DNA from: Kaistella chaponensis
Lineage (GTDB): Bacteria > Bacteroidota > Bacteroidia > Flavobacteriales > Weeksellaceae
DNA: 64,000 nt
Reading direction: 5' to 3'
NCBI RefSeq assembly: GCF_900156725.1
Contig: NZ_FTOI01000003.1
Span: forward strand, 62,001-126,000
The position numbers and the translations under genes are program-made. The notes under the pieces are model-generated. The model was given only the letters and a program-made list of their open reading frames with translations. It did not search any database and was not told the DNA's origin. Positions within the stretch are counted from its first letter, which is position 1. The number at the start of each line of letters is the position of its first letter. Below, piece by piece: positions 1 to 64,000 of the stretch.

Positions 1-137
1 TTCGTTATTTGGAATATGGAATGAAAATTAAGATGATTGAAACCGATTTTGTAGGTGTCGGAATTGATGTTCCCGAAGATTTGGAGAAAGCACGGGAAAT
101 ATTAAAGAAACAAGATTCGTCACCAAAGTTCACGTAA
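1..137 (+). CDS. kdsB: 3-deoxy-manno-octulosonate cytidylyltransferase, C-terminal end (partial)
   Basis: Only the last 45 codons are in the window, read from base 3 to the TAA at 135-137. They encode [16 protein letters not shown] followed by [13 protein letters not shown], which matches the C-terminal end of KdsB, where the IDTPEDLEKA-type motif closes the fold. KdsB activates Kdo as CMP-Kdo for lipopolysaccharide core synthesis in the cytoplasm. The start lies upstream of the window, so the catalytic part cannot be checked. MobA-like nucleotidyltransferases with a similar end are the main alternative. Confidence 0.75.
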
Positions 138-243
138 TTTTTTTTGAATCATTATCTTTTGCTCAAAATGGATCAACAGAATCTTCAGGATCACAAAAAG
201 AGAGTAGAAATTTAATGTACGTTTCTGACAGTCGATTTTTAAA

Positions 244-270
244 TTGACAAAAAATAAAAGTATATATTTG
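244..270 (+). promoter_or_regulatory. Bacteroidota-type promoter of the LolA-like gene
   Basis: TTGACA at 244-249 is followed by TATATTTG at 263-270, a full match to the Bacteroidota -7 consensus TAnnTTTG. The spacing between TTG and TA is 16 bases, slightly short of the usual range. Transcription would start near 277, about 15 bases before the ATG at 292. Confidence 0.55.
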
Positions 271-291
271 AAAAATAAATAGATTGCCTTA

Positions 292-954
292 ATGAGAAAG
301 ATATTTTTAGGATTTGTATTGTTGATGAGCTGCATGATTAATGCACAAACTGCAAAGGAAATTATAGACAAAAACATAGAATTATCGGGTGGTTTAACCA
401 ACTGGAAACTTTTAAACTCCGTCATTTTACAAGGAAAGGTAACTTTGGGAATCAATGATGATTATCCCATAAAAATTTATCAACTAAGACCGAATCTTAC
501 CAAAACAGTGATTACCATTAATAAAAAGGAAACGCAAGTTGAAGGGTATGATGGTAAAAAAGGATATGCGATGAATTACGCCACCAATAAAATTCAGGTA
601 TATCCCAATTACATCCCAGAAAGTTTTGATAACGACTTTATAGATTGGGAAAATAAAGGTTTTAACGCACAATATCTTGGTAAAGAGAAAATAGGAGAAG
701 TGTACTGTCATAAAGTGGAGTTGACCAAAAATGTAAATAAAACCATCTACTTTTTTGATACGAAAAATTATATGCTTTTAAAAGAAGTAAAACCAGACGA
801 AACTTTGATCTATAACGATTACCGAAAGGTGGGAAATCTTTTGATGCCTTTCAGATTGGAATCATCTTCCCAGAAAAAAGAAAGTGACTACGTGATGATC
901 ATCAATAAAATAGAAACCAATAAAGTTTTTCCAGCCAATACTTTTAAATTTTAA
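292..954 (+). CDS. LolA-like exported protein
   Basis: A 220-residue protein with a signal peptide (about residues 1-19, ending in NAQ) and then a LolA/LppX-like beta fold: an early helix (TAKEIIDKNIE), GLTNWKLLNSVILQGKV, a YDGKKGYAMN strand-turn and a late ETLIYNDYRKVGNLLMPF strand. Bacteroidota have many such LolA-like relatives, often annotated as outer membrane lipoprotein-sorting protein. It is likely periplasmic. It is not the main lolA, which is the separate gene at 3392-4039. Lipid or lipoprotein binding is inferred from the fold only. Confidence 0.65.
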   Translation: MRKIFLGFVLLMSCMINAQTAKEIIDKNIELSGGLTNWKLLNSVILQGKVTLGINDDYPIKIYQLRPNLTKTVITINKKETQVEGYDGKKGYAMNYATNKIQVYPNYIPESFDNDFIDWENKGFNAQYLGKEKIGEVYCHKVELTKNVNKTIYFFDTKNYMLLKEVKPDETLIYNDYRKVGNLLMPFRLESSSQKKESDYVMIINKIETNKVFPANTFKF

Positions 955-1134
955 ATGACCGATGCCGGAAAATAGGTTATTGGTTCAAATTTTGTTGTAA
1001 ATTTCGTACAGCGATGTTTTCTTTGGAAGATATCCTCAGATTTTTAATGGAGAACTTTTTCATGATGAACTGAAATTTTTCTTTATGCCATTCTTTAAAA
1101 TTAAAAAAAGATAATCATCTTTAAATTCCTGTAA

Positions 1135-1704
1135 ATGAAAAAATTATTTATTGTCCTATTGTCAATAGGCGCTTTTTTACAAAGCTGCACCAACCATAAA
1201 CAAGAAATATCGAAAGATAAATCAAATGAAATGAAAAACTTATACGACTACAAAGTGGAAAGTCTTGATGGTAAAGAAATTAATTTTGCCGACTTCAAGG
1301 GAAAGAAAGTTTTGATTGTGAACACAGCATCAGAATGTGGATTTACTCCTCAATATGCTGATTTGGAAAAGGTTGCAGAACAGTACAAAGATCAATTAGT
1401 CGTTGTAGGATTTCCTGCCAATAACTTTGGTGCGCAAGAACCGGGAAGCAATGCGGAGATTGGTGCATTCTGTCAGAAGAATTTTGGCGTGACTTTTCCG
1501 ATGGCGGCAAAAGTTTCTGTTAAAGGAGATGATATCGCTCCGATTTTTAAATATCTAACAGAAAAAGATCTCAATGGCGTGAAAAACACCAATATTCTAT
1601 GGAATTTTACTAAATTTTTGGTCGATGAAAATGGGAAATTAATTGATAGTTTTATCAGTACCACAAAACCAACAAGTGAATCCATTACGAAATATCTGAA
1701 ATAA
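1135..1704 (+). CDS. lipoprotein glutathione peroxidase (thiol peroxidase type)
   Basis: A 189-residue glutathione peroxidase-family protein with a lipoprotein signal (lipobox LQSC, Cys18). Conserved parts: NTASECGFTPQY with the peroxidatic Cys68 (Cys, not selenocysteine), FPANNFGAQEPG with Gln101, FCQKNFGVTFPM with the likely resolving Cys113, and LWNFTKFLV with Trp156 and Asn157. These give the Cys-Gln-Trp-Asn catalytic tetrad. The usual FPCNQF loop cysteine is Ala95 here. Cysteine-type GPx proteins generally use thioredoxin rather than glutathione. The lipobox suggests it sits on the periplasmic face of a membrane and removes peroxides there. Confidence 0.9.
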   Translation: MKKLFIVLLSIGAFLQSCTNHKQEISKDKSNEMKNLYDYKVESLDGKEINFADFKGKKVLIVNTASECGFTPQYADLEKVAEQYKDQLVVVGFPANNFGAQEPGSNAEIGAFCQKNFGVTFPMAAKVSVKGDDIAPIFKYLTEKDLNGVKNTNILWNFTKFLVDENGKLIDSFISTTKPTSESITKYLK

Positions 1705-1771
1705 GTCTAACTCTTTATTTAAATGTAAATTGTAAGGTTTCGTTACAAACCTATTCGAAGGTTTTTACACC

Positions 1772-1809
1772 AAAAAAAAAGCAAAATAGACCAACTATTT
1801 TGCTTTTTT
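1772..1809. terminator. bidirectional rho-independent terminator
   Basis: An A-rich run, AAAAGCAAAATAG, a short loop, CTATTTTGCTTTT and a T-run form a strong hairpin with A/T tracts on both sides. It lies between the convergent peroxidase and LptF/G-type genes and can serve both. Confidence 0.85.
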
Positions 1810-1869
1810 CATGATATTTTTCTAGGCCAAAATTGCATCAGAATACAATTTGAATTTTCGGGTACACTG

Positions 1870-3324
1870 TTATCGATATCTCGCGTGTTCCTTATTTTTT
1901 GAAAACCTATTGATCAGCGGTTTAAAGATGGCTTTATATTTCTCCACATCAAAGAGTTGTGAGTCTGTTAATGCTTTGTAAGTCAACCAAGCGCCAAATG
2001 GGAATAGGATCATATTGGGTAGCCAAGAAGCAAGATAAGGGTCCATTTTTCCCGCCCACGCCATATTTTCTACAGATAAGTTGATCACGTAAAAGATAAT
2101 GAAAACGACGATTGCAATAACTACCGGCAATCCTAATCCTCCTTTTCTGATGATCGACCCTAAACTCGACCCAATCAAAAAGAAAATTAAGCACGTCATC
2201 GAATACGCAAAAATTCGCTGTTGATAAATAATAATTCGGGAATAATACGCATGAAGATCCTGAATTTGCTCTGTTTTAGTACTATTGAGCTGCTTTACAC
2301 TTTCAATTTTACTATAGGCTCCGAAAAGAACCTCCTGTTTTTTCTGCGGTTTTAAAGTTTCAAATTTCGGAACAGAAGTCGGCGTCTCTTTTGTATTTGT
2401 TTTACCGATATAACTTATAAATCCATTGGTCTGATTCACCAATTCTGAATTGATATTATTCAGAATATCGCTGTTCTGTGTCTTTGCTTTCTCAATGGTT
2501 GTATTCAATTCAATAAAATTCTGAAACGTGTAATCATCGGTGATTTTTTCTGCTTCCAAAGCTTTATTAATGATTTCAGAAATATTAAAATGCGAAACCA
2601 TGGTATCAAATTTAATCGCCTGATCTGGTTGCTTCAAACGCTGTGCGTAATCTACGTTTTCAATATTATCTTCGAAGATATGCCCGTTGAAAAGTACAAG
2701 TTTTAAATAATTCCGGTTAGCTGCAGGTACAAATTTACCTTTTTCGGCAACGATTGATTGTTGATTCTCGTAAGAATTTGCCATTTTGTGAATGAAAACC
2801 CCTTCGATATTCTCGCCGTTTTCGCCAAGAATTTTATCAAATTTCACACTGTATCCTGGGATTTGCTGAATGAACTGTCCCGGAGTAAAATTGAGTGCAG
2901 GTTTGGTCGCAGCAATGTTATAGAGCATATTCTTCGCTTTCCGCTGAAAATCGGGTATGACATTATTAGAAAAGAAAAAAAGAAATAGCGAAAAAATAAA
3001 GGTGACAAAAAATAAAGGCAACATAATTCTGGTCAACGAAATTCCGGCCGCTTTCATTGCCGCAAGTTCATAGCGCTCCCCAAAATCCCCAAAAGTCATG
3101 ATGGCTGAAAGCAGAATTGTCAATGGCAAAACAAGCTGCACCACAATCGCAGAAAGGTAGGAGAGGAGTTTCAGGATTTCCCAATAACTCAGTCCTTTGC
3201 CTGTAAACTGCGCCAATCTAATCCAGATAATGTTGACCACAAATATGAAAAACAACACACTGAAAATAAAAATAAACGGGCCGAAAAAAGTTTTAATGAC
3301 GTAACCGTCGATTTTTTTTATCAT
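1870..3324 (-). CDS. LptF/LptG family lipopolysaccharide export permease
   Basis: A 484-residue YjgP/YjgQ-family permease. Three N-terminal membrane helices (about 15-35, 52-78, 98-118) and three C-terminal ones (about 375-460) flank a long periplasmic domain, as in LptF and LptG. The cytoplasmic coupling segment GERYELAAMKAAGIS (83-97) is the part that contacts the LptB ATPase in this family. With LptB and LptC it pulls LPS out of the inner membrane. Only one permease is present here, so LptF cannot be told from LptG. It lies downstream of lolA on the same strand, separated by a terminator. Confidence 0.9.
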   Translation of the reverse strand: MIKKIDGYVIKTFFGPFIFIFSVLFFIFVVNIIWIRLAQFTGKGLSYWEILKLLSYLSAIVVQLVLPLTILLSAIMTFGDFGERYELAAMKAAGISLTRIMLPLFFVTFIFSLFLFFFSNNVIPDFQRKAKNMLYNIAATKPALNFTPGQFIQQIPGYSVKFDKILGENGENIEGVFIHKMANSYENQQSIVAEKGKFVPAANRNYLKLVLFNGHIFEDNIENVDYAQRLKQPDQAIKFDTMVSHFNISEIINKALEAEKITDDYTFQNFIELNTTIEKAKTQNSDILNNINSELVNQTNGFISYIGKTNTKETPTSVPKFETLKPQKKQEVLFGAYSKIESVKQLNSTKTEQIQDLHAYYSRIIIYQQRIFAYSMTCLIFFLIGSSLGSIIRKGGLGLPVVIAIVVFIIFYVINLSVENMAWAGKMDPYLASWLPNMILFPFGAWLTYKALTDSQLFDVEKYKAIFKPLINRFSKNKEHARYR

Positions 3325-3338
3325 GGTTCAAATTTACC

Positions 3339-3377
3339 AAAAAAGTCACAAAAGAATTTTCCTTTGTGACTTTTTTT
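3339..3377 (-). terminator. terminator of lolA
   Basis: AAAAAGTCACAAA and TTTGTGACTTTTTTT pair around a short AT-rich loop, with a T-run on the minus strand after lolA. It separates lolA from the permease gene. Confidence 0.8.
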
Positions 3378-3391
3378 GAATTTAAAATATT

Positions 3392-4039
3392 TTACAGTTC
3401 AGTGACAAGGTAATTTTTATATTGATCTTTGTCAAAATTAAATAGGGCACTGCTTAAGTTTTGATTTTCTTTATAATCGCTGATCGCAATTACAGAAACA
3501 GATTTATCGGTAGAAAATTGCTCCACTTTTACAATTTGTTTTTTCGCAGCATTCACAAAAAGATTGACTTCTTGGATGCCGTTTTTTGAAGTTGGAGTCA
3601 GTTTAATGAAATCAGAATTCACACCGTTCACCATTAATTTCCCCATATATTTCACGTTGTATCCTTTTTTATATTCTTCAATATAATTTAAAGGCGAGAA
3701 CATCTGTTCGTTTCCTGTTGGTTTCGCTACGGTAACTTCTTGATCTTCTGCGGAAATATTATACAATTTTTTGCCATCAAAAATCTGTTCAGTTCCCATG
3801 ATTTTCAATTTGTACTTGTCTTTTGCAGAATAGAAAATTCCAGGTTCGGTGCGCGTAATTTTTTTACTGTTTCCTGTTCCGTACACAAATTTAAAATACA
3901 CATTGTTTTTAGATTTATACTGAGTAGAGATCGCGTCTAAAATCGTTTTTGCTTTGGCATCAATTTTCTGCGCAGAAAAACTCGCGCTTGCTGCTACAAT
4001 TAATATCCCAAGAGAAATTTTACTCCATGTATTTTTCAT
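3392..4039 (-). CDS. lolA: outer membrane lipoprotein carrier protein LolA
   Basis: A 215-residue protein with a signal peptide ending SFSAQ (about residue 24) and a LolA-type fold: AKTILDAISTQYKSKNNVYFKF at the N-terminus, a GIFYSAKDKYKLKIMG strand pair, FDGKKLYNIS, and a late VNLFVNAAKKQIVKVE strand. LolA carries lipoproteins through the periplasm from the LolCDE exporter to the outer membrane. It is followed by its own terminator and preceded by ftsK (60-base gap), so the two may share a transcript. The lolD ATPase of the same pathway is at 31783-32448. Confidence 0.88.
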   Translation of the reverse strand: MKNTWSKISLGILIVAASASFSAQKIDAKAKTILDAISTQYKSKNNVYFKFVYGTGNSKKITRTEPGIFYSAKDKYKLKIMGTEQIFDGKKLYNISAEDQEVTVAKPTGNEQMFSPLNYIEEYKKGYNVKYMGKLMVNGVNSDFIKLTPTSKNGIQEVNLFVNAAKKQIVKVEQFSTDKSVSVIAISDYKENQNLSSALFNFDKDQYKNYLVTEL

Positions 4040-4099
4040 TCTTCTTTTCTTTTGATTAAAATTTTACTATAAAATTAAACTCATGTTTAAAGTTTAAAA

Positions 4100-6556
4100 T
4101 TACTTTCGCAACTCTTCCAAAAACTGTTCCAAAGAATTTAAATCAGAGATTTGTACTTCTCTTGCTTTTGCTCCATTAAACCCACCAACAATTCCACTTG
4201 CTTCCAATTGATCCATGATTCTTCCGGCTCTGTTGTAACCCAATTTAAGTTGTCTTTGAAGCATTGAAGTGGAGCCTTGCTGCGTAGAAACAATAATTCT
4301 TGCGGCATCTTCGAAAAGAACATCTTTTTCGTTCGGATCAAAAGCTCCCACGGTCGAAGTCGTTTCTTCCGAAGAATATTCCGGTAACATAAATGCACTT
4401 GCATATCCTTTTTGTTCCCCGATAAATTCTGCAATTTTTTCAACTTCTGGCGTATCTACAAAAGCACATTGCAATCGCATAATTTCATTTCCATTGAAAT
4501 AAAGCATGTCTCCTTTACCAATCAATTGATCTGCTCCCGGAGAATCTAAAATCGTTCTGGAATCTACGCTAGAAATTACACGGAAAGCCGCTCTCGCTGG
4601 GAAATTCGCTTTGATCATTCCCGTAATTACGTTTACTGAAGGTCTTTGTGTTGCTACAATTAAGTGAATTCCGACGGCTCTTGCCAATTGTGCTAATCTC
4701 GCAATAGGAATTTCAACTTCTTTTCCAGCAGTCATTATTAAATCAGCGAATTCATCGACGACCAAAACGATGTATGGCAAATAACGATGTCCATTTTCAG
4801 GATTCAGTTTTCGCTCCGTAAATTTTTTATTGTATTCCTTAATGTTTTTACAAAAAGCATTTTTAAGCAAATCATAACGCTGATCCATTTCCACACATAG
4901 GGAATTCAAAGTGTTAATTACTTTGTGGGTATCTGTAATAATCGCATCATCACCATCTGGAAGTTTTGCCAAATAATGTCTTTCAATTTTTGAATAAAGG
5001 GAAAGCTCTACTTTTTTAGGATCTACCATCACAAATTTCAATTCACTCGGATGTTTTTTGTAAAGTAAGGAAGTCAAGATGGCATTAATTCCGACCGATT
5101 TTCCTTGTCCGGTTGCTCCTGCCATTAATAAATGCGGCATTTTTGTTAAATCTGCCATAAAAATCTCGTTGGAAATGGTTTTACCAAAAACCACGGGCAA
5201 ATCCATATCTGTATTTTGAAATTTCTGTGAAGCAATCACACTTCGCATAGAAACCATCGCTGGATTTTTCCTTGGAACTTCTATCCCAATCGTTCCTTTT
5301 CCAGGCATTGGTGCAATAATTCGAATTCCTAATGCCGAAAGATTCAGCGCGATATCATCCTGTAATTTTTTAATTGAAGCAACCCGAATTCCAGCTTCCG
5401 GAACGATTTCATATAACGTAACAGTTGGTCCAACTGTCGCTTTAATTTCTGCAATTCCTACATTAAAGTTTTTGAGAAGTCCAACAATTTTATTTTTATT
5501 TTCTTCTAATTCTTCTCTATTAATGGCGATTTCTTCGTTTCCATAATCTCGCAATAAATCAATTGTTGGCATTTGAAAATTCGCCAAATCTAATTTATGA
5601 TCGTACAATCCGTGTTTGTCAACTAATTCTTGTGACTTTTTATCCGATTCGTCTACAATATCAATCGTTTTTGCCACTTCAACTTTAAAATCGATGTGAT
5701 CTGTTTTCGGAGAAACGATATCGATTGGCTTAGAAACTGGATTTAAATCAATAGAACTTCCTGTACTTTCCGTTACATTTATATTGGGCAATTCTTCAAA
5801 AGAAGTTTTGTTTGGCGTAACAATGGGTTCGATCTCAATTTCCGGAGTAAAATCAGGAACTTTGTTGATGGTAGAATCTTCGCTTTTAATGGATAAATCT
5901 TGCTCGTTTTGTAATTCTTCATCTGCTTCAAAATTTTCAGAAGAATTCGGCATCATCGCTTTTACTCGTCCTAAAGTTTGATCGTTGAGATCATTCAATT
6001 TTGATTTTACGTTGCTTGGATTTAAGTTAAATTCGAGAATAAAATACAACGAAATACTTACCAAAAGAATCAGCCATAATCCAACTGTACCAATTACTGA
6101 ATTGAGGAAATCCATAATTTGAAAACCGTAAACACCGCTCAAAACTCCTTGTCCATTGGTAATTGCACCCATGAAAATCGGCACCCAACAAATTAAAAAT
6201 AGGGAATGTCCGAAAGTTTTCCAAGGTTTAAAATAATTCTTTTTAAGGATCATCATTCCGAAAACAAAAAACAGAAACGCCACGACAAAAGCAGCAATTC
6301 CCAGACTTTCAAAAATAAAAAGATTACCCAACCAATCTCCTATTTTCCCAAATATATTCGAAGATTTCACGGTTTTATCCAACATTGTTCCAGCTTGACT
6401 TTGATCACTTTTCCAATTTAAAAGATAAGAGATAAAAGAGAAGGCCAAAATAATGGAGGTGACGATAAATAAAACTCCAAAAAATATGCGGGGTTTAGAG
6501 AGTATTTTACTTTGCTCAGCCGTTTGCTGTGGTACTTTTTTAATATTTTTTTCCAT
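4100..6556 (-). CDS. ftsK: DNA translocase FtsK
   Basis: An FtsK/SpoIIIE translocase of 818 residues. Four membrane helices lie at about 25-47, 81-104, 116-133 and 155-175, followed by an acidic linker, the alpha and beta motor domains, and a C-terminal winged-helix gamma domain (RQLKLGYNRAGRIMDQLEASG) that reads KOPS sites. Walker A (GATGQGKSVG) is near residue 480 and Walker B (VLVVDEFADL) near 600. FtsK pumps chromosome ends through the septum and triggers dimer resolution. A longer reading with 22 extra residues is possible, but a TAAATTTG box sits between the two candidate ATGs, which supports the start at 6556. Confidence 0.95.
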   Translation of the reverse strand: MEKNIKKVPQQTAEQSKILSKPRIFFGVLFIVTSIILAFSFISYLLNWKSDQSQAGTMLDKTVKSSNIFGKIGDWLGNLFIFESLGIAAFVVAFLFFVFGMMILKKNYFKPWKTFGHSLFLICWVPIFMGAITNGQGVLSGVYGFQIMDFLNSVIGTVGLWLILLVSISLYFILEFNLNPSNVKSKLNDLNDQTLGRVKAMMPNSSENFEADEELQNEQDLSIKSEDSTINKVPDFTPEIEIEPIVTPNKTSFEELPNINVTESTGSSIDLNPVSKPIDIVSPKTDHIDFKVEVAKTIDIVDESDKKSQELVDKHGLYDHKLDLANFQMPTIDLLRDYGNEEIAINREELEENKNKIVGLLKNFNVGIAEIKATVGPTVTLYEIVPEAGIRVASIKKLQDDIALNLSALGIRIIAPMPGKGTIGIEVPRKNPAMVSMRSVIASQKFQNTDMDLPVVFGKTISNEIFMADLTKMPHLLMAGATGQGKSVGINAILTSLLYKKHPSELKFVMVDPKKVELSLYSKIERHYLAKLPDGDDAIITDTHKVINTLNSLCVEMDQRYDLLKNAFCKNIKEYNKKFTERKLNPENGHRYLPYIVLVVDEFADLIMTAGKEVEIPIARLAQLARAVGIHLIVATQRPSVNVITGMIKANFPARAAFRVISSVDSRTILDSPGADQLIGKGDMLYFNGNEIMRLQCAFVDTPEVEKIAEFIGEQKGYASAFMLPEYSSEETTSTVGAFDPNEKDVLFEDAARIIVSTQQGSTSMLQRQLKLGYNRAGRIMDQLEASGIVGGFNGAKAREVQISDLNSLEQFLEELRK

Positions 6557-6570
6557 AATGTCAATGAGGG

Positions 6571-6578
6571 CAAATTTA
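6571..6578 (-). promoter_or_regulatory. -7 box of ftsK promoter
   Basis: TAAATTTG on the minus strand fits TAnnTTTG exactly. It lies 15 bases before the chosen ftsK ATG, which would give a very short leader. No convincing -33 TTG is seen. Confidence 0.45.
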
Positions 6579-6774
6579 ATAATAAAAATTAAGATTTTGT
6601 TCGCAGGAGTGTAGAATTTCAATCTCTATTTTTACTAAAAAATGTAAACATTCGTTGCAGTTCTTCAATAGATTGAAACCAGCGCACGCGATTGATAGAG
6701 GAGAACTATTTTCGATTTGAAAAACCTTTAGGAATAATTATTGAATATCGTAATTTGTAAAAATATAAAAGATC

Positions 6775-7017
6775 ATGGAAAATACGCACGACAATAATTT
6801 GACCGACAATAATGCTTCTGAAGTTGAACAAAAAAATACAGAAATAAAAACATCCACACTTCCTACACCGGAACAAGGAGTTCAACATGACGATGAAGGC
6901 AATATCATCAAAACCGCCGCAAATGCAATTCCGCCGAAAGCTTGGAAAAATCAAAAAAAAGCGTACGATGACGCTTTTGAAAAGAATAAAAATCAACAGT
7001 TAGATGATGATTTCTAA
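6775..7017 (+). CDS. small acidic hypothetical protein
   Basis: An 80-residue acidic, Asn-rich protein with no signal peptide or membrane helix. The N-terminal half looks disordered; the clearer part is DDEGNIIKTAANAIPPKAW followed by a charged tail ending DDDF. It has its own strong terminator, and the divergent ftsK gene lies upstream, so it is probably transcribed alone. The DxxGNxI stretch recalls the other small acidic protein at 7760-8050. I do not recognise a family. Confidence 0.7.
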   Translation: MENTHDNNLTDNNASEVEQKNTEIKTSTLPTPEQGVQHDDEGNIIKTAANAIPPKAWKNQKKAYDDAFEKNKNQQLDDDF

Positions 7018-7035
7018 AATATCATATAAAATTTA

Positions 7036-7061
7036 AAATCCGCTGCAGCGCGGATTTTTTT
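7036..7061. terminator. bidirectional terminator
   Basis: AAATCCGC, TGCAGC loop, GCGGATTTTTTT. It sits 18 bases after the small acidic gene and 8 bases before the stop of the convergent thioesterase. Confidence 0.88.
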
Positions 7062-7068
7062 AATTCAG

Positions 7069-7470
7069 TTAAGACGAAGGATGATCTTCAAAAATTTTTA
7101 GCGGTTTTTTATCGGACCCGATTGCGACCAAAGTAAAATCTCCGGCAACTGCTTTTTCCCGTTTTTCTTCATACATTTCTTCTACAAAAACTTCCACATT
7201 TACCTTTACACTGGAGTTTCCTACATATTTTACTTTGCCAATTAATTCCACCAAAGTATCTGCAGGAATGGGTTTTTTGAAATCAATTCGGTCGCAACTC
7301 ACCGTTACGAATGATTTTCTGGCAAATCTTGTTGCCGTCATAAATGCAACTTCATCCATCATTTCCATCACCGTTCCTCCAAACATGGTATTGTGATGAT
7401 TGGTAATATTGGGGAAAACTACTTTGAAAACGTGGGTTTCGGAATTTTTGATTTTTTCCTGATAATTCAT
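7069..7470 (-). CDS. acyl-CoA thioesterase (hotdog fold)
   Basis: A 133-residue single-hotdog protein of the YciA/acyl-CoA hydrolase group. NHHNTMFGGTVMEMMDEVAF (residues 24-43) holds the family's conserved Asn27, Gly-Gly 31-32 and acidic Asp39, followed by the long hotdog helix, then CDRIDFKKPIPADTLVELIGKV. It should hydrolyse acyl-CoA thioesters in the cytoplasm; chain-length preference cannot be read. It is preceded by a leader with a cobalamin riboswitch on the same strand and ends at a strong terminator, so it is the only gene visibly placed under that switch. Confidence 0.88.
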   Translation of the reverse strand: MNYQEKIKNSETHVFKVVFPNITNHHNTMFGGTVMEMMDEVAFMTATRFARKSFVTVSCDRIDFKKPIPADTLVELIGKVKYVGNSSVKVNVEVFVEEMYEEKREKAVAGDFTLVAIGSDKKPLKIFEDHPSS

Positions 7471-7574
7471 TTCTTTTAATTTTACAGATTGATAAATGAG
7501 TTGAACAGAAAAACAGGACTTTTAAAAAGTGGAATTTCTGCTTCAAATCGCGAAAGCATTTTTTAATTTCAAAA

Positions 7575-7660
7575 AAGGGATCTGACTTATCCTCGCCGGA
7601 TTTACAGTTGCGCGACAGTTCGTGATTTTCACACGATTCACCTTGATGATTGAAATCTTC
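7575..7660 (-). promoter_or_regulatory. cobalamin (B12) riboswitch
   Basis: Read on the minus strand, the sequence holds the conserved core of cobalamin riboswitches: GGTGAATCGTG, TGAAAAT loop and CACGAA (P5 arm), then CTGTCGCGCAACTGTAA (7602-7618), an ATCC...GGAT arm (P6) and AAGTCAGATCCC (7577-7588, the P3 return). A TATCTTTG -7 box lies just upstream, so the RNA would start at the riboswitch. The acyl-CoA thioesterase starts about 105 bases downstream. I cannot see a clear terminator or anti-RBS switch in that gap. The match is from recall of the Rfam RF00174 consensus, not a search. Confidence 0.82.
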
Positions 7661-7664
7661 GGTG

Positions 7665-7672
7665 CAAAGATA
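7665..7672 (-). promoter_or_regulatory. -7 box for the riboswitch transcript
   Basis: TATCTTTG on the minus strand fits TAnnTTTG, immediately upstream of the riboswitch. No clear -33 element is seen in the AT-rich sequence ahead of it. Confidence 0.55.
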
Positions 7673-7759
7673 AATTTTTTATTTTATTAGGAATTATTTG
7701 AGGAGGGTTGGAACTGTTTTTGAAGATACTTTATATATTAACAAAAAATACCAACGATT

Positions 7760-8050
7760 ATGAGTACAGAAGATAAAGATCAGGAACAGGAAAGAAAATT
7801 AGAAGAAATGGATTACAGTCCAAACGAAGATATTTTTGCTAAAGGGGAGCAAATTCCTTTGGACGGCGACGGAAATCCCATCACGAATGAAAATCAAAAT
7901 GACGGAATGCCTTACGGATTGGATATTCCAGGTTCAGAAGATGATGATAATTTTGAGCAAATTAACAGTCAGATTCCCACCGAAGATGAAAGCCTTCATA
8001 CCGAAGATATTATTAAAGACGATCTCGAGGAGAATGACGACGATATTTAA
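7760..8050 (+). CDS. small acidic hypothetical protein
   Basis: A 96-residue, very acidic protein with a tail of Asp and Glu (DDLEENDDDI). The middle reads FAKGEQIPLDGDGNPITNENQ and GMPYGLDIPGSEDDDN. There is no signal peptide, membrane helix or recognised domain. It lies between the riboswitch promoter (divergent) and hutU, with a terminator after it, and so is probably a single-gene unit. The DGNPI stretch resembles DEGNIIK in the protein at 6775-7017. Function unknown. Confidence 0.7.
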   Translation: MSTEDKDQEQERKLEEMDYSPNEDIFAKGEQIPLDGDGNPITNENQNDGMPYGLDIPGSEDDDNFEQINSQIPTEDESLHTEDIIKDDLEENDDDI

Positions 8051-8060
8051 AAAACAATTT

Positions 8061-8089
8061 ACCTTACTCAATTCAGTAAGGTTTTTTTT
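8061..8089 (+). terminator. rho-independent terminator
   Basis: ACCTTACT, CAATTC loop, AGTAAGGT and a run of eight T, directly after the small acidic gene. Confidence 0.85.
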
Positions 8090-8120
8090 GTGCTCATTTT
8101 CAATATTCATTTAATAATCT

Positions 8121-8128
8121 TATTTTTG
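8121..8128 (+). promoter_or_regulatory. -7 box of hutU promoter
   Basis: TATTTTTG fits TAnnTTTG and lies 20 bases before the preferred hutU start at 8149. No clear -33 TTG at the usual distance. Confidence 0.45.
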
Positions 8129-8148
8129 AGAAAATTCATGAATTGAAA

Positions 8149-10149
8149 ATGCAGACTACTACAACCACTTTCAAAGACCAAATACAACAGGGAATTCCGT
8201 TTGAATTGCCTCAACCAAAATCATACGATTCCACCATCAATCACGCTCCGAAGCGGAAGGAAATCTTGACCGATGAAGAAAAAATTTTAGCTTTAAAGAA
8301 TGCTTTACGCTATTTCGATCCGAAATTTCATGCAGAACTGTTGCCTGAATTTAGAGAAGAATTAGAAAAATACGGAAGAATTTACATGTATCGTTTTCGT
8401 CCGGATTACGAGATGAAAGCCAGACCAATTTCCGAATATCCTGGAAAATCGGAGCAGGCAAAAGCAATTATGCTCATGATTCAAAACAATCTGGATTATG
8501 CAGTCGCGCAACATCCGCATGAACTCATAACTTACGGTGGAAACGGTGCGGTTTTCAGCAATTGGGCGCAATATCTGTTGACAATGAAATATCTGTCGGA
8601 AATGACGGATGAACAGACTTTAACGATGTATTCCGGTCATCCGATGGGATTATTTCCTTCGCATAAAGATGCACCAAGAGTGGTGGTAACGAACGGAATG
8701 GTTATTCCCAATTACTCAAAACCCGATGATTGGGAGAAAATGAATGCTTTAGGCGTTTCCCAATATGGACAAATGACTGCGGGAAGTTACATGTACATCG
8801 GTCCACAAGGAATTGTTCATGGTACAACGATTACTGTTTTGAATGCTTTCAGAAAAATTAATAAAGAACCGAAAGGCGGAATTTTCGTCACTTCAGGTTT
8901 AGGTGGAATGTCTGGAGCGCAACCAAAAGCCGGAAATATTGCAGGTTGCATCACGATTTGTGCAGAAGTGAATCCTAAAATCACCAAAATCCGTCACGAA
9001 CAAAAATGGGTGAATGAAATCCATGAAAATTTAGATGAATTGGTTTCCAGAGTGAAAAAAGCGCAGGAAAATAAAGAAACTGTTTCTTTGGCTTACCTCG
9101 GGAACATCGTGGATATCTGGGAAAAATTTGACGAAGAAAATCTCAGAATTGATATCGGTTCGGATCAGACTTCGCTTCACAATCCATGGGCAGGAGGATA
9201 TTATCCGGTCGGAATTTCTTTTGAAGAATCCAATCAAATGATGGCTGAAAATCCGGAATTATTCAAAGAGAAAGTTCAGGAAACTTTACGAAGACATGCT
9301 GCTGCGATTAACAAACATACCCAAAAAGGAACCTATTTTTTCGATTACGGAAATGCATTTTTACTGGAATCGAGTAGAGCTGGAGCCGATGTAATGTCCG
9401 AAAATCCTACAATTGGTCGGGAATTTAAATATCCGAGTTACGTGCAGGATATTATGGGACCGATGTGTTTTGATTATGGTTTTGGGCCGTTTCGCTGGGT
9501 TTGTGCAAGCGGAAATCCGGAAGATTTACAGAAAACTGATGAAATTGCGTGCGAAATTTTAGAAGAAATGATTAAAACATCTCCTCCAGAAATCCAACAG
9601 CAAATGCAGGATAATATCACTTGGATTAAAGGTGCGCAGGAAAATAATTTGGTGGTCGGTTCGCAGGCAAGAATTTTATACGCCGATGCAGAAGGACGAA
9701 TGAAAATCGCTGAAGCTTTCAACAAAGCCATCAAAACCGGAGCAATTGGAGCGGTGGTTTTAGGTCGTGATCATCACGATGTTTCGGGGACAGATTCTCC
9801 TTATCGTGAAACTTCTAATATTTATGACGGGTCCAGATTTACGGCAGATATGGCAATTCACAATGTGATTGGTGACAGTTTCCGTGGCGCAACATGGGTT
9901 TCAATTCACAACGGAGGTGGAGTTGGTTGGGGAGAAGTGATCAATGGAGGTTTCGGGATGTTGCTCGATGGAAGTGATGATGCGGATAGACGTTTAAAAT
10001 CCATGCTTTTTTGGGATGTGAACAACGGAATTTCTAGAAGAAGCTGGGCAAGAAATGAAGGTGCCGTTTTCGCCATTAAACGAGCGATGGAAGCTGAACC
10101 AAATTTGAAAGTGACACTGCCAAATTTTGTGGATGAGGGTTTGTTTTAA
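8149..10149 (+). CDS. hutU: urocanate hydratase
   Basis: A 666-residue urocanase, the second step of histidine breakdown (urocanate to imidazolonepropionate, NAD+ as bound cofactor). Family landmarks: ITYGGNGAVFSNWAQY, TMYSGHPMGLFPSH, GGIFVTSGLGGMSGAQPKAG (Rossmann-like NAD part), DQTSLHNPWAGGYYP, YGFGPFRWVCASG with the conserved Cys, and DHHDVSGTDSPYRET. The ATG at 8149 is preferred; an in-frame TTG two codons earlier is the only alternative. Length fits the longer Bacteroidota form. No other hut gene is in the window. Fragments of its 3' end recur at 13980-14336 and 14398-14436. Confidence 0.96.
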   Translation: MQTTTTTFKDQIQQGIPFELPQPKSYDSTINHAPKRKEILTDEEKILALKNALRYFDPKFHAELLPEFREELEKYGRIYMYRFRPDYEMKARPISEYPGKSEQAKAIMLMIQNNLDYAVAQHPHELITYGGNGAVFSNWAQYLLTMKYLSEMTDEQTLTMYSGHPMGLFPSHKDAPRVVVTNGMVIPNYSKPDDWEKMNALGVSQYGQMTAGSYMYIGPQGIVHGTTITVLNAFRKINKEPKGGIFVTSGLGGMSGAQPKAGNIAGCITICAEVNPKITKIRHEQKWVNEIHENLDELVSRVKKAQENKETVSLAYLGNIVDIWEKFDEENLRIDIGSDQTSLHNPWAGGYYPVGISFEESNQMMAENPELFKEKVQETLRRHAAAINKHTQKGTYFFDYGNAFLLESSRAGADVMSENPTIGREFKYPSYVQDIMGPMCFDYGFGPFRWVCASGNPEDLQKTDEIACEILEEMIKTSPPEIQQQMQDNITWIKGAQENNLVVGSQARILYADAEGRMKIAEAFNKAIKTGAIGAVVLGRDHHDVSGTDSPYRETSNIYDGSRFTADMAIHNVIGDSFRGATWVSIHNGGGVGWGEVINGGFGMLLDGSDDADRRLKSMLFWDVNNGISRRSWARNEGAVFAIKRAMEAEPNLKVTLPNFVDEGLF

Positions 10150-10158
10150 ATTATTATC

Positions 10159-10221
10159 TTAAGACTCATCATCAAGTAACATTTTCATTTTTTCCAAATA
10201 CTGAATGGCTGTATGGAAGTT
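10159..10221 (-). pseudogene. possible C-terminal remnant of an unknown minus-strand gene
   Basis: On the minus strand, 10221 to 10159 reads NFHTAIQYLEKMKMLLDDES and then a stop, a plausible amphipathic helical C-terminus. Upstream on that strand the frame closes soon. It may be the tail of a lost gene or chance. Confidence 0.25.
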
Positions 10222-10564
10222 TTTTTAATACATCCAATTTTTTTTACTTTGATTACATACAATCCTATTTGTGGTGAACTAGAACTTAGATTCATTTATA
10301 ACACGCTTGTTTATAATCAAATATTTTTTGCATTTAATTAAAACAGAGGTGTTTTTAATGAATTACAACTGTATTGTTTTTCCAAAATATTGGTAATAGA
10401 TAGATTCCAAATTTTTTTATTTGTCTGAACGATTTATTTAAATAATTAATACTAAAAACAGAATTAGTGAAGTTAGTGTATTGAAACAAAAAGTAGCAAT
10501 TTCAATTTAAGCATTAAAAACGTAATAAGGAGCAACTATAATCACCTCAAAATAACTTCAAAAA
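10222..10564. other. AT-rich gap without a gene
   Basis: About 340 bases of very AT-rich sequence with stops in all frames. I see no strong hairpin, promoter or homologous fragment. It separates hutU from the SRPBCC pseudogene and looks like decayed sequence. Confidence 0.5.
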
Positions 10565-10989
10565 ATGAAAAACTATAATTTACTTTAGAAATTAATGCTT
10601 TTAAATAAAAAGTTTAGGATGCACTTTGGCAAGACGAAAACGTCATAAAATGGACTTCCGCTTTCGGCGAAGGTTCTTATTACTAATAGGATTTGCTAGG
10701 AGGTTGTGAAGTTCATTTTCTTTCTCCCAATAACAACCGAATGATCGAAACTAGTGAAAAATTAGTTCCAACAAAAAATGTATTTTTTGCATAAAGGTGA
10801 AGTAAAACATGGTGAAAAACAAGAAGCAATTTATGGTGAAGATGCTATTGGACTATACGATTTTTCTGAAAAAAGGCAAAACTGAACGTATTGCAAACAT
10901 GAATAAGCCAGAAGAATATATTCCTTATATTGCAGACACGTTTCCCGATGCGCTGGATTTTATAAAATTAATTGCAGAAAGTTTAATAA
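10565..10989 (+). pseudogene. SRPBCC/AHSA1-domain gene, decayed
   Basis: A dead relative of the intact gene at 15519-15944. Aligned stretches across frames: EINAFK-stop-KV-stop-DALWQDENVIKWTSAFGEGSY against EIMATKEKVWDALWQEEN...NWTSVFMEGSY; then GEKQEAIYGEDAIGLYDFSEK against GVKQAETYGEEASERYDLKEE; then MNKPEEYIPYIADTFPDALDFIK against MNAPEEYLIYFTNIFPKALEKIK. One Trp codon has become TAG at 10615-10617, and the start region (ATG at 10565) carries a one-base frameshift. Several further stops and shifts follow. It lies about 415 bases after hutU. Confidence 0.85.
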
Positions 10990-11019
10990 ATAAATTGAAG
11001 ATCTATAGATCTGTTTCAC

Positions 11020-13947
11020 ATGTTTTATAAAAAATATATTATAGTATTATTAACAGTTGTTTTTAATTTTTGTACAGCACAGACATTCAGTGGAGTAGGT
11101 GGAAATATTCCCAAAAATGATTACACGGTTTTTGATATTAATGTTAACGGAATTGGAGTTTTAAATTCCAGCCACGGCTTAGAAAAAATTTGTGTTAATA
11201 TAAATTTTCCACATGATGAGAATTTAAAATTAGCCTTACGTTCGCCTTTCGGTTCAATTATTATTCTAAGTGAAAATAATGGGGGAAAAGGTTCGGATTA
11301 TATAGGAACATGTTTTGATGGGGTATCAACAAAAAGTATTGCACTAGGAGAAGCTCCATTTACAGGGAATTTTTTAGCGGAAAGATCATTGGGAATTTTA
11401 AATAATAATCAATCTGGAGATGGAAAATGGTCTTTAATAATTTACAATAATTCAACATCATTATCTGGGAATTTGACAAATTGGACTATAACATTTGGAA
11501 ACAATCCTGTCATCACTCCTCCCGATCCACCCTATCCAAATTGTAGTAGTAATATCCCGACAACATGCACAACCGAAGCTTTTTGTGATTACGGTAAATC
11601 ATTTTGTGGAGTTTATAATAATGCATACGGAATGCCTGTTGTTAATCCTCAGAAAGGTTATTTAAAATTCAAAGCATCAGGAAAAAGTGCTGCTTTTAGA
11701 GTGTGGATAAAAAATGGAGGACCAGATAGAAACTTAGGTGGAGCTTTACCTATTGAACTTAATGTTAGTTTTTATCGTTCAGATTGTATCAGTGCGGGAG
11801 CGCAACCATTGATAACATTTGTTTTACCCTATAATTTAGATACTATACCAGATCCCAATTATTATGAATTGAAGCTAAATGATATCTTGGATGAATGTGA
11901 ATTGTATACCATAAAACTTGAAGGAATAAATAACAAATGCTATTTTGATTATGCGATTGAACAAACAGCAGGAATTAATGTAAAAGAAATTGTTGTAGAT
12001 CCTCCATCTGCAAAAATTTGTGCAGGAGATTCTGTTGATTTAAGTGTAATACAAGGTTGCGGTCCATTCGTATGGAGCCCATCTACAGGATTAAATACTT
12101 CATTTGGAAGTCATGTTGTAGCTTCACCCACTGTAACAACGATGTATAAAGTGTCTTCTACCGGTGCATGTTCTAAAACAAAAGATGTTTTGGTAGAAGT
12201 AGTTCCGAAACCTATTGTCAATGCAGGTCTAGATCAAACGAAATGTTCAAATATATTTCAAATGAATGCCAATGTACCCGCAACCGGAGAAAATGGATTT
12301 TGGAAAATTATAAATGGTAATGTTTCGCCTACTATTTCATCGGATCCAAAACAAATTTTTGTTTTAAATTCTCAGACAGCCACATTACGCTGGACAGTTA
12401 CTAACGGTATTTGTACTGTTGTTGATGATGTACAATTAGTTAATACATTACCTTCAAATACAAATCTTAACTTTAGTTATGAATCTCCTGTTTGTATAAA
12501 AAAATATAATTTTTTATCACCGCAATTATCAGTAAATTTTTCGGCAGGCGGTACTTTTTCATCAACTTCTGGGTTAGTAATAAATCCGATAACTGGAGTG
12601 ATTAATTTGTCTCAGTCATCGCCAGGAAATTATATTATCAATTATAAAATTTATGTAAATCCAACATGCGGAACTGTCGATTATGGTGCTTTTATTGAAA
12701 TTAAGCCCTACACAAATCCTGTAATTAATTTTAGTTTTCCAAGTACAATTTGTAATGATGTTAAGTCTGTTTTGCCTAATTTACCTTCTGGCTTTCAAAT
12801 TGGGGGAACATTCTCTTCATCGAGCACAAATTTATCTATGGATACAACAACTGGAATGATAAATGTTGCCAATAGTCAAAATGGTGTTTATACAATTACA
12901 TATCATTTTCCTGGATCTTTAGCAGACTGCATTGCTCCAAATACCTATTCACAACAAGTATCTATATTATCAAAGCCACAATACACTCAAAATTTGGATG
13001 TAGTAAGTTGTAACATCACTGGAACAGGAATTGGAAGTTTTAATTTATTATCAACAAAAGCATCATTAACTACAGAAACTAATGCAACGGTAAGTTTTTT
13101 TGAAACTTTGCAAGATGCAGAACAGAATCAGAACCCAATTATTAATACAAATTCTTATCCCAATGAAGTTCCGTATCATGATATAATTTTTGCCAGAATT
13201 TCTGTTCCCAACAAATGTACCGTATATGCAACATTGAATTTGAATGTGAAAGAAAATCCATATTCAGATACTTTGGGTGAAGGTCCTTATTATATTTGTA
13301 AAGGAACAACATTAGAATTGGATGCAGGAGAAGGATTTTCCGGTTATGAATGGTCACCTACAAATGAAAAATCTCAGAAAATAACGGTTAGTTCACCTGG
13401 TGAATATTGCGTTAAAATTACCTCAACTGATGGTTGTTCTTTTGTGCAATGTGTTTTGGTGAAAGAAGGAGTTTTGCCGGAATTTACTATTGAGATAATT
13501 CCCAATTACATGATCGTGCATGTAACTTCAGGAAATGCTCCATATGAATATTCTTTAGATGGTATTAATTGGCAGAATGAAAATCAGTTCCCTTATTCAA
13601 AGGGCAATACATACACTATTTTTGTAAGGGAAAAGAGCAAAGCAAATTGTGTTGCGTCGAAAACGGTTCATATCCCCTTAATTCCGAATGTGATAACTCC
13701 AAATGGTGATGGAATAAATGATTTTTGGAATTTAAGTACATTAAACTTTTATTCAGGAACCATCAAAGTGAAACTATTTAATCAACATGGAACTTTAGTA
13801 AAAGAATTAACCATTAATGATGGGAAAAATCTTGCGATGAATGAAATCAATCCTTATCAAAAATTATCTTCTGGAACCTACTGGTATCTTATTGAAATTC
13901 CTAATTTTGTTATACTTAAAGGATGGTTACTGGTTAAAAATAGATGA
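11020..13947 (+). CDS. T9SS secreted protein with P-domain and CHU_C sorting domain
   Basis: A 975-residue exported protein. Signal peptide about 1-21 (ending CTAQ). Residues about 22-165 form a proprotein-convertase P-domain: CVNINFPHDENLKLALRSPFG, then GDGKWSLIIYNN and NLTNWTITFG. The middle holds Ig/PKD-like repeats with paired cysteines (KICAGDSVDLSV...GCGPFVWSPSTG; YICKGTTLELDAG...YEWSPTNEK). The C-terminus from about 887 (IPNVITPNGDGINDFW) is the gliding-motility/CHU_C type B sorting domain, which directs export by T9SS. No catalytic domain is visible, so it may be an adhesin. It lies between the SRPBCC pseudogene and the decayed hutU copy. A 14-bp palindrome (AGATCTATAGATCT, 10999-11012) precedes the start. 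Confidence 0.9.
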   Translation: MFYKKYIIVLLTVVFNFCTAQTFSGVGGNIPKNDYTVFDINVNGIGVLNSSHGLEKICVNINFPHDENLKLALRSPFGSIIILSENNGGKGSDYIGTCFDGVSTKSIALGEAPFTGNFLAERSLGILNNNQSGDGKWSLIIYNNSTSLSGNLTNWTITFGNNPVITPPDPPYPNCSSNIPTTCTTEAFCDYGKSFCGVYNNAYGMPVVNPQKGYLKFKASGKSAAFRVWIKNGGPDRNLGGALPIELNVSFYRSDCISAGAQPLITFVLPYNLDTIPDPNYYELKLNDILDECELYTIKLEGINNKCYFDYAIEQTAGINVKEIVVDPPSAKICAGDSVDLSVIQGCGPFVWSPSTGLNTSFGSHVVASPTVTTMYKVSSTGACSKTKDVLVEVVPKPIVNAGLDQTKCSNIFQMNANVPATGENGFWKIINGNVSPTISSDPKQIFVLNSQTATLRWTVTNGICTVVDDVQLVNTLPSNTNLNFSYESPVCIKKYNFLSPQLSVNFSAGGTFSSTSGLVINPITGVINLSQSSPGNYIINYKIYVNPTCGTVDYGAFIEIKPYTNPVINFSFPSTICNDVKSVLPNLPSGFQIGGTFSSSSTNLSMDTTTGMINVANSQNGVYTITYHFPGSLADCIAPNTYSQQVSILSKPQYTQNLDVVSCNITGTGIGSFNLLSTKASLTTETNATVSFFETLQDAEQNQNPIINTNSYPNEVPYHDIIFARISVPNKCTVYATLNLNVKENPYSDTLGEGPYYICKGTTLELDAGEGFSGYEWSPTNEKSQKITVSSPGEYCVKITSTDGCSFVQCVLVKEGVLPEFTIEIIPNYMIVHVTSGNAPYEYSLDGINWQNENQFPYSKGNTYTIFVREKSKANCVASKTVHIPLIPNVITPNGDGINDFWNLSTLNFYSGTIKVKLFNQHGTLVKELTINDGKNLAMNEINPYQKLSSGTYWYLIEIPNFVILKGWLLVKNR

Positions 13948-13979
13948 AATTAATTTAATTTTTTAATTTCCTGCATTAC

Positions 13980-14336
13980 CGATTGGCCGATAGAGAGACT
14001 TCTAATATTTTTGACGGCTCTAGATTTACCGCAGAAATGGCAATCCAAAATTTGATTGGTGAAAGTTTCCGTGAGGTAACCTTGATTTTAATTCACAATG
14101 GAGGTGGAGTTGGTTGGGTTGAAGCGATCAACGGTGGTTTTGGGATGTTGCTCGATGGAAGTGATGATGTATACAGACTTTTAAAATCAATCCTTTTCTG
14201 GGATGTGAATAACCGAATTTCCCGGAGATCTTGGGCAAGAAATGAAGGTGCAGTTTTCGCCGGTAAAAGAGCCATGAAAGCTGAACCGAATCTGAAAGTG
14301 ACGTTGCCAAATTTGGTTTATGTGGGAGTGTTTTAA
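13980..14336 (+). pseudogene. decayed duplicate of the hutU 3' end
   Basis: From RETSNIFDGSRF to the stop this matches the last 114 residues of urocanate hydratase; by hand count 91 of 114 positions are identical. Replacements hit strongly conserved places, for example Gly to Glu in SFRGAT and Gly to Val in GVGWGE, and DEGLF at the end has become YVGVF. The upstream 550 residues are absent. The reading frame is still open but the NAD-binding part is gone, so it cannot be a working enzyme. Confidence 0.92.
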
Positions 14337-14341
14337 AATCC

Positions 14342-14370
14342 GGAATTCCCCTCCAGCGGAGGGGAATTCC
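14342..14370. repeat. REP-like palindrome
   Basis: GGAATTCCCCTCC, AGC triloop, GGAGGGGAATTCC: a perfect 13-bp stem, far richer in GC than its surroundings. It directly follows the decayed hutU copy. It resembles the short dispersed palindromes of flavobacterial genomes. No T-run follows, so it is not a classical terminator. Confidence 0.7.
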
Positions 14371-14397
14371 CGTGCGGAGGAGAACTAAATTTTTAAA

Positions 14398-14436
14398 ATG
14401 AATTTGTTGATTTTTGCGGATGAAGGTTTGTTTTAA
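14398..14436 (+). pseudogene. third trace of the hutU 3' tail
   Basis: The bases GCGGATGAAGGTTTGTTTTAA (codons A-D-E-G-L-F-stop, ending 14436) repeat the end of hutU (V-D-E-G-L-F-stop, GTGGATGAGGGTTTGTTTTAA) nearly base for base. The codons before it (N-L-L-I-F) are only loosely like hutU. It lies 62 bases after the end of the larger hutU fragment, beyond the palindrome. Confidence 0.55.
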
Positions 14437-14532
14437 TGCAACCTCGTCAAGGTTTTTCAATCAAATTTTGGGTTAATAATTTCACCGATTTTCGGTTTTG
14501 TTCATTGTTTTGTTGGTTGTTATAATCATTTC

Positions 14533-14752
14533 AGTCCTTCGGACTTTTATAGATGAGCATTTGCTTTATTGCAATCTTGTAAAAGCTCTGAACTATGACA
14601 AGGTTTTATTTCAGCCCTCTCAAATTTAGTTTCACCACGAAGTGGTGACATGATTGTAAAATATGAACCCCTAAATTTTAAAAACCCTGAAAGGGTGACA
14701 TTTTTTTACCGTAATCTTAACCTTAATATCAAACCACTTCGTCTACACAAAG
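14533..14752. repeat. cluster of small triloop hairpins
   Basis: Several short palindromes lie close together: AGTCC-TTC-GGACT (14533-14545), CACCAC-GAA-GTGGTG (14633-14647), ACCCT-GAA-AGGGT (14684-14696) and a looser CACTT...AAGTG near 14733-14752. The second and third are both followed by GACAT. No gene is seen in 14437-14827. They look like short dispersed repeats rather than terminators, as no T-run follows the stems directly. Confidence 0.55.
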
Positions 14753-14827
14753 TGATCTAACTTTTTTCAATTTCAAAAAATATTTATCCCTAAATTGTCA
14801 AATCAATTTTTAATAAATTTAAAATCA

Positions 14828-15508
14828 ATGATGCCAATATTTGAAAATGTCTTGAAAAAACAAATTGACATAAAAGTGATTGATTCCACGATCGATTACA
14901 AAAATTACGTTCCCCTTGATCTTTCGGCAAAACATACGGATGAACTTGATCTGGATCTCACCGATGCAGATAAGTTCGAGGATTTTGTAAAAAATCATTT
15001 GTCTCAAAATAAGGCGAAAGTCGCTTTTGGTGGTTATCTGGAACACCGAAATCTCTATAAAAGAAGTGAAACCTTTAATGATGAAAATACGGAAGAGCGC
15101 AATATCCATATCGGTTTGGATCTTTGGATTAAAGCCGGAACTTCCGTATTAAGCGCACTAGACGGAAAAATTCACAGTTTTCAACATAATCTTGGATTGG
15201 GAGATTATGGTCCCACTATTATTTTGGAACATGAAATCGAAGATTGCACTTTTTATACCTTGTACGGACATTTAAGTCTGGAAAGTTTAGAGGGAAAAAC
15301 GGAAGGTCAACTCGTGAAAAAAGGGGAGAAGATCGCTGAACTCGGAAAACCGCCAATTAACGGAGATTACGCACCGCATCTGCATTTTCAAATCATTAAA
15401 AATCTCGAAAATAAAAAAGGCGATTATCCCGGAGTTTGCAGTTTTAAAGAAGTCGATTTCTATAAAGAAAACTGTCCGGATCCGAATTTGTTGTTAAAGA
15501 TTAATTAA
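14828..15508 (+). CDS. M23 family metallopeptidase, no signal peptide
   Basis: A 226-residue protein with a LytM/M23 domain. Zinc and catalytic motifs: HIGLD (His94, Asp98), LYGHLS (His148) and HLHF (His184, His186). Lysostaphin-type M23 enzymes cut peptidoglycan peptide bridges, but this protein shows no signal peptide, so a cytoplasmic or other role is possible. The ATG pair at 14828 is chosen; an in-frame TTG at 14795 would add 11 residues without creating a signal. The SRPBCC gene follows after 10 bases, so the two are likely cotranscribed. Confidence 0.85.
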   Translation: MMPIFENVLKKQIDIKVIDSTIDYKNYVPLDLSAKHTDELDLDLTDADKFEDFVKNHLSQNKAKVAFGGYLEHRNLYKRSETFNDENTEERNIHIGLDLWIKAGTSVLSALDGKIHSFQHNLGLGDYGPTIILEHEIEDCTFYTLYGHLSLESLEGKTEGQLVKKGEKIAELGKPPINGDYAPHLHFQIIKNLENKKGDYPGVCSFKEVDFYKENCPDPNLLLKIN

Positions 15509-15518
15509 AAATGAACTT

Positions 15519-15944
15519 ATGAAAAAGCTGGAATTATCAACTGAGATTATGGCAACCAAAGAAAAAGTTTGGGATGCGCTTTGGCAAGAAGAAAATTACA
15601 AGAACTGGACTTCCGTTTTTATGGAAGGATCTTACGCAGAAAGTGACTGGAAAGAGGGAAGTGAAATCCGCTTTTTGTCGCCCGGCGAAAACGGAATGTT
15701 CGGAATTATTGAAAAAATGATTCCTTTCGAGAAAATGTATTTTAAACATTTAGGCGAAATTCAAAACGGTGTAAAACAAGCAGAAACCTACGGTGAAGAA
15801 GCCTCCGAAAGATATGATCTAAAAGAAGAAAATGGAAAAATTACGCTTTCAGCGACCATGAATGCTCCGGAAGAATATTTGATTTACTTCACCAATATTT
15901 TCCCAAAAGCTTTAGAAAAAATAAAAGAAATCTCAGAGAAATAA
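15519..15944 (+). CDS. SRPBCC (AHSA1-like) domain protein
   Basis: A 141-residue START/Bet v1-like protein. It begins with the family's opening strand (KKLELSTEIMATKEKVWDALW), then NYKNWTSVFMEGSY, GSEIRFLSPGENGMFGIIEKM and the long C-terminal helix. Such proteins bind hydrophobic ligands; some are Hsp90 co-chaperone-like. No ligand can be named. It ends at a strong terminator. A decayed relative lies after hutU at 10565-10989, which suggests this gene and hutU were once direct neighbours. Confidence 0.87.
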   Translation: MKKLELSTEIMATKEKVWDALWQEENYKNWTSVFMEGSYAESDWKEGSEIRFLSPGENGMFGIIEKMIPFEKMYFKHLGEIQNGVKQAETYGEEASERYDLKEENGKITLSATMNAPEEYLIYFTNIFPKALEKIKEISEK

Positions 15945-15954
15945 GAAGAAAATT

Positions 15955-15979
15955 AACCTGCATCACCGCAGGTTTTTTT
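15955..15979 (+). terminator. rho-independent terminator
   Basis: AACCTGC, ATCACC loop, GCAGGTT and a T-run, 10 bases after the SRPBCC gene. Confidence 0.88.
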
Positions 15980-16081
15980 GTAATATGGAAACGCTTTTTG
16001 ATTTAATATTGCCAACAAAACTATTCAATTTTCACAACTAAAAATCTGTGATAAAGAGTTCACTCATAAAATCAATGTCAT

Positions 16082-16116
16082 AAAAAATCAGCAACAAGCA
16101 TTTTGCTGCTGATTTT
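16082..16116 (-). terminator. terminator of the alpha/beta hydrolase gene
   Basis: AAAATCAGCA and TGCTGATTTT pair around a short loop; the A-run on the left gives the T-run on the minus strand. It lies 22 bases after the hydrolase stop. Confidence 0.82.
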
Positions 16117-16137
16117 AAGTTTTGAATCTATTCAATT

Positions 16138-16962
16138 TTATTTTAAAAATTTAGTCAAAATATCATTTAAAATTTCGGTATGTGTATTATTTAAGCCGTG
16201 TGGAGCTCCGGGAATAATTACAAATTCATTGTCTGCAATTCCTGCTGCAGCTTGTTTTCCTGAGGTTTCGATCGGAACAATCTGATCTGCATCGCCATGT
16301 ACGATCAAGGTTTTAACCGTCACATTTTTAAGTTCCGGACGAAAATCTGTTCCTGCCCAACTTTCGGCAGCACTTATGGTAGCAATAGGATTTGCGTGAG
16401 ACGCGATGCTCCAATCGTAATGCAATTGCTGTTCGCTCACTGTTTTAGAAAGCAAGCTGTAATTGTAGAAATTTTTATGAAAACCTTCCAGGAATTTTAC
16501 GCGGTCTGTTTTTAAAGCATCCATAATATCACTTAAATCCTTCGCTGGAACTCCGTTTGGATTATCGTCGGTTTGCTTCACAATCGGAATAATAGAAGAG
16601 ATTAAAGCAATTTTATCTACATTTTCTGCACCGTAATTGGTAAGATAACGAACCACTTCTCCGCCTCCCATCGAGAATCCGAACAGGATCACATTTTTCA
16701 GTTCCAATTGAGTAATTAATTCATGTAAATCTGCGGTAAGTCCGTCATAATCATAACCGTCTGCAGAAACGAACGATTTTCCGAACCCTTTTCTGTCGTA
16801 AGAAATCACCCGATATCCTAAATTTACAAGCAAAGGAACTTGATTTTCCCAGGATTTTCCACTTAAAGGCCAACCGTGAATTAAAATAATTGGTTGGCCA
16901 GATCCGAAATCTTCATAGTATAACTCATAATTTTTTTGGTCTTGTTTGGTAATGTAAGGCAT
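16138..16962 (-). CDS. alpha/beta hydrolase, non-heme haloperoxidase-like
   Basis: A 274-residue alpha/beta hydrolase. The oxyanion loop is LIHGWPLSGKSW, the nucleophile elbow GFSMGGG with Ser97, the acid HGDADQIVP (Asp226) and the base APHGLN (His255). The spacing and the YDRKGFGKS motif are those of the cofactor-free chloroperoxidase/perhydrolase/esterase group. It has no signal peptide. Real substrates of this group are usually esters; the halogenation seen in vitro is thought to be a perhydrolysis side activity. Confidence 0.88.
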   Translation of the reverse strand: MPYITKQDQKNYELYYEDFGSGQPIILIHGWPLSGKSWENQVPLLVNLGYRVISYDRKGFGKSFVSADGYDYDGLTADLHELITQLELKNVILFGFSMGGGEVVRYLTNYGAENVDKIALISSIIPIVKQTDDNPNGVPAKDLSDIMDALKTDRVKFLEGFHKNFYNYSLLSKTVSEQQLHYDWSIASHANPIATISAAESWAGTDFRPELKNVTVKTLIVHGDADQIVPIETSGKQAAAGIADNEFVIIPGAPHGLNNTHTEILNDILTKFLK

Positions 16963-17047
16963 AACTTCTTTTTTAAATTAATGTTCTGCCATCTTTAAAA
17001 CAATTTTTACGCCATCAAAAGTTAAAGAAACGGTAAAGTTGGTCCAT

Positions 17048-18592
17048 TTACTTCAGGAGCTTTTCCTTTTCAATGTCTTGCATCACCCAATCCAGTTGAA
17101 CGTCTTTTTTCTGCAAAACTTCCTGCAAAGTAGGGATGATTTCTACATTTGGAGTAACGCCCTTTTTAGTATTGGTAAAATTTATATGAGGTTTGATGAG
17201 CATTAAACCAATCGGTAACTGAAGTTTTGAATGGGGTAATTTTTCTGTAGAAAATCTTCCAGCAACGGTTCCGTCATTTGCGCCACCTGTTTCTTCACCT
17301 ACCAAAAATGCGCGGTTTTCGCCTTTTAACTTGGAGGGTAAAATAGAAGCGGCAGAAAAACTGCTTCCATTGATGAGTACATAAATTTTTCCTTTAAAAT
17401 GATCCTTTTTTGGTTTTTTCAAAGCGAATATTCCATTGTTCTTTAATAAAAACCGTTCATCTGTTTTTTTTACGGAAAGTGCAGTTCCAACCCAATAAAA
17501 AGGATAAGCTATCGCTGCAAATGGCGTAAAAAATGGCGACATTCCCTTAAAATAATCCGCATGAAACATCGCATTTCTGGAGGTCACTTCGATGTCATCG
17601 ATAAACTGAAAATTTTCTGAAACCAAATACGAATAGAGATTATTGATCTCATATAACGAGCCACCCAAATTATTCCGAACATCTAAAATCAAATATTTCG
17701 CAGGTAAGTTTTTGAGTGTTGAGAAGCTTTCTTTGTAGAATTTTTTAGAATAAGTCCCGGAAAAGGTTTTGATTTTCATGTACGCAACGGTGCTGTCTTT
17801 GGTTGGGAACTGCAGATCACGATTATAAGATTTGGTCACCACATTATAATCGTTGGTTTTTCCCTTCTGTGTTTTTGTCACTTTTTTCGTCGCAGTTTCT
17901 TCTTTTTGCTTTTCTTCTTTCGTGATTTTTTCTCTTTTCAAATAGAGATTTTTGACCTCGTTTTGGTATTTGGTTTCTAATTGTACGCTGTCTAAAATTC
18001 CATATTCAGCGGTGAAATAAGAAGGCCATCTTAACGCCAAAATATATTTTTGGAAGGTTTCATTTTCACCATCGCTGTTTATAAACGGTCGGTATTTTTT
18101 GAGTAAATCTTTAGCCTGAATATCTTTAATTTTAAGAATTTCCGTTCCCACATTCATATTGGGAATTTTATCAGGATTGTCTTTTACAAAAATTTGGTCA
18201 CCCTCAATTATAAAATTATACCGACTCAATAATCCTTTCTGATATTCCAGATTTTTGATTTCTTTTTTTGTTAAACGCTTTGTTAAAGGCATTAATCGCA
18301 AATGCCCTTCTTTGATATCAGAAATAATGGGCGCCAATTTCTGGTAAAACGCGTTCGGTTTTAAAGGTTCATTAAGGGTTGTTTTTAAACTATCGAATTT
18401 ATAATCCAGCTCTTTTTTGGAGATATACCAATATAAATTGGGGTGAAGTTTTTGTAGTTTTTCATAGGCAAAATCGACGTCTTTTTTTAGTTTTTCTGGT
18501 GCAATGGGAATTTCAAGTTTTTCATTCCATTTTTTAACTGAAATGCAGGAACTAAAGAAAGCGAGTAAGATGAACAGAACAATTTTCCTCAA
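17048..18592 (-). CDS. S41 family peptidase lipoprotein
   Basis: A 514-residue protein with a lipoprotein signal (FSSC, Cys16). The C-terminal half is an S41 (tail-specific protease-like) domain: SYNRDLQFPTKDSTVAYMKI, YLILDVRNNLGGSLYEINNLY, and VLINGSSFSAASILP near residue 405-415 carrying the likely nucleophilic Ser. No clear PDZ domain is seen; the N-terminal half is helical and basic with a Lys-rich linker (about 225-240). It should be a periplasm-facing protease at a membrane. A terminator-like hairpin lies beyond it, in front of pncA. Confidence 0.85.
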   Translation of the reverse strand: MRKIVLFILLAFFSSCISVKKWNEKLEIPIAPEKLKKDVDFAYEKLQKLHPNLYWYISKKELDYKFDSLKTTLNEPLKPNAFYQKLAPIISDIKEGHLRLMPLTKRLTKKEIKNLEYQKGLLSRYNFIIEGDQIFVKDNPDKIPNMNVGTEILKIKDIQAKDLLKKYRPFINSDGENETFQKYILALRWPSYFTAEYGILDSVQLETKYQNEVKNLYLKREKITKEEKQKEETATKKVTKTQKGKTNDYNVVTKSYNRDLQFPTKDSTVAYMKIKTFSGTYSKKFYKESFSTLKNLPAKYLILDVRNNLGGSLYEINNLYSYLVSENFQFIDDIEVTSRNAMFHADYFKGMSPFFTPFAAIAYPFYWVGTALSVKKTDERFLLKNNGIFALKKPKKDHFKGKIYVLINGSSFSAASILPSKLKGENRAFLVGEETGGANDGTVAGRFSTEKLPHSKLQLPIGLMLIKPHINFTNTKKGVTPNVEIIPTLQEVLQKKDVQLDWVMQDIEKEKLLK

Positions 18593-18636
18593 TGTAAAAT
18601 TTTTATAAAAATAGAAAAATTATCCAAGTAAAAATC

Positions 18637-18666
18637 TAAAAAAACGCCACAATAAATTGCAGCGTT
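18637..18666 (-). terminator. terminator of pncA
   Basis: On the minus strand: AACGC, inner CAAT...ATTG pairing, GCGTT and a T-run. It follows the pncA stop by about 25 bases. Confidence 0.6.
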
Positions 18667-18689
18667 CATTAAACTTGAAATGTACTATT

Positions 18690-19295
18690 TTAACCTAAAA
18701 TAGTTACCGAATTTTGCAACATTTCATAGATCGCATCTTTTCCATTTTCTGGTTTTACGTTTACAGCGCGCGTTCCATTAAAATGCAAACAGGTGACATA
18801 ACCCAATTGTGCTGCATCTAAACATGTAAATTTCACACAATAATCGAGCGCTAAACCGACAACTTCGAGCAATTGAATATCGTGGTACTTTAAATAATCA
18901 TCTAATCCGGTTTTTGTAAAATGATTATTATCCTGAAAGCCGCTGTAGCTGTCGAAATCTATATTTTTACCTTTTTGAATAATGTGATCTACTTTTTCGC
19001 GGTTCAAATCTTTGTGAAATTCTGCGCCAGAAGTTCCTTGCACACAATGATCGGGCCACATAAATTGCGGAATTCCGTTTAAAATAATGGTGTCGCCTAC
19101 CTTTTTTCCGTTGGTAGAAGCAAAACTTTTGTGATTTGCTGGATGCCAATCTTGGGTGAGAACTATTTTATCATACTCATTTTCCTCCATAAGAAGATTA
19201 ACGTAAGAAATAATTTCGTTGGCTCCAGGAACTGCAAGTGCGCCACCTTCGCAAAAATCATTTTGAACATCGACTATAATTAGGGCTTTTTTCAT
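18690..19295 (-). CDS. pncA: nicotinamidase
   Basis: A 201-residue isochorismatase-fold amidase. The catalytic triad is visible: Asp9 (IIVDVQNDF), Lys108 (IIQKGKNIDFDSYSGF) and Cys153 (LALDYCVKFTC). Metal ligands are Asp49, His51 (QDWHPANH) and His83 (PDHC). PncA converts nicotinamide to nicotinic acid for NAD salvage. It stands alone between its terminator and a divergent gene. Confidence 0.95.
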   Translation of the reverse strand: MKKALIIVDVQNDFCEGGALAVPGANEIISYVNLLMEENEYDKIVLTQDWHPANHKSFASTNGKKVGDTIILNGIPQFMWPDHCVQGTSGAEFHKDLNREKVDHIIQKGKNIDFDSYSGFQDNNHFTKTGLDDYLKYHDIQLLEVVGLALDYCVKFTCLDAAQLGYVTCLHFNGTRAVNVKPENGKDAIYEMLQNSVTILG

Positions 19296-19438
19296 ATTTA
19301 ATGATTATAAATTTTATATTAACTTTAAGAAAAACACAAAAGCAAATTGCGGTTTTATGTTGTAAATTTACGAAACTGAAAACGCAAAATTTTAGCCAAA
19401 ATGAATATTCAGTCAAATCGTCAAAATATTAAAATATC

Positions 19439-19975
19439 ATGGACAAATTAGAACAAAAAAAATATCCTATTGGTCAATTTCAGTGTCCAGAAAAAATTTC
19501 TGACCCAGAATTAGATCAGTTTATCAGAACCATAAAAGAGTTTCCAAGCAAACTCAAACATCTGGTAGAAAACTGGACCGATGAGCAGTTGGATACGCAA
19601 TACAGAGAAGGCGGTTGGAAAGTTCGGCAACTCATCAATCATCTTGCAGACAGTCACATGAACAGTTTTATTCGTTTTAAATTGGCTTTAACAGAAGAAA
19701 ATCCAACTATAAAACCTTACGATGAAGCAAAATGGGCAGAATTGCAAGACAGTTTCAATATTGAAATTAAACCCGCGCTTCAAATTTTGAAAGGATTGCA
19801 CAAAAGATGGGTATATGAAATGAAATGTCTCACCAACAAGGAGTTGCAGAGTACTTTTCACCATCCAGAGCAAAATAAAAATATTACACTTAGAGAAAGT
19901 ATAGGGTTTTATTCGTGGCATTGTGATCATCATTTTGCACACATCATAAATTTGAAAATTGAAAAAGGTTGGTAA
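19439..19975 (+). CDS. YfiT-like DinB-fold bacillithiol transferase
   Basis: A 178-residue DinB/YfiT-family protein. It opens with the family's YPIGQFQCPEKIS and has the three metal ligands of the four-helix bundle: His68 (INHLADSHMN), His161 and His165 (WHCDHHFAHI). YfiT relatives are metal-dependent thiol transferases, with bacillithiol the likely cosubstrate in low-GC Gram-positives and Bacteroidota. The next gene, YtxJ, belongs to the same thiol system, which supports this reading. Confidence 0.88.
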   Translation: MDKLEQKKYPIGQFQCPEKISDPELDQFIRTIKEFPSKLKHLVENWTDEQLDTQYREGGWKVRQLINHLADSHMNSFIRFKLALTEENPTIKPYDEAKWAELQDSFNIEIKPALQILKGLHKRWVYEMKCLTNKELQSTFHHPEQNKNITLRESIGFYSWHCDHHFAHIINLKIEKGW

Positions 19976-20080
19976 AATTTTCTTAAGGGAAAATTAGATC
20001 ATTTAAATGCGATAGATCAACAAATAAGATGACCTAAAACCGAAATTTTTAGAAGCAATCATCATTAAATAGAATAGAAT

Positions 20081-20455
20081 ATGAGTTTTTTAAATAAATT
20101 ATTTGGCAGTCCAGAAAAGGAAAATTCTTCAGAAACTTTTTGGAAAAATATCACCTCCGAAGAGGATTTGAATAAAGCAATAGAAGAGTCTGCAACGAAG
20201 AAAGTAGCGATTTTTAAACATTCTACGAGTTGTTTTATTAGTAAAACTGTTTTGAAAAACTTCGAAAAAGAAGTAGCAAATACTGATAAAGAGGTATCAT
20301 ATTATTTCCTGGATTTGCTTGCGCACCGAAATATTTCAAATAAAATTGCGGAACAGCTTGAAGTAACGCATCAAAGTCCGCAATTAATTGTTTTGGAAAA
20401 CGGTAAAGCCACCAAAAATGCTTCTCATAGCGATATTTCTGTTTCATTACTTTAA
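20081..20455 (+). CDS. ytxJ: bacillithiol system redox-active protein YtxJ
   Basis: A 124-residue thioredoxin-fold protein of the YtxJ family (DUF2847). The single active Cys51 lies in KHSTSCFIS, where relatives have a TxCPIS-like motif; the usual Pro after Cys is Phe here. QSPQLIVLENGK carries the Ser-Pro segment placed like the thioredoxin cis-Pro. YtxJ is thought to remove bacillithiol from proteins (monothiol bacilliredoxin). The Crp/Fnr gene starts 8 bases after its stop. Confidence 0.85.
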   Translation: MSFLNKLFGSPEKENSSETFWKNITSEEDLNKAIEESATKKVAIFKHSTSCFISKTVLKNFEKEVANTDKEVSYYFLDLLAHRNISNKIAEQLEVTHQSPQLIVLENGKATKNASHSDISVSLL

Positions 20456-20463
20456 TATTTTTT

Positions 20464-21054
20464 ATGGACAATATTGAAACTTATTTATCGGAAATTTTAG
20501 AAATACCAAAGGATGCCATTACCACCTGCAGTGGTTTTTATGTTTCTAAAAAAGTGGCAAAAAATGAATTTGTGTTAAGAGAAGGTGAAATCTGTTTAGA
20601 CACTTTTTTTGTAGAAAAAGGCTTGCTTCGAATGTTTTCTCTCGATAAAAACGGCAAAGAGCACGTTATTCAATTTGCACCAGAAAACTGGTTGATTTCT
20701 GACCGAAGTTCCCTGAATTTCAATGAAAAATCTAAATTTTATATTGAAGCAATTGAAGATACAGAAGTCTTTATTTTGGGCAATGATTTTTTCACCAAAA
20801 TGATAGAAAATTATCCGCATATTGCAGAAAGAAATGACTTGCTGTTGCAAAAACACATTCGAAATTTGCAAAATCGCGTGAACTCTCTTTTAGCAGATAC
20901 CGCGGAAGAAAGGTATATGAATTTCATCAAAATGTATCCGGATATTTTGTTGCGTGTTCCACAATGGATGGTTGCTTCTTATCTGGGAATCACCCCCGAA
21001 AGTTTGAGCAGAGTTCGAAAGGAATTGGCAAGGAAGAATTTTGAGATTTCGTAA
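20464..21054 (+). CDS. Crp/Fnr family transcriptional regulator
   Basis: A 196-residue regulator with an N-terminal cyclic-nucleotide-binding-like beta barrel (VLREGEICLDTFFVEKGLLRMF, HVIQFAPENWLIS) and a C-terminal helix-turn-helix (RVPQWMVASYLGITPESLSRVRKELA). There is no cysteine cluster for an Fnr iron-sulphur centre and no clear cAMP phosphate cassette. Its 8-base gap to ytxJ suggests one transcript, so it may respond to redox or nitrosative stress; that is inference. Confidence 0.88.
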   Translation: MDNIETYLSEILEIPKDAITTCSGFYVSKKVAKNEFVLREGEICLDTFFVEKGLLRMFSLDKNGKEHVIQFAPENWLISDRSSLNFNEKSKFYIEAIEDTEVFILGNDFFTKMIENYPHIAERNDLLLQKHIRNLQNRVNSLLADTAEERYMNFIKMYPDILLRVPQWMVASYLGITPESLSRVRKELARKNFEIS

Positions 21055-21069
21055 TTTTTAGAGCTTAGT

Positions 21070-21543
21070 TTACTTTAAGTTTTTTCTGTAATTCAGCCAC
21101 TGAACAAGCATAGAAATTCCAACAAAGAGATAAAATATAAAAATGGAAACACTGAATAAATCAAAATTCCAATACATTCTATCTTGAAAAATCACAATAA
21201 AAAAGGTAACAATTGGAACGAAAAAAATGGTAAATAATAAAAAAGGATAATTTTTTTTATTCCAGAAAAAGAAAGGAATTCGACCTCCCATGAAATAACC
21301 CGGATTTAAACTGTTTTTATGCCAATCATCAAAATCTTGCTGAAAATTCTCGTCTACTTCAACCTCCTTTTCATCTAAATTTAAATCATCAATAATTTTC
21401 AAAATTTTTGATTCTTGATATTCATCTGAAGAAATAGTACCATTTTCTAAATCGATAGAATGTGCTATTTTCTGCTCCTCCAAAACGGAATGAACATATT
21501 CTAAATTTGAAACGAATTTGAAGATTTTGATAACTTTCATCAA
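21070..21543 (-). CDS. hypothetical membrane protein
   Basis: A 157-residue protein with two C-terminal membrane helices (about 100-118 and 128-147) and a cytoplasmic N-terminus that reads like a small alpha/beta domain (IKIFKFVSNLEYVHSVLEEQKI...SDEYQESKILKIID), possibly DUF2007-like. It follows rpoD on the same strand but is separated from it by a terminator. No function can be given. Confidence 0.65.
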   Translation of the reverse strand: MMKVIKIFKFVSNLEYVHSVLEEQKIAHSIDLENGTISSDEYQESKILKIIDDLNLDEKEVEVDENFQQDFDDWHKNSLNPGYFMGGRIPFFFWNKKNYPFLLFTIFFVPIVTFFIVIFQDRMYWNFDLFSVSIFIFYLFVGISMLVQWLNYRKNLK

Positions 21544-21550
21544 TTTAAAT

Positions 21551-21580
21551 AAAAAAAAGCAGGCTGTAAAAAACCTGCTC
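21551..21580 (-). terminator. terminator of rpoD
   Basis: On the minus strand: AGCAGG, loop, CCTGCT and eight T. It lies 28 bases after the rpoD stop and just ahead of the downstream gene. Confidence 0.85.
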
Positions 21581-21607
21581 TAATTTATAAAATATTTCTC
21601 AGAAATA

Positions 21608-22474
21608 TTATTTCCCCAAATAAGATTTCAAAATCTTACTTCTGGTATTGTGTTTCAATCTTTTGATCGCTTTCTCTTTGATCTGACGAACTCTTTCTCT
21701 TGTTAGATCAAAAGTTTCCCCGATTTCTTCCAAAGTCATAGGATGTTTGCCGTTCAAACCGAAATACAAACGAACCAAATCAGCTTCACGCGGAGTCAAT
21801 GTTTGCAACGCTCTTTCGATTTCAATTTGAAGGGATTCCAACATCAAATCTTTATCTGGACTTGGTGATTCACCGGAACGCAAAACGTCATATAAATTGG
21901 AGTCTTCACCTTCAACCAACGGAGCATCCATCGACAAGTGTCTTCCGGAGTTTTTCATTGATTCCTTGATGTCGTCTTCGCTCATATCCAAAACTTCCGC
22001 TAACTCTTCAGGAGAAGGAGGTCTTTCGTTTTCCTGCTCCAAATGTGCGTAGGCTTTGTTAATTTTATTGATTGATCCAATTTTATTTAATGGCAATCTT
22101 ACAATTCTCGACTGTTCTGCCAAAGCTTGCAAAATCGACTGACGAATCCACCAAACAGCATAAGAAATAAATTTAAAACCTCTGGTTTCATCATATCTTT
22201 TAGCTGCTTTCATCAAACCAAGATTTCCTTCGTTAATCAAATCGGGTAGGGAAAGACCTTGATTTTGGTATTGTTTAGAAACAGAAACCACGAAACGCAA
22301 GTTGGCTTTAATCAATTTTTCAAGAGCAACTCGGTCTCCTGCACGGATTTTTTGCGCCAATTCAACCTCTTCGTCGGCAGTAATCAAATCTACTTTTCCG
22401 ATTTCTTGTAAATACTTATCCAGTGATGCGGTTTCTCTGTTGGTAACCTGTTTTGTAATTTTTAATTGTCTCAT
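21608..22474 (-). CDS. rpoD: primary sigma factor RpoD, Bacteroidota type
   Basis: A 288-residue sigma-70 factor beginning [14 protein letters not shown], the standard start in this phylum; an in-frame ATG four codons upstream is less likely. Region 1.2 ([10 protein letters not shown]), 2.1-2.4 ([48 protein letters not shown]), 3 and 4.2 ([24 protein letters not shown]) are all present. It lacks region 1.1 and the non-conserved insert of proteobacterial RpoD, as expected for the sigma-ABfr type that reads TTG/TAnnTTTG promoters. Confidence 0.96.
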
Positions 22475-22569
22475 GTAATAAACCAATCCACTTTAAGGAC
22501 TGCATTATATTATACGACAGGAATCATCAAAAGGTTACAAAAGTTTATTCATTTTTAAATAAACTGTAT

Positions 22570-22683
22570 TTGGGCGACATCCCGATCGTTATCGGGACCG
22601 GCTTCCATTCCCGCTTTTTTCTTCCACTTCGTTCCATAAAAAGAGCTTCATTCAAGCCGGGTCGCATTTTCCGCACCCAATTA
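22570..22683. repeat. flavobacterial dispersed intergenic repeat
   Basis: GC-rich for this genome. It holds a TCCCGAT-CGTT-ATCGGGA palindrome (22580-22597) followed by CCGGCTTCCATTCCCGC and TCATTCAAGCCGGGTCGC. Read on the minus strand it gives the spurious peptide RKKREWKPVPITIGM, which I recall as a recurrent false ORF in Chryseobacterium-like genomes. It lies between rpoD and the T9SS gene and carries no transposase. Confidence 0.6.
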
Positions 22684-22712
22684 AATTTTCGGTAAAAAAT
22701 AAAAATGAGACC

Positions 22713-22749
22713 AAAAAAAAACTCATCCTGCAGTGGCACAGAATGAGTT
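22713..22749 (-). terminator. terminator of the T9SS beta-helix gene
   Basis: On the minus strand AACTCATTCTG pairs with CAGGATGAGTT across an 8-base loop, followed by nine T. It is 24 bases after the gene's stop. Confidence 0.85.
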
Positions 22750-22772
22750 CAAATTAATTATAAGAGTTTCAA

Positions 22773-24236
22773 TTATTTAATAATTAATTTTGTTGATTGT
22801 TTATAATTTTCATTTTGATAAACTAAAAAGTAAACTCCCGAAGTCGCTTTTAAGGAAATTACATTACTTCCTTTCGCTACATTTCCAGAATAAACGAGTT
22901 TCCCAGATATATCGGAAACCGTAATATTTCCAGAATTTTCAGCTACAAAGGAAAAAGTGCCATGACTTGGATTTGGATAGATCTTATTTAGAAGCGTCGA
23001 AGCATTATTCGTAGCCAAAGGAGCTGCGCATAAATAAGGTTTGAAATTAACCAATCCCAAAGCAGCATCATCTACTTTATGAGAGATCACATTTTCTACC
23101 ATTGTGTCATCTGAAAGTTCGCCTTCTCTCCAGCAATTATTTGTGGCACTCACTGCATTTGGAGTATTGTTGAAAAGAGCATATAATTGTCCACCATTTC
23201 CGTTGTTTTTAAAAATGTTTTGACCAACGCTTCCCAAACTTCCACCACCTAAATCTGCACTTGCAGTCGTAATCAAAGTGATTCCCCAAAGATGTCCACG
23301 AATTTGATTTTTTTCAATTTTAAATCCTAAACCTACAGCGCCGCTTCCGCTCAATGAGATTCCGCTTCCACCACTTGCAGGAATATTTTCAGTATTGTTA
23401 TTGGTTAAAATATTATTAGAAATCGTTCCCGAAGAAGCGTTTCCTGCGCAGGTAATTCCGTAACGGTTGTCTGTCACGGTGTTTCCATCGATTAGTACGT
23501 GATTTTCAACACCTAAAAGTGAAGAAACCGAAATTCCTCCTACTTTGGTTAATGTTCGGTCACCAATGATGGTATTGTTCAATATTTTCGTAATTCCGAT
23601 CCCACTTGGTCCCATGTTAATTTGCGGACGGTTAGAATTTAATTTCGTATTTCCCGAAAGATTATTATTGCTAAATTCCAAAGCAACAGATTGATTTGCT
23701 CCTGATGCAACTGCCGGTAAATCGTTACTCAAAAAAGTAGAATTTTTTACCACCGGATTTCCTTTAGAGAAATTAACGGCAGCTCCTGTAACCAATCCCG
23801 ATTTAAAATATCTCACGGTACAATTATCCATTAGAAAATTTCCCGTTAACACCTGAATTCCACCACCATATTCCAAAATGGTATTTTTAAAAGTTGCAAA
23901 GGAACCGTCTTCAAAGCGAATTCCTTTAAAAATGGTTGCAGGAGTTGTGGCGGTAATTAGAAAATTGGTTGCAGTGGTATCATACGTTCCAGCAATCGTT
24001 AATTGTACTCCACCGTCTATTTTTAAAGTGGTATTTTCATCCAACAAAAGTTTGTCTCCCACAGAAATAGTCACATTTGCAGTCATTTGGTAATCTGTCC
24101 CATTGTTTACAACTACAGTTGGAGCAGCGGTTGAAAGCGATGCTAAATTATAGGTAATTCCGGTTCCGGGACTCACAAACTGTGAAAAAAGAGAGAATGA
24201 AATTAAGGATAAAAATAAAATAGAAAGTTTCTTCAT
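22773..24236 (-). CDS. T9SS secreted parallel beta-helix protein
   Basis: A 487-residue exported protein; the ATG at 24236 gives a clean signal peptide (MKKLSILFLSLISFSLFSQ), so upstream in-frame starts are rejected. The body is a right-handed parallel beta-helix of Asn- and Gly-rich rungs (for example FRNTILEYGGG-like turns, ISNNILTNNNTENI, GISVSSLLG). The last about 70 residues (YPNPSHGTFSFV...SGVYFLVYQNENYKQSTKLIIK) form a T9SS type A sorting domain. No catalytic motif is seen; beta-helix proteins of this type often bind or cut polysaccharide. Confidence 0.88.
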   Translation of the reverse strand: MKKLSILFLSLISFSLFSQFVSPGTGITYNLASLSTAAPTVVVNNGTDYQMTANVTISVGDKLLLDENTTLKIDGGVQLTIAGTYDTTATNFLITATTPATIFKGIRFEDGSFATFKNTILEYGGGIQVLTGNFLMDNCTVRYFKSGLVTGAAVNFSKGNPVVKNSTFLSNDLPAVASGANQSVALEFSNNNLSGNTKLNSNRPQINMGPSGIGITKILNNTIIGDRTLTKVGGISVSSLLGVENHVLIDGNTVTDNRYGITCAGNASSGTISNNILTNNNTENIPASGGSGISLSGSGAVGLGFKIEKNQIRGHLWGITLITTASADLGGGSLGSVGQNIFKNNGNGGQLYALFNNTPNAVSATNNCWREGELSDDTMVENVISHKVDDAALGLVNFKPYLCAAPLATNNASTLLNKIYPNPSHGTFSFVAENSGNITVSDISGKLVYSGNVAKGSNVISLKATSGVYFLVYQNENYKQSTKLIIK

Positions 24237-24342
24237 AACAATTATAATTATTCTCAAAGTTAAAAATGTTATGCTAAAGATATGAGATACAAATGTTAAA
24301 ATTTGAACAGTATTTTTATAATTTTGACAAAAATAACATATT

Positions 24343-25206
24343 ATGGATTTTTCGCCAATCATTATAGGAACCATGCGGTGGGGAATTTGGGGAGCCAATC
24401 ATTCTAAAAAAGAAGTGCAGAATTTAATTCAGTCTTCTTTAGAGCAAAAGCTTTCCACATTTGATCACGCCGATATTTATGGCAATTATACGACTGAAAA
24501 ATTATTTGGAAATGCATTTTCCGAAATGAATTTAAAGCGTGAAGAGGTTCAATTTATTTCCAAATGTGGAATTGAAATGCCGTGCGACAACAGAAATTTC
24601 TCGGTGAAATCATATAATTATTCGAAGGAACATCTTCTGAAATCCGTTGATCAGAGTTTAGCCAATCTAAAAACAGATTATTTGGATTTGTTGTTACTTC
24701 ATCGTCCTTCACCTTTGATGAATCCTGAGGAAATTGCAGAAAGTTTCAGTATTTTAAAAACGCAGCATAAAGTCCGCCATTTTGGAGTTTCCAACTTTTC
24801 GCCCTCTCAATTTGACCTCATTAATAATGCCTTTCCCTTGATCACAAATCAGGTAGAAGTCTCTTTAAATGAACCTAAAGCTTTTTACGATGGAACATTA
24901 GATCAAATGATCATGAAACAATTAAAACCGATGGCTTATTCCGTTTTAGGGAATTATTTTTCGGAAAATACAGAAGAAAATAAACGAATAAAAAAAGTAC
25001 TTACTGTTCTTTGTGAAAAATACAATGTTGAAGAAAATCAGATTTTACTTGCCTTCATTTTAAAACATCCAGCTCAAATTTATCCTATTATTGGGACTTC
25101 GCGTGCAGAGAATTTGGTAAAATTCAAAAATAGTTTAAGCATCGATTTGGAACGCGAGGATTGGTTTAAACTGCTGGAAGCGAAGACAAATATAGAAGTT
25201 GATTAA
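24343..25206 (+). CDS. aldo/keto reductase
   Basis: A 287-residue NADPH-dependent aldo/keto reductase. The catalytic residues are visible: Asp and Tyr in FDHADIYGNYTTE, Lys in QFISKCGIE, His in LLLLHRPSPLM. NEPKAFYDG and the late PIIGTSRAENL segment form part of the cofactor site. It is close to the YdhF-type reductases. A TAATTTTG box (24319-24326) sits 17 bases before the ATG. Substrate unknown. Confidence 0.9.
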   Translation: MDFSPIIIGTMRWGIWGANHSKKEVQNLIQSSLEQKLSTFDHADIYGNYTTEKLFGNAFSEMNLKREEVQFISKCGIEMPCDNRNFSVKSYNYSKEHLLKSVDQSLANLKTDYLDLLLLHRPSPLMNPEEIAESFSILKTQHKVRHFGVSNFSPSQFDLINNAFPLITNQVEVSLNEPKAFYDGTLDQMIMKQLKPMAYSVLGNYFSENTEENKRIKKVLTVLCEKYNVEENQILLAFILKHPAQIYPIIGTSRAENLVKFKNSLSIDLEREDWFKLLEAKTNIEVD

Positions 25207-25347
25207 ACATTAAAAAAAATAGTGGTGTTATTAATATTATGTTGTATCTTGCAACCGTTTTTATAACCGAAGTCAATCTATGTTCATCCTTAGTTGAGTT
25301 TCATTTATAATTTACAAGCAAGTATTAATTTTTTAATTTTTTTTATG

Positions 25348-25713
25348 ATGAACATTTTTGTTTCAAACATTAACTATGCAACTCAAGAACAATCGTTGCA
25401 AGATTTATTTTCAGAATTTGGTGACGTATCGTCTGCCAAAATTATTACAGACAGAGAAACTGGGAGATCTAGAGGTTTCGGTTTTGTAGAAATGAGCGAC
25501 GAAGATGGCAAGAATGCTATCGAAGCTCTAAACGGAAAAGAATTGGACGGTAAAGAACTTAACATTTCTGAAGCTAAACCAAGAGAAGACAAACCAAGAA
25601 GAAGTTTCGACAACAACCGTTCAGGCGGTGGTGGTTACGGAGGTGGAAATCGTGGAGGCGGTGGAAGCGGATACGGAGGTGGAAGCCGAAGTGGAGGTGG
25701 ATCTAACTGGTAG
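25348..25713 (+). CDS. RRM-domain RNA-binding protein
   Basis: A 121-residue protein with one RNA recognition motif (about residues 1-80) and a Gly-rich tail. RNP2 is NIFVSNINY and RNP1 is SRGFGFVEM. The tail is made of GGGGYGGGNRGG-like repeats ending SNW. Such single-RRM proteins are often cold-induced RNA chaperones in Bacteroidota and cyanobacteria. MNIFVSN is the usual start; the Met just before (25345) is equally possible, and the longer reading from 25294 is rejected. The 140-base leader suggests post-transcriptional control. Confidence 0.92.
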   Translation: MNIFVSNINYATQEQSLQDLFSEFGDVSSAKIITDRETGRSRGFGFVEMSDEDGKNAIEALNGKELDGKELNISEAKPREDKPRRSFDNNRSGGGGYGGGNRGGGGSGYGGGSRSGGGSNW

Positions 25714-25732
25714 AAACTTACCTAAATAATTG

Positions 25733-25760
25733 AAGCGACTTTTTTAAGTCGCTTTTTTTT
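25733..25760 (+). terminator. rho-independent terminator
   Basis: AAGCGACTT, TTTT, AAGTCGCTT and a T-run, 20 bases after the RRM gene. It touches the stop codon of the convergent DUF4153 gene. Confidence 0.88.
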
Positions 25761-27525
25761 ATTTCTTTTTTATCAGTAAAATTGGGGTGTTGTAATAAAA
25801 AACGGAATCCTGTACATTTTCTCTAATCAAATTATTGAAGACGATTTTTACGTGATAAGCTCCTAGATCTTTCTCTGCAGTTATTTCCGAAACTGGAATG
25901 ATTCCGCTTTCTTCTTTATGCGCAGCGATCGTTTTCTCTAGAAATGGAGTGATATTCCATTGCTCTTTATTAATTGCAAAAACGAGCAGATTTTTAGTAT
26001 TGTTTGGAGCAATGATTTCGAATTTATCATTATTAAACACCAATTCCTCTTGGCGCAAAAGATCAACTGAAATATAATAGTCGTAGTTATCAATATTTTG
26101 AAATTTAGCTTTCGAGATTAATTCTAATCGTTTCCCGAATGAGCTTTTCGTATTTTCAATCTTGGTAAAACGAGATTTAATTTCGTTACTTATTTTCCAA
26201 AAGTCAGCTTTTTCAAGATTTTTTACTACTATTTTTTCATCTTCTTTCTTTAAAAAATGTTTTAAAAAATCACCTTGTTTTCTTTCCGCCAAATATTTGA
26301 ATTTATCTGAAAGTTCATCAACAACCGTATCTGAAACTTTTTTGTCAAAATTAATATTTCCGTTTTCTAATAAATTATTTTGAACCAGGACCTCTTTCAA
26401 TTCCTTTTTCTGACTTCTTATCGCGACTGAAAAAGTATTGAGATAAGGAAAAATCAGAGAAAATAATCCGAAGACAAATAAACTCACGGGAACAAATTTT
26501 ATCGTCGTTTTTCTTGAAAATGCAAAGTATAAAACAACGGAACTAAGCCAAGCCGCCAATAACAGGACAAAATACCGTGGTTCTGTATAACCGTACGCTA
26601 AAATTCTGGTAAAAATCGCGGTAAAAAGCAATGCAATTAAAGGGATAAGCGTGTAGTAAAATATTTTGGAGAACATTTGTACCCATGATTTCGTAGAAGC
26701 GTCCTTTAAAGGATGAACCAATAATAAGCCTAAAATCCCAACTACAGAATAAGCCAAAACCAAATAAGAAACCCAACCGCGCGGAAGTTCCCAGTTAATA
26801 AGGATTTTTCCGCCATAAAAATACAAGATGACCACATATATAAATAATAAGGGAATGAGAATATATTGGGTGAAAAATTTTAAGATAAGAGGATAGGAGC
26901 CGTCTTTTTCCAAATCTTGCAGACCTTTTTCGTTAAAAAGTAAAAAGATAAAGCAACTGCCAAATATTGCGAGCAAAATGAATGTTTTCCGATAATATTC
27001 CCCATCAAAATTGAAGTCGAAAAGCTGGTCAATCGCTAAAATAGCCAGTTCTACACCGCCCACCAAAACTCCTGTGAATATCGCGGTTAAAAAGATATTG
27101 ATAAAGAGATTTTTGTTAAACTGCCAGAAATACATTTCGCGTTTCACCCCGAAAAATGCGATAAAAGAAACCAATAAGTGCGATAAAATAAAAGTGGGAA
27201 TGAGCAGAAACGCATATTGCTCGGTGAAATCTTTTTCTTGAGCCGGAAGTAAAAAGTAGAATAAAACCAAAAATGCTGTACCTGAAGCTTCTAGTAAAAT
27301 ACTTTTTCCAATTCTTTGAGAAAGCGTTTTCAAGCTGTACAACAAAGAAATTCCCAAACACGAAACCAATCCTAATTTAAGAAAAATAAAATCGTTGCTT
27401 TGTGGATGCCGATCAGAAGTAAGTATAAACGATAACGCTCCGAAAAATGCCAGGAGCAAAACCATTGGATATTCGCGAAAAATAAGCGATGCTTTTCCGA
27501 ATGTATCTTTAAATTTTTTTAGCAT
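25759..27525 (-). CDS. DUF4153 multi-pass membrane protein
   Basis: A 588-residue inner membrane protein. About eleven hydrophobic helices cover residues 20-385 (for example FIAFFGV, GILGLLLVHPLKD), with the family's VGGVELAILAIDQLF and YFYGGKILINWELPRGWVSYLV segments. The last 200 residues are soluble and charged. This is the typical build of DUF4153 proteins, whose function is not known. Confidence 0.85.
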   Translation of the reverse strand: MLKKFKDTFGKASLIFREYPMVLLLAFFGALSFILTSDRHPQSNDFIFLKLGLVSCLGISLLYSLKTLSQRIGKSILLEASGTAFLVLFYFLLPAQEKDFTEQYAFLLIPTFILSHLLVSFIAFFGVKREMYFWQFNKNLFINIFLTAIFTGVLVGGVELAILAIDQLFDFNFDGEYYRKTFILLAIFGSCFIFLLFNEKGLQDLEKDGSYPLILKFFTQYILIPLLFIYVVILYFYGGKILINWELPRGWVSYLVLAYSVVGILGLLLVHPLKDASTKSWVQMFSKIFYYTLIPLIALLFTAIFTRILAYGYTEPRYFVLLLAAWLSSVVLYFAFSRKTTIKFVPVSLFVFGLFSLIFPYLNTFSVAIRSQKKELKEVLVQNNLLENGNINFDKKVSDTVVDELSDKFKYLAERKQGDFLKHFLKKEDEKIVVKNLEKADFWKISNEIKSRFTKIENTKSSFGKRLELISKAKFQNIDNYDYYISVDLLRQEELVFNNDKFEIIAPNNTKNLLVFAINKEQWNITPFLEKTIAAHKEESGIIPVSEITAEKDLGAYHVKIVFNNLIRENVQDSVFYYNTPILLIKKK

Positions 27526-27591
27526 TTGGAGAGAATTTTATTATTAATTTTAAATATGATTCAGAAAAAAAGTTCAAATTCCGAAGCTTGA

Positions 27592-28083
27592 CTATTTATC
27601 GTTTTTGGTCTTTTTATTTTTTTTCTTCTTATTTTTTTTCGTTTTCAATTTTTTATCAGCCGTTATTTCTGCGACAAAATCGCTGATTTCACTATTTTTT
27701 TCATCAGATTCTAGGTGAGAATGAAGGACTGTTTCGGTTGCGAAAACCTCCTTAATATCTAATGGATGAACCCAGTTTTCTTTTCTTAAAGATTTCAATA
27801 ATTCAATTCCGGAATTTTCAAAATATCGTTCTATAAAATTACTGAGAAGAAAGTTTTTGTAGTCTGTAAAGGGAATTGCAACGGTATATTTAAAAATTCG
27901 GCCTTCTTTTTCGGTGGTCAGAAATTCCTTTTCTACCAATATTTTAATGAAAGTAGAAATGGTATTTTGATGCGGTTTCGGTTCAGGGTAATGCGCAATC
28001 ACATCTTTCATGTACGCACAATCAAGTTTCCATAAAATGCTCATTAAGATTTCTTCGGACGGAGTAAGGTGATTTATTTTCAT
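27592..28083 (-). CDS. BlaI/MecI-family regulator with Lys-rich tail
   Basis: A 163-residue protein starting MKINHLTPSEEILMSILW. The winged helix of BlaI/MecI/CopY regulators covers residues 1-75 (EPKPHQNTISTFIKILVEKEFLTTEKEGRIFKY). The C-terminus ends in an unusual run of Lys (KTKKNKKKKNKKTKND). Unlike the regulator at 46098-46463 it has no adjacent M56 sensor; it follows a PAP2 gene after 4 bases. The stop-proximal tail may bind nucleic acid or be disordered. Confidence 0.8.
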   Translation of the reverse strand: MKINHLTPSEEILMSILWKLDCAYMKDVIAHYPEPKPHQNTISTFIKILVEKEFLTTEKEGRIFKYTVAIPFTDYKNFLLSNFIERYFENSGIELLKSLRKENWVHPLDIKEVFATETVLHSHLESDEKNSEISDFVAEITADKKLKTKKNKKKKNKKTKNDK

Positions 28084-28087
28084 AAGT

Positions 28088-28690
28088 TTACGACTGAATT
28101 TGGATATTGGCATAAAGATAAATAAAAGAAACTAAAATAGAGACTGCTGCACCCGCAAACACTTCTTTTATGGTATGCATTTTCAGGATTATTCTTGTAA
28201 TTCCCACTATTATCGCAATTCCAAACCAAATTAATCCCATCATCGGACTTATAGCGAAAAATAATGCAGCTGCAAAAATGTTAAATGCTGTGTGCATGGA
28301 ACTTTTAATGATATAATTGCTGACCTGCATGGCGAGAAGTAAAAAAAGAACAAATAGAAGAACAAGATCGATAGTATGGTTGCGCCAATAATCATAAAGT
28401 AAATAGGCTAACAAAGTACCGCCGACTACAAAATAGAGACTTTTTCTCTGATTGCGGTTAGAAACGTCCATATTGGTATAGTTTCCTTTTTTTACATTCC
28501 AGAAAATCCATAGATAAATAGGAAGTGAGATGCAGAGAAATAAGGGTAAAAAAAGACTAACCGTTTCCTGGAAAGAATGCAATTGCAAATTGCGATAGAT
28601 AAAGTAGATAAAAAGTGAAGTTATCGGATTAAAAAAATTGGTGATGATTTTAGATACTTTTTTAATCAATAGATCAGGAAGATTGCGCAT
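28088..28690 (-). CDS. PAP2 phosphatase-like membrane protein
   Basis: A 200-residue, six-helix membrane protein of the PAP2 superfamily. Motif 2 is SSMHTA (PSGHT in classical enzymes) and motif 3 is GITRIILKMHTIKEVFAGA, with the Arg, His and acidic residue in place. Motif 1 (KxxxxxxRP) is weak: NQRKSLYF lies at the expected place. It may be a lipid or undecaprenyl-phosphate phosphatase, but the poor motif 1 makes activity uncertain. It forms an operon with the BlaI-like gene. Confidence 0.78.
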   Translation of the reverse strand: MRNLPDLLIKKVSKIITNFFNPITSLFIYFIYRNLQLHSFQETVSLFLPLFLCISLPIYLWIFWNVKKGNYTNMDVSNRNQRKSLYFVVGGTLLAYLLYDYWRNHTIDLVLLFVLFLLLAMQVSNYIIKSSMHTAFNIFAAALFFAISPMMGLIWFGIAIIVGITRIILKMHTIKEVFAGAAVSILVSFIYLYANIQIQS

Positions 28691-28792
28691 AAATATAATT
28701 GTGCTTTCAAAAGTAGTATTTTTTATTGGTTAGAAACTCAACATTGTTTTGATATGCTACCAATAAAGACAAAGATTTTTATTATTTTTGCT

Positions 28793-28800
28793 GAATATTT
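28793..28800 (+). promoter_or_regulatory. -7 box of pdhA promoter
   Basis: TATTTTTG fits TAnnTTTG; it lies 56 bases before the pdhA start. No clear -33 TTG at the usual spacing. Confidence 0.45.
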
Positions 28801-28855
28801 CCAACAGACAAAAAACCAAATGGTTTGATGTGTCTAAAAAAGCAACAGCTCACTC

Positions 28856-29860
28856 ATGAAAGAATTTTCGAAAGAAGTGTACCTAAAATGGTATGAAGAA
28901 ATGACAATGTGGAGAAGGTTTGAAGATAAATGCCGATCTCTTTATTTAAAACAGAAAATCAGAGGATTTTTACACTTATACAATGGACAGGAAGCAATTC
29001 CAGCTGGTTTTGTACATGCGATGGATTTATCCAAAGACAGCATGATCACCGCCTACAGATGTCACGTACATGCGATGGCGATGGGAGTTGATCCGAAAAG
29101 AGTAATGGCAGAATTATGTGGTAAAGCAACCGGAACTTCTGGCGGAATGGGTGGTTCTATGCACATTTTCAGCAAAGAAAAAAGATTTTACGGAGGACAC
29201 GGAATTGTTGGAGGCCAAATTCCTTTGGGTGCTGGAATCGCGTTTGCCGATAAATATTTTGAAACTGGCGGTGTAAATATCTGCTTCTTCGGCGACGGTG
29301 CTGCTCGACAAGGTTCGCTACACGAGACTTTCAACATGGCAATGAATTGGAAATTACCAGTGGTTTTTGTGGTTGAAAATAATGGATATGCGATGGGAAC
29401 TTCTGTAGGAAGAACTGCCAATCACGAAGATATCTACAAATTAGGTTTAGGGTACGAAATGCCTTGTCTTCCTGTAGATGCAATGGATCCTGTAAAAGTT
29501 GCAGAAGCAGCTTACGAAGCCATTGAAAGAGCGAGAAGAGGAGACGGACCAACTTTTATAGAGGCAAGAACTTACCGATACAGAGGTCACTCAATGTCTG
29601 ATGCAGAAGCTTATCGAACTAAAGATGAAGTTGCTGAACGCAAAAAAGATGATCCAATTGAAATTGTAAAACACAGAATCTTAGAAAATAAATGGGCAAC
29701 AGAAGAAGAATTAGCTTCAGTTGATGAGAAATCTCGGGAATTTGTTGACGAATGTGTGGAATTTATGGAGCAATCTCCTTATCCATCTGCAGATAAATTG
29801 TACGAATATGTGTATGCACAGGAAGATTATCCTTTTTTAAATAAATTAGAAAATAACTAA
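28856..29860 (+). CDS. pdhA: pyruvate dehydrogenase E1 component, alpha subunit
   Basis: A 334-residue thiamine diphosphate enzyme subunit. The TPP motif GDGAARQGSLHETFNMA...VENNGYAMGT starts near residue 146. Other landmarks are GFLHLYNGQEA, GGMGGSMHIF and YRYRGHSMSDAEAYR, the last being the phosphorylation-loop-like region of E1-alpha. It decarboxylates pyruvate with E1-beta. The beta gene is not here; E2 follows after 98 bases, as is common in flavobacteria. Confidence 0.95.
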   Translation: MKEFSKEVYLKWYEEMTMWRRFEDKCRSLYLKQKIRGFLHLYNGQEAIPAGFVHAMDLSKDSMITAYRCHVHAMAMGVDPKRVMAELCGKATGTSGGMGGSMHIFSKEKRFYGGHGIVGGQIPLGAGIAFADKYFETGGVNICFFGDGAARQGSLHETFNMAMNWKLPVVFVVENNGYAMGTSVGRTANHEDIYKLGLGYEMPCLPVDAMDPVKVAEAAYEAIERARRGDGPTFIEARTYRYRGHSMSDAEAYRTKDEVAERKKDDPIEIVKHRILENKWATEEELASVDEKSREFVDECVEFMEQSPYPSADKLYEYVYAQEDYPFLNKLENN

Positions 29861-29942
29861 TAATGAGAAAATGTGGCAACGTGTTAATCAATCAATTAAC
29901 ATTTTCCATTTTATTATCAAATTTTCGAAATAACTCATTATC
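29859..29942. repeat. nested inverted repeats in the pdhA-pdhC spacer
   Basis: ATAATGAG (29859-29866) pairs with CTCATTAT (29935-29942). Inside lie AAAATGT...ACATTTT and GTTAAT-CAATCA-ATTAAC. The motif ATTATCAAATT occurs twice at the right side. It could fold as a long imperfect hairpin between the two genes, or be a dispersed repeat relic. Confidence 0.45.
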
Positions 29943-29958
29943 AAATTAAAAAAAAATT

Positions 29959-31596
29959 ATGGCAGAAGTAATAACCATGCCCCGACTGTCTGATACGATG
30001 ACAGACGGAAAAGTGGCGAAATGGCACAAAAAAGTGGGCGATTCCGTAAAAGAAGGTGATATTTTAGCAGAAATCGAAACCGATAAAGCGGTGCAGGATT
30101 TTGAATCAGAAATTAACGGAACGCTTTTATACATTGGAACAGAAGAAGGAGGATCGTCTCCTGTAGATTCAGTTTTGGCTATTATTGGTGCAGCTGGTGA
30201 AGATATTTCTACTTTAATAGGTGGAAATAATGCCGAAAAAAAATCTGAAGAACCTTCTGAGGAAAAATCAGCTCCAATAACTCAAGAAAATAATACAGAA
30301 ACTTCAACTGCAGAAATTCCTGCAGGAGTTGAAGTGATCACAATGCCCCGACTTTCAGACACCATGACGGAAGGAAAAGTGGCAAAGTGGCACAAAAAAG
30401 TAGGCGATGCGGTGAAAGAAGGTGATATCCTTGCTGAAATTGAAACCGATAAAGCCGTTCAGGATTTCGAATCTGAATTCAACGGAACTTTGTTATATGT
30501 GGGAACTGAAGAAGGTGGTGCAAATCCAGTTGATTCTGTTCTTGCAATTATTGGTCCTGAAGGAACAAACATTTCTGGAATTATTTCTGGCGGTGGAAAA
30601 AAAGATTCTACTCCGAAAACGGAGATCTCTGAACAGAAATCTTCAAACACAGAAGCTCCAAAAGCTGATCAAAACGAAAATACAGCCGTTTCTGCAAGCA
30701 GTTCTGAAAGAGTTGCAATTTCCCCTTTAGCCAAAAAAATGGCAGAAGATAAAGGGATTGACGTAAATGTTTTAAAAGGGAGTGGCGAAAATGGCCGAAT
30801 CGTGAAAAAAGATATCGAAGGATTCACGCCAGCTTTAAATGAAAGTGTAACGAACGAACCTAAATCGAGTACTGTTGCGGCAGCTCCAGCTCCAGTTGCG
30901 ATGAATTTCGTGCAAGGACAAGATTCTGAAACACCAAATTCTCAAGTTAGAAATATCATCGCAAAAAGACTTTCTGAAAGTAAATTTACAGCTCCTCACT
31001 ATTATCTCATTGTTGAAATCAACATGGATAAAGCGATTGAGGCGAGAAAGGAAATTAATTCTTTACCGGATACCAAAATTTCTTTCAACGATATGGTTAT
31101 TAAAGCAACGGCAATGGCTTTAAGAAAACATCCGCAAGTAAATTCAACTTGGAATGCAGATAAAATTATTCACCACGGAAATATCAACGTTGGCGTTGCA
31201 GTAGCAATTCCCGATGGATTGGTTGTACCAGTATTGAAAAATGCAGACCAAATGAATTACAACCAAATTTCTGCAGGTGTGAAAGATATGGCAGGAAGAG
31301 CAAAATCGAAAGGTTTAAAAGCCAATGAAATGGAAGGTTCTACCTTCTCCGTTTCCAATTTGGGAATGTTCGGTATCGAGACTTTCACGTCCATCATCAA
31401 TCAACCCAATTCTGCGATTCTATCGGTAGGTGCAATCATCGAAAAACCTATTGTAAAAGATGGGCAAATTGTGGTCGGTAATACCATGAAACTTTCGCTC
31501 GCATGTGACCATAGAGTAGTTGATGGCGCAACTGGAGCACAATTTTTACAAACTTTAAGAACCTATTTGGAACAGCCATTATCGTTGTTGCTCTAA
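29959..31596 (+). CDS. pdhC: pyruvate dehydrogenase E2, dihydrolipoamide acetyltransferase
   Basis: A 545-residue E2 with two lipoyl domains (about 1-80 and 125-205), each with the ETDKA lipoylation site (Lys43 and Lys165), a peripheral-subunit-binding domain (about 253-290: ISPLAKKMAEDKGIDV...GRIVKKDI) and a catalytic domain (about 315-545) with DHRVVDGA (His518). The two lipoyl domains are nearly identical in protein and close in DNA, so they look like a recent tandem domain duplication. It transfers acetyl groups to CoA in the pyruvate dehydrogenase core. A strong terminator follows. Confidence 0.95.
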   Translation: MAEVITMPRLSDTMTDGKVAKWHKKVGDSVKEGDILAEIETDKAVQDFESEINGTLLYIGTEEGGSSPVDSVLAIIGAAGEDISTLIGGNNAEKKSEEPSEEKSAPITQENNTETSTAEIPAGVEVITMPRLSDTMTEGKVAKWHKKVGDAVKEGDILAEIETDKAVQDFESEFNGTLLYVGTEEGGANPVDSVLAIIGPEGTNISGIISGGGKKDSTPKTEISEQKSSNTEAPKADQNENTAVSASSSERVAISPLAKKMAEDKGIDVNVLKGSGENGRIVKKDIEGFTPALNESVTNEPKSSTVAAAPAPVAMNFVQGQDSETPNSQVRNIIAKRLSESKFTAPHYYLIVEINMDKAIEARKEINSLPDTKISFNDMVIKATAMALRKHPQVNSTWNADKIIHHGNINVGVAVAIPDGLVVPVLKNADQMNYNQISAGVKDMAGRAKSKGLKANEMEGSTFSVSNLGMFGIETFTSIINQPNSAILSVGAIIEKPIVKDGQIVVGNTMKLSLACDHRVVDGATGAQFLQTLRTYLEQPLSLLL

Positions 31597-31619
31597 GTTT
31601 TTGATTTCAATAATTTCAG

Positions 31620-31651
31620 ATCCTTTCAATTTATTTTGAAAGGATTTTTTT
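31620..31651 (+). terminator. rho-independent terminator
   Basis: ATCCTTTCAA, short loop, TTGAAAGGAT and seven T, ending the pdhA-pdhC unit. Confidence 0.88.
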
Positions 31652-31769
31652 ATGCAGTACTTTTCAGCATGCCTTTTTCTCGTCGGATGATTTACAGAAG
31701 TGATCCGTCGTGCACTTTTACATTGCGCAAAAACCTGCGAAATAAAGTGGAGATTACAATCATTTTCCC

Positions 31770-31777
31770 TAATTTTG
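31770..31777 (+). promoter_or_regulatory. -7 box of lolD promoter
   Basis: TAATTTTG fits TAnnTTTG and ends only 5 bases before the lolD ATG. If used, the mRNA would be leaderless or nearly so. Confidence 0.45.
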
Positions 31778-31782
31778 AAACC

Positions 31783-32448
31783 ATGATTAGAGCAAGTAAT
31801 ATTCATAAATCTTACGGAGATTTAGAAGTTTTAAAGGGCGTTGACATCCATATAAAAGAAGGTGAAGTTATTTCTATTGTCGGTGAATCCGGCGCAGGAA
31901 AATCAACCCTTTTGCAGATCCTCGGAACTTTAGATACTCCTACAAATCCGAAAAATTTTCAGACAGAGATTACTTTGGCAGGTCAATCTTTCATCAATAT
32001 GAATGACCGTCAACTCTCAAAATTCCGCAACGAAAATATAGGTTTTGTCTTTCAGTTTCATCAGCTTTTACCTGAATTTACTGCACTAGAAAATGTTTTG
32101 TTGCCGACAAGAATTTCCGGTAAAAACGAAAACGAATCTTTAGAAAAAGCCTATTCTTTATTTGAAGATCTCAATATTGCACACCGTCTTCATCACAAAC
32201 CAAGCGAAATGTCGGGTGGTGAAGCGCAAAGAGCCGCCGTTGCAAGAGCACTCATCAACTCGCCCAAAATTATATTTGCGGACGAACCAACGGGGAATTT
32301 AGACTCTAAAAATGCAGATGATTTACACCAACTTTTTTTTGACTTGAGATCCAAATACAATCAAACTTTTGTAATTGTGACGCATAATACGCATCTTGCT
32401 GATACGACCGACCGCAAATTAGTAATGAAAGATGGTTTGATTATTTAA
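31783..32448 (+). CDS. lolD: LolD-like lipoprotein-release ABC transporter ATPase
   Basis: A 221-residue ABC ATPase of the LolD/MacB group. Walker A is GESGAGKSTL, the signature MSGGEAQRAAVARAL, Walker B IIFADEPTGNLDS, and the H-loop VTHN. The longer reading from 31636 is rejected because residues before MIRASNIHKSYG do not belong to the family and cover the pdhC terminator region. It should drive LolCE-type release of lipoproteins from the inner membrane. The membrane partners are not in the window; lolA is at 3392-4039. Confidence 0.88.
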   Translation: MIRASNIHKSYGDLEVLKGVDIHIKEGEVISIVGESGAGKSTLLQILGTLDTPTNPKNFQTEITLAGQSFINMNDRQLSKFRNENIGFVFQFHQLLPEFTALENVLLPTRISGKNENESLEKAYSLFEDLNIAHRLHHKPSEMSGGEAQRAAVARALINSPKIIFADEPTGNLDSKNADDLHQLFFDLRSKYNQTFVIVTHNTHLADTTDRKLVMKDGLII

Positions 32449-32562
32449 GAACCAAAATTAAATAGTGACATAGAGGAATGAGCCTCTTCAAATTAATGAT
32501 AGAGTGAAATTTAGAAATTTAATATTGATAAGCTCAAAAATTTAATTTATTTTTCGAAAACA

Positions 32563-33240
32563 ATGTCTATAAAATTCCTTGCCGAAGACGACAGACCACG
32601 GGAAAAATTTTTGCTTAAAGGTAAAAATTCACTTTCTGATGCAGAGTTATTGGCGATCATCATGGGGAGCGGAAACCGAGAAGAGTCGGCGGTAGAATTA
32701 GGTCGGAAAATTTTAGATTCCGTGCAAAATAATTGGCATAATTTGTCGCTATTGCAAATTTCAGATTTAATGAAGTTTAAAGGAATTGGTGAAGCGAAAG
32801 CAATATCCATCGCCACTGCACTAGAAATCGGCAGAAGAAAAGCTTCCCAGGAAGTTCCCGAAAAAATTCAAATTAGTTCGAGTTCAGATCTTTTCAAAGT
32901 ATTGCATCCTTTTTTGGGAGACTTGCAAACCGAAGAATTCTGGGCTGTGTTCTTAAATCAAAGCAACCGAATTGTTGGAAAATCGAGACTTTCTGCAGGT
33001 GGAATCAACCAATCTGTGGTCGATGTTAGAATTTTATTCAAAACTGCTCTCGAAAATTTGGCAACGGGAGTTGTCATAGCACACAATCATCCCTCAGGAA
33101 ACCTAAAACCAAGTCAGGAAGACTTGAAAATCACAAAACAAATCAGTGAAGCCGGAAAAATTTTGAATATTCAAATGCTTGATCATTTAATAATTACCCA
33201 GAATTCTTATTTAAGTTTTGCCGACGAAAATTTATTATGA
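32563..33240 (+). CDS. radC: RadC/MPN-domain protein
   Basis: A 225-residue RadC protein. The N-terminal half has a helix-hairpin-helix-like region (LSLLQISDLMKFKGIGEAKAISIATALEIGRR). The C-terminal MPN/JAMM domain shows HNHPSGNLKPSQED with His174, His176 and Asp187 as zinc ligands. RadC was once linked to DNA repair, but its real role is unsettled. The next gene overlaps its stop by 4 bases (ATGA), so the two are translationally coupled. Confidence 0.92.
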   Translation: MSIKFLAEDDRPREKFLLKGKNSLSDAELLAIIMGSGNREESAVELGRKILDSVQNNWHNLSLLQISDLMKFKGIGEAKAISIATALEIGRRKASQEVPEKIQISSSSDLFKVLHPFLGDLQTEEFWAVFLNQSNRIVGKSRLSAGGINQSVVDVRILFKTALENLATGVVIAHNHPSGNLKPSQEDLKITKQISEAGKILNIQMLDHLIITQNSYLSFADENLL

Positions 33241-34112
33241 TCAAAAAACTGAATTATAAAGAAATAGATTTTTCCCTCTATAGCAAGTGTTTAGATCAAT
33301 CTTTACAAAAAAACCGATATGCAAAAAAAGAAGTTCTCGATTTACTTAGTGAGTCGTGGGAACTTCTGGTGTATGGTAATTACGAATTTGTGATGCCGAT
33401 TCCAATTAAGAAAAAAATAGGTTTCCGTATTGTGATTATGCCGCTTTTTTGCCAACAACTTGGGATTTTTGGACCTGAACATAATGAAGAAATAGAAATT
33501 TTATTTTTAGAATTTTTACAGAAAAACTACAGGGTCTATTCGTATGCTTTTAATTTTCACAATTTGGTCACCCAAAATTTAAGCAAGAAAAAAAATTATT
33601 TTATCGAAGAGACCGAATATCAACTTTTAAGAAAAAATTACTTTAAAGGACGAAAATCTACAGTTAAAACCGCGCAGTATTTGACTTTTAAAGAATTGAA
33701 ATCTACCGATTTTTTAGACTTTATTAAGAGTAATTTCAAAGGATTAGATAAAAAAGGAGATGTAAACCAGTTTTTCAGGTACATGAATTTTTTAGAAAGT
33801 GAAAATAAATTGAGACTTTTTGGTTCTTATAAAGAAAATGAACTCACGAATATGGCCATTATTATTGATGATGAAAATAGGTTTTCACTTTTAGGATTAA
33901 TCAATGATGATCAATATAAATCTGACAACGGAGCCTCATTCCTGATTGACCGAATTTTGAAAGAAAATATTCACGAAAAATCATTTGATTTTATGGGAGG
34001 AAGCATCCGCGGAATTGAGGTTTTTTTCAAGAGTTTTGGTGCTATTTTACAAGAATATCCCATTCTTGTAAATTCTAAAAAAGATTTGTTGAAAAAGATT
34101 TATAAAAAGTAG
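33237..34112 (+). CDS. hypothetical protein, possibly GNAT/FemAB-like
   Basis: A 291-residue soluble protein overlapping radC by 4 bases. The order of elements (an N-terminal half with YAFNFHNLVTQNLSKK, then a second half with LFGSYKENELTNMAIIIDD and NGASFLIDRILKENIHEKSFDFMGGSIRG) resembles the double acetyltransferase fold of FemAB/GNAT-like proteins, where FDFMGGSIRGIEVFFKSFG would be the acceptor-side motif. I cannot name a substrate. Coupling with radC does not point to a clear pathway. Confidence 0.7.
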   Translation: MIKKLNYKEIDFSLYSKCLDQSLQKNRYAKKEVLDLLSESWELLVYGNYEFVMPIPIKKKIGFRIVIMPLFCQQLGIFGPEHNEEIEILFLEFLQKNYRVYSYAFNFHNLVTQNLSKKKNYFIEETEYQLLRKNYFKGRKSTVKTAQYLTFKELKSTDFLDFIKSNFKGLDKKGDVNQFFRYMNFLESENKLRLFGSYKENELTNMAIIIDDENRFSLLGLINDDQYKSDNGASFLIDRILKENIHEKSFDFMGGSIRGIEVFFKSFGAILQEYPILVNSKKDLLKKIYKK

Positions 34113-34123
34113 CAAATTATTAG

Positions 34124-34131
34124 TAATTTTG
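34124..34131 (+). promoter_or_regulatory. -7 box
   Basis: TAATTTTG fits TAnnTTTG, 17 bases before the ATG of the gene at 34149. No clear -33 element. Confidence 0.4.
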
Positions 34132-34148
34132 CAACCTCAATATTTGAT

Positions 34149-34658
34149 ATGATTGACTCCCCTTATTTTCCTTACGCATTTGCGTTGTTACTTGCTGTAC
34201 CTTTTCTGATTTTTATCAGACAATTTGTTTTTAGCTACATTAAATTGAAAAATCAGGAGATTAAATTACTTACTGTAAAAGGAAATTCGGAGCAAAGGGT
34301 TCATGCCTACGAGAGAATAACGTTATTTTTGGAGCGATTAAAACCTTCTAATTTAGTGACGAAATTTGACCGAAATCTAGCGCCGCACGAATTTATCTTT
34401 TTGGTAGAAAAAACCATTAACGAAGAGTTTGATTACAACGCTTCGCAGCAGCTTTACCTCACCAAAAATTTGTGGAAAAATGTGGTTAACTGTAAAAATA
34501 ACACGCTGCACTTATTGCATAAAACGTACGAAAACCTAAGCGATAATTCGACATTAGACGATTTCAAAACTGTTTTTTTAATGAATTATATGAATGAAGC
34601 AGATTTTATATCGCAGACGATCGAAGATTTGAGAAAAGAAAACTTAATTGTAAATTAA
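34149..34658 (+). CDS. hypothetical membrane-anchored protein
   Basis: A 169-residue protein with one N-terminal membrane helix (about 8-28) and a soluble helical part facing the cytoplasm (RVHAYERITLFLERLKPSNL, then LAPHEFIFLVEKTINEEFDYNASQQLYL and a C-terminal helix DFISQTIEDLRKENL). I recognise it only as a conserved flavobacterial type. It lies 8 bases before the soluble pyrophosphatase gene, so the two are very likely cotranscribed. Confidence 0.75.
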   Translation: MIDSPYFPYAFALLLAVPFLIFIRQFVFSYIKLKNQEIKLLTVKGNSEQRVHAYERITLFLERLKPSNLVTKFDRNLAPHEFIFLVEKTINEEFDYNASQQLYLTKNLWKNVVNCKNNTLHLLHKTYENLSDNSTLDDFKTVFLMNYMNEADFISQTIEDLRKENLIVN

Positions 34659-34666
34659 AAATAATA

Positions 34667-35278
34667 ATGATACCAAATTTTAAAGCACATCCTTGGCACG
34701 GAATTTCCGTTGGTAGCGAGGCACCAGATATTGTAAATGTATTTGTAGAAATTGTTCCAAGTGATACCATAAAATATGAAGTAGACAAAGAAAGTGGCTA
34801 CTTAAAGGTCGATCGACCTCAACAATTTTCAAACATCATTCCTGCATTATATGGTTTTATTCCAAGAACCTATTGTCATGACGAAGTTTTAAAACTTGCA
34901 ATCGAAAGCGGCGCAACAGATGTAAACACAGGTGATTTAGATCCACTTGATATTTGTGTTTTGAGTTCTCATAACATTCACGCAGGTGGTTTGTTGTTGG
35001 AAGCAATCCCAATCGGCGGTTTCAAAATGATTGATAAAGGTGAAGCTGATGATAAAATTGTGGCAGTAATGAAAGGTGACCATGCATTCGGTCATTTCCG
35101 TGATATCAAAGATTTACCACAAGCGGAAGTAAAAAGATTGATGCATTATTTCTTAACCTATAAGAATCTACCGGATGAACCTGCAAAATGTAGAATCCAG
35201 GAAGTTTACGGAGCAGAACATGCCAAAAAAGTAATCCAAGCTTCGGAACAAGACTACGCCAATAAATTTGGCGGCTAG
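34667..35278 (+). CDS. ppa: inorganic pyrophosphatase, family I
   Basis: A 203-residue soluble pyrophosphatase. It shows the family I metal-binding signature DLDPLD (Asp90, Asp92, Asp95), EIVPSDTIKYEVDKESGYLKVDR with substrate-binding Lys and Glu, YGFIPRTYC, and MIDKGEADDKIVAV. It hydrolyses pyrophosphate to phosphate in the cytoplasm, which pulls biosynthetic reactions forward. A membrane pyrophosphatase follows after a terminator, so two PPi-consuming enzymes are neighbours. Confidence 0.95.
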   Translation: MIPNFKAHPWHGISVGSEAPDIVNVFVEIVPSDTIKYEVDKESGYLKVDRPQQFSNIIPALYGFIPRTYCHDEVLKLAIESGATDVNTGDLDPLDICVLSSHNIHAGGLLLEAIPIGGFKMIDKGEADDKIVAVMKGDHAFGHFRDIKDLPQAEVKRLMHYFLTYKNLPDEPAKCRIQEVYGAEHAKKVIQASEQDYANKFGG

Positions 35279-35298
35279 TTAAAAAAATAAATAGGTAC

Positions 35299-35330
35299 AA
35301 AAAGACAGATTTTCGAATCTGTCTTTTTTT
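35299..35330 (+). terminator. rho-independent terminator
   Basis: AAAAAGACAGATT, TTCG, AATCTGTCTTTTTTT, after ppa. Confidence 0.9.
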
Positions 35331-35421
35331 GTTTTTAGAAAGAAAAAAATCCGCATTTTAAAATAAAAATTGTATTTTCGAGAATCAGTTTAACAAATAA
35401 TTAACATTTAAATTATAATCT

Positions 35422-38160
35422 ATGGATTTATTTTATTTAGTACCAATATTTGGTATTATTGCCTTAATCTACACTTTTATTCAGAGTTCCTGGGTAACCA
35501 AACAAAATGCGGGCAGTACTCGAATGCAGGAAATTGCGGGTTACATTGCGGATGGTGCAATGGCTTTTTTGAAAGCAGAGTACAAAGTGATGGGTTATTT
35601 CGTAATTATTGTGGCCGTTTTACTTGGTTTAATGGGCGCTTCAAGTTCAAATTCTCACTGGAGTTTGGGAATTTCATTTATTTTGGGTGCCATACTTTCT
35701 GCTTCGGCTGGATTTATTGGGATGAAAATTGCCACCAAATCAAATGTTAGAACCGCTGAAGCGGCAAAAACTTCTCTAGCAAAAGCCTTGAAGGTTTCTT
35801 TCACAGGAGGTTCTGTAATGGGAATGGGTGTTGCTGGGTTAGCTGTTTTAGGTTTAGGAGCTTTGTATTTGGTGATTAAGCAAATTTTCGCTCCAGACGC
35901 CATTGCCAATTCTCACGAAATGGAAAGAGCAATTGAAATTCTGACCGGCTTTTCATTAGGAGCAGAATCGATCGCACTTTTCGCCAGAGTAGGTGGTGGT
36001 ATTTATACCAAAGCAGCCGATGTAGGTGCTGATTTGGTTGGAAAAGTAGAAGCAGGAATACCGGAAGATGATCCAAGAAATCCTGCGACAATTGCCGACA
36101 ATGTAGGTGATAATGTAGGTGATGTTGCCGGAATGGGTGCCGATTTATTCGGTTCTTATGTAGCGACTGTTTTAGCGACCATGGTTTTGGGTAACGAAAC
36201 GATTTCAAAAGATCTCTTTGGAGGCTTTGCGCCAATTCTTTTACCAATGTTGATTGCGGGTACAGGAATTATTTATTCGATCATCGGAACCCTATTCGTG
36301 AAAGTTGCAGAAACTGTTGAATTAGATACAGCACCTGTTCAGAACGCTTTAAATTTAGGAAACTGGGGAAGTATTGTTCTTACCGCCATTTCTTCTTATT
36401 TCCTTGTGAATTATTTAATGCCTGAAACAATGACTTTAAGAGGTCACGAGTTCACCAAGATGGGAGTTTTCGGCGCGATTATCGTGGGTTTAGTGGTAGG
36501 AACTTTAATGAGTATCATTACCGAATATTATACTGCAATGGGAAAAGGTCCGGTTAAAAGTATTGTAAAACAATCTTCAACAGGTCACGCAACCAATATT
36601 ATCGGTGGACTTTCTGTTGGGATGGAATCTACCTTTTTACCAATCTTGGTTTTAGCAGGCGGAATCTACGGATCTTACCTGTGTGCAGGACTTTATGGTG
36701 TAGCAATTGCTGCAGCCGGAATGATGGCTACAACAGCAATGCAATTAGCAATCGATGCTTTCGGACCGATCGCAGATAATGCAGGTGGAATTGCTGAAAT
36801 GAGTGAATTGCCAAAAGAAGTTCGCGAGAAAACAGATATTTTAGATGCGGTTGGAAATACCACTGCAGCTACCGGAAAAGGTTTCGCAATCGCTTCTGCA
36901 GCTTTAACTGCTTTAGCTTTATTTGCCGCTTTTGTGGGAATTGCAGGAATTGATGGAATTGATATTTATCGTGCCGATGTTTTGGCAGGTTTATTTGTTG
37001 GCGGAATGATTCCATTTATTTTCTCCTCTTTAGCAATTAAAGCAGTAGGAACTGCGGCGATGGCAATGGTAGAAGAAGTTCGTCGTCAATTCCGTGAAAT
37101 CCCGGGAATTTTGGAAGGAACCGCAAAACCTGAATACGAAAAATGTGTAGCGATTTCTACGGATGCTTCCATCAAAAAAATGATGCTTCCTGGTGCGATT
37201 GCTCTTGTTTCTCCTTTATTAATGGGCTTTATTTTCGGTCCGGAAGTTTTGGGTGGATTTTTAGCTGGAGCGACCGTTTCTGGAGTTTTGATGGGAATGT
37301 TCCAAAATAATGCAGGTGGAGCTTGGGATAATGCAAAAAAATCTTTCGAGCAAGGTGTAGATATCAACGGGAAAATGTATTACAAAGGTTCTGAACCTCA
37401 CAAAGCTTCTGTTACCGGAGATACAGTAGGTGATCCATTCAAAGATACTTCAGGACCATCGATGAATATTTTGATTAAATTAATGTCGATCGTTTCCTTG
37501 GTTATCGCACCAACTTTAGCTGTTCTGCATAAAGATAAAATTCAGGAAAACAGAAAAGAAAAATTAGAAAATCTTAACCGATTAGCAGGAATTACAGCAG
37601 CAACAGCTACTGTTCACGGTGTAAATGAAGCAGCTCCAATTGCAGTGCAACCCGCAAATGGAAAATTGAATGCAGATGGAGATTATGTGTATGATACAGG
37701 AAATATTCAAGAAATAAAATTATCCAACAAAACCCTTTCAATAGGAGAGAACAGCAGTTTATATGCTTTGTACAACGGCGTAAAATTAGAAGATCAAGCG
37801 GTATTGAGTAAAGATAAATGGTACACGATTGAAAATTTATTTTTTCAAAGTGGAAGCAGCAATTTGAAACCAGAATCTGAAGTTCAATTGAATAATTTGG
37901 CAGAAATCCTGAATGCTTATCCAACTTTGAAAGTGAAATTAGGAGGTTACACCGATAACACAGGAAATGAAGATACCAATTTGAAACTTTCTAGTCTTCG
38001 GGCCAAAACGGCAAAACTGAAATTACTCGAGATGGGAATTTCTGGAGATCGCGTAGAAGCAGAAGGATACGGCTCACAATTCCCGGTTTGCGAGAATAAT
38101 GATACCGATGAATGCAAAGCAAAAAATAGAAGAATTGACGTAAGAGTTTTAAGTTTCTAA
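35422..38160 (+). CDS. hppA: membrane pyrophosphatase fused to a C-terminal OmpA domain
   Basis: A 912-residue fusion. Residues 1 to about 702 are a complete ion-translocating membrane pyrophosphatase with about 16 helices and the signature [20 protein letters not shown]; DxxxD motifs are present. [10 protein letters not shown] has Ala and Gly at the positions that mark the K+-dependent class. Na+ versus H+ pumping cannot be settled by eye. Residues about 703-799 are a linker, and about 800-912 an OmpA-like peptidoglycan-binding domain: [32 protein letters not shown] and NRRIDVRV. The C-terminus of these pumps faces the periplasm, so the OmpA domain could tie the pump to the cell wall. No stop or frameshift separates the parts. 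Confidence 0.94.
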
Positions 38161-38179
38161 ACTCCTGATCAATCATTAT

Positions 38180-38209
38180 AAATCCCAACTGAAAAGTTGG
38201 GATTTTTTT
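38180..38209 (+). terminator. rho-independent terminator
   Basis: AAATCCCAACT, GAA, AAGTTGGGATT and a T-run, 19 bases after hppA. Confidence 0.9.
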
Positions 38210-38293
38210 ATGACAATACTTTAAGAGGGTCCTTTGAAATACTCTTATTTTGCTCCTTTTTTTAGGTTGATTTCCTTTTTGAAAAAGTTTTTA

Positions 38294-39859
38294 CTATAAT
38301 TTCTTTGCTTCATAATCGCTTTCATTTCCTAAGCGATCTACTGATTTTATTGCAACAGTATTTAGTTTTTTACCATTTTTAATGAAAGGTAAATTTCTGG
38401 AGGTCAAATTCTTTTCCAAGATTTCAGTTTCCCATGTATCATTGTACTTTGTATACAAAATCCACTGGAAAACACTTTGGCTATCATTCGAATTCCATTT
38501 CACATTTAATGCATTTTTGCCATTATCAACTGATAAAATGGGTTTTTCAAGAGGCGCTTTTTTGATCCATGGCGTTTTTGGGACCAATGCTTTTGTTGGG
38601 TAAGCATTTTTCACGGCATTGTACATTGCCGCGTTTTTAGACAACCCATCGACACTGTAATGAACCGTTCCGGCGGAGTTTTTTAGAATATTTCGGGTAG
38701 CATTTATTTGATTTACAATTTCTGTGGGCCGATCCGAAACATCGCGCAATCCAACAGTATTTAATCCAGGATAAAGATGTCGCTTTTTCGTATTTTCACT
38801 TTCCCACCATTTAAGTAAAGAAGTGAAACTTTGAGGCCCATCATTTTTCCAGTAGAGTTGGGGCGAAAAATAATCTAACCAACCTTGATTCAGCCATAAT
38901 TTTGCATCAGCAAACAACTCATCATATTGCGACGATCCTTTGATCCCTTCCGGATATCCTGGTTTCCAAATCCCGAAAGGGCTGATTCCAAACTGAACAT
39001 CGCTTTTCTCGGCTTTAATTTCGTCATGAATTCTTTTGATGAATTTATTGACATTGGCTCGTCGCCAATCTGCGCGAGATAAATTTCCACCCGCATTTTG
39101 GTAAGCACTCCAGGTTCTGTTATCCGGAAAATCCTTTCCACCATTGTATTCTTTGTAAGGATAAAAATAATCGTCAATGTGAATCGCATCAATATCATAT
39201 CTTTTCACCAAATCTTTGATGACTTTGGAAACGTGATTTTGCGTTTTTTCGTCTGAAGGATCCATCCAATACATTCCATTTTTCAACTTAATGATCTGTT
39301 CCGGCATTTTTTTCACGATAGATTCGCTGGTGATCGGACCTCCTGTGGTGTGTTGAGCGCGATAAGGATTCAGCCAAACGTGCAGTTCCATCCCACGTTT
39401 GTGCGCTTCGGCGATCCAGAACTCTAAAGGATCATAAAATGGAGCAGGAGCTTTACCGATTTCTCCTGTAAGGAAATAAGACCAAGGCTCCAAACTGCTT
39501 TTGTACAATGCATCGGACGATGGTCTTGCCTGAAAAATCACTGCATTAAAATTTGCATCTTTCAGTAAATCTAAAATCTTGAGGGCTTCGTCTTTTTGCT
39601 GCTGCGTAGAAAGCGTATTTTTTGAGGGCCAATTGATATTCGCCACGGTTGCAATCCAGGCTGCACGAAATTCGCGGTTGACTTCGGGAAGATTGAGTTT
39701 TACATTTTCACTTTTAGGTGGAGTAACCACCGGAACGGTAGGTTTTGTAGAGATTACGGGTTTTTTACCACCGGTATGAGAAGATTTTTGAGAGGTGCAG
39801 GAATTAATGAAAATTGCTGTCGCGATGAAGAAGGGATATTTAAGTTTAAGAATATTCAT
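38294..39859 (-). CDS. GHL10 (DUF187) glycoside hydrolase lipoprotein
   Basis: A 521-residue lipoprotein (INSC lipobox, Cys21), with a Pro/Lys-rich linker then a TIM-barrel of the GHL10/YngK/DigH family: REFRAAWIATVANINWPS, FNAVIFQARPSSDALY, HVWLNPYRA, IDAIHIDDYFYPY, FGISPFGIWKPG and WLDYFSPQLYW. The acidic residues in HIDDYF are likely catalytic. A fibronectin-like domain (about 435-515) closes the protein. E. coli DigH of this family cuts denuded peptidoglycan glycans, so a cell wall role is the best guess. Confidence 0.88.
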   Translation of the reverse strand: MNILKLKYPFFIATAIFINSCTSQKSSHTGGKKPVISTKPTVPVVTPPKSENVKLNLPEVNREFRAAWIATVANINWPSKNTLSTQQQKDEALKILDLLKDANFNAVIFQARPSSDALYKSSLEPWSYFLTGEIGKAPAPFYDPLEFWIAEAHKRGMELHVWLNPYRAQHTTGGPITSESIVKKMPEQIIKLKNGMYWMDPSDEKTQNHVSKVIKDLVKRYDIDAIHIDDYFYPYKEYNGGKDFPDNRTWSAYQNAGGNLSRADWRRANVNKFIKRIHDEIKAEKSDVQFGISPFGIWKPGYPEGIKGSSQYDELFADAKLWLNQGWLDYFSPQLYWKNDGPQSFTSLLKWWESENTKKRHLYPGLNTVGLRDVSDRPTEIVNQINATRNILKNSAGTVHYSVDGLSKNAAMYNAVKNAYPTKALVPKTPWIKKAPLEKPILSVDNGKNALNVKWNSNDSQSVFQWILYTKYNDTWETEILEKNLTSRNLPFIKNGKKLNTVAIKSVDRLGNESDYEAKKL

Positions 39860-40012
39860 GCTGACAAAAATACTATTAATATGATTAGAAAAAAATGGAC
39901 TTTACCACTTTAAAAATAAAAAAAAAGGTGTTTTCACCCTGCACATTTGTTCAATTTCATTAAATATTAAACCTAAAAAGATGTAATTTTATTATAATAA
40001 AAACACAACATC

Positions 40013-40507
40013 ATGTTAATTAACAATCTAAACAACAGCCACCTCACCGAGGAAGAAAAAACTGAAATCAGAAATGCATTGATCGTTTTAGAGAATGCAA
40101 TCCGGAAAATTACCGTCAACTTAACTGCCGAAGAACGGAAGATTTATGGAAGAGTAAATGAAAAAAACAAATTATTAATTAATAAAGTTTGGGATTTTAG
40201 AAGGTATGAAGAAAATCTCTCTAATCCAGATATCGATTGGGAAGAGTTTCAAAAGGATTATGACAGACGGGTTTTTCTGGAGGGTATCATTGATCGGATT
40301 ATGTCCATGTACATTACCTGTAAAAATGCAAAAACGCTTCACGATTATGATAGCTACAAAAACGCGTTGAAAGATTATTCTTACACGAGATATAAAGCAT
40401 CATCAAATACCTCCGGTTTTGAAGTAAAAAGAGCAGAATTGAAACAGTTTTTTGTAAAAAAAAATATGGGAAATAAAGCAATTAATAATAGTGACAGCGA
40501 AAGTTAA
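40013..40507 (+). CDS. hypothetical helical protein
   Basis: A 164-residue soluble helical protein with no signal peptide. It reads HLTEEEKTEIRNALIVLENAI...NLTAEERKIYGRVNEKNKLLINKV, then DWEEFQKDYDRRVFLEGIIDRI and LHDYDSYKNALKDYSYTRYK. I recall near relatives as conserved hypothetical proteins of Chryseobacterium-like genomes but know no function. It has its own terminator. Confidence 0.8.
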   Translation: MLINNLNNSHLTEEEKTEIRNALIVLENAIRKITVNLTAEERKIYGRVNEKNKLLINKVWDFRRYEENLSNPDIDWEEFQKDYDRRVFLEGIIDRIMSMYITCKNAKTLHDYDSYKNALKDYSYTRYKASSNTSGFEVKRAELKQFFVKKNMGNKAINNSDSES

Positions 40508-40531
40508 TCTATTTTTTAATAATCAACATCG

Positions 40532-40563
40532 AAAACCTTTTATCAATGATAGAGGGTTTTTTT
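40532..40563 (+). terminator. rho-independent terminator
   Basis: AAAACC-TTTTATC, short loop, GATAGAGGGTTT and a T-run, after the hypothetical gene. Confidence 0.7.
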
Positions 40564-40595
40564 GTTGAAGACTAATTACCAATTAATGAGCAAAG

Positions 40596-40952
40596 CTGAT
40601 TGAAATGGAAACTATTTTGAATTAAATTAAAATGAATAAGAATTAAATTGACAATCTACTGTATTAAATCAAAGGTTATGACCATTAACTTAGAGGTCAA
40701 AAGCATTAGATTGATAGTCGAGATTATTAAATCAAACATTACTACCATTAAATTGATAGTCAAAAGCACTGAATTGATACTTGAAAGCATTGAATTGATA
40801 GTCGAAACCATTAAATCAAAAATTTTGAGCTTTAATTATAAAGTTAAATTTATTAAATTAAAGGTGGTGAGCTATAAAGTAAAGATTGTAAGCATTAGTA
40901 TAAATGTAAAGACCATTGATTTTGCACTCAAAAATTTAAGGCTAATAATTTC
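40596..40952 (+). repeat. degenerate 21-bp tandem repeat
   Basis: About 17 diverged copies of a 21-base unit run in register, with unit starts at 40596, 40617, 40638 and on to 40932. The clearest copies are at 40701, 40743, 40764, 40785 and 40806; the core form is AGCATTGAATTGATAGTCG with AAGCATT, ACCATTAAAT and TATTAAATCAAA variants. The period is exactly seven codons, so one reading frame repeats through all copies. There are no spacers, so it is not a CRISPR array. Confidence 0.8.
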
Positions 40953-41034
40953 ATCCATTACCAATAAAAAAAAGTTCCAAAAATTAATTTGGAACTCTTA
41001 TCTGCAATTGACCGAAGTCAAAATTCTTATTTAA
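40678..41034 (+). CDS. possible heptad-repeat protein encoded by the 21-bp repeat
   Basis: An open frame of 118 codons from the ATG at 40678; a TTG at 40648 would extend it by ten. It is made of seven-residue units such as KSIRLIV, TTIKLIV, KSTELIL, ESIELIV, ETIKSKI and VSISINV. Ile/Val/Leu recur with 3-4 spacing like an Ile-Val zipper. The other two forward frames have stops in almost every unit, while this one stays open through all diverged copies. Against it: no clear promoter, extreme composition, and the 3' end runs through the typA terminator. It may be real or only a repeat by-product. Confidence 0.35.
   Translation: MTINLEVKSIRLIVEIIKSNITTIKLIVKSTELILESIELIVETIKSKILSFNYKVKFIKLKVVSYKVKIVSISINVKTIDFALKNLRLIISSITNKKKFQKLIWNSYLQLTEVKILI
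40964..40996 (-). terminator. terminator of typA
   Basis: On the minus strand AGTTCCAAA, 6-base loop, TTTGGAACT and a run of eight T, about 40 bases after the typA stop. It lies inside the 3' part of the heptad frame on the other strand. Confidence 0.8.
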
Positions 41035-41036
41035 GA

Positions 41037-42842
41037 TTACCCTTTCGCGCCTCTTTCAATACGTTTTCTTTCGTTTTCTGAAAGAATTTTTTTACGCATT
41101 CTGATGAAGTTTGGAGTAACCTCAATTGCTTCATCACCTTGGATGTATTCCATGCACTCTTCTAAAGAGAAAAGAATTTTCGGAGCAATACTTCCGTCTT
41201 TATCTTTTCCAGAAGCACGCATATTGTTCAGCTGTTTTGCTTCTACAATGTTTACTACCATATCTCCAGGTTTGTTTTGTTCCCCGATGATCATTCCTTC
41301 GTAAATTTCTTCACCCGGATCAACGAAAAACTTACCTCTATCCTGTAATTTCGCGATGGAATATTCAGTAGCAGGACCTTGAGTTTTACTGATTAGAACA
41401 CCAACCAAACGTCCTGGAATAGACCCTTTGTAAGGTTTGTAATCTACAAAACGGTGCGCCATAATTGCTTCACCTGCCGTTGCAGTCAACATTTGAGAAC
41501 GCAATCCGATCAAACCTCTAGAAGGAATTTCGAATTCCATGTGCTGCATTTCACCTTTGGTTTCCATGATATGGAGATCACCTTTTCTTTGCGTAGCAAG
41601 ATCGATTACTTTAGAAGCAAATTCTTCTGGTACATCAACTACCATTGATTCATAAGGCTCACATTTTACGCCATCGATTTCTCTCAGAATAACCTGTGGT
41701 TGCCCGATCGTCATCTCATAACCTTCACGTCTCATTGTTTCAATCAAAACAGAAAGGTGAAGAATACCTCTACCGAATACCAAGAAAGTATTGGCATCTT
41801 CAGTTGGTTCAACTCTTAATGCTAAATTTTTCTCAAGCTCTTTGGTTAACCTTTCTTTTAGGTGATTAGAAGTTACATATTTACCATCTTTTCCGAAGAA
41901 AGGAGAGTTGTTGATAGAGAACGTCATGTTCAAAGTAGGCTCATCAATCGCTGTTCTTGGCAATGGATCTGGATTTTCTAGATCTACGAATGAATCCCCA
42001 ATCTGGAATTTATCAAATCCTACGATCGCACAGATATCTCCTGCTTTTACTTCTGTAACTTTCTTTTTTCCAAGACCTTCAAAAACGTATAATTCTTTTA
42101 CTTTTCCTTTGATGATTTTGCCATCTTCCTGCGCCAAACCAATCCATTCTGATTCTTTTACAGAACCTTGCATGATTTTTCCGATCGCGATTCTTCCTAA
42201 GAAAGAAGAGAAATCCAAAGATACAATCTGCATTCTAAGTGGACCTTCTTTCGCTTCCGGAGCTGGAACGTGTTCCAAAATACCATCTAATAATGGGAAA
42301 ATATTATCTGTTTCTTCTAATGAGGTATTGAACCATCCTTGTTTAGACGAACCGTAGAACGTTGGGAAATCCAATTGCTCTTCTGTAGCATCTAAGTTGA
42401 AGAATAAATCGAAAACCTTGTCATGAACTTCATCCGGACGACAGTTTGGTTTATCAACTTTATTGATCACTACAACCGGTCTTAATCCTAATTCCAAAGC
42501 TTTTTGAAGTACGAAACGTGTTTGTGGCATCGGTCCTTCGAAAGCATCAACAAGAAGTAAAACACCATCTGCCATTTTCAAAACTCTTTCTACCTCACCA
42601 CCGAAATCGGCGTGACCAGGAGTATCAATTACATTAATTTTGGTGTCTTTATAAGTTACCGAAATGTTTTTCGATAAAATGGTAATTCCTCTCTCACGTT
42701 CCAAATCGTTATTATCCATAATAAGATCTCCAGATTCCTGGTTCTCCCGGAAAACACTGGTAGCGTGAATGATTTTATCAACCAAAGTTGTTTTACCGTG
42801 GTCAACGTGCGCAATGATTGCGATATTTCTAATGTTTTGCAT
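41037..42842 (-). CDS. typA: ribosome-associated GTPase TypA/BipA
   Basis: A 601-residue translational GTPase starting [19 protein letters not shown]; the in-frame Met seven codons upstream is rejected, as the family starts here. G1 (AHVDHGKT), the G2 region (RERGITI), G3 ([11 protein letters not shown]) and G4 (NKVDK) are intact, followed by EF-Tu domain 2, EF-G-like domains III and V and the TypA-specific C-terminal domain. It binds ribosomes and helps assembly and growth under stress or cold. Confidence 0.96.
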
Positions 42843-42860
42843 AATCGTTTTTTGACGGTG

Positions 42861-42868
42861 CAAAAGTA
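42861..42868 (-). promoter_or_regulatory. -7 box of typA promoter
   Basis: TACTTTTG on the minus strand fits TAnnTTTG, 19 bases before the typA ATG. No clear -33 TTG. Confidence 0.45.
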
Positions 42869-42994
42869 AGCTTTTTTAGCGAAAAACGAACTTAAGTATT
42901 AGAATTTAATAAAATTTTATGCTAAAAATTACAGAAAGTTTAATATTGGAAGGACCTCAAATTAATATTAGGACCTGTTTTAAGAACTTTTCAC

Positions 42995-43019
42995 AAAAAA
43001 AAGCGACTTTTCAGCCGCT
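42995..43019 (-). terminator. terminator of the YdcH-like gene
   Basis: On the minus strand AGCGGCT, GAAA loop, AGTCGCT (one mismatch) and eight T. Confidence 0.75.
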
Positions 43020-43049
43020 CAAACAATCAAATTTTTATGAAATAATTTA

Positions 43050-43283
43050 TCACTCCTTTAAATAGGAATACAAATCATCTTTTAAATGAACTCTTTTTTT
43101 ACGTAAATCAGTTAAATGTTCGTCTGTTGTGTGGTTTTGTTCCCCATCTTCGTAATGCTGAATGAGTGCGTTTACTTCTTCATAATTCACATACATTTTT
43201 TTGAAGACTTCATCATTCAGTTTAAAATCATTGATTTTTTCTTCCAGTTCTGGGAATTCGTGGGTAAGGTTGTGATTTTCCAT
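43050..43283 (-). CDS. YdcH/DUF465 family small protein
   Basis: A 77-residue helical hairpin protein of the YdcH (DUF465) family. The pattern HEFPELEEKINDFKLNDEVFKKMYVNYEEVNALI...LTDLRKKRVHLKDDLYSYL matches the family's two-helix form. Its role is unknown. It stands alone, with its own terminator. Confidence 0.85.
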   Translation of the reverse strand: MENHNLTHEFPELEEKINDFKLNDEVFKKMYVNYEEVNALIQHYEDGEQNHTTDEHLTDLRKKRVHLKDDLYSYLKE

Positions 43284-43372
43284 GACGATAATTTTTTTGA
43301 ATTTTTAATAGAATAAAGTTAGGGAATAATTCAAACAAAAGAAATATGAAAATTGTCAGGGATTTTAACGCA

Positions 43373-44236
43373 TCATTTTAGAAGATCCAGTTCGAGGGGA
43401 TTATTATCTTTTGCATTATTTGCTTTTGCATTTTTTTCCTTGTTTTTAATCATTTCGACAGGCGAAATTTCAGTTCCATTTTGATCTCTAAATTGAAGAA
43501 TACCACCGTTTGCTAAGGCTTGTTTAATTGTTTTTGCAGGATCATTTCGCTCTTCCAAATACATTTTTTTGTATTGCTTTTGGTTGATTTCAATCTCTTT
43601 ATTTGGTTGACTAAATGGTGAAACTTTCTCCGTCGGACTTGTATATTTAGAAACACCCACCAATTCAAATTGATGTGTTTTCGCAGCGTCTTCCAATTTT
43701 ACGATTAAACCAGGCAATCCATAAAATTTATACGGTCCGTCTTGAAAAGGCAATTCGGTAGAAAACCACGCGATCCATTTTCTTCCGGCAAATTCAGTAG
43801 TTGCTTTTTGGGTATTGAATTCCCCGATTTTCTGTTTTTCTTTCAGGATGTTCCAAGCCAATTTTCGATCCTCGGCAACTTTATAAGCATCCATTCCCAT
43901 TCTGGTTTTGGTAGAAATTTTAAACTCAGGATAGCTTTTAAAGATGTTATATCTCATGCTTCCTTTCCGTTGAGACATTATTTTGGTGTCTACATTCATC
44001 GATCCTGTGGTTTGAATTTGTTTTTCAAAGTAGGCATTCATTGTAGAATCTGAAACATAAACATCGCGACTGTAAAAATTAGAACCTTCTTTTCCTATAT
44101 CAAGACTCATTAATTCCTTTGTGATTTCCGTTTTGTTTAAAGTGTCTTTTACGAATTGATATTCATAGCTGAATCGCTGGTTTTGAGCATTAAAAATACC
44201 AAAAGCGAATAAAAAAAGTACGGTAAAGTTTTTCAT
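43373..44236 (-). CDS. GLPGLI family exported protein
   Basis: A 287-residue protein with a signal peptide ending FNAQ and the family's namesake YGLPGLIVKLED near residue 187-198. The preceding RKWIAWFSTELPFQDGPYKF is also typical. GLPGLI proteins are exported Bacteroidota proteins without known function. It is next to the M56 gene, on the same strand; a terminator lies between them. Confidence 0.92.
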   Translation of the reverse strand: MKNFTVLFLFAFGIFNAQNQRFSYEYQFVKDTLNKTEITKELMSLDIGKEGSNFYSRDVYVSDSTMNAYFEKQIQTTGSMNVDTKIMSQRKGSMRYNIFKSYPEFKISTKTRMGMDAYKVAEDRKLAWNILKEKQKIGEFNTQKATTEFAGRKWIAWFSTELPFQDGPYKFYGLPGLIVKLEDAAKTHQFELVGVSKYTSPTEKVSPFSQPNKEIEINQKQYKKMYLEERNDPAKTIKQALANGGILQFRDQNGTEISPVEMIKNKEKNAKANNAKDNNPLELDLLK

Positions 44237-44254
44237 TGATTTTTTATTAAAGAT

Positions 44255-44286
44255 AAAAAAATGCCAAGATTTTTCAGCCTTGGCAA
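44255..44286 (-). terminator. terminator of the M56 gene
   Basis: On the minus strand TTGCCAAG, loop, CTTGGCA and a T-run, about 16 bases after the M56 stop and just upstream of the GLPGLI gene. Confidence 0.8.
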
Positions 44287-44301
44287 TTTTTATTTTGATT
44301 A

Positions 44302-46098
44302 TTATTTCGTGGTGATATGAATCTCTTCTGTTTTATTACCTTGAAAACCCTTCTTGTAAATATGCATCGTCGCAATTTCACCTGGAGCAATGTTCTTTGC
44401 GTTTTCTGGACTTAAAGGATTCCCGTTTAAGTAATATTTAATAGAAGCATTGTTCGCCAATGTTTTGTTGGGATCTACAAAAATAACAGAACTGTAGTCT
44501 TTTCCATTTTTAGCGCTTTCTTCGGCTTCTAATATTTTCTTTTTAAATTCTGGCGAATTGATCAACTTTTCAGCTTCTTCGGCTTTTTTCTCGGCCTCTT
44601 TTATTTGTTTTTTAAATTTCCTAGAATTCACCAATTTTTCGGCTTTTTTTCCTTGTTCTTCGGCATCTCTAATCATTTTTTTGAACTCGGGAGAATTTAT
44701 TTTTTTTTCTGCTTCTGCAGCTGCAATTTCTGCAACTTTTATTTTCGAAGTAAATTCGTCTGAATGATAATACTGATCAAGCTTTGCATATAGTTGGTCT
44801 AAATCTTTAAAATTGGTGTCCAATATTTGTTGATTATTTTTAAAATCATCGGTATCAAAAACAGCATTTAACTTCGCTCCAAGTTGCTCCAATTCTTTTT
44901 CCAGCAATTTAAATTTTGGATGATCGAAATCTTTTTTAGCAGCTAATTTTAGCAATTCTTCCGACTTTTTTTTCAGCGCTTTACTGATTTTTTGTCCTTC
45001 TTCACTTTTAGAAAGCATTAATTTTTGATAAGGCTCAATTTTCTTTTGCTTTTCAGAAATTTGATTTTGAATTTCTGCTAAAGGTTTTTCGTTCAAAGAA
45101 TCATGATCGAAAAACAATTCGGGATGTTCTTTTTTAAGTTGCGTTCCATCAGTTCCGAGAGCTGAATTTTTAGGTGCAATGGTATCTTTTTCAATCGATG
45201 ATACTAATTTTTCTATTTCGAAATTGGTACTTTTAATCTCTTTGTTTTTCGCATTGACCATATAAATAAAGGCAATTGCGAATAAAAGCGGCAACGCGAA
45301 AATTCTGCGCGCATAACTGAATTTTGTTTTTGATTTTTTAAGCATTGTTAATCTTTTTTTGAGGTTAGAACTGAGAAATGGACTCGCTGCAGGTAACTGT
45401 TTTCCGGAAAAGTGACTTGCCAAAAGCATCTGCGCAAATGCTTTCGTGTCCGAGTTTTTTAAGGCTTTATGATCAGCCAAATATTCGTGAATTAAATTAA
45501 TTTCTTTTTTGATGAGATAGAAAAACGGATTGAACCAAAACAAAGAGGTGATGATTTCTAAAAAGATCTTGTCCCAAGAATGTTTTTGCTCAATATGTAC
45601 CATTTCGTGTTTCAAAATCTGACGACCCAGATCGGAATGAATCAAGATTGTATCTTTCCAAAATAAATTCTTGAAAAACGAAAATGGAGCGTCGTGTAAA
45701 TTGGTTTGATAAAAGCTGATTCCTTCGAAATTCTCCTTTAGAAACTTCTTTTTTAACAGCTGAATTTTAACCAAGCCGAAAATAAATTTCGTTAGAAAAA
45801 AGACAGCAACCAATCCAAAAGCGAAAGCAATAACTGAAATATAAATGAAATCATTTTCTGTATTTTTATCTGATTGTATATTGTTTAACTTGCTAATTAA
45901 CAAATAGATATTACTATTTACTTCAAGTGTGAAATAACTCACTTTCAGTAAAGGCAATAATAAACTCACGATCATCGAAGCCAATAAATAAAACCGATTG
46001 TAATGATGAAACGTCTTGTCTTTTAAAAACAATTGATAGTACAGAAACATTACACCCGAAGTGAAAATAACTTTTCCGAAATAGAGTAGGATTTCCAT
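44302..46098 (-). CDS. BlaR1-like M56 metallopeptidase with coiled-coil repeats
   Basis: A 598-residue sensor-protease. Helices lie at about 5-25, 35-52, 85-108 and 264-283. The cytoplasmic M56 domain has HEMVH (His164, Glu165, His168) and HEYLAD (Glu205) as zinc site. After the last helix, the periplasmic part is charged and helical; residues 440-531 are four 23-residue repeats (the last three start AEK[KL][IV]NS at 463, 486 and 509). The C-terminus (YYLNGNPLSPENAKNI..EIATMHIYKKG) resembles the TonB-plug-like tail of many Bacteroidota M56 proteins. It overlaps the BlaI-like gene by one base, so it should be the sensor that cleaves that repressor. The signal is unknown; there is no penicillin-binding domain. 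Confidence 0.9.
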   Translation of the reverse strand: MEILLYFGKVIFTSGVMFLYYQLFLKDKTFHHYNRFYLLASMIVSLLLPLLKVSYFTLEVNSNIYLLISKLNNIQSDKNTENDFIYISVIAFAFGLVAVFFLTKFIFGLVKIQLLKKKFLKENFEGISFYQTNLHDAPFSFFKNLFWKDTILIHSDLGRQILKHEMVHIEQKHSWDKIFLEIITSLFWFNPFFYLIKKEINLIHEYLADHKALKNSDTKAFAQMLLASHFSGKQLPAASPFLSSNLKKRLTMLKKSKTKFSYARRIFALPLLFAIAFIYMVNAKNKEIKSTNFEIEKLVSSIEKDTIAPKNSALGTDGTQLKKEHPELFFDHDSLNEKPLAEIQNQISEKQKKIEPYQKLMLSKSEEGQKISKALKKKSEELLKLAAKKDFDHPKFKLLEKELEQLGAKLNAVFDTDDFKNNQQILDTNFKDLDQLYAKLDQYYHSDEFTSKIKVAEIAAAEAEKKINSPEFKKMIRDAEEQGKKAEKLVNSRKFKKQIKEAEKKAEEAEKLINSPEFKKKILEAEESAKNGKDYSSVIFVDPNKTLANNASIKYYLNGNPLSPENAKNIAPGEIATMHIYKKGFQGNKTEEIHITTK

Positions 46099-46463
46099 CA
46101 GTCTTTATTTTTTAGTTCATTGAGAAGCATTTCCAGATCTTCTACGCTCATTTCATTTTTTTCCACTAAAAACGAAACCGCATTCGTGTAAGAACCTTCA
46201 AAGTAATTGGTTACGAGACTTTTCATAGATTTCCCGCTGTATTTTTCCTTTGAAATTAAAGGGAAATATTGATGTTGACGCCCAAAAACTTCATAATCGA
46301 CAAAGTCTTTATCTTTCAAAACTTTTAAAATGGTAGAAACGGTGTTGGTATGGGGTTTTGGTTCTGGGAAAAGTTCCAGAATATCTTTCAGGAAGGCTTT
46401 TTTCAAGTCCCAAAGATATTGCATCACCTGTTCTTCAGCTTTTGTTAATGGAGAAATCTGCAT
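46098..46463 (-). CDS. BlaI/MecI/CopY-family repressor
   Basis: A 121-residue repressor: winged helix (residues about 5-72, TKAEEQVMQYLWDL...EPKPHTNTVSTILKVLKDKDFVDYEVFGRQHQYFPL) and a dimerising tail (SVEDLEMLLNELKN). In the paired systems the M56 protein cleaves such a repressor and frees the promoter. Its own promoter region (46463-46531) is packed with palindromes, as expected for autoregulation. Confidence 0.92.
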   Translation of the reverse strand: MQISPLTKAEEQVMQYLWDLKKAFLKDILELFPEPKPHTNTVSTILKVLKDKDFVDYEVFGRQHQYFPLISKEKYSGKSMKSLVTNYFEGSYTNAVSFLVEKNEMSVEDLEMLLNELKNKD

Positions 46464-46531
46464 ATCACTATTTGTTTAGTGATACAAATGTAGAATATTA
46501 TTTCAATTCTACAACTATTTTTGTAGTGATA
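46463..46531 (-). promoter_or_regulatory. promoter and operator array of the BlaI/M56 operon
   Basis: On the minus strand a -33 TTG (46512-46514), 19-base spacer and TACATTTG -7 box (46485-46492) make a textbook Bacteroidota promoter. Overlapping it: TACAAATGTA (46483-46492), a BlaI/CopY-like TACA-n2-TGTA box; TATCACTA-TTTGTT-TAGTGATA (46463-46484) touching the ATG; CTACAA-CTATTT-TTGTAG (46509-46526); GTAGAAT...ATTCTAC between; and a second TAGTGATA at 46524-46531. Confidence 0.72.
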
Positions 46532-46605
46532 ATCTTCAACTTTGGTTAAGTGTTTGAATTTCAATACAAAAAATTTTAAATCTAATGCGTTTTAAAATTT
46601 TGTTG

Positions 46606-46821
46606 AAGTGATTTTAGAAGGGTTTTCGAAAGAACAGATCGACGAAGAAACCCACCATTGGTCAACTAAATAGTTTAAGTGGCGATTAAACTTCTCATGA
46701 ATCCCATTTTGCCACGGTTTTTGTACAAAATGAAATAACTTTCAACCTGGAAAAATTAGTAAAAACAAAACGTGTTTTGCCTTCAGATGTGGGAATTGAA
46801 CCTATTACAGGTTTGGAATAA
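46606..46821 (+). pseudogene. remnant of an unidentified gene
   Basis: Two protein-like pieces on the plus strand: VILEGFSKEQIDEETHHWSTK then a stop (from about 46606), and, in another frame, HESHFATVFVQNEITFNLEK followed by LVKTKRVLPSDVGIEPITGLE and a stop (46696-46821). Both have balanced composition unlike the surrounding AT-rich sequence, which suggests a frameshifted gene end. I cannot name the family. No start is seen. The rest of 46532-46860 holds nothing else I can support. Confidence 0.4.
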
Positions 46822-46860
46822 AGTGCGAATAAAGGCAAGAGTCTAGGAAATATATTTTCA

Positions 46861-46892
46861 AAAAAAAATCCGTCTCTGTTATGAGACGGATT
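46861..46892 (-). terminator. terminator of the cold-shock gene
   Basis: AATCCGTCTC, TGTTAT loop, GAGACGGATT; the A-run on the left gives T8 on the minus strand, about 15 bases after the gene's stop. Confidence 0.88.
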
Positions 46893-46906
46893 CGATTTTT
46901 TTTATT

Positions 46907-47341
46907 TTACCTGATTACCTTGATATCCACTGCAACCAAACCTTTTGGAGACCTTTCAATCTCAAAGGAGACTTTGTGGCCTTTTTTTACCGGTTCTACG
47001 CAGTTGTTACTGTGAAAGAAGATGTTTTCACTTGATCGATCCTGGGTGATAAAACCATAGCCTTTTTCACTTACAAAAGTGACAATGCCAGATTTTACAA
47101 CTTCCTCAGCTTCAATCGGAGTTGCACCCAATTGAATACTATTAATGTCAATGTCAATTCGGTCATTTTTGTCCGGTGGTGTACTTGTTAATTGACCATT
47201 ATGGTCAACATACATGATCATGTCATCCAGAGTTTTTCCTTTGTCATTGCTTTCTTTACGTTCTTCACGTCGAGCTGTCTTCTCTTTTTGTTTTTGAAGT
47301 TTTTTCTTAAAGTTTTCTTTTTTGGAGAAAGAATCCGCCAT
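46907..47341 (-). CDS. cold-shock domain protein with basic N-terminal extension
   Basis: A 144-residue protein. Residues about 80-144 form a cold-shock domain: KSGIVTFVSEKGYGFIT (RNP1 KGYGFI), NIFFHSNN (RNP2-like) and a last strand GLVAVDIKVI. The first 35 residues are Lys/Arg/Glu-rich (KKENFKKKLQKQKEKTARREERK), a likely RNA-binding tail, followed by a linker that includes MIMYVDHNGQLTSTPPDK. It should bind single-stranded RNA or DNA. This longer type, distinct from the 65-residue Csp, is common in flavobacteria. Confidence 0.9.
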   Translation of the reverse strand: MADSFSKKENFKKKLQKQKEKTARREERKESNDKGKTLDDMIMYVDHNGQLTSTPPDKNDRIDIDINSIQLGATPIEAEEVVKSGIVTFVSEKGYGFITQDRSSENIFFHSNNCVEPVKKGHKVSFEIERSPKGLVAVDIKVIR

Positions 47342-47735
47342 ATAAATTGTTGGTTTTTAAATTGTGTGATAAGGTACAACATATATGAATAGAATCCAAA
47401 TAAATTCATAATTTTAAGACAATTCCGACCGAAATTAATTCTAAAGATTCATTTTGTAAAAGGTATTTTTCATAAGATCATCAGAAGTATTAAAATCAAT
47501 TCTATTTTTTTTTCCTAAAATCGATACGTACATTTAAAAAAGTAAATTTCTATTTCATAAAAAATAATTTTCCATTGATTCGAAAGTATTAAAGTTCCTT
47601 AAAATTTAATATTTGGTATGTTTTTGGACTATAGTTTGATTCGTAAGAATTATGATTGATTGAAAAATAAAGGATTTTCAACAGTGATTTCTTATTAAAA
47701 AAAATTCAAATTAACATTTATTAAAAATTATTATT
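47342..47735. other. intergenic promoter region, divergent genes
   Basis: About 390 very AT-rich bases between the divergent cold-shock and stress-protein genes. Near 47630-47638 TATAGTTTG resembles a -7 box, with TTTG stretches upstream (47612, 47623), about 100 bases before the stress gene. The long leaders on both sides fit stress-regulated genes, but I see no recognisable riboswitch or strong hairpin. Confidence 0.4.
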
Positions 47736-48251
47736 ATGGGACAAGCACAATCTCCACATCAGGATCTAAACGGACAAGAAGCCATTGAAACCATCAAAAA
47801 ACTCACAGAAAAAGCTGGAGTATGTTTCTTCGTGACGGATATCGGCAAAAATCCTCACAGCATTCCAATGTCTTTGCAGGAAGTCGATGAAGAAGGAACT
47901 TTATGGTTTATCAGTTCTTCGGAAAGCACGCACAATCAAAATTTGGCAAAAGATCCTTCCGTTCACTTGTACTTTTTGAACAATTCTTCTTATGAATATG
48001 TTTTCATTCAAGGGAAAGGAGAAGTTTCGAAAGACCGCGCCTTAATAGAAAAATATTACAGCCATTTTGCTGATGCTTGGTTTGACGGAAAAGACGATCC
48101 GAGAATCACCGTAATCGGAGTAAAACCAGATGATGGTTACTATTATGAAACCAAAGACAACAAAGTTTTCGCCATGGCAAAAATGGCTTTTGCAGCCGTA
48201 ACTGGAACAAAAATGGAAGATGGCGGCGTTGAAGGTGGTTTAAAAGTTTAA
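47736..48251 (+). CDS. pyridoxamine-phosphate-oxidase-like general stress protein
   Basis: A 171-residue split-barrel flavin-binding protein of the general stress protein 26 type: VCFFVTDIGKNPHSIPMSLQEVDEEGTLWFISSSES, then VHLYFLNNSSYEYVFIQGKGEVS and AWFDGKDDPRITVIGVKPDDGYYYET. It likely binds FMN or FAD; relatives have no proven substrate. It is not pdxH, which is longer and has other motifs. The leader is long and AT-rich. Confidence 0.88.
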   Translation: MGQAQSPHQDLNGQEAIETIKKLTEKAGVCFFVTDIGKNPHSIPMSLQEVDEEGTLWFISSSESTHNQNLAKDPSVHLYFLNNSSYEYVFIQGKGEVSKDRALIEKYYSHFADAWFDGKDDPRITVIGVKPDDGYYYETKDNKVFAMAKMAFAAVTGTKMEDGGVEGGLKV

Positions 48252-48292
48252 CGAATTGAAAAGGCTTTTCGCCTAAAAATTGCTACAAAAAA

Positions 48293-48349
48293 GAGCAACG
48301 GTCGAGGTGTTTTGATATCAATTATCTCTATTTTTGATCGTTGCTTTTT
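48293..48349 (+). terminator. hairpin terminator that encloses a promoter box
   Basis: AGCAACG (48294-48300) pairs with CGTTGCT (48339-48345), followed by TTTTT. The 38-base loop contains TATTTTTG (48329-48336), a TAnnTTTG box for the radical SAM gene that starts at 48358, with TTTG at 48311-48314 upstream (spacing a little short). Confidence 0.55.
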
Positions 48350-48357
48350 AACATAAT

Positions 48358-49617
48358 ATGAACATCGACCGAATTCAGGAAAAATTAGAAATCCTTGCAG
48401 ATGCTGCGAAATATGATGTTTCGTGTTCGTCGAGTGGAGGAAACCGCAAGAATAAAAATGGAGGTTTGGGAAACAGTCACGCTTCTGGGATTTGCCATTC
48501 TTATACGGAAGATGGTCGCTGTGTTTCTTTATTAAAAATCCTTTTGACGAACCATTGTATCTACGATTGCGCTTATTGCGTGTCTAGAAAATCCAATGAG
48601 ATTAAACGGGCTGCTTTTACGGTAGAAGAAGTGGTGGATCTGACCATTAATTTTTACCGCAGAAACTTTATTGAAGGTTTGTTTCTAAGTTCCGGTATTT
48701 TCACCGATTCCGATACGACGATGGAACGTTTGGTTCGGGTCGCCAAAAAATTACGGACCGAACATCAATTTAATGGTTATATTCATTTAAAGTCAATTCC
48801 TGGTGCAAGTGATGAAATTATGCGCGAAGCTGGCTTGTATGCAGATCGACTCTCCGTTAATTTAGAAATTCCCACTGAAAAAGGGTTGAAACTTCTCGCG
48901 CCAGAGAAATCGCATTCAGAAATGTTAAAACCAATGGCTTTGGTAAAGAATGAATTGGTGTTATATAAGGAAGAGCGCAAAATTTTTAAAAAGGTTCCGA
49001 AGTTTGCTCCAGCTGGACAATCCACGCAAATGATTGTGGGTGCAACTGATGAAACCGATTTCAAAATCATCAAAGTAGCCGATCATTTTTATCAGAACTA
49101 TAATATGAAACGCGTTTATTATTCCGGTTACGTTCCGATGTTGGAAGATGCGCGATTGCCTTCAATTCATTCCCAAGTTCCTATGGTAAGGGAAAATCGT
49201 TTGTATCAAGCAGATTGGCTTATGCGTTTTTATGGTTTTAAAGCCGATGAAATTTTAGATCGCAGCAACCCTTTTCTCGATTTAGAAATGGATCCCAAAT
49301 TAGCGTGGTCTTTGCGAAATTTAGAGCAGTTTCCGGTCAATATCAATACGGCATCGAAAGAGATGTTGCTCCGAATTCCCGGTGTTGGAACCAAGTCGGT
49401 GCGCAAGATTTTGATGGCAAGAAAATTTCAAAAACTCAATTTAGACCATTTGAAAAAGATGGGAGTCGCCCTGAATCGAGCTAAATTTTTTGTGGAATTT
49501 GAGTCGCATAATGTCTTTACTCATCTCATCGATCACCAAAATTTTAGAAAAATTATATTGGACTCCACGAAATCTAAATTTACGTCTCCTTTTTCCGAAC
49601 AACTGACTTTATTTTAA
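48358..49617 (+). CDS. putative DNA modification/repair radical SAM protein
   Basis: A 419-residue radical SAM protein of the type known as TIGR03916. The cluster motif is Cys67-x3-Cys71-x2-Cys74 (NHCIYDCAYC). SCSSSGGNRKNK and the ICHSYTEDGRCVSLLKILLTN segment are family landmarks. The C-terminal helix-hairpin-helix (about 320-360: VNINTASKEMLLRIPGVGTKSVRKI) points to DNA. The next gene overlaps by one base and is its standard partner. The pair is often found near uracil-DNA glycosylase genes; the chemistry is unknown. Confidence 0.92.
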   Translation: MNIDRIQEKLEILADAAKYDVSCSSSGGNRKNKNGGLGNSHASGICHSYTEDGRCVSLLKILLTNHCIYDCAYCVSRKSNEIKRAAFTVEEVVDLTINFYRRNFIEGLFLSSGIFTDSDTTMERLVRVAKKLRTEHQFNGYIHLKSIPGASDEIMREAGLYADRLSVNLEIPTEKGLKLLAPEKSHSEMLKPMALVKNELVLYKEERKIFKKVPKFAPAGQSTQMIVGATDETDFKIIKVADHFYQNYNMKRVYYSGYVPMLEDARLPSIHSQVPMVRENRLYQADWLMRFYGFKADEILDRSNPFLDLEMDPKLAWSLRNLEQFPVNINTASKEMLLRIPGVGTKSVRKILMARKFQKLNLDHLKKMGVALNRAKFFVEFESHNVFTHLIDHQNFRKIILDSTKSKFTSPFSEQLTLF

Positions 49618-50381
49618 TGACGACTTTACTTTATGACGGCAGTTTCGAAGGTTTAATGACTGCAATATTTGAGATTTTTGAATACCAATTTCGAGATGCG
49701 GAAATTTATAGCCAGGAAAATTATAAGGTAGAAAACATTTTTGCCACTGTTCATGCGGTTCAAACCCAAGTGGAAAAGTCGGAGAGGGTTTTAAAAAAGT
49801 TAGAACAAAATTTAGGAAAAAGTGGTGTTTCACAATTGTTAATGGTATTTCTTTCCGAAGATGCGCAGTTGGAAAACTTAATTGTAAGTGCCGTGAAATA
49901 CTCCCTTTCGCGTCCCAATCAAAATGTTTTAAATGATTTTGCTCAGTCAGACATGATGCAGATTGCGAAAGTTTGCAAATCGGTGAGTAGGGAAGTTCAC
50001 CGCATGAATGCTTTTGTGCGTTTTGAAAAATTGCAGGATGATTTCTATTTCGCCAAAGTAGAGCCCGATTTCAATGTACTTCCTCTTATTTTCAAACACT
50101 TTAAAGCCCGATATCAAGACCAGAAATGGATGATTTTCGATTTGAAAAGACATTATGGTATATTTTCTGATAGAGAAAATGCAGACTTTTTTTATCCTAA
50201 TGAATGGGATCAAAACAAGTTCATAAAAACCCAGAATCTTTTGCATGAGGATGAATTGAAATACCAGAAATTGTGGCAACGCTATTTCTTTAAAACCAAT
50301 ATTCCCGAAAGAAAAAACGTCAAATTGCATGTAAAATCTTTGCCCAAAAGATACTGGAAATACCTTACAGAGAAATATTAA
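49617..50381 (+). CDS. DUF4130 putative DNA repair partner protein
   Basis: A 254-residue protein of the TIGR03915/DUF4130 type: it starts TTLLYDGSFEGLMTAIFEIFE, has FVRFEKLQDDFYFAKVEPDFNVLPLIFKHFKARYQDQKWMIFD in the second half and ends with PKRYWKYLTEKY. It is the fixed partner of the radical SAM protein before it, with a TAATGA overlap (translational coupling). Distant similarity of the C-terminal half to uracil-DNA-glycosylase-linked domains is known for the family; a repair role is inferred. Confidence 0.88.
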   Translation: MTTLLYDGSFEGLMTAIFEIFEYQFRDAEIYSQENYKVENIFATVHAVQTQVEKSERVLKKLEQNLGKSGVSQLLMVFLSEDAQLENLIVSAVKYSLSRPNQNVLNDFAQSDMMQIAKVCKSVSREVHRMNAFVRFEKLQDDFYFAKVEPDFNVLPLIFKHFKARYQDQKWMIFDLKRHYGIFSDRENADFFYPNEWDQNKFIKTQNLLHEDELKYQKLWQRYFFKTNIPERKNVKLHVKSLPKRYWKYLTEKY

Positions 50382-50455
50382 AGGTGCTTTTGTATCAATT
50401 GATAAATGACCTTTAAAGACTTTTATAAAACATTTAACCTTTAGAAATTAATAGT

Positions 50456-51661
50456 ATGGACTTAAAATCGAATGAGCCATTTTGGCTTGTAAAAAACGGA
50501 ATTTTACACTCTTATCCTTCTTTAAAAGAAACGATAGAATGTGAAGTTTTGGTCATTGGTGGCGGAATTACAGGAAGTTTAATTGCTCATCAAATGGTTA
50601 AAGATGGGTATGAAACTGTTCTAATCGATCGTCGGGAAATTGGCAACGGCAGTACTTCCGCCACGACTTCCATGCTACAATATGAAATTGATGTTCCTCT
50701 GTATGAACTGATCGATCAGATTGGCGAAGAAGGAGCGGTAAAAGCCTATAAAGCATGTTCCAAATCCATCGATGATTTAGATAAAATAACTCAGGAATTG
50801 AATTCTGAAGCGGGTTTCGAAAGAAAAGAATCTCTGTATTACGCCTCCAAAAAGAAAGATGTTTCCTGGTTGAAAAAAGAATTTGAAGCTCGAAAAAATG
50901 CGGGTTTCAACATAAAATGGATTGAAAAAGAAGAAATCTTAGAACGGTATGAATTCGAAAATACTTTTGGCGGAATTCTTTCTTCGCAAGGAGCAAATGT
51001 TGATGCTTTCCATTTGGCGCATGAACTTTTAGCATTTAATTCCAAAAAAGGATTGCGTGTTTATGATAAAACAGAGATGGATTCGGTAGAAGTTAAAAAA
51101 GGCTTTAATTTGGTCACAACAAAAACAGGGCAGAAAATTAAAGCCCAAAAAATCATTTATGCCATTGGTTACGAAAGTGCCCATTTGATAAAAGAGAAGT
51201 TCGTAGATTTGAAAAGCACTTTTGCCATGGTTTCTGAAATCGATGAAAAAGGAAGTGAAAAATTAAATAATACCTTATTTTGGAATACTTCTGATCCCTA
51301 TTTGTACATGCGAACAACGAGTGATGGTCGGGTTTTAATTGGTGGTGGCGACGAAAATTTCCGCGATCCTGAAAAACGCGATGCCATGATCGATAAAAAG
51401 GAAAAGGAGATTTTAAGAGATTTAAAAGATTTGTTGCCCAATTATCATTTTTACACTGATTTTACTTGGGCAGGAACTTTTGGGGAAACCAAAGACGGAC
51501 TTCCTTATATCGGCGAACACAAGGATTTTCCGAATTCCTATTTCGTCTTAGGTTTTGGCGGAAATGGAATCACTTTTTCCGTAACGGGTATGGAAATGGC
51601 ATCTGCTTTTATGAAAAATAATAACCATCCGCTCACCGAATATTTCAAGTTTGGACGATAA
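50456..51661 (+). CDS. FAD-dependent oxidoreductase (DadA-like)
   Basis: A 401-residue D-amino-acid-oxidase-fold protein. The FAD motif VLVIGGGITGSLIAHQM has Gly35, Gly37 and Gly40; DRREIGNGSTSATTSMLQYEID and FGGNGITFSVTGMEMA bind the flavin at both ends. It lies inside a run of DNA repair genes, 74 bases after DUF4130 and 12 bases before the exonuclease, so it is likely cotranscribed, but no repair function is known for it. Substrate is probably an amine or amino acid. Confidence 0.88.
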   Translation: MDLKSNEPFWLVKNGILHSYPSLKETIECEVLVIGGGITGSLIAHQMVKDGYETVLIDRREIGNGSTSATTSMLQYEIDVPLYELIDQIGEEGAVKAYKACSKSIDDLDKITQELNSEAGFERKESLYYASKKKDVSWLKKEFEARKNAGFNIKWIEKEEILERYEFENTFGGILSSQGANVDAFHLAHELLAFNSKKGLRVYDKTEMDSVEVKKGFNLVTTKTGQKIKAQKIIYAIGYESAHLIKEKFVDLKSTFAMVSEIDEKGSEKLNNTLFWNTSDPYLYMRTTSDGRVLIGGGDENFRDPEKRDAMIDKKEKEILRDLKDLLPNYHFYTDFTWAGTFGETKDGLPYIGEHKDFPNSYFVLGFGGNGITFSVTGMEMASAFMKNNNHPLTEYFKFGR

Positions 51662-51673
51662 AATTAATCTATT

Positions 51674-52687
51674 TTGAAACTCATTAAATTCACGAACAAA
51701 GGCATTTATTGCATCCCCGGAAAATTCTATCTGGATCCGTGGAGACCCGTCGATTTGGCGGTAATTTCCCACGGTCACGGTGATCACGCAAAGTGGGGAA
51801 TGAAGAAATACCTGTGTCATCACTTTACAAAACCCATTTTGCAGATTCGAATTGGACCCGATATTGAGGTGCAAAGTCTCGGCTACAACGAACCCATCAT
51901 GATTAATGGGGTAAAACTTAGCTTTCATCCAGCCGGTCATATCGTAGGTTCTTGCCAAATTCGTTTGGAATATAAAGGTTTTGTAACCGTTTTTTCGGGG
52001 GATTACAAAGTTCAGGATGACGGAATTTCGACGCCTTTTGAATTGGTAAAATGCAATGAATTTATTACAGAAAGCACTTTCGGTTTGCCGATTTATAATT
52101 GGTTGACTCCACAACAATATTCGGAACAGCTTGGAAAATGGGTAGAAAGCAATCGCGAACAGGGAAAAACTTCGGTTTTCATTGGGTATTCTTTAGGAAA
52201 AGCCCAGAGAATTATGAAGTCGGTAGAAGGTTATGGAAAAATATTTGTCCATAGTTCCATTGGAAGGTTAAATGAAGCCATCGAAAGTGTGGGAGTTCAA
52301 TTACCGGATTACGAAATTGTGAATTTTACAGAAGATATTAAAAAGCTCAATCAAGAAATTGTCATCGTTCCGCCCGCTTTATTAGACAGCAATATGATCC
52401 GCAAAATCCCAAATCGTGCGACAGGAATCTGTTCCGGTTGGATGCAGGTTCGCGGTTCCAGAAGATGGCGTTCTGCAGATGCAGGGTTTGCAATCTCAGA
52501 TCATGCCGATTGGAACGGACTTTTAGAAACCGTAAAAGCGACAGGAGCGGAACAAGTTCACGTCACACATGGACAAATTGCCGTATTTTCAAAATATTTA
52601 AATGAAATCGGCATCAAAGCCGATGAAGTAACCACGAAGTTCGGCTCCGATGAAGAGGAAAAAGAAGAGGATGAGTTGATGGGATAA
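51674..52687 (+). CDS. ligase-associated DNA exonuclease (metallo-beta-lactamase fold)
   Basis: A 337-residue nuclease of the MBL/beta-CASP family that travels with the ATP-dependent ligase cassette. The zinc motif is HGHGDH (His33, His35, Asp37, His38). HPAGHIVGSCQIR, FSGDYKVQDDG, FIGYSLGKAQRIM and SDHADWNGLL follow in the expected order. The start is TTG at 51674, because homologues begin KLI-FTNKGIYC right there and no ATG fits. The gene before it ends 12 bases upstream. Confidence 0.92.
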   Translation: MKLIKFTNKGIYCIPGKFYLDPWRPVDLAVISHGHGDHAKWGMKKYLCHHFTKPILQIRIGPDIEVQSLGYNEPIMINGVKLSFHPAGHIVGSCQIRLEYKGFVTVFSGDYKVQDDGISTPFELVKCNEFITESTFGLPIYNWLTPQQYSEQLGKWVESNREQGKTSVFIGYSLGKAQRIMKSVEGYGKIFVHSSIGRLNEAIESVGVQLPDYEIVNFTEDIKKLNQEIVIVPPALLDSNMIRKIPNRATGICSGWMQVRGSRRWRSADAGFAISDHADWNGLLETVKATGAEQVHVTHGQIAVFSKYLNEIGIKADEVTTKFGSDEEEKEEDELMG

Positions 52688-52696
52688 TGAAATGAT

Positions 52697-52725
52697 TTGA
52701 TAATTTGGTAGTTTGAAATTATCAA
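52697..52725. repeat. perfect inverted repeat
   Basis: TTGATAATTT (52697-52706) and AAATTATCAA (52716-52725), 9-base loop. It resembles the ATTATCAAATT motifs of the pdhA-pdhC spacer. It is probably a dispersed AT-rich repeat. There is no T-run directly after it. Confidence 0.5.
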
Positions 52726-52843
52726 GCTCTTTAAAGATATTTTTTTTCAAAATCATTAAGAAAAACAACATCAATCGGCAATCAATACTCAAATGATAAC
52801 GTTCAATTTTTAACTTTCAAACATCTCTTTCAACTAAGAAAAA

Positions 52844-54424
52844 ATGAAACATTTCGCAGCATTAATCGCCTCCCTTGAAACCAGCAACAAAACAACTGCT
52901 AAAGTTGATGCAATGGTTCATTACCTCGAAACTGCGGATGATCAGGATAAGTTGTGGTTTCTGGCTTTATTTACAGGAAAACGTCCGAAAAGACCCATTA
53001 ATACTAATTTTTTAAGAATTTGGGCTTTAGAAATCACGGGTTTACCGGAATGGCTTTTTTTAGAAAGTTACAGTTCTGTAGGTGATATCGGTGAAACACT
53101 TTCTCTCATTTTACCGAGACCCGAAAATACGGTTGAAAAATCATTGAGCCAATGGATGTTCGAACTCATTAATTTGAAAGAAAAATCAGACGAAGAAAAG
53201 AAAAAATATGTTTTGGAAAGCTGGAATGGTCTCGATTACACCGAACGATTTATTTTCAATAAACTCATTGGTGGAAGTTTCCGAATAGGAGTTTCCAAGA
53301 AATTATTAATCAATGCTTTATCCAAATATTCAGGTATTGAAACCAGTCAGCTTATGCATTCCATTATGGGAAAATGGAGTCTTGAAAATGCTGATTTTCA
53401 GGAATTAATTCAAGGAACAAATATCAACCCCGACAATTCAAAACCTTATCCTTTTTGCCTCGCTTATCCTTTAGAAAAAACGCCGGAAGAATTGGGCGAT
53501 TTAGAAGAATGGCAAGCTGAGTATAAGTGGGATGGAATTCGCGGACAGTTTATTCGCCGGAATAATGAAGTTTTTATTTGGTCGCGTGGTGAAGAATTGG
53601 TGAATACGCAGTTTCCTGAATTGGTTTCTGCTTTAGAAAAAATGGAAGGAAATTTCGTTTTGGATGGAGAGATTTTAGCGGTAAAAGAGGAGGAAGTTTT
53701 GAATTTTAATGAATTGCAGAAACGCCTGAACCGAAAAACAATCTCTGCAAAAATGATGAAAGATATTCCCATCCAAGCTTTCTTTTATGATCTGTTAGAA
53801 TTTGAAGGCGAAGATTTTCGAGGTAAACCTTTGATAGAAAGACGGTTGAAATTAGAAGAAGTTTTAGAAAATACGGAAGTTCAAAATTTCAAATTGCCAG
53901 AAATCATCATTGCAAAATCCTGGGAAGAATTAGCTGAAATCCGCTTGAAATCCCGCCATAATAACAGTGAAGGTTTAATGCTAAAACAGAAAAATTCGCT
54001 GTATCATTCCGGACGAAAAAAAGGAGATTGGTGGAAATGGAAAGTGGATGCTTTAACGATTGATGCAGTTTTAATTTATGCCCAAAAAGGAAGCGGAAGA
54101 AGAAGTGGATTCTACACCGATTACACTTTTGCCGTGAAAAAAGAAGATCAATTAGTCACTATTGCAAAGGCGTATTCTGGCTTAACAGACAAAGAAATCA
54201 TGGAAGTCAGCCGTTTTGTAACGAAGAATTCTTTAGAAAAATTCGGACCAGTTCGTACCGTAAAAGCAGAACTCGTGTTTGAAATCGCTTTTGAAGGAAT
54301 CGGTTTCAGCAATCGCCACAAAAGTGGAGTAGCTTTACGTTTTCCACGGATTGTAAGATGGAGACGGGATAAAACAGTAAAAGACATCGATGATATTGAA
54401 GAAGTAAAAAAATTGATTACTTAA
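52844..54424 (+). CDS. ATP-dependent DNA ligase (Lhr/MBL cassette type)
   Basis: A 526-residue ligase. The adenylated lysine is Lys228 in AEYKWDGIRGQF (motif I, KxDGxR). Motif III is FVLDGEILA, motif IV (NNSEGLMLKQ) follows, and motif V is WWKWKVD. N-terminal helical domain (residues 1-200) and C-terminal OB domain are complete (end: RFPRIVRWRRDK). It seals nicks with ATP and works with the neighbouring exonuclease, helicase and phosphoesterase in a repair pathway separate from the NAD+-dependent LigA. Confidence 0.95.
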   Translation: MKHFAALIASLETSNKTTAKVDAMVHYLETADDQDKLWFLALFTGKRPKRPINTNFLRIWALEITGLPEWLFLESYSSVGDIGETLSLILPRPENTVEKSLSQWMFELINLKEKSDEEKKKYVLESWNGLDYTERFIFNKLIGGSFRIGVSKKLLINALSKYSGIETSQLMHSIMGKWSLENADFQELIQGTNINPDNSKPYPFCLAYPLEKTPEELGDLEEWQAEYKWDGIRGQFIRRNNEVFIWSRGEELVNTQFPELVSALEKMEGNFVLDGEILAVKEEEVLNFNELQKRLNRKTISAKMMKDIPIQAFFYDLLEFEGEDFRGKPLIERRLKLEEVLENTEVQNFKLPEIIIAKSWEELAEIRLKSRHNNSEGLMLKQKNSLYHSGRKKGDWWKWKVDALTIDAVLIYAQKGSGRRSGFYTDYTFAVKKEDQLVTIAKAYSGLTDKEIMEVSRFVTKNSLEKFGPVRTVKAELVFEIAFEGIGFSNRHKSGVALRFPRIVRWRRDKTVKDIDDIEEVKKLIT

Positions 54425-54566
54425 TTATCTAAATTTCAAGTATTTGTACTTATAATAATTCATTCATATAAAGCCGGTAACCATAAAAATATTTGCATCA
54501 TTTGCATAAAAACTTTTCGCTATTGTCTGAAAAACACCATAAAAATCTTCAATACTTAAAATAAAA

Positions 54567-57041
54567 TTGGATAATTTTCAAAATACAGAAGGTCTTAAAA
54601 TCATCAAAAATTGGATGGCGCAGAAAGATTTCGCACCCTTCACTTTTCAGCTGGAAACTTGGGAAAAATTCTACAAAAACTACAGCGGAATGGTCGTCGC
54701 ACCCACTGGTTTTGGAAAAACATATTCCGTTTTTCTCGCGGTCATCATCGATTTTCTGAACTTTCCAGAAAAATACGGAGATGGTTTAAAATTACTTTGG
54801 ATCACACCGCTTCGAGCTTTAGCAAAAGATATCGCAAAAGCCATGAAAGAATCCATCGATGAAATTGGTCTCGATTGGTCGGTCGGAGTTCGAAATGGAG
54901 ACACGCCGATTTCAGAAAGAACTTCTCAGACAAAAAAAATGCCCGACATTCTTTTGGTAACCCCAGAAAGTTTGCATTTGCTTTTGGCCCAAAAAAATAA
55001 TCAGCGCTTTTTCAAACATTTAAAATGCATCGCTGTCGATGAATGGCATGAATTACTTGGTGGAAAACGCGGCGTCCTTACCGAATTGGCTTTGTCGCGC
55101 TTAACTTCCTATCAAAAGAAAATTCGCATTTGGGGAATCACTGCAACCATCGGGAATTTAGATGAAGCTTTGGAAGTTTTGCTTCCATACAAAACGAAGA
55201 AAATGAAGGTAGTCGCGAAGGAAAAAAAGAAGATCGATATCATCGCGGTTCTTCCGGATGAAGTGGAAATTTTACCTTGGGCAGGACATTTAGGAAATAA
55301 ACTCGCAAACAAAGTCATTCCCATCATTTTGGAAAGCAAGACGACTTTGGTTTTTACCAATACCCGAAGTCAGGCGGAAATGTGGTATCAAATTTTGTTG
55401 CAGCAACATCCTGATTTTGCCGGACAAATTGCGATTCACCACAGTTCGATTGATAAAGATCTGCGAATTTGGATTGAAGAAAATCTAAGTTCGGGTTATC
55501 TGAAAGCGGTTGTTTCAACTTCTTCTCTGGATTTAGGAGTCGATTTCAAACCTGTTGATACCGTGATTCAAATTGGTTCTGCGAAAGGAGTTGCACGGTT
55601 TTTACAACGCGCCGGAAGAAGTGGTCATTCACCTTTTGAAACTTCTAAAATTTATTTTGTTCCGACTCATTCTTTAGAACTCATTGAAGTTGCAGCTTTA
55701 AAGGAAGCCGTGAAACAGAAAATTATTGAACCTCGTGTTCCGATGGTTATGACTTTCGATGTTTTGGTGCAATATCTCATTACTTTGGCGGTTGGTGAAG
55801 GTTTTAAAGCGGAAGAAACTTTCGAACAAATCAAAAACACGTATGCTTTCCAGGAAATCACGGCGGAAGAATGGACGTCGATTTTACAGTTTATCACCAT
55901 TGGAGGCGGCGCTTTTAAAAACTATGAAGAGTTTCATAAAGTCGTCATTGAAGAGGGAATTTATAAAGTTACAAGTCGCAGAATTGCCATGCTTCACCGC
56001 ATGAATATTGGTGTAATCGTAAGTGATGCGATGTTAAAAGTTAAAGTTTTGGGTGGAAGTTATGTCGGAATGATCGAAGAATATTTTATCACCCGCATGA
56101 AAAAAGAAGATAAGTTTATTCTCGCGGGAAGAGTTTTGGAAGTTGCCCACATCAAAGAAATGACGGTTTATGTCCGAAGCGCCAAAGGAAAAGCCATGGT
56201 TCCGAGTTATTTGGGCGGAAGATTGCCTTTGAGTTCTTACCTCGGACAATTTCTTCGAATGAAACTTTCAGAATCTTTGGATGCGAAATCTTCAGAGAAA
56301 GAGTTGAAATTTCTGCATCCACTTTTGGCAAGTCAGGAAGGGATTTCTCATATTCCCAAAGAAGATGAATTTTTGGTGGAAATCATCAAAACCCGCGATG
56401 GTTATCATCTCTTCATGTATCCGTTTGAAGGTCGCTTGATTCATGAAGTCATGTCTGCATTAATCGCGTTTCGGATTTCGAAAGTCACCCCGATTTCATT
56501 TTCGATGGCGATGAATGATTACGGTTTTGAATTGTTGAGTTCCCAGGAAATTCCGTTGACCGAAGAAAATTTAAAGCAGATTTTAAGTAAAGAAAATTTA
56601 ATTAAAGATGTTTTAAGCAGCATTAATGCGACAGAAATGGCAAGAAGGAAATTTCGGGATATTGCCGTGATTTCGGGTTTGGTGATCCAAACTTATCCGG
56701 GACAGCATAAAAATAATAAAAGTTTACAATCTTCTGCAGGTTTAATTTTTAATGTTTTGGAAGATTACGATTCCCAAAATATCTTATTAAAACAAGCATA
56801 TACCGAAGTTTTCAATCAGCAAATCGATGAAGCAAGATTGGTTGAAGCGTTCAACAGGATTGAAAATTCTAAAATAATTCTCAAATTTGCAAACTCATTT
56901 ACGCCTTTAAGTTTCCCCATTAAAGTTGATAGTTTGCGGCAGTCTTTGAGCAGTGAAGATCTGGGTGAAAGAATCAAAAGGATGCAAGCTGAAGCGATGA
57001 AGAAAGGAAAAACAGTGATCCAAATGGCGCGAGGAAAGTAA
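54567..57041 (+). CDS. ligase-associated DEXH helicase (Lhr-core type)
   Basis: An 824-residue superfamily 2 helicase. Walker A is APTGFGKT (45-52), motif II is DEWH (158-161), motif III TAT, motif IV-VI in VFTNTRSQAE, STSSLDLGVDF and QRAGRSGHS, followed by winged-helix and DUF4062-like Lhr-core parts. The start is TTG at 54567: the residues from there (LKIIKNWMAQKDFAPFTFQL) are conserved in homologues, while the first Met (residue 17) would cut them. It probably unwinds DNA or DNA-RNA for the cassette. Confidence 0.94.
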   Translation: MDNFQNTEGLKIIKNWMAQKDFAPFTFQLETWEKFYKNYSGMVVAPTGFGKTYSVFLAVIIDFLNFPEKYGDGLKLLWITPLRALAKDIAKAMKESIDEIGLDWSVGVRNGDTPISERTSQTKKMPDILLVTPESLHLLLAQKNNQRFFKHLKCIAVDEWHELLGGKRGVLTELALSRLTSYQKKIRIWGITATIGNLDEALEVLLPYKTKKMKVVAKEKKKIDIIAVLPDEVEILPWAGHLGNKLANKVIPIILESKTTLVFTNTRSQAEMWYQILLQQHPDFAGQIAIHHSSIDKDLRIWIEENLSSGYLKAVVSTSSLDLGVDFKPVDTVIQIGSAKGVARFLQRAGRSGHSPFETSKIYFVPTHSLELIEVAALKEAVKQKIIEPRVPMVMTFDVLVQYLITLAVGEGFKAEETFEQIKNTYAFQEITAEEWTSILQFITIGGGAFKNYEEFHKVVIEEGIYKVTSRRIAMLHRMNIGVIVSDAMLKVKVLGGSYVGMIEEYFITRMKKEDKFILAGRVLEVAHIKEMTVYVRSAKGKAMVPSYLGGRLPLSSYLGQFLRMKLSESLDAKSSEKELKFLHPLLASQEGISHIPKEDEFLVEIIKTRDGYHLFMYPFEGRLIHEVMSALIAFRISKVTPISFSMAMNDYGFELLSSQEIPLTEENLKQILSKENLIKDVLSSINATEMARRKFRDIAVISGLVIQTYPGQHKNNKSLQSSAGLIFNVLEDYDSQNILLKQAYTEVFNQQIDEARLVEAFNRIENSKIILKFANSFTPLSFPIKVDSLRQSLSSEDLGERIKRMQAEAMKKGKTVIQMARGK

Positions 57042-57078
57042 TTTCTGTCTTAGAATTCAATAAAATTTAAACCAATCA

Positions 57079-57717
57079 ATGCTCGAAGTTTTACAGAAGA
57101 AAATTCAAAATACCCTTTTAACTTTCACCAATCAACGTGCTTTGTTTTGGGATGCAGAGAAGATTTTAATTTTAAGTGATCTGCATGTCGGGAAATCTGC
57201 TCATTTCAGAAAACATGGAATTGCAATTCCTTCCGAAGTTTTAATTGCTGATCTCAAAAGGCTAGAAGATTTAATGATCCATTTTCAGGCACAGAAAATC
57301 ATCATTGTTGGCGATTTATTTCACGCCGGTTATAATTCTGATTTAGATCTTTTTAAATATTGGCGAAAACAATTCACGCAACAGTTTATTTTGATCAGGG
57401 GAAATCACGACCGTTTGAAACGTGAAATTTATGAAGATCTCGGAATTGAGTGTGAAGAGGAATTCCTGTTCATCGAACCTTTCACTTTCATTCATCATCC
57501 GGAAAAAATGGAGGATCGGTTTTATATTTCCGGACATATTCATCCAGGATTTGTTTTAAAAACAAAGAATGAAAGACTCCGATTGCCCTGTTTTGCAGTT
57601 TCCGAGCAACAAATTGTTCTTCCGGCGTTCAGCCTTTTTACAGGTTTAGACACGAAAACTTTACAAGGAAAATTTAAAAATATTATTTTCACCGAAGGCA
57701 CTATTTTTGAGGTGTAA
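57079..57717 (+). CDS. pdeM: ligase-associated endonuclease PdeM (metallophosphoesterase)
   Basis: A 212-residue calcineurin-like phosphoesterase with all dimetal motifs: SDLHVGKSAHFRKHG, GDLFHAGYNSD, GNHDR and SGHIHPG. It matches the PdeM family, the fourth member of the ligase-exonuclease-helicase cassette, placed directly after the helicase. It likely acts on single-stranded DNA ends. The lipocalin gene follows after 18 bases. Confidence 0.93.
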   Translation: MLEVLQKKIQNTLLTFTNQRALFWDAEKILILSDLHVGKSAHFRKHGIAIPSEVLIADLKRLEDLMIHFQAQKIIIVGDLFHAGYNSDLDLFKYWRKQFTQQFILIRGNHDRLKREIYEDLGIECEEEFLFIEPFTFIHHPEKMEDRFYISGHIHPGFVLKTKNERLRLPCFAVSEQQIVLPAFSLFTGLDTKTLQGKFKNIIFTEGTIFEV

Positions 57718-57735
57718 AGGTTAAATGATTATATA

Positions 57736-58275
57736 ATGAAAAGTTTAAAAAAAATAGCAATTCCGTTGACCGTTGGAATTATTGGTGCATTATTTCTAAG
57801 TTCGTGTTCTGTCGCAATTCCCAAAGGAGCGACTGCAGTTCAGGATTTTAAAGCGGATAAATATTTAGGAAAATGGTATGAAATTGCAAGGTTTGATTTC
57901 CGTTTCGAAAAAGACATGGATCATACAACCGCAGAATATTCTAAAAACTCCAACGGAAATATTAATGTAAAGAATAGAGGTTACAATTATGTAAAAAAGG
58001 AATGGAAAGAATCCGTCGGTGAAGCAAAATTTGTAAATAGCCCAACTGAAGCGCGATTGAAAGTTTCTTTTTTTAAACCAATTTGGGCAGGTTACAATGT
58101 AATAGACCTCGATGATGATTACAAATATGCTTTGGTTGCAGGAAATAATCTGGATTACCTTTGGATTCTTTCCAGAGAAAAAACAATACCAGAAACTTTC
58201 AAACAAAGATTTCTAGAAAAGGCAAAAGCTTTAGGTTACAAAACAGAAAATTTAATCTGGGTAAAACAGGATTAA
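57736..58275 (+). CDS. bacterial lipocalin (Blc-like) lipoprotein
   Basis: A 179-residue lipoprotein (lipobox LSSC, Cys24) with a complete lipocalin fold: the GKWYEIARFDFRFEKD strand with the family Gly-x-Trp, then NGNINVKNRGYN, EARLKVSFFKPIWAGYNVIDLD, YALVAGNNLDYLWILSR and a closing helix. Blc-type proteins sit in the outer membrane and bind lysophospholipids or fatty acids. It may share the transcript of the repair cassette, 18 bases after pdeM. Confidence 0.93.
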   Translation: MKSLKKIAIPLTVGIIGALFLSSCSVAIPKGATAVQDFKADKYLGKWYEIARFDFRFEKDMDHTTAEYSKNSNGNINVKNRGYNYVKKEWKESVGEAKFVNSPTEARLKVSFFKPIWAGYNVIDLDDDYKYALVAGNNLDYLWILSREKTIPETFKQRFLEKAKALGYKTENLIWVKQD

Positions 58276-58288
58276 TTTTAAATTTCAT

Positions 58289-58327
58289 AAAAAAAACACC
58301 CGTTGCAAAATGCTTCGGGTGTTTTTT
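58289..58327. terminator. bidirectional terminator
   Basis: AAACACCCG and CGGGTGTTT pair around a 13-base loop, with A- and T-runs on both sides, between the convergent lipocalin and TonB receptor genes. Confidence 0.88.
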
Positions 58328-58349
58328 GATAACTGGATTTTCGGGAATA

Positions 58350-60737
58350 TTAAAATTCAAAAATAAATCCGAAGTAGGGAATAGGCATGTTTTTATCCTG
58401 TTGACCAACTTCGAGGATGTAATTTTGATCAGAAGAAGGTGCATTTGGATTTTGAATGACTCCGTTTCCGTTGTCATCTCTTTGCAAATTCACAACCGGT
58501 AAATTGCTCGCTGTTTTTGAGCCGTAAACATTGATGATATCGAGATAGGCGGTAAATTGCCATTTCTTGAACACCCATTTTTTCTCGGTACGCAAATCGA
58601 GTTGATGCGCCACATTTCCACGCTGTGAATTTAATTTTGTAAAATCCTGGAGCGGTCCATTATTAATATTCCAAATCGGAACGGAAGAACTTCTCACCAA
58701 ATCGTACGGTGTTTCCGGCAAACCAGACTGCATTCTAAATCTTGCACTTAAATTCCAGTTTCTTGGTAAAACTTTTCCGGCACTTACCGAAACAATATGT
58801 CTGGAATCCCAACTTGAAGGCAATAAATTTCCAGCACCATCACTGAATTTGGAATAGCCAAAAGTGTACGCAAGAATTCCGTAGAAGTTATTTAAGGTTC
58901 TTTTTTGTGCTAAAAATTCAATTCCGTATGTTTCGCCAAATCCGCGGGAATCTAAAGGTTCGCTTCCGACAACTCCGAAATCTGCACCGATATTGGCAAG
59001 AGAAATTTGGTTACGCAAAGAGAACGGATAATTTTTATATTTTTTGAAATATCCTTCCATCGTCAAACGAAGATTATCTTTCCCATTGTATTCTAAACCT
59101 GCGACGTAATGGATGTTTTGAATGTATTTTAATGTTTTTTGATTGACCAAATTATCATTTAACTTTAAACCCAAAGCTGTATAAGCGGGAAGTTGATGAT
59201 AAATACCGGTGTTGAAATTAAAAGCCCATCGATCAGTAAATTTATAATTCAAAGAAAATCTTGGAGAAAATTGCTCGAATGGATTATTGGTCTGTTCCGA
59301 ATAATTACTCGCATCGAAGCGGGTTCCCAAAGAAACTTGCAGCTTATTATCAAATAATTTTTTTGCACTTTGCACGTAAAATCCATATTGAAGAACTTTT
59401 AAATCCGAATTCACTTCATCGAAACTAATTCCGGATTGATTCACCGCTTTTATGGTAGAATTATTGGTGTATTTCGCATCATTAAAGTTGGTTCCGGCGC
59501 TGAAAACAAAATCTCCGAGCATGAAATTTCGATCAATTCTTATTTTGTTTTCACCTTCCTGAGAATTGTAATCGAAGAGCAAATTTCCGGGAGTTTCAAT
59601 ATTTCTATAATATTTGGTTGCTTGATTGTCTAACAAATTTCGACTTACAGTAAAAAGCCAGTTTCCGTTATCCACCAAATGTCGGTAACCTGCACCGAAA
59701 GTGTAATTCCATTGCGGCGCAACCGGCAAACGATCGATTAAAGTTAAATTGGCAAGTGTATTTTTGGCGTCGGTATTGAATTCAAATTTATCAATAGCTC
59801 CAAGTCCCACAAAATAGAGTTCATCGCCACTTTTAAATTTCTTTGAAACTTTGAAAGTGGCATCATAATAACTTGGCAAAAATGGCAAACCAATCGCCTT
59901 GAAAAGAAGTTGGAGATTGGATTTCCGTACAGAAAATAAACCGCTCCATGATTGGTCTTTTGATAGCGGACCATCGATCATCAATTGCAAATCATCTAAA
60001 CCAACAATGGCTTTGTAACCTAGTTTATCTTTTCGGGCTTCCTTTAAATTAAATTCAAACAAAGAAGATAATGCACCATTTCTTTTGGCTGGAAAAGCTC
60101 CGCTGTAAAAATCAACATCTTTAATAAAATCGACGGTTATAATTCCACGCGGACCACCAGAAGCTCCCTGAGTTTGGAAGTGATTGATGATGGGAACTTC
60201 GATTCCGTCGATGTAAAATTTATTTTCGGCCGAACTTCCACCTCTGATAAAAAGGTCATTTCGGAACGTTGCAGTACTTCCAACGCCGGGAAAACTTAAA
60301 ATTGCACGGGATATATCTCGATTGGAGCCTGCATTTTTTTGAATTTCTTCGCTTGTAATATTTCGCAGAGAAACCGGACTTTCAGCGGTTGTTTTATAGG
60401 CCTTTTTTTTAATTAGAACTTCCTGAATCGTTTTAATTGCAGACCTGCTTAAACCTACCGAAAACGTAAGATTTTGATTGGGAATAATATCGATATCATA
60501 CAGATAAGAAATATCATAATTTTCTGCAGTAATTTCAAAAGTATAAGATCCTGATGGTAGATTACCGAGCTGAATACTGCCATTTCCGGTAATACTTTCT
60601 GCTCCGTTTTGAATTTTTACCGTAGCTTCAACAGGTTTTTTGCTGAACTCATCGACGACTGAAATGTTGATCGATCCTACTTGTGATTTTAAAAAAAACG
60701 AAGAAAGGAGAAGAAAAAATGTAAATAAATGTCTCAT
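58350..60737 (-). CDS. TonB-dependent receptor with carboxypeptidase-like domain
   Basis: A 795-residue outer membrane receptor. Signal peptide ends KSQ (about 19). Residues 20-95 are a carboxypeptidase-regulatory-like beta sandwich (VVDEFSKKPVEATVKI, GNLPSGSYTFEITA). The plug (about 115-235) has TSEEIQKNAGSNRDISRAILSFPGV and LFIRGGSSAENKFYIDGIEVP. A 22-strand barrel follows, ending GFIFEF with a C-terminal Phe. It has no SusD partner next to it, so the substrate is open: metal chelate, vitamin or sugar. Confidence 0.94.
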   Translation of the reverse strand: MRHLFTFFLLLSSFFLKSQVGSINISVVDEFSKKPVEATVKIQNGAESITGNGSIQLGNLPSGSYTFEITAENYDISYLYDIDIIPNQNLTFSVGLSRSAIKTIQEVLIKKKAYKTTAESPVSLRNITSEEIQKNAGSNRDISRAILSFPGVGSTATFRNDLFIRGGSSAENKFYIDGIEVPIINHFQTQGASGGPRGIITVDFIKDVDFYSGAFPAKRNGALSSLFEFNLKEARKDKLGYKAIVGLDDLQLMIDGPLSKDQSWSGLFSVRKSNLQLLFKAIGLPFLPSYYDATFKVSKKFKSGDELYFVGLGAIDKFEFNTDAKNTLANLTLIDRLPVAPQWNYTFGAGYRHLVDNGNWLFTVSRNLLDNQATKYYRNIETPGNLLFDYNSQEGENKIRIDRNFMLGDFVFSAGTNFNDAKYTNNSTIKAVNQSGISFDEVNSDLKVLQYGFYVQSAKKLFDNKLQVSLGTRFDASNYSEQTNNPFEQFSPRFSLNYKFTDRWAFNFNTGIYHQLPAYTALGLKLNDNLVNQKTLKYIQNIHYVAGLEYNGKDNLRLTMEGYFKKYKNYPFSLRNQISLANIGADFGVVGSEPLDSRGFGETYGIEFLAQKRTLNNFYGILAYTFGYSKFSDGAGNLLPSSWDSRHIVSVSAGKVLPRNWNLSARFRMQSGLPETPYDLVRSSSVPIWNINNGPLQDFTKLNSQRGNVAHQLDLRTEKKWVFKKWQFTAYLDIINVYGSKTASNLPVVNLQRDDNGNGVIQNPNAPSSDQNYILEVGQQDKNMPIPYFGFIFEF

Positions 60738-60828
60738 AATTGTTTTTTAGATGAAGAAGCAAAAATTTTAGATATAAGGAAGATATTGTTCGATTGAAGC
60801 ACTCTGAAAATGGTGAAATAAACCGCTG

Positions 60829-60836
60829 CAAAAGTA
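60829..60836 (-). promoter_or_regulatory. -7 box of the TonB receptor promoter
   Basis: TACTTTTG on the minus strand fits TAnnTTTG, about 92 bases before the ATG. The leader shows no recognisable riboswitch. Confidence 0.4.
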
Positions 60837-60908
60837 CCGTTTTATAAGCAAAATGCTCAAAACTGAAGTAAAAATCTAAGTCAGATACTCATTTTAGGAG
60901 GAGAGACT

Positions 60909-60946
60909 TAAAAAAGAATACACCTTTTAAAAAAAAGATGTATTCT
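60909..60946 (-). terminator. terminator of the fasciclin gene
   Basis: On the minus strand AGAATACA pairs with TGTATTCT, followed by a T-run, about 23 bases after the gene's stop. Confidence 0.75.
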
Positions 60947-60968
60947 CAACTATTAAAAACTATAAAAA

Positions 60969-61925
60969 CTATGGTAATAAGACTTTATCGATGACGTGAA
61001 TAATTCCATTGGAGCACTGAACATCAGTCGCAATAACATTCGATGTTCTCGCTTTTTGGTCGATGATTTTTACACCACCTGTAGTCGTTAATTTGAATGT
61101 TCCGCCTTGGAAAGTTGTTACGACCATATTATCTGTAATTCCAGTTGATGCGACATTTGCACCAGCAACTACGTGGTATTTAAGAACTTCTGTTAAAGTT
61201 GCTCCAGGAATTGCAGCTAAGTTGGGTAAATTTAATTCTGTTAATAAATTCGTGAATGCCGTATTTGTTGGCGCGAAAACAGTAAATGGTGAACTCGCCG
61301 TTCCGCCTAAAATAGAAACGAAATTGGGTTGATCAGCTCTGGTTAAAGCGGCAACTAAACTTGTGAAATTAGGATTTGCTGCAGCATGAGTAACAATTGT
61401 TGGCAATCCGATTACGACATCAACTTTGTGAATTACGCCGTTTGTTGCACCAATATCTGTTTTGGTAACATTTGCAACGCCATTGATTTTTACTCCAGAA
61501 GCAGTGTTGATAAACATGCTCAAATTTCTGGTTGCAGATGCACTTCCTTTCGCAAGTGTAGATACATAAGCAGTTGTAACTTGCGAAGCCATTACTTTAG
61601 AACCTAAAACATGGTTGAGCAATACTTCTTTCAATACTGCATTGGGAACGTCATTAAGACTTGCAAATCCGTTCGCAGTTAAAAATTGGGAAAATGCTGC
61701 ATTAGATGGAGCAAAAACGGTGAAAGTTCCGGAACCACTCAAAGTTGCAGAAAGACCAGCTTTGTCTACTGCGGCTTTCAAACTTGATAAATCTGAATCT
61801 GCTGCTGCCAATTCGTAAATTGATTTTGGAGTTTCCATTGTGGTCTCATCTTCTTTACTCGCACAAGAATACGATAGGATACTTGCGCAGAATAGAACCG
61901 TGAAAGTTTTGATTAAATTTTTCAT
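60969..61925 (-). CDS. lipoprotein with two fasciclin (FAS1) domains
   Basis: A 318-residue lipoprotein (SYSC, Cys21). FAS1 domain 1 covers about 35-170 (TFTVFAPSNAAFSQFLTANG, LNHVLGSKVMASQ, GVIHKVDVVIGLP), domain 2 about 178-318 (PFTVFAPTNTAFTNLL, LKYHVVAGANV, GIIHVIDKVLLP). FAS1 domains mediate adhesion to surfaces or polysaccharide. The promoter region carries two strong palindromes, so it is probably tightly regulated. Confidence 0.93.
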   Translation of the reverse strand: MKNLIKTFTVLFCASILSYSCASKEDETTMETPKSIYELAAADSDLSSLKAAVDKAGLSATLSGSGTFTVFAPSNAAFSQFLTANGFASLNDVPNAVLKEVLLNHVLGSKVMASQVTTAYVSTLAKGSASATRNLSMFINTASGVKINGVANVTKTDIGATNGVIHKVDVVIGLPTIVTHAAANPNFTSLVAALTRADQPNFVSILGGTASSPFTVFAPTNTAFTNLLTELNLPNLAAIPGATLTEVLKYHVVAGANVASTGITDNMVVTTFQGGTFKLTTTGGVKIIDQKARTSNVIATDVQCSNGIIHVIDKVLLP

Positions 61926-61950
61926 AATAGACCTATTTTTAATTACAAAT

Positions 61951-62009
61951 CAAATATAGAACTATTTTGTTCTATTAGGTAATTAATAGTATAGATTTAT
62001 ACTATTAAT
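61951..62009 (-). promoter_or_regulatory. palindromic promoter region of the fasciclin gene
   Basis: On the minus strand TATATTTG (61951-61958) fits the -7 consensus, 25 bases before the ATG. It overlaps the palindrome ATAGAAC-TATTTT-GTTCTAT (61956-61975). Further upstream is a perfect 12-bp dyad, ATTAATAGTATA-GATT-TATACTATTAAT (61982-62009). Both look like operators; the binding proteins are not known. Confidence 0.62.
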
Positions 62010-62090
62010 GTTATTGATTGTATACCTTATTATTTTAAAAGGTAAAAATACCTACCAAAAACCAACTGTAAACATTCGTTGATTGAGGTT

Positions 62091-63197
62091 TTAACTCACT
62101 TTTTCATTTTCTAATATTTTCATCACGATATTTTCCTCTTTGGTGAGGCCCGATTTTCCGTCATCAATTTCAATTTCATCCAATTCATCCATGTATTTTT
62201 TGATGGAGTTATTTTCGTAAAGATTGATGACTAAAGGATGCACATAATATTTTCGACAAACATTTCCGGTATTTCCCAGATGAGATGCCACCATTTCTAA
62301 AGCTTCTTTTACTTTTGTTTTATATTCTTTGCTGCTTTCTGCCTCGCCAATTTCTTTAAAAGCAATCAGTGCATTTACAGTTCCCGACCAAGTTCTGAAA
62401 TCTTTTGCCGTAAAATCTTCACCGCTGATCTCCTTAATATATTCATTCACCATTCCCGATTCGATTGCATGTCTTTTTCCCTCTTCATCATAAAACTGAA
62501 ATAGTTCTTTCCCCGGAATATCTTTACAGTTCTGAACAGCTTTTGCAAGTTTGTTATTTTTCAAATCGATATCGTGATAAATGCCTTTTTTTCCCTTGAA
62601 GGAGAAATGTATTTTCTGACCTTTAATATCGACGTGTCTGTCTTTAAGCGTGGTTAAACCAAATGATCCGTATAATTTTTCATACACATTATTTCCAATT
62701 CTGATGTTGGTTCTCTCCATCAAACTCACCACTACCGCAAGAACTTTTCTTTTTTCGAGGGTCTTGAGCGATAGATCTTTTTCCAGCTGCAAACGAATTT
62801 GTGGTAAAGCATAGCCGAATTGCAGCATCCTATAAAATTTGGTGTGGTTTCGCAAAGCATTCCAAAGACTGTGATAGCGGTATTGTTTTCTATTTTTCGC
62901 ATCGATACCAGTTGCCTGAAGATGACCATTTTCTAAAGAACAAATCCAGACATTTTCCCAAGCGGGCGGAATTGCCAATTTGTCAATGCGCTGAATTTCG
63001 TCTTGATCTTTAATTTTTTCATCTCCTATATAATACACATATTTTTTTCCGGATTTTTTCCGCGCAATGCCATCAAATTCTTGGTCAGAAGTATAAACCA
63101 GACGAACAGCTTTTGCAGATTTCACAGGATCCTTCATTATTTTCAAAATTTTTGAAGGAGTCAAGGAGGCGATGAGATTGGTTTCAGGATTTTTCAT
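62091..63197 (-). CDS. DNA topoisomerase IB
   Basis: A 368-residue poxvirus-like type IB topoisomerase. Visible: the N-terminal strand domain (IPPAWENVWICSLENGHLQATGID), NRKQYRYHSLWN, ERTNIRIGN, the catalytic KDFRTWSGTVNALIA, and GNTGNVCRKYYVHP with nucleophile Tyr318. It relaxes supercoils by nicking one strand through a 3' phosphotyrosine link. The start at 63197 is chosen since the 31 residues before it in the longer frame are not conserved-looking and Phe-rich. Confidence 0.93.
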   Translation of the reverse strand: MKNPETNLIASLTPSKILKIMKDPVKSAKAVRLVYTSDQEFDGIARKKSGKKYVYYIGDEKIKDQDEIQRIDKLAIPPAWENVWICSLENGHLQATGIDAKNRKQYRYHSLWNALRNHTKFYRMLQFGYALPQIRLQLEKDLSLKTLEKRKVLAVVVSLMERTNIRIGNNVYEKLYGSFGLTTLKDRHVDIKGQKIHFSFKGKKGIYHDIDLKNNKLAKAVQNCKDIPGKELFQFYDEEGKRHAIESGMVNEYIKEISGEDFTAKDFRTWSGTVNALIAFKEIGEAESSKEYKTKVKEALEMVASHLGNTGNVCRKYYVHPLVINLYENNSIKKYMDELDEIEIDDGKSGLTKEENIVMKILENEKVS

Positions 63198-63269
63198 AGA
63201 TAATTTAGGTTTGAGGGAATAAGATTGAGTCAAAAAAAATCGTAGAATATTTTTAAAATGAATTTGGAT

Positions 63270-63313
63270 AAAAAAAAAAGAACAAGACATTTTTTGATCA
63301 ACGCTGGTTCTTT
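63270..63313 (-). terminator. possible terminator of the small lipoprotein gene
   Basis: On the minus strand AAAGAAC and GTTCTTT pair over a 20-base loop with T-rich sequence after. Weak but placed about 60 bases after the gene. Confidence 0.4.
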
Positions 63314-63373
63314 CTTTATCATCTTTTCAAATACTAAAAACCTCGGTTTAAAGGAGATTTTCAAAGGATATCA

Positions 63374-63538
63374 CTAATTTTTTCCGCGCGTAAAAAGCCA
63401 TAATATTAAACCAATTACTGCTGCAATGAGGAAAAAAGCCCACCACATTCCTGCTTTAAAAATTGTTCCGATTGCTTCGCAACTTGTTAATGACATCATT
63501 GCAAATACGGCTAAACTGAGTAAGGTAAACTTTTTCAT
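63374..63538 (-). CDS. small membrane lipoprotein (54 residues)
   Basis: Too short for most ORF callers: MKKFTLLSLAVFAMMSLTSC (lipobox LTSC, Cys20), then EAIGTIFKAGMWWAFFLIAA, a membrane helix and a basic end TRGKN. I recall near-identical small proteins in Chryseobacterium-like genomes, sometimes misannotated as phosphatidate cytidylyltransferase. A lipidated N-terminus plus one helix suggests it sits in the inner membrane. Function unknown. Confidence 0.75.
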   Translation of the reverse strand: MKKFTLLSLAVFAMMSLTSCEAIGTIFKAGMWWAFFLIAAVIGLILWLFTRGKN

Positions 63539-63584
63539 CGTGGTAAATTTTAAGGTTGATCTATATTTTTTTCTGTTTCACTTT

Positions 63585-64000
63585 TTAAACTCTGTTGAAA
63601 TCTGGTTTCCATTTTGTAATAGATTTTTTAATTTCATCCCCAGAAATTTGATGAGAAAGCGCTTTTTCTAATAACATTTTAAATTCATCATCATACGCAA
63701 AACGCAATGCAGCAATCTGACCAAAATTTAATTGTTCTACGATTTGGTCTGAACTTTTACCGAAGAGTTCAAAATATCTTTGTTTGAATTCTAAACGGAT
63801 AATTCGGTTTTGATTTCCTAAAGCATAATGTTGACGCAACATTATGGCCAAAAATAAAAGAAGTGCAATGACAACAGAAAATAAAATCCAAGTCAATTGA
63901 TTGCTCTCATCTGTAAAAATTTTTCTAATTCCCAGAACTTCTAATATCATCAGAAGTGGTAAATAAATAAAATGATGCAGTGGATAAAATTTTCGGTGAT
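63585..64000 (-). CDS. DUF6526 family membrane protein, 5' end outside window
   Basis: The frame does not begin at the Met at 63950: the in-frame codons upstream to the window edge read HRKFYPLHHFIYLPLLMILE, the family's conserved opening. The start therefore lies beyond 64000. Two membrane helices come first, then the DUF6526 C-terminus: QNRIIRLEFKQRYFELFGK, NFGQIAALRFAYDDEF and ISGDEIKKSITKWKPDFNRV. Function unknown; it is a common small flavobacterial membrane protein. Confidence 0.82.
   Translation of the reverse strand, partial: HRKFYPLHHFIYLPLLMILEVLGIRKIFTDESNQLTWILFSVVIALLLFLAIMLRQHYALGNQNRIIRLEFKQRYFELFGKSSDQIVEQLNFGQIAALRFAYDDEFKMLLEKALSHQISGDEIKKSITKWKPDFNRV

Follow-up and report, generated by a model that had tools for sequence, protein, structure and literature searches.

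Published work sorts cobalamin regulon genes into those for biosynthesis, for the transport of B12 or of cobalt, and for isozymes (PMC3766115), and the switching contact of cobalamin riboswitches is the kissing loop formed between L5 and L13 (PMC9600662). Here, we describe a leader in a window of 64,000 nucleotides of Kaistella chaponensis DNA, in which an element of this kind stands, on the minus strand, ahead of a gene for a hotdog acyl-CoA thioesterase. The leader shares with the riboswitches of RF00174, RF01482 and RF01689 (clan CL00101) the core of P3, L5 (UCGCGCAAC), P6 and AAGUCAG, the L5–L13 kissing loop, and a position in the 5′ leader of a B12-related gene. It differs from them in being compact, without the P6 accessory region (one subset of leaders also lacks P1), in having a thioesterase as its target, and in a start-codon helix that extends to codon 2. 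Neither the class of riboswitch nor the fold of the enzyme is new; the target lies outside the published regulon categories (PMC3766115), and the open-licence papers covered contained nothing relevant on a thioesterase under a cobalamin riboswitch. Our preferred reading, to which we assign a probability of roughly 0.6, is that a functional cobalamin riboswitch is present, with the thioesterase as its sole target here, exerting OFF translational control over an enzyme for B12 shortage that likely relieves stalled mutases.

Identification of the aptamer

The first-pass annotation had proposed a B12 riboswitch on the minus strand and suggested an RF00174 covariance search. In a permissive Rfam scan, RF01689 (AdoCbl-II) matched the minus strand at 7567–7655 with 34.8 bits (E = 1.8e-6); model positions 1–81 were aligned end to end to the window aptamer, and the score fell 1.7 bits below the cut-off of 36.5. 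RF00174 scored 25.8 bits, below its cut-off of 31.5 (E = 1.6e-4 when the whole 3.04 Mb genome is searched), and the scan at curated cut-offs returned no Rfam match within the window. The search thus fell short in the window itself but succeeded on the same leader in two sister species, which exceeded the RF00174 cut-off with 32.1 (G033) and 31.7 bits (G009); the orthologous leader of L022 passed that of RF01689 with 37.1 bits. Together, these comparisons of sequence support the window element as a cobalamin riboswitch whose aptamer is of compact, AdoCbl-II-like form, and the leader RNA presumably binds cobalamin.

Immediately 5′ of the aptamer, the box TATCTTTG (7665–7672, minus strand) is present where the first-pass annotation had it preceding the riboswitch core, but it lies outside the riboswitch and resembles a promoter element: it fits TAnnTTTG, the Bacteroidota −7 element, and a TATATTTG-like box occupies the same place in most relatives. 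Transcription would be predicted to begin a few bases ahead of the aptamer. At its other end, the functional leader does not stop with the aptamer but continues 3′ as far as the start codon (7468–7470, minus strand).

Covariation and alternative folds of the leader

To assess the leader structure, 21 leaders of the genus were aligned and the pairs of a named structure were counted. The proposed structure comprises 31 pairs, with 99.4% of cells paired, compared with only 32–48% in slid-partner controls. Both sides have changed in six of the 31 pairs (a count reached in 8 of 500 shuffles), and these changes are found in P3, P6, P13, P14 and the start-codon helix. Covariation computed in this way supports the aptamer, the kissing loop (through its variation in other homologues, below), P13 and the start helix.

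All of the following elements lie on the minus strand. The P3 and P6 core is 100% paired, with both-side changes. The CGTG...CACG arm (7621–7635), which had been taken for P5, turned out to be the P3 stem-loop, in which both sides have changed in one pair. The P5/L5 core CTGTCGCGCAACTG (7605–7618), with L5 = UCGCG, is invariant in the 21 leaders. In P6 (7582–7610), which carries a short apical hairpin predicted in nearly all leaders, the stem reads CUG/CAG or CCG/CGG, with the middle pair U–A in 10 leaders and C–G in 11. P13 is formed by the hairpin TGCTT-TCGCGATTTG-AAGCA (7539–7558), one stem pair being G–C in nine leaders and A–U in 12, and its loop L13 (CGCGA) is complementary to L5 over 5 bp in all 21 leaders. 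This pairing is invariant within the genus; elsewhere among the homologues the two loops change in concert, from UCGCG/CGCGA in most to UCGUG/CACGA in L107 and UUGCG/CGCAA in L124. Both sides have changed in two pairs of the P14 hairpin CAGAAA...TTTCTG (7506–7540), an extended form of which competes with P13 in the alternative folds. A short reading frame across P13 (ATGCTTTCGCGA..., 25 codons in the window) was ruled out as a functional candidate, its ATG being missing where leaders have AAAACTTTCGCG.

Complementarity search and leader pairing counts further identified an anti-start element, TTCAACTCATTT (7494–7505), and its target, the start-codon region AAATGAATTATC (7461–7472), with 97.3% of cells paired in the 21 leaders. 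The element reads TTCATTTC in most relatives; in the window species the helix is interrupted and 6 bp long, a weaker platform than that of the relatives. Its outermost pair joins the leader base directly 3′ of P14 to the wobble position of the second codon (Asn, AAC/AAT), and is G–C in eight leaders, A–U in nine and G–U in four, with no mismatch. This synonymous position therefore covaries with a leader base (window 7461–7470 and 7505–7506; columns 154 and 198 of alignment A1), and a coding position appears, from the alignment, to be held by RNA pairing. In folding-energy computations the start codon was paired in most leaders when P13 was forced, and the free folds of L010, L016 and L022 extended P14, exposing one or more bases of the start codon, the first among them.

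The thioesterase and its conservation behind cobalamin switches

The gene behind the leader (7069–7470, minus strand) encodes a hotdog acyl-CoA thioesterase of 133 aa (4HBT; YciA/ACOT7-like; PF03061, 1.3e-16). As the first-pass annotation stated, it is the sole gene between the leader and an intrinsic-terminator-like hairpin, AATCCGCGCTGCAGCGGATT, followed by T-rich DNA (about 7035–7058, minus strand). The protein shares with YciA/ACOT7-type thioesterases a single hotdog domain and the conserved NHHNTMFGG...MDE motif region, but scores below the YciA equivalog cut-off (PRK10694 in NCBIfam, 49.4 bits against 162), and its gene lies behind a B12 switch. Solved relatives are 2gvh and 2eis, and it is distinct from a 30%-identical paralogue present in the same genomes. 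Unlike metE and nrdAB, whose products replace B12-dependent enzymes, the gene does not specify an isozyme of any such enzyme: its product is a PF03061 thioesterase, and we know of no B12 enzyme that catalyzes the thioesterase reaction.

Searches with the leader covariance model R1 and the thioesterase protein covered 246 Weeksellaceae genomes. In at least 108 of these the orthologous thioesterase gene is preceded, at a distance of 47–157 nt and in the same orientation, by an aptamer (40 short forms and 68 long ones), the carriers including Kaistella, Epilithonimonas, Cloacibacterium, Bergeyella, Halpernia, Elizabethkingia, Cruoricaptor and Amniculibacterium. A full-length RF00174 riboswitch (109–114 bits) precedes the orthologous gene in L079–L081; genus g40 has the full-length form at 109–114 bits, with L5 and L13 identical to those of the compact leaders. 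Beyond the family, the switch stands immediately ahead of a thioesterase gene in G059, G344, G469 and G289. Because the pairing recurs in more than 100 relatives, the thioesterase is better placed in a B12-shortage response than as the chance neighbor of a leftover switch.

In several lineages the thioesterase gene accompanies genes for B12-independent isozymes, sharing their operons and their type of leader. L111 has riboswitch, metE and thioesterase in this order (with 17 nt between the two genes), and metE and the thioesterase gene abut in L121. In L120 and L124 (where the aptamer scores 27.6 bits, below the cut-off) the order is riboswitch, nrdB, thioesterase, nrdA, placing the thioesterase between the genes of class I ribonucleotide reductase (L120, nrdB 1895–2869 and thioesterase 1477–1893; L124, 508–3375). 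In L099 the riboswitch is followed by a DUF71 gene (PF01902) and then the thioesterase. DUF71 has a predicted role in B12 salvage (PMC3541065), in a paper that mentions neither riboswitches nor acyl-CoA enzymes. L092 has near-identical compact switches ahead of both metE and its neighbor (3507–5308, minus strand), which encodes a secreted DUF5074 protein bearing a type IX secretion tail. Family assignments of these neighboring genes were confirmed. The thioesterase thus combines conserved adjacency to B12 riboswitches with shared B12-related operons across genera, and looks like a core, previously undescribed member of the B12-shortage regulon. The suggestion that it is an unusual member of the B12 regulon is strongly borne out by the at least 108 genomes and by the switch operons shared with metE, nrdBA and DUF71.

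Proposed mechanism and physiological role

In the mechanism that we propose, bound cobalamin would let L5 (UCGCG) kiss L13 (CGCGA) and so stabilize P13, which would capture the GAAG strand otherwise available for extending the P14 hairpin; the element UUC(A)UUUC, thus freed, would pair with the start-codon region and turn translation off. Without cobalamin, P14 would be extended, the start codon accessible and the thioesterase made. Most likely, then, B12 shuts off translation of the thioesterase, the OFF direction being indicated by the near-identical switches ahead of metE, a B12-independent isozyme, in L092. The thioesterase would thereby belong to the B12-shortage response, as metE and class I nrdAB do. 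When the AdoCbl-dependent acyl-CoA mutases MutAB and IcmF stall, acyl-CoA may build up, with propionyl-, methylmalonyl- or isobutyryl-CoA as candidate substrates, and hydrolysis by the thioesterase would free coenzyme A; under B12 shortage the enzyme probably releases CoA trapped above stalled MutB/IcmF. The genome itself contains three proteins with a B12-binding domain, in reading frames matching MetH (903 aa), MutB (727 aa) and IcmF (1137 aa); metE was not found in it.

The distribution of MutB bears on this role. Of the 90 thioesterase carriers in an order-wide sample, 89 have MutB, compared with 212 of the 306 non-carriers; these counts ignore kinship, and the correlation is confounded by phylogeny and genome reduction. 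Within the genus, co-occurrence is uninformative, as MutB is present in 36 of 36 genomes; the thioesterase is dispensable there, since 14 of these 36 genomes lack the gene although all have MutB. Across the family the co-occurrence is suggestive, with exceptions. Riemerella-like G036 and G091 and several Epilithonimonas have MutB and lack the switch, which counts against the proposed role. The link to methylmalonyl-CoA metabolism raised in the first-pass annotation is accordingly plausible, in that most carriers have methylmalonyl-CoA mutase, but unproven, as G126 has no acyl-CoA mutase.

G126 also lends weight to the foremost alternative, that control by the switch is real and the role of the thioesterase is unrelated to stalled mutases, for example adjustment of acyl chains or of the CoA pool in methionine or nucleotide shortage. 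This genome retains the riboswitch–metE–thioesterase operon with a MetH-sized protein as the only B12-binding-domain protein found, and the operon partners of the thioesterase are metE and nrdBA, with no propionate genes. Set against this are the presence of a mutase in most tested riboswitch carriers and the standalone thioesterases of MutB-less genomes (G108, G121, G131 and G090 in the family, G045 outside it), which have no riboswitch, these being few cases and partly of one genus. We consider this alternative unlikely, at about half the weight of the stalled-mutase reading. Much further down stands an ON switch, in which cobalamin would induce the thioesterase, for instance so that products of active mutases are trimmed: such a reading gains some room from both leader folds being known only from computation, but the start codon is sequestered in the P13-forced folds of most leaders, and the genes behind homologous switches, metE and class I nrdBA, would be expected to be silent in the presence of B12, making it highly improbable. 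That the switch is left over from a btuB-, metE- or nrd-like gene since lost, now without useful regulation, as the first-pass annotation also offered, is the least credible reading of all and is dismissed in spite of the sub-threshold Rfam scores in the window, because the direct switch–thioesterase arrangement is conserved across many genera and the leader helices covary, with compensatory changes kept in P3, P6, P13, P14 and the start helix; moreover, among relatives there is no sign of a gene lost between switch and thioesterase, and the genome already carries a separate btuB switch.

If relief of stalled mutases is indeed the role, relief of a metabolic block caused by B12 shortage would be an additional kind of cobalamin-riboswitch target, and a bacterial counterpart of methylmalonic acidaemia would become directly testable. 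More tentatively, and with somewhat less than even confidence, B12 riboswitches of the Flavobacteriales may define a new regulon class, a relief valve for CoA rescue, not a substitute for a B12 enzyme, made only when B12 is depleted and emptying the acyl-CoAs caught above stalled AdoCbl mutases, in which the aptamer has shrunk from full-length to AdoCbl-II-like on a homologous leader in Kaistella and relatives, possibly altering the form of cobalamin that is sensed.

Evolution of the leader and further observations

The compact and full-length leaders have L5, P13 and L13 in common, and reduction from the full-length to the compact form is, judging from these sequences, the likely direction of change, though unproven, given that the thioesterase lineages carrying the two forms are about 65% identical. 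On a tree of 82 thioesterases, the compact-switch label needs about nine changes, and switchless Epilithonimonas are nested inside switch-bearing ones. In two of the Epilithonimonas loci (L044 and L048) the platform piece TTCATTTCAAATGT is kept about 100 nt upstream of the thioesterase and the aptamer is gone; as the piece persists without an aptamer, these are probably natural relics of riboswitch loss in which the thioesterase was kept. With full-length, compact and P1-less aptamers before one gene, and losses in some Epilithonimonas, the family would offer a natural series for the study of aptamer shrinkage and ligand choice.

Elsewhere in the same genome (contig C28, L001:1501–1692), a full-length cobalamin riboswitch with 92.7 bits lies ahead of an ORF (1819–2919) whose product has leucine-rich repeats and a type IX secretion tail (PF18962) and is a candidate for capturing B12 at the cell surface. 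Within the window, the 3′ end of the urocanase gene occurs a second time on the plus strand at 13983–14336, with 84% DNA identity and PF17392 only; this copy is located after the ORF of a 975-aa secreted protein (11020–13947) and looks like a partial duplication remaining downstream of hutU.
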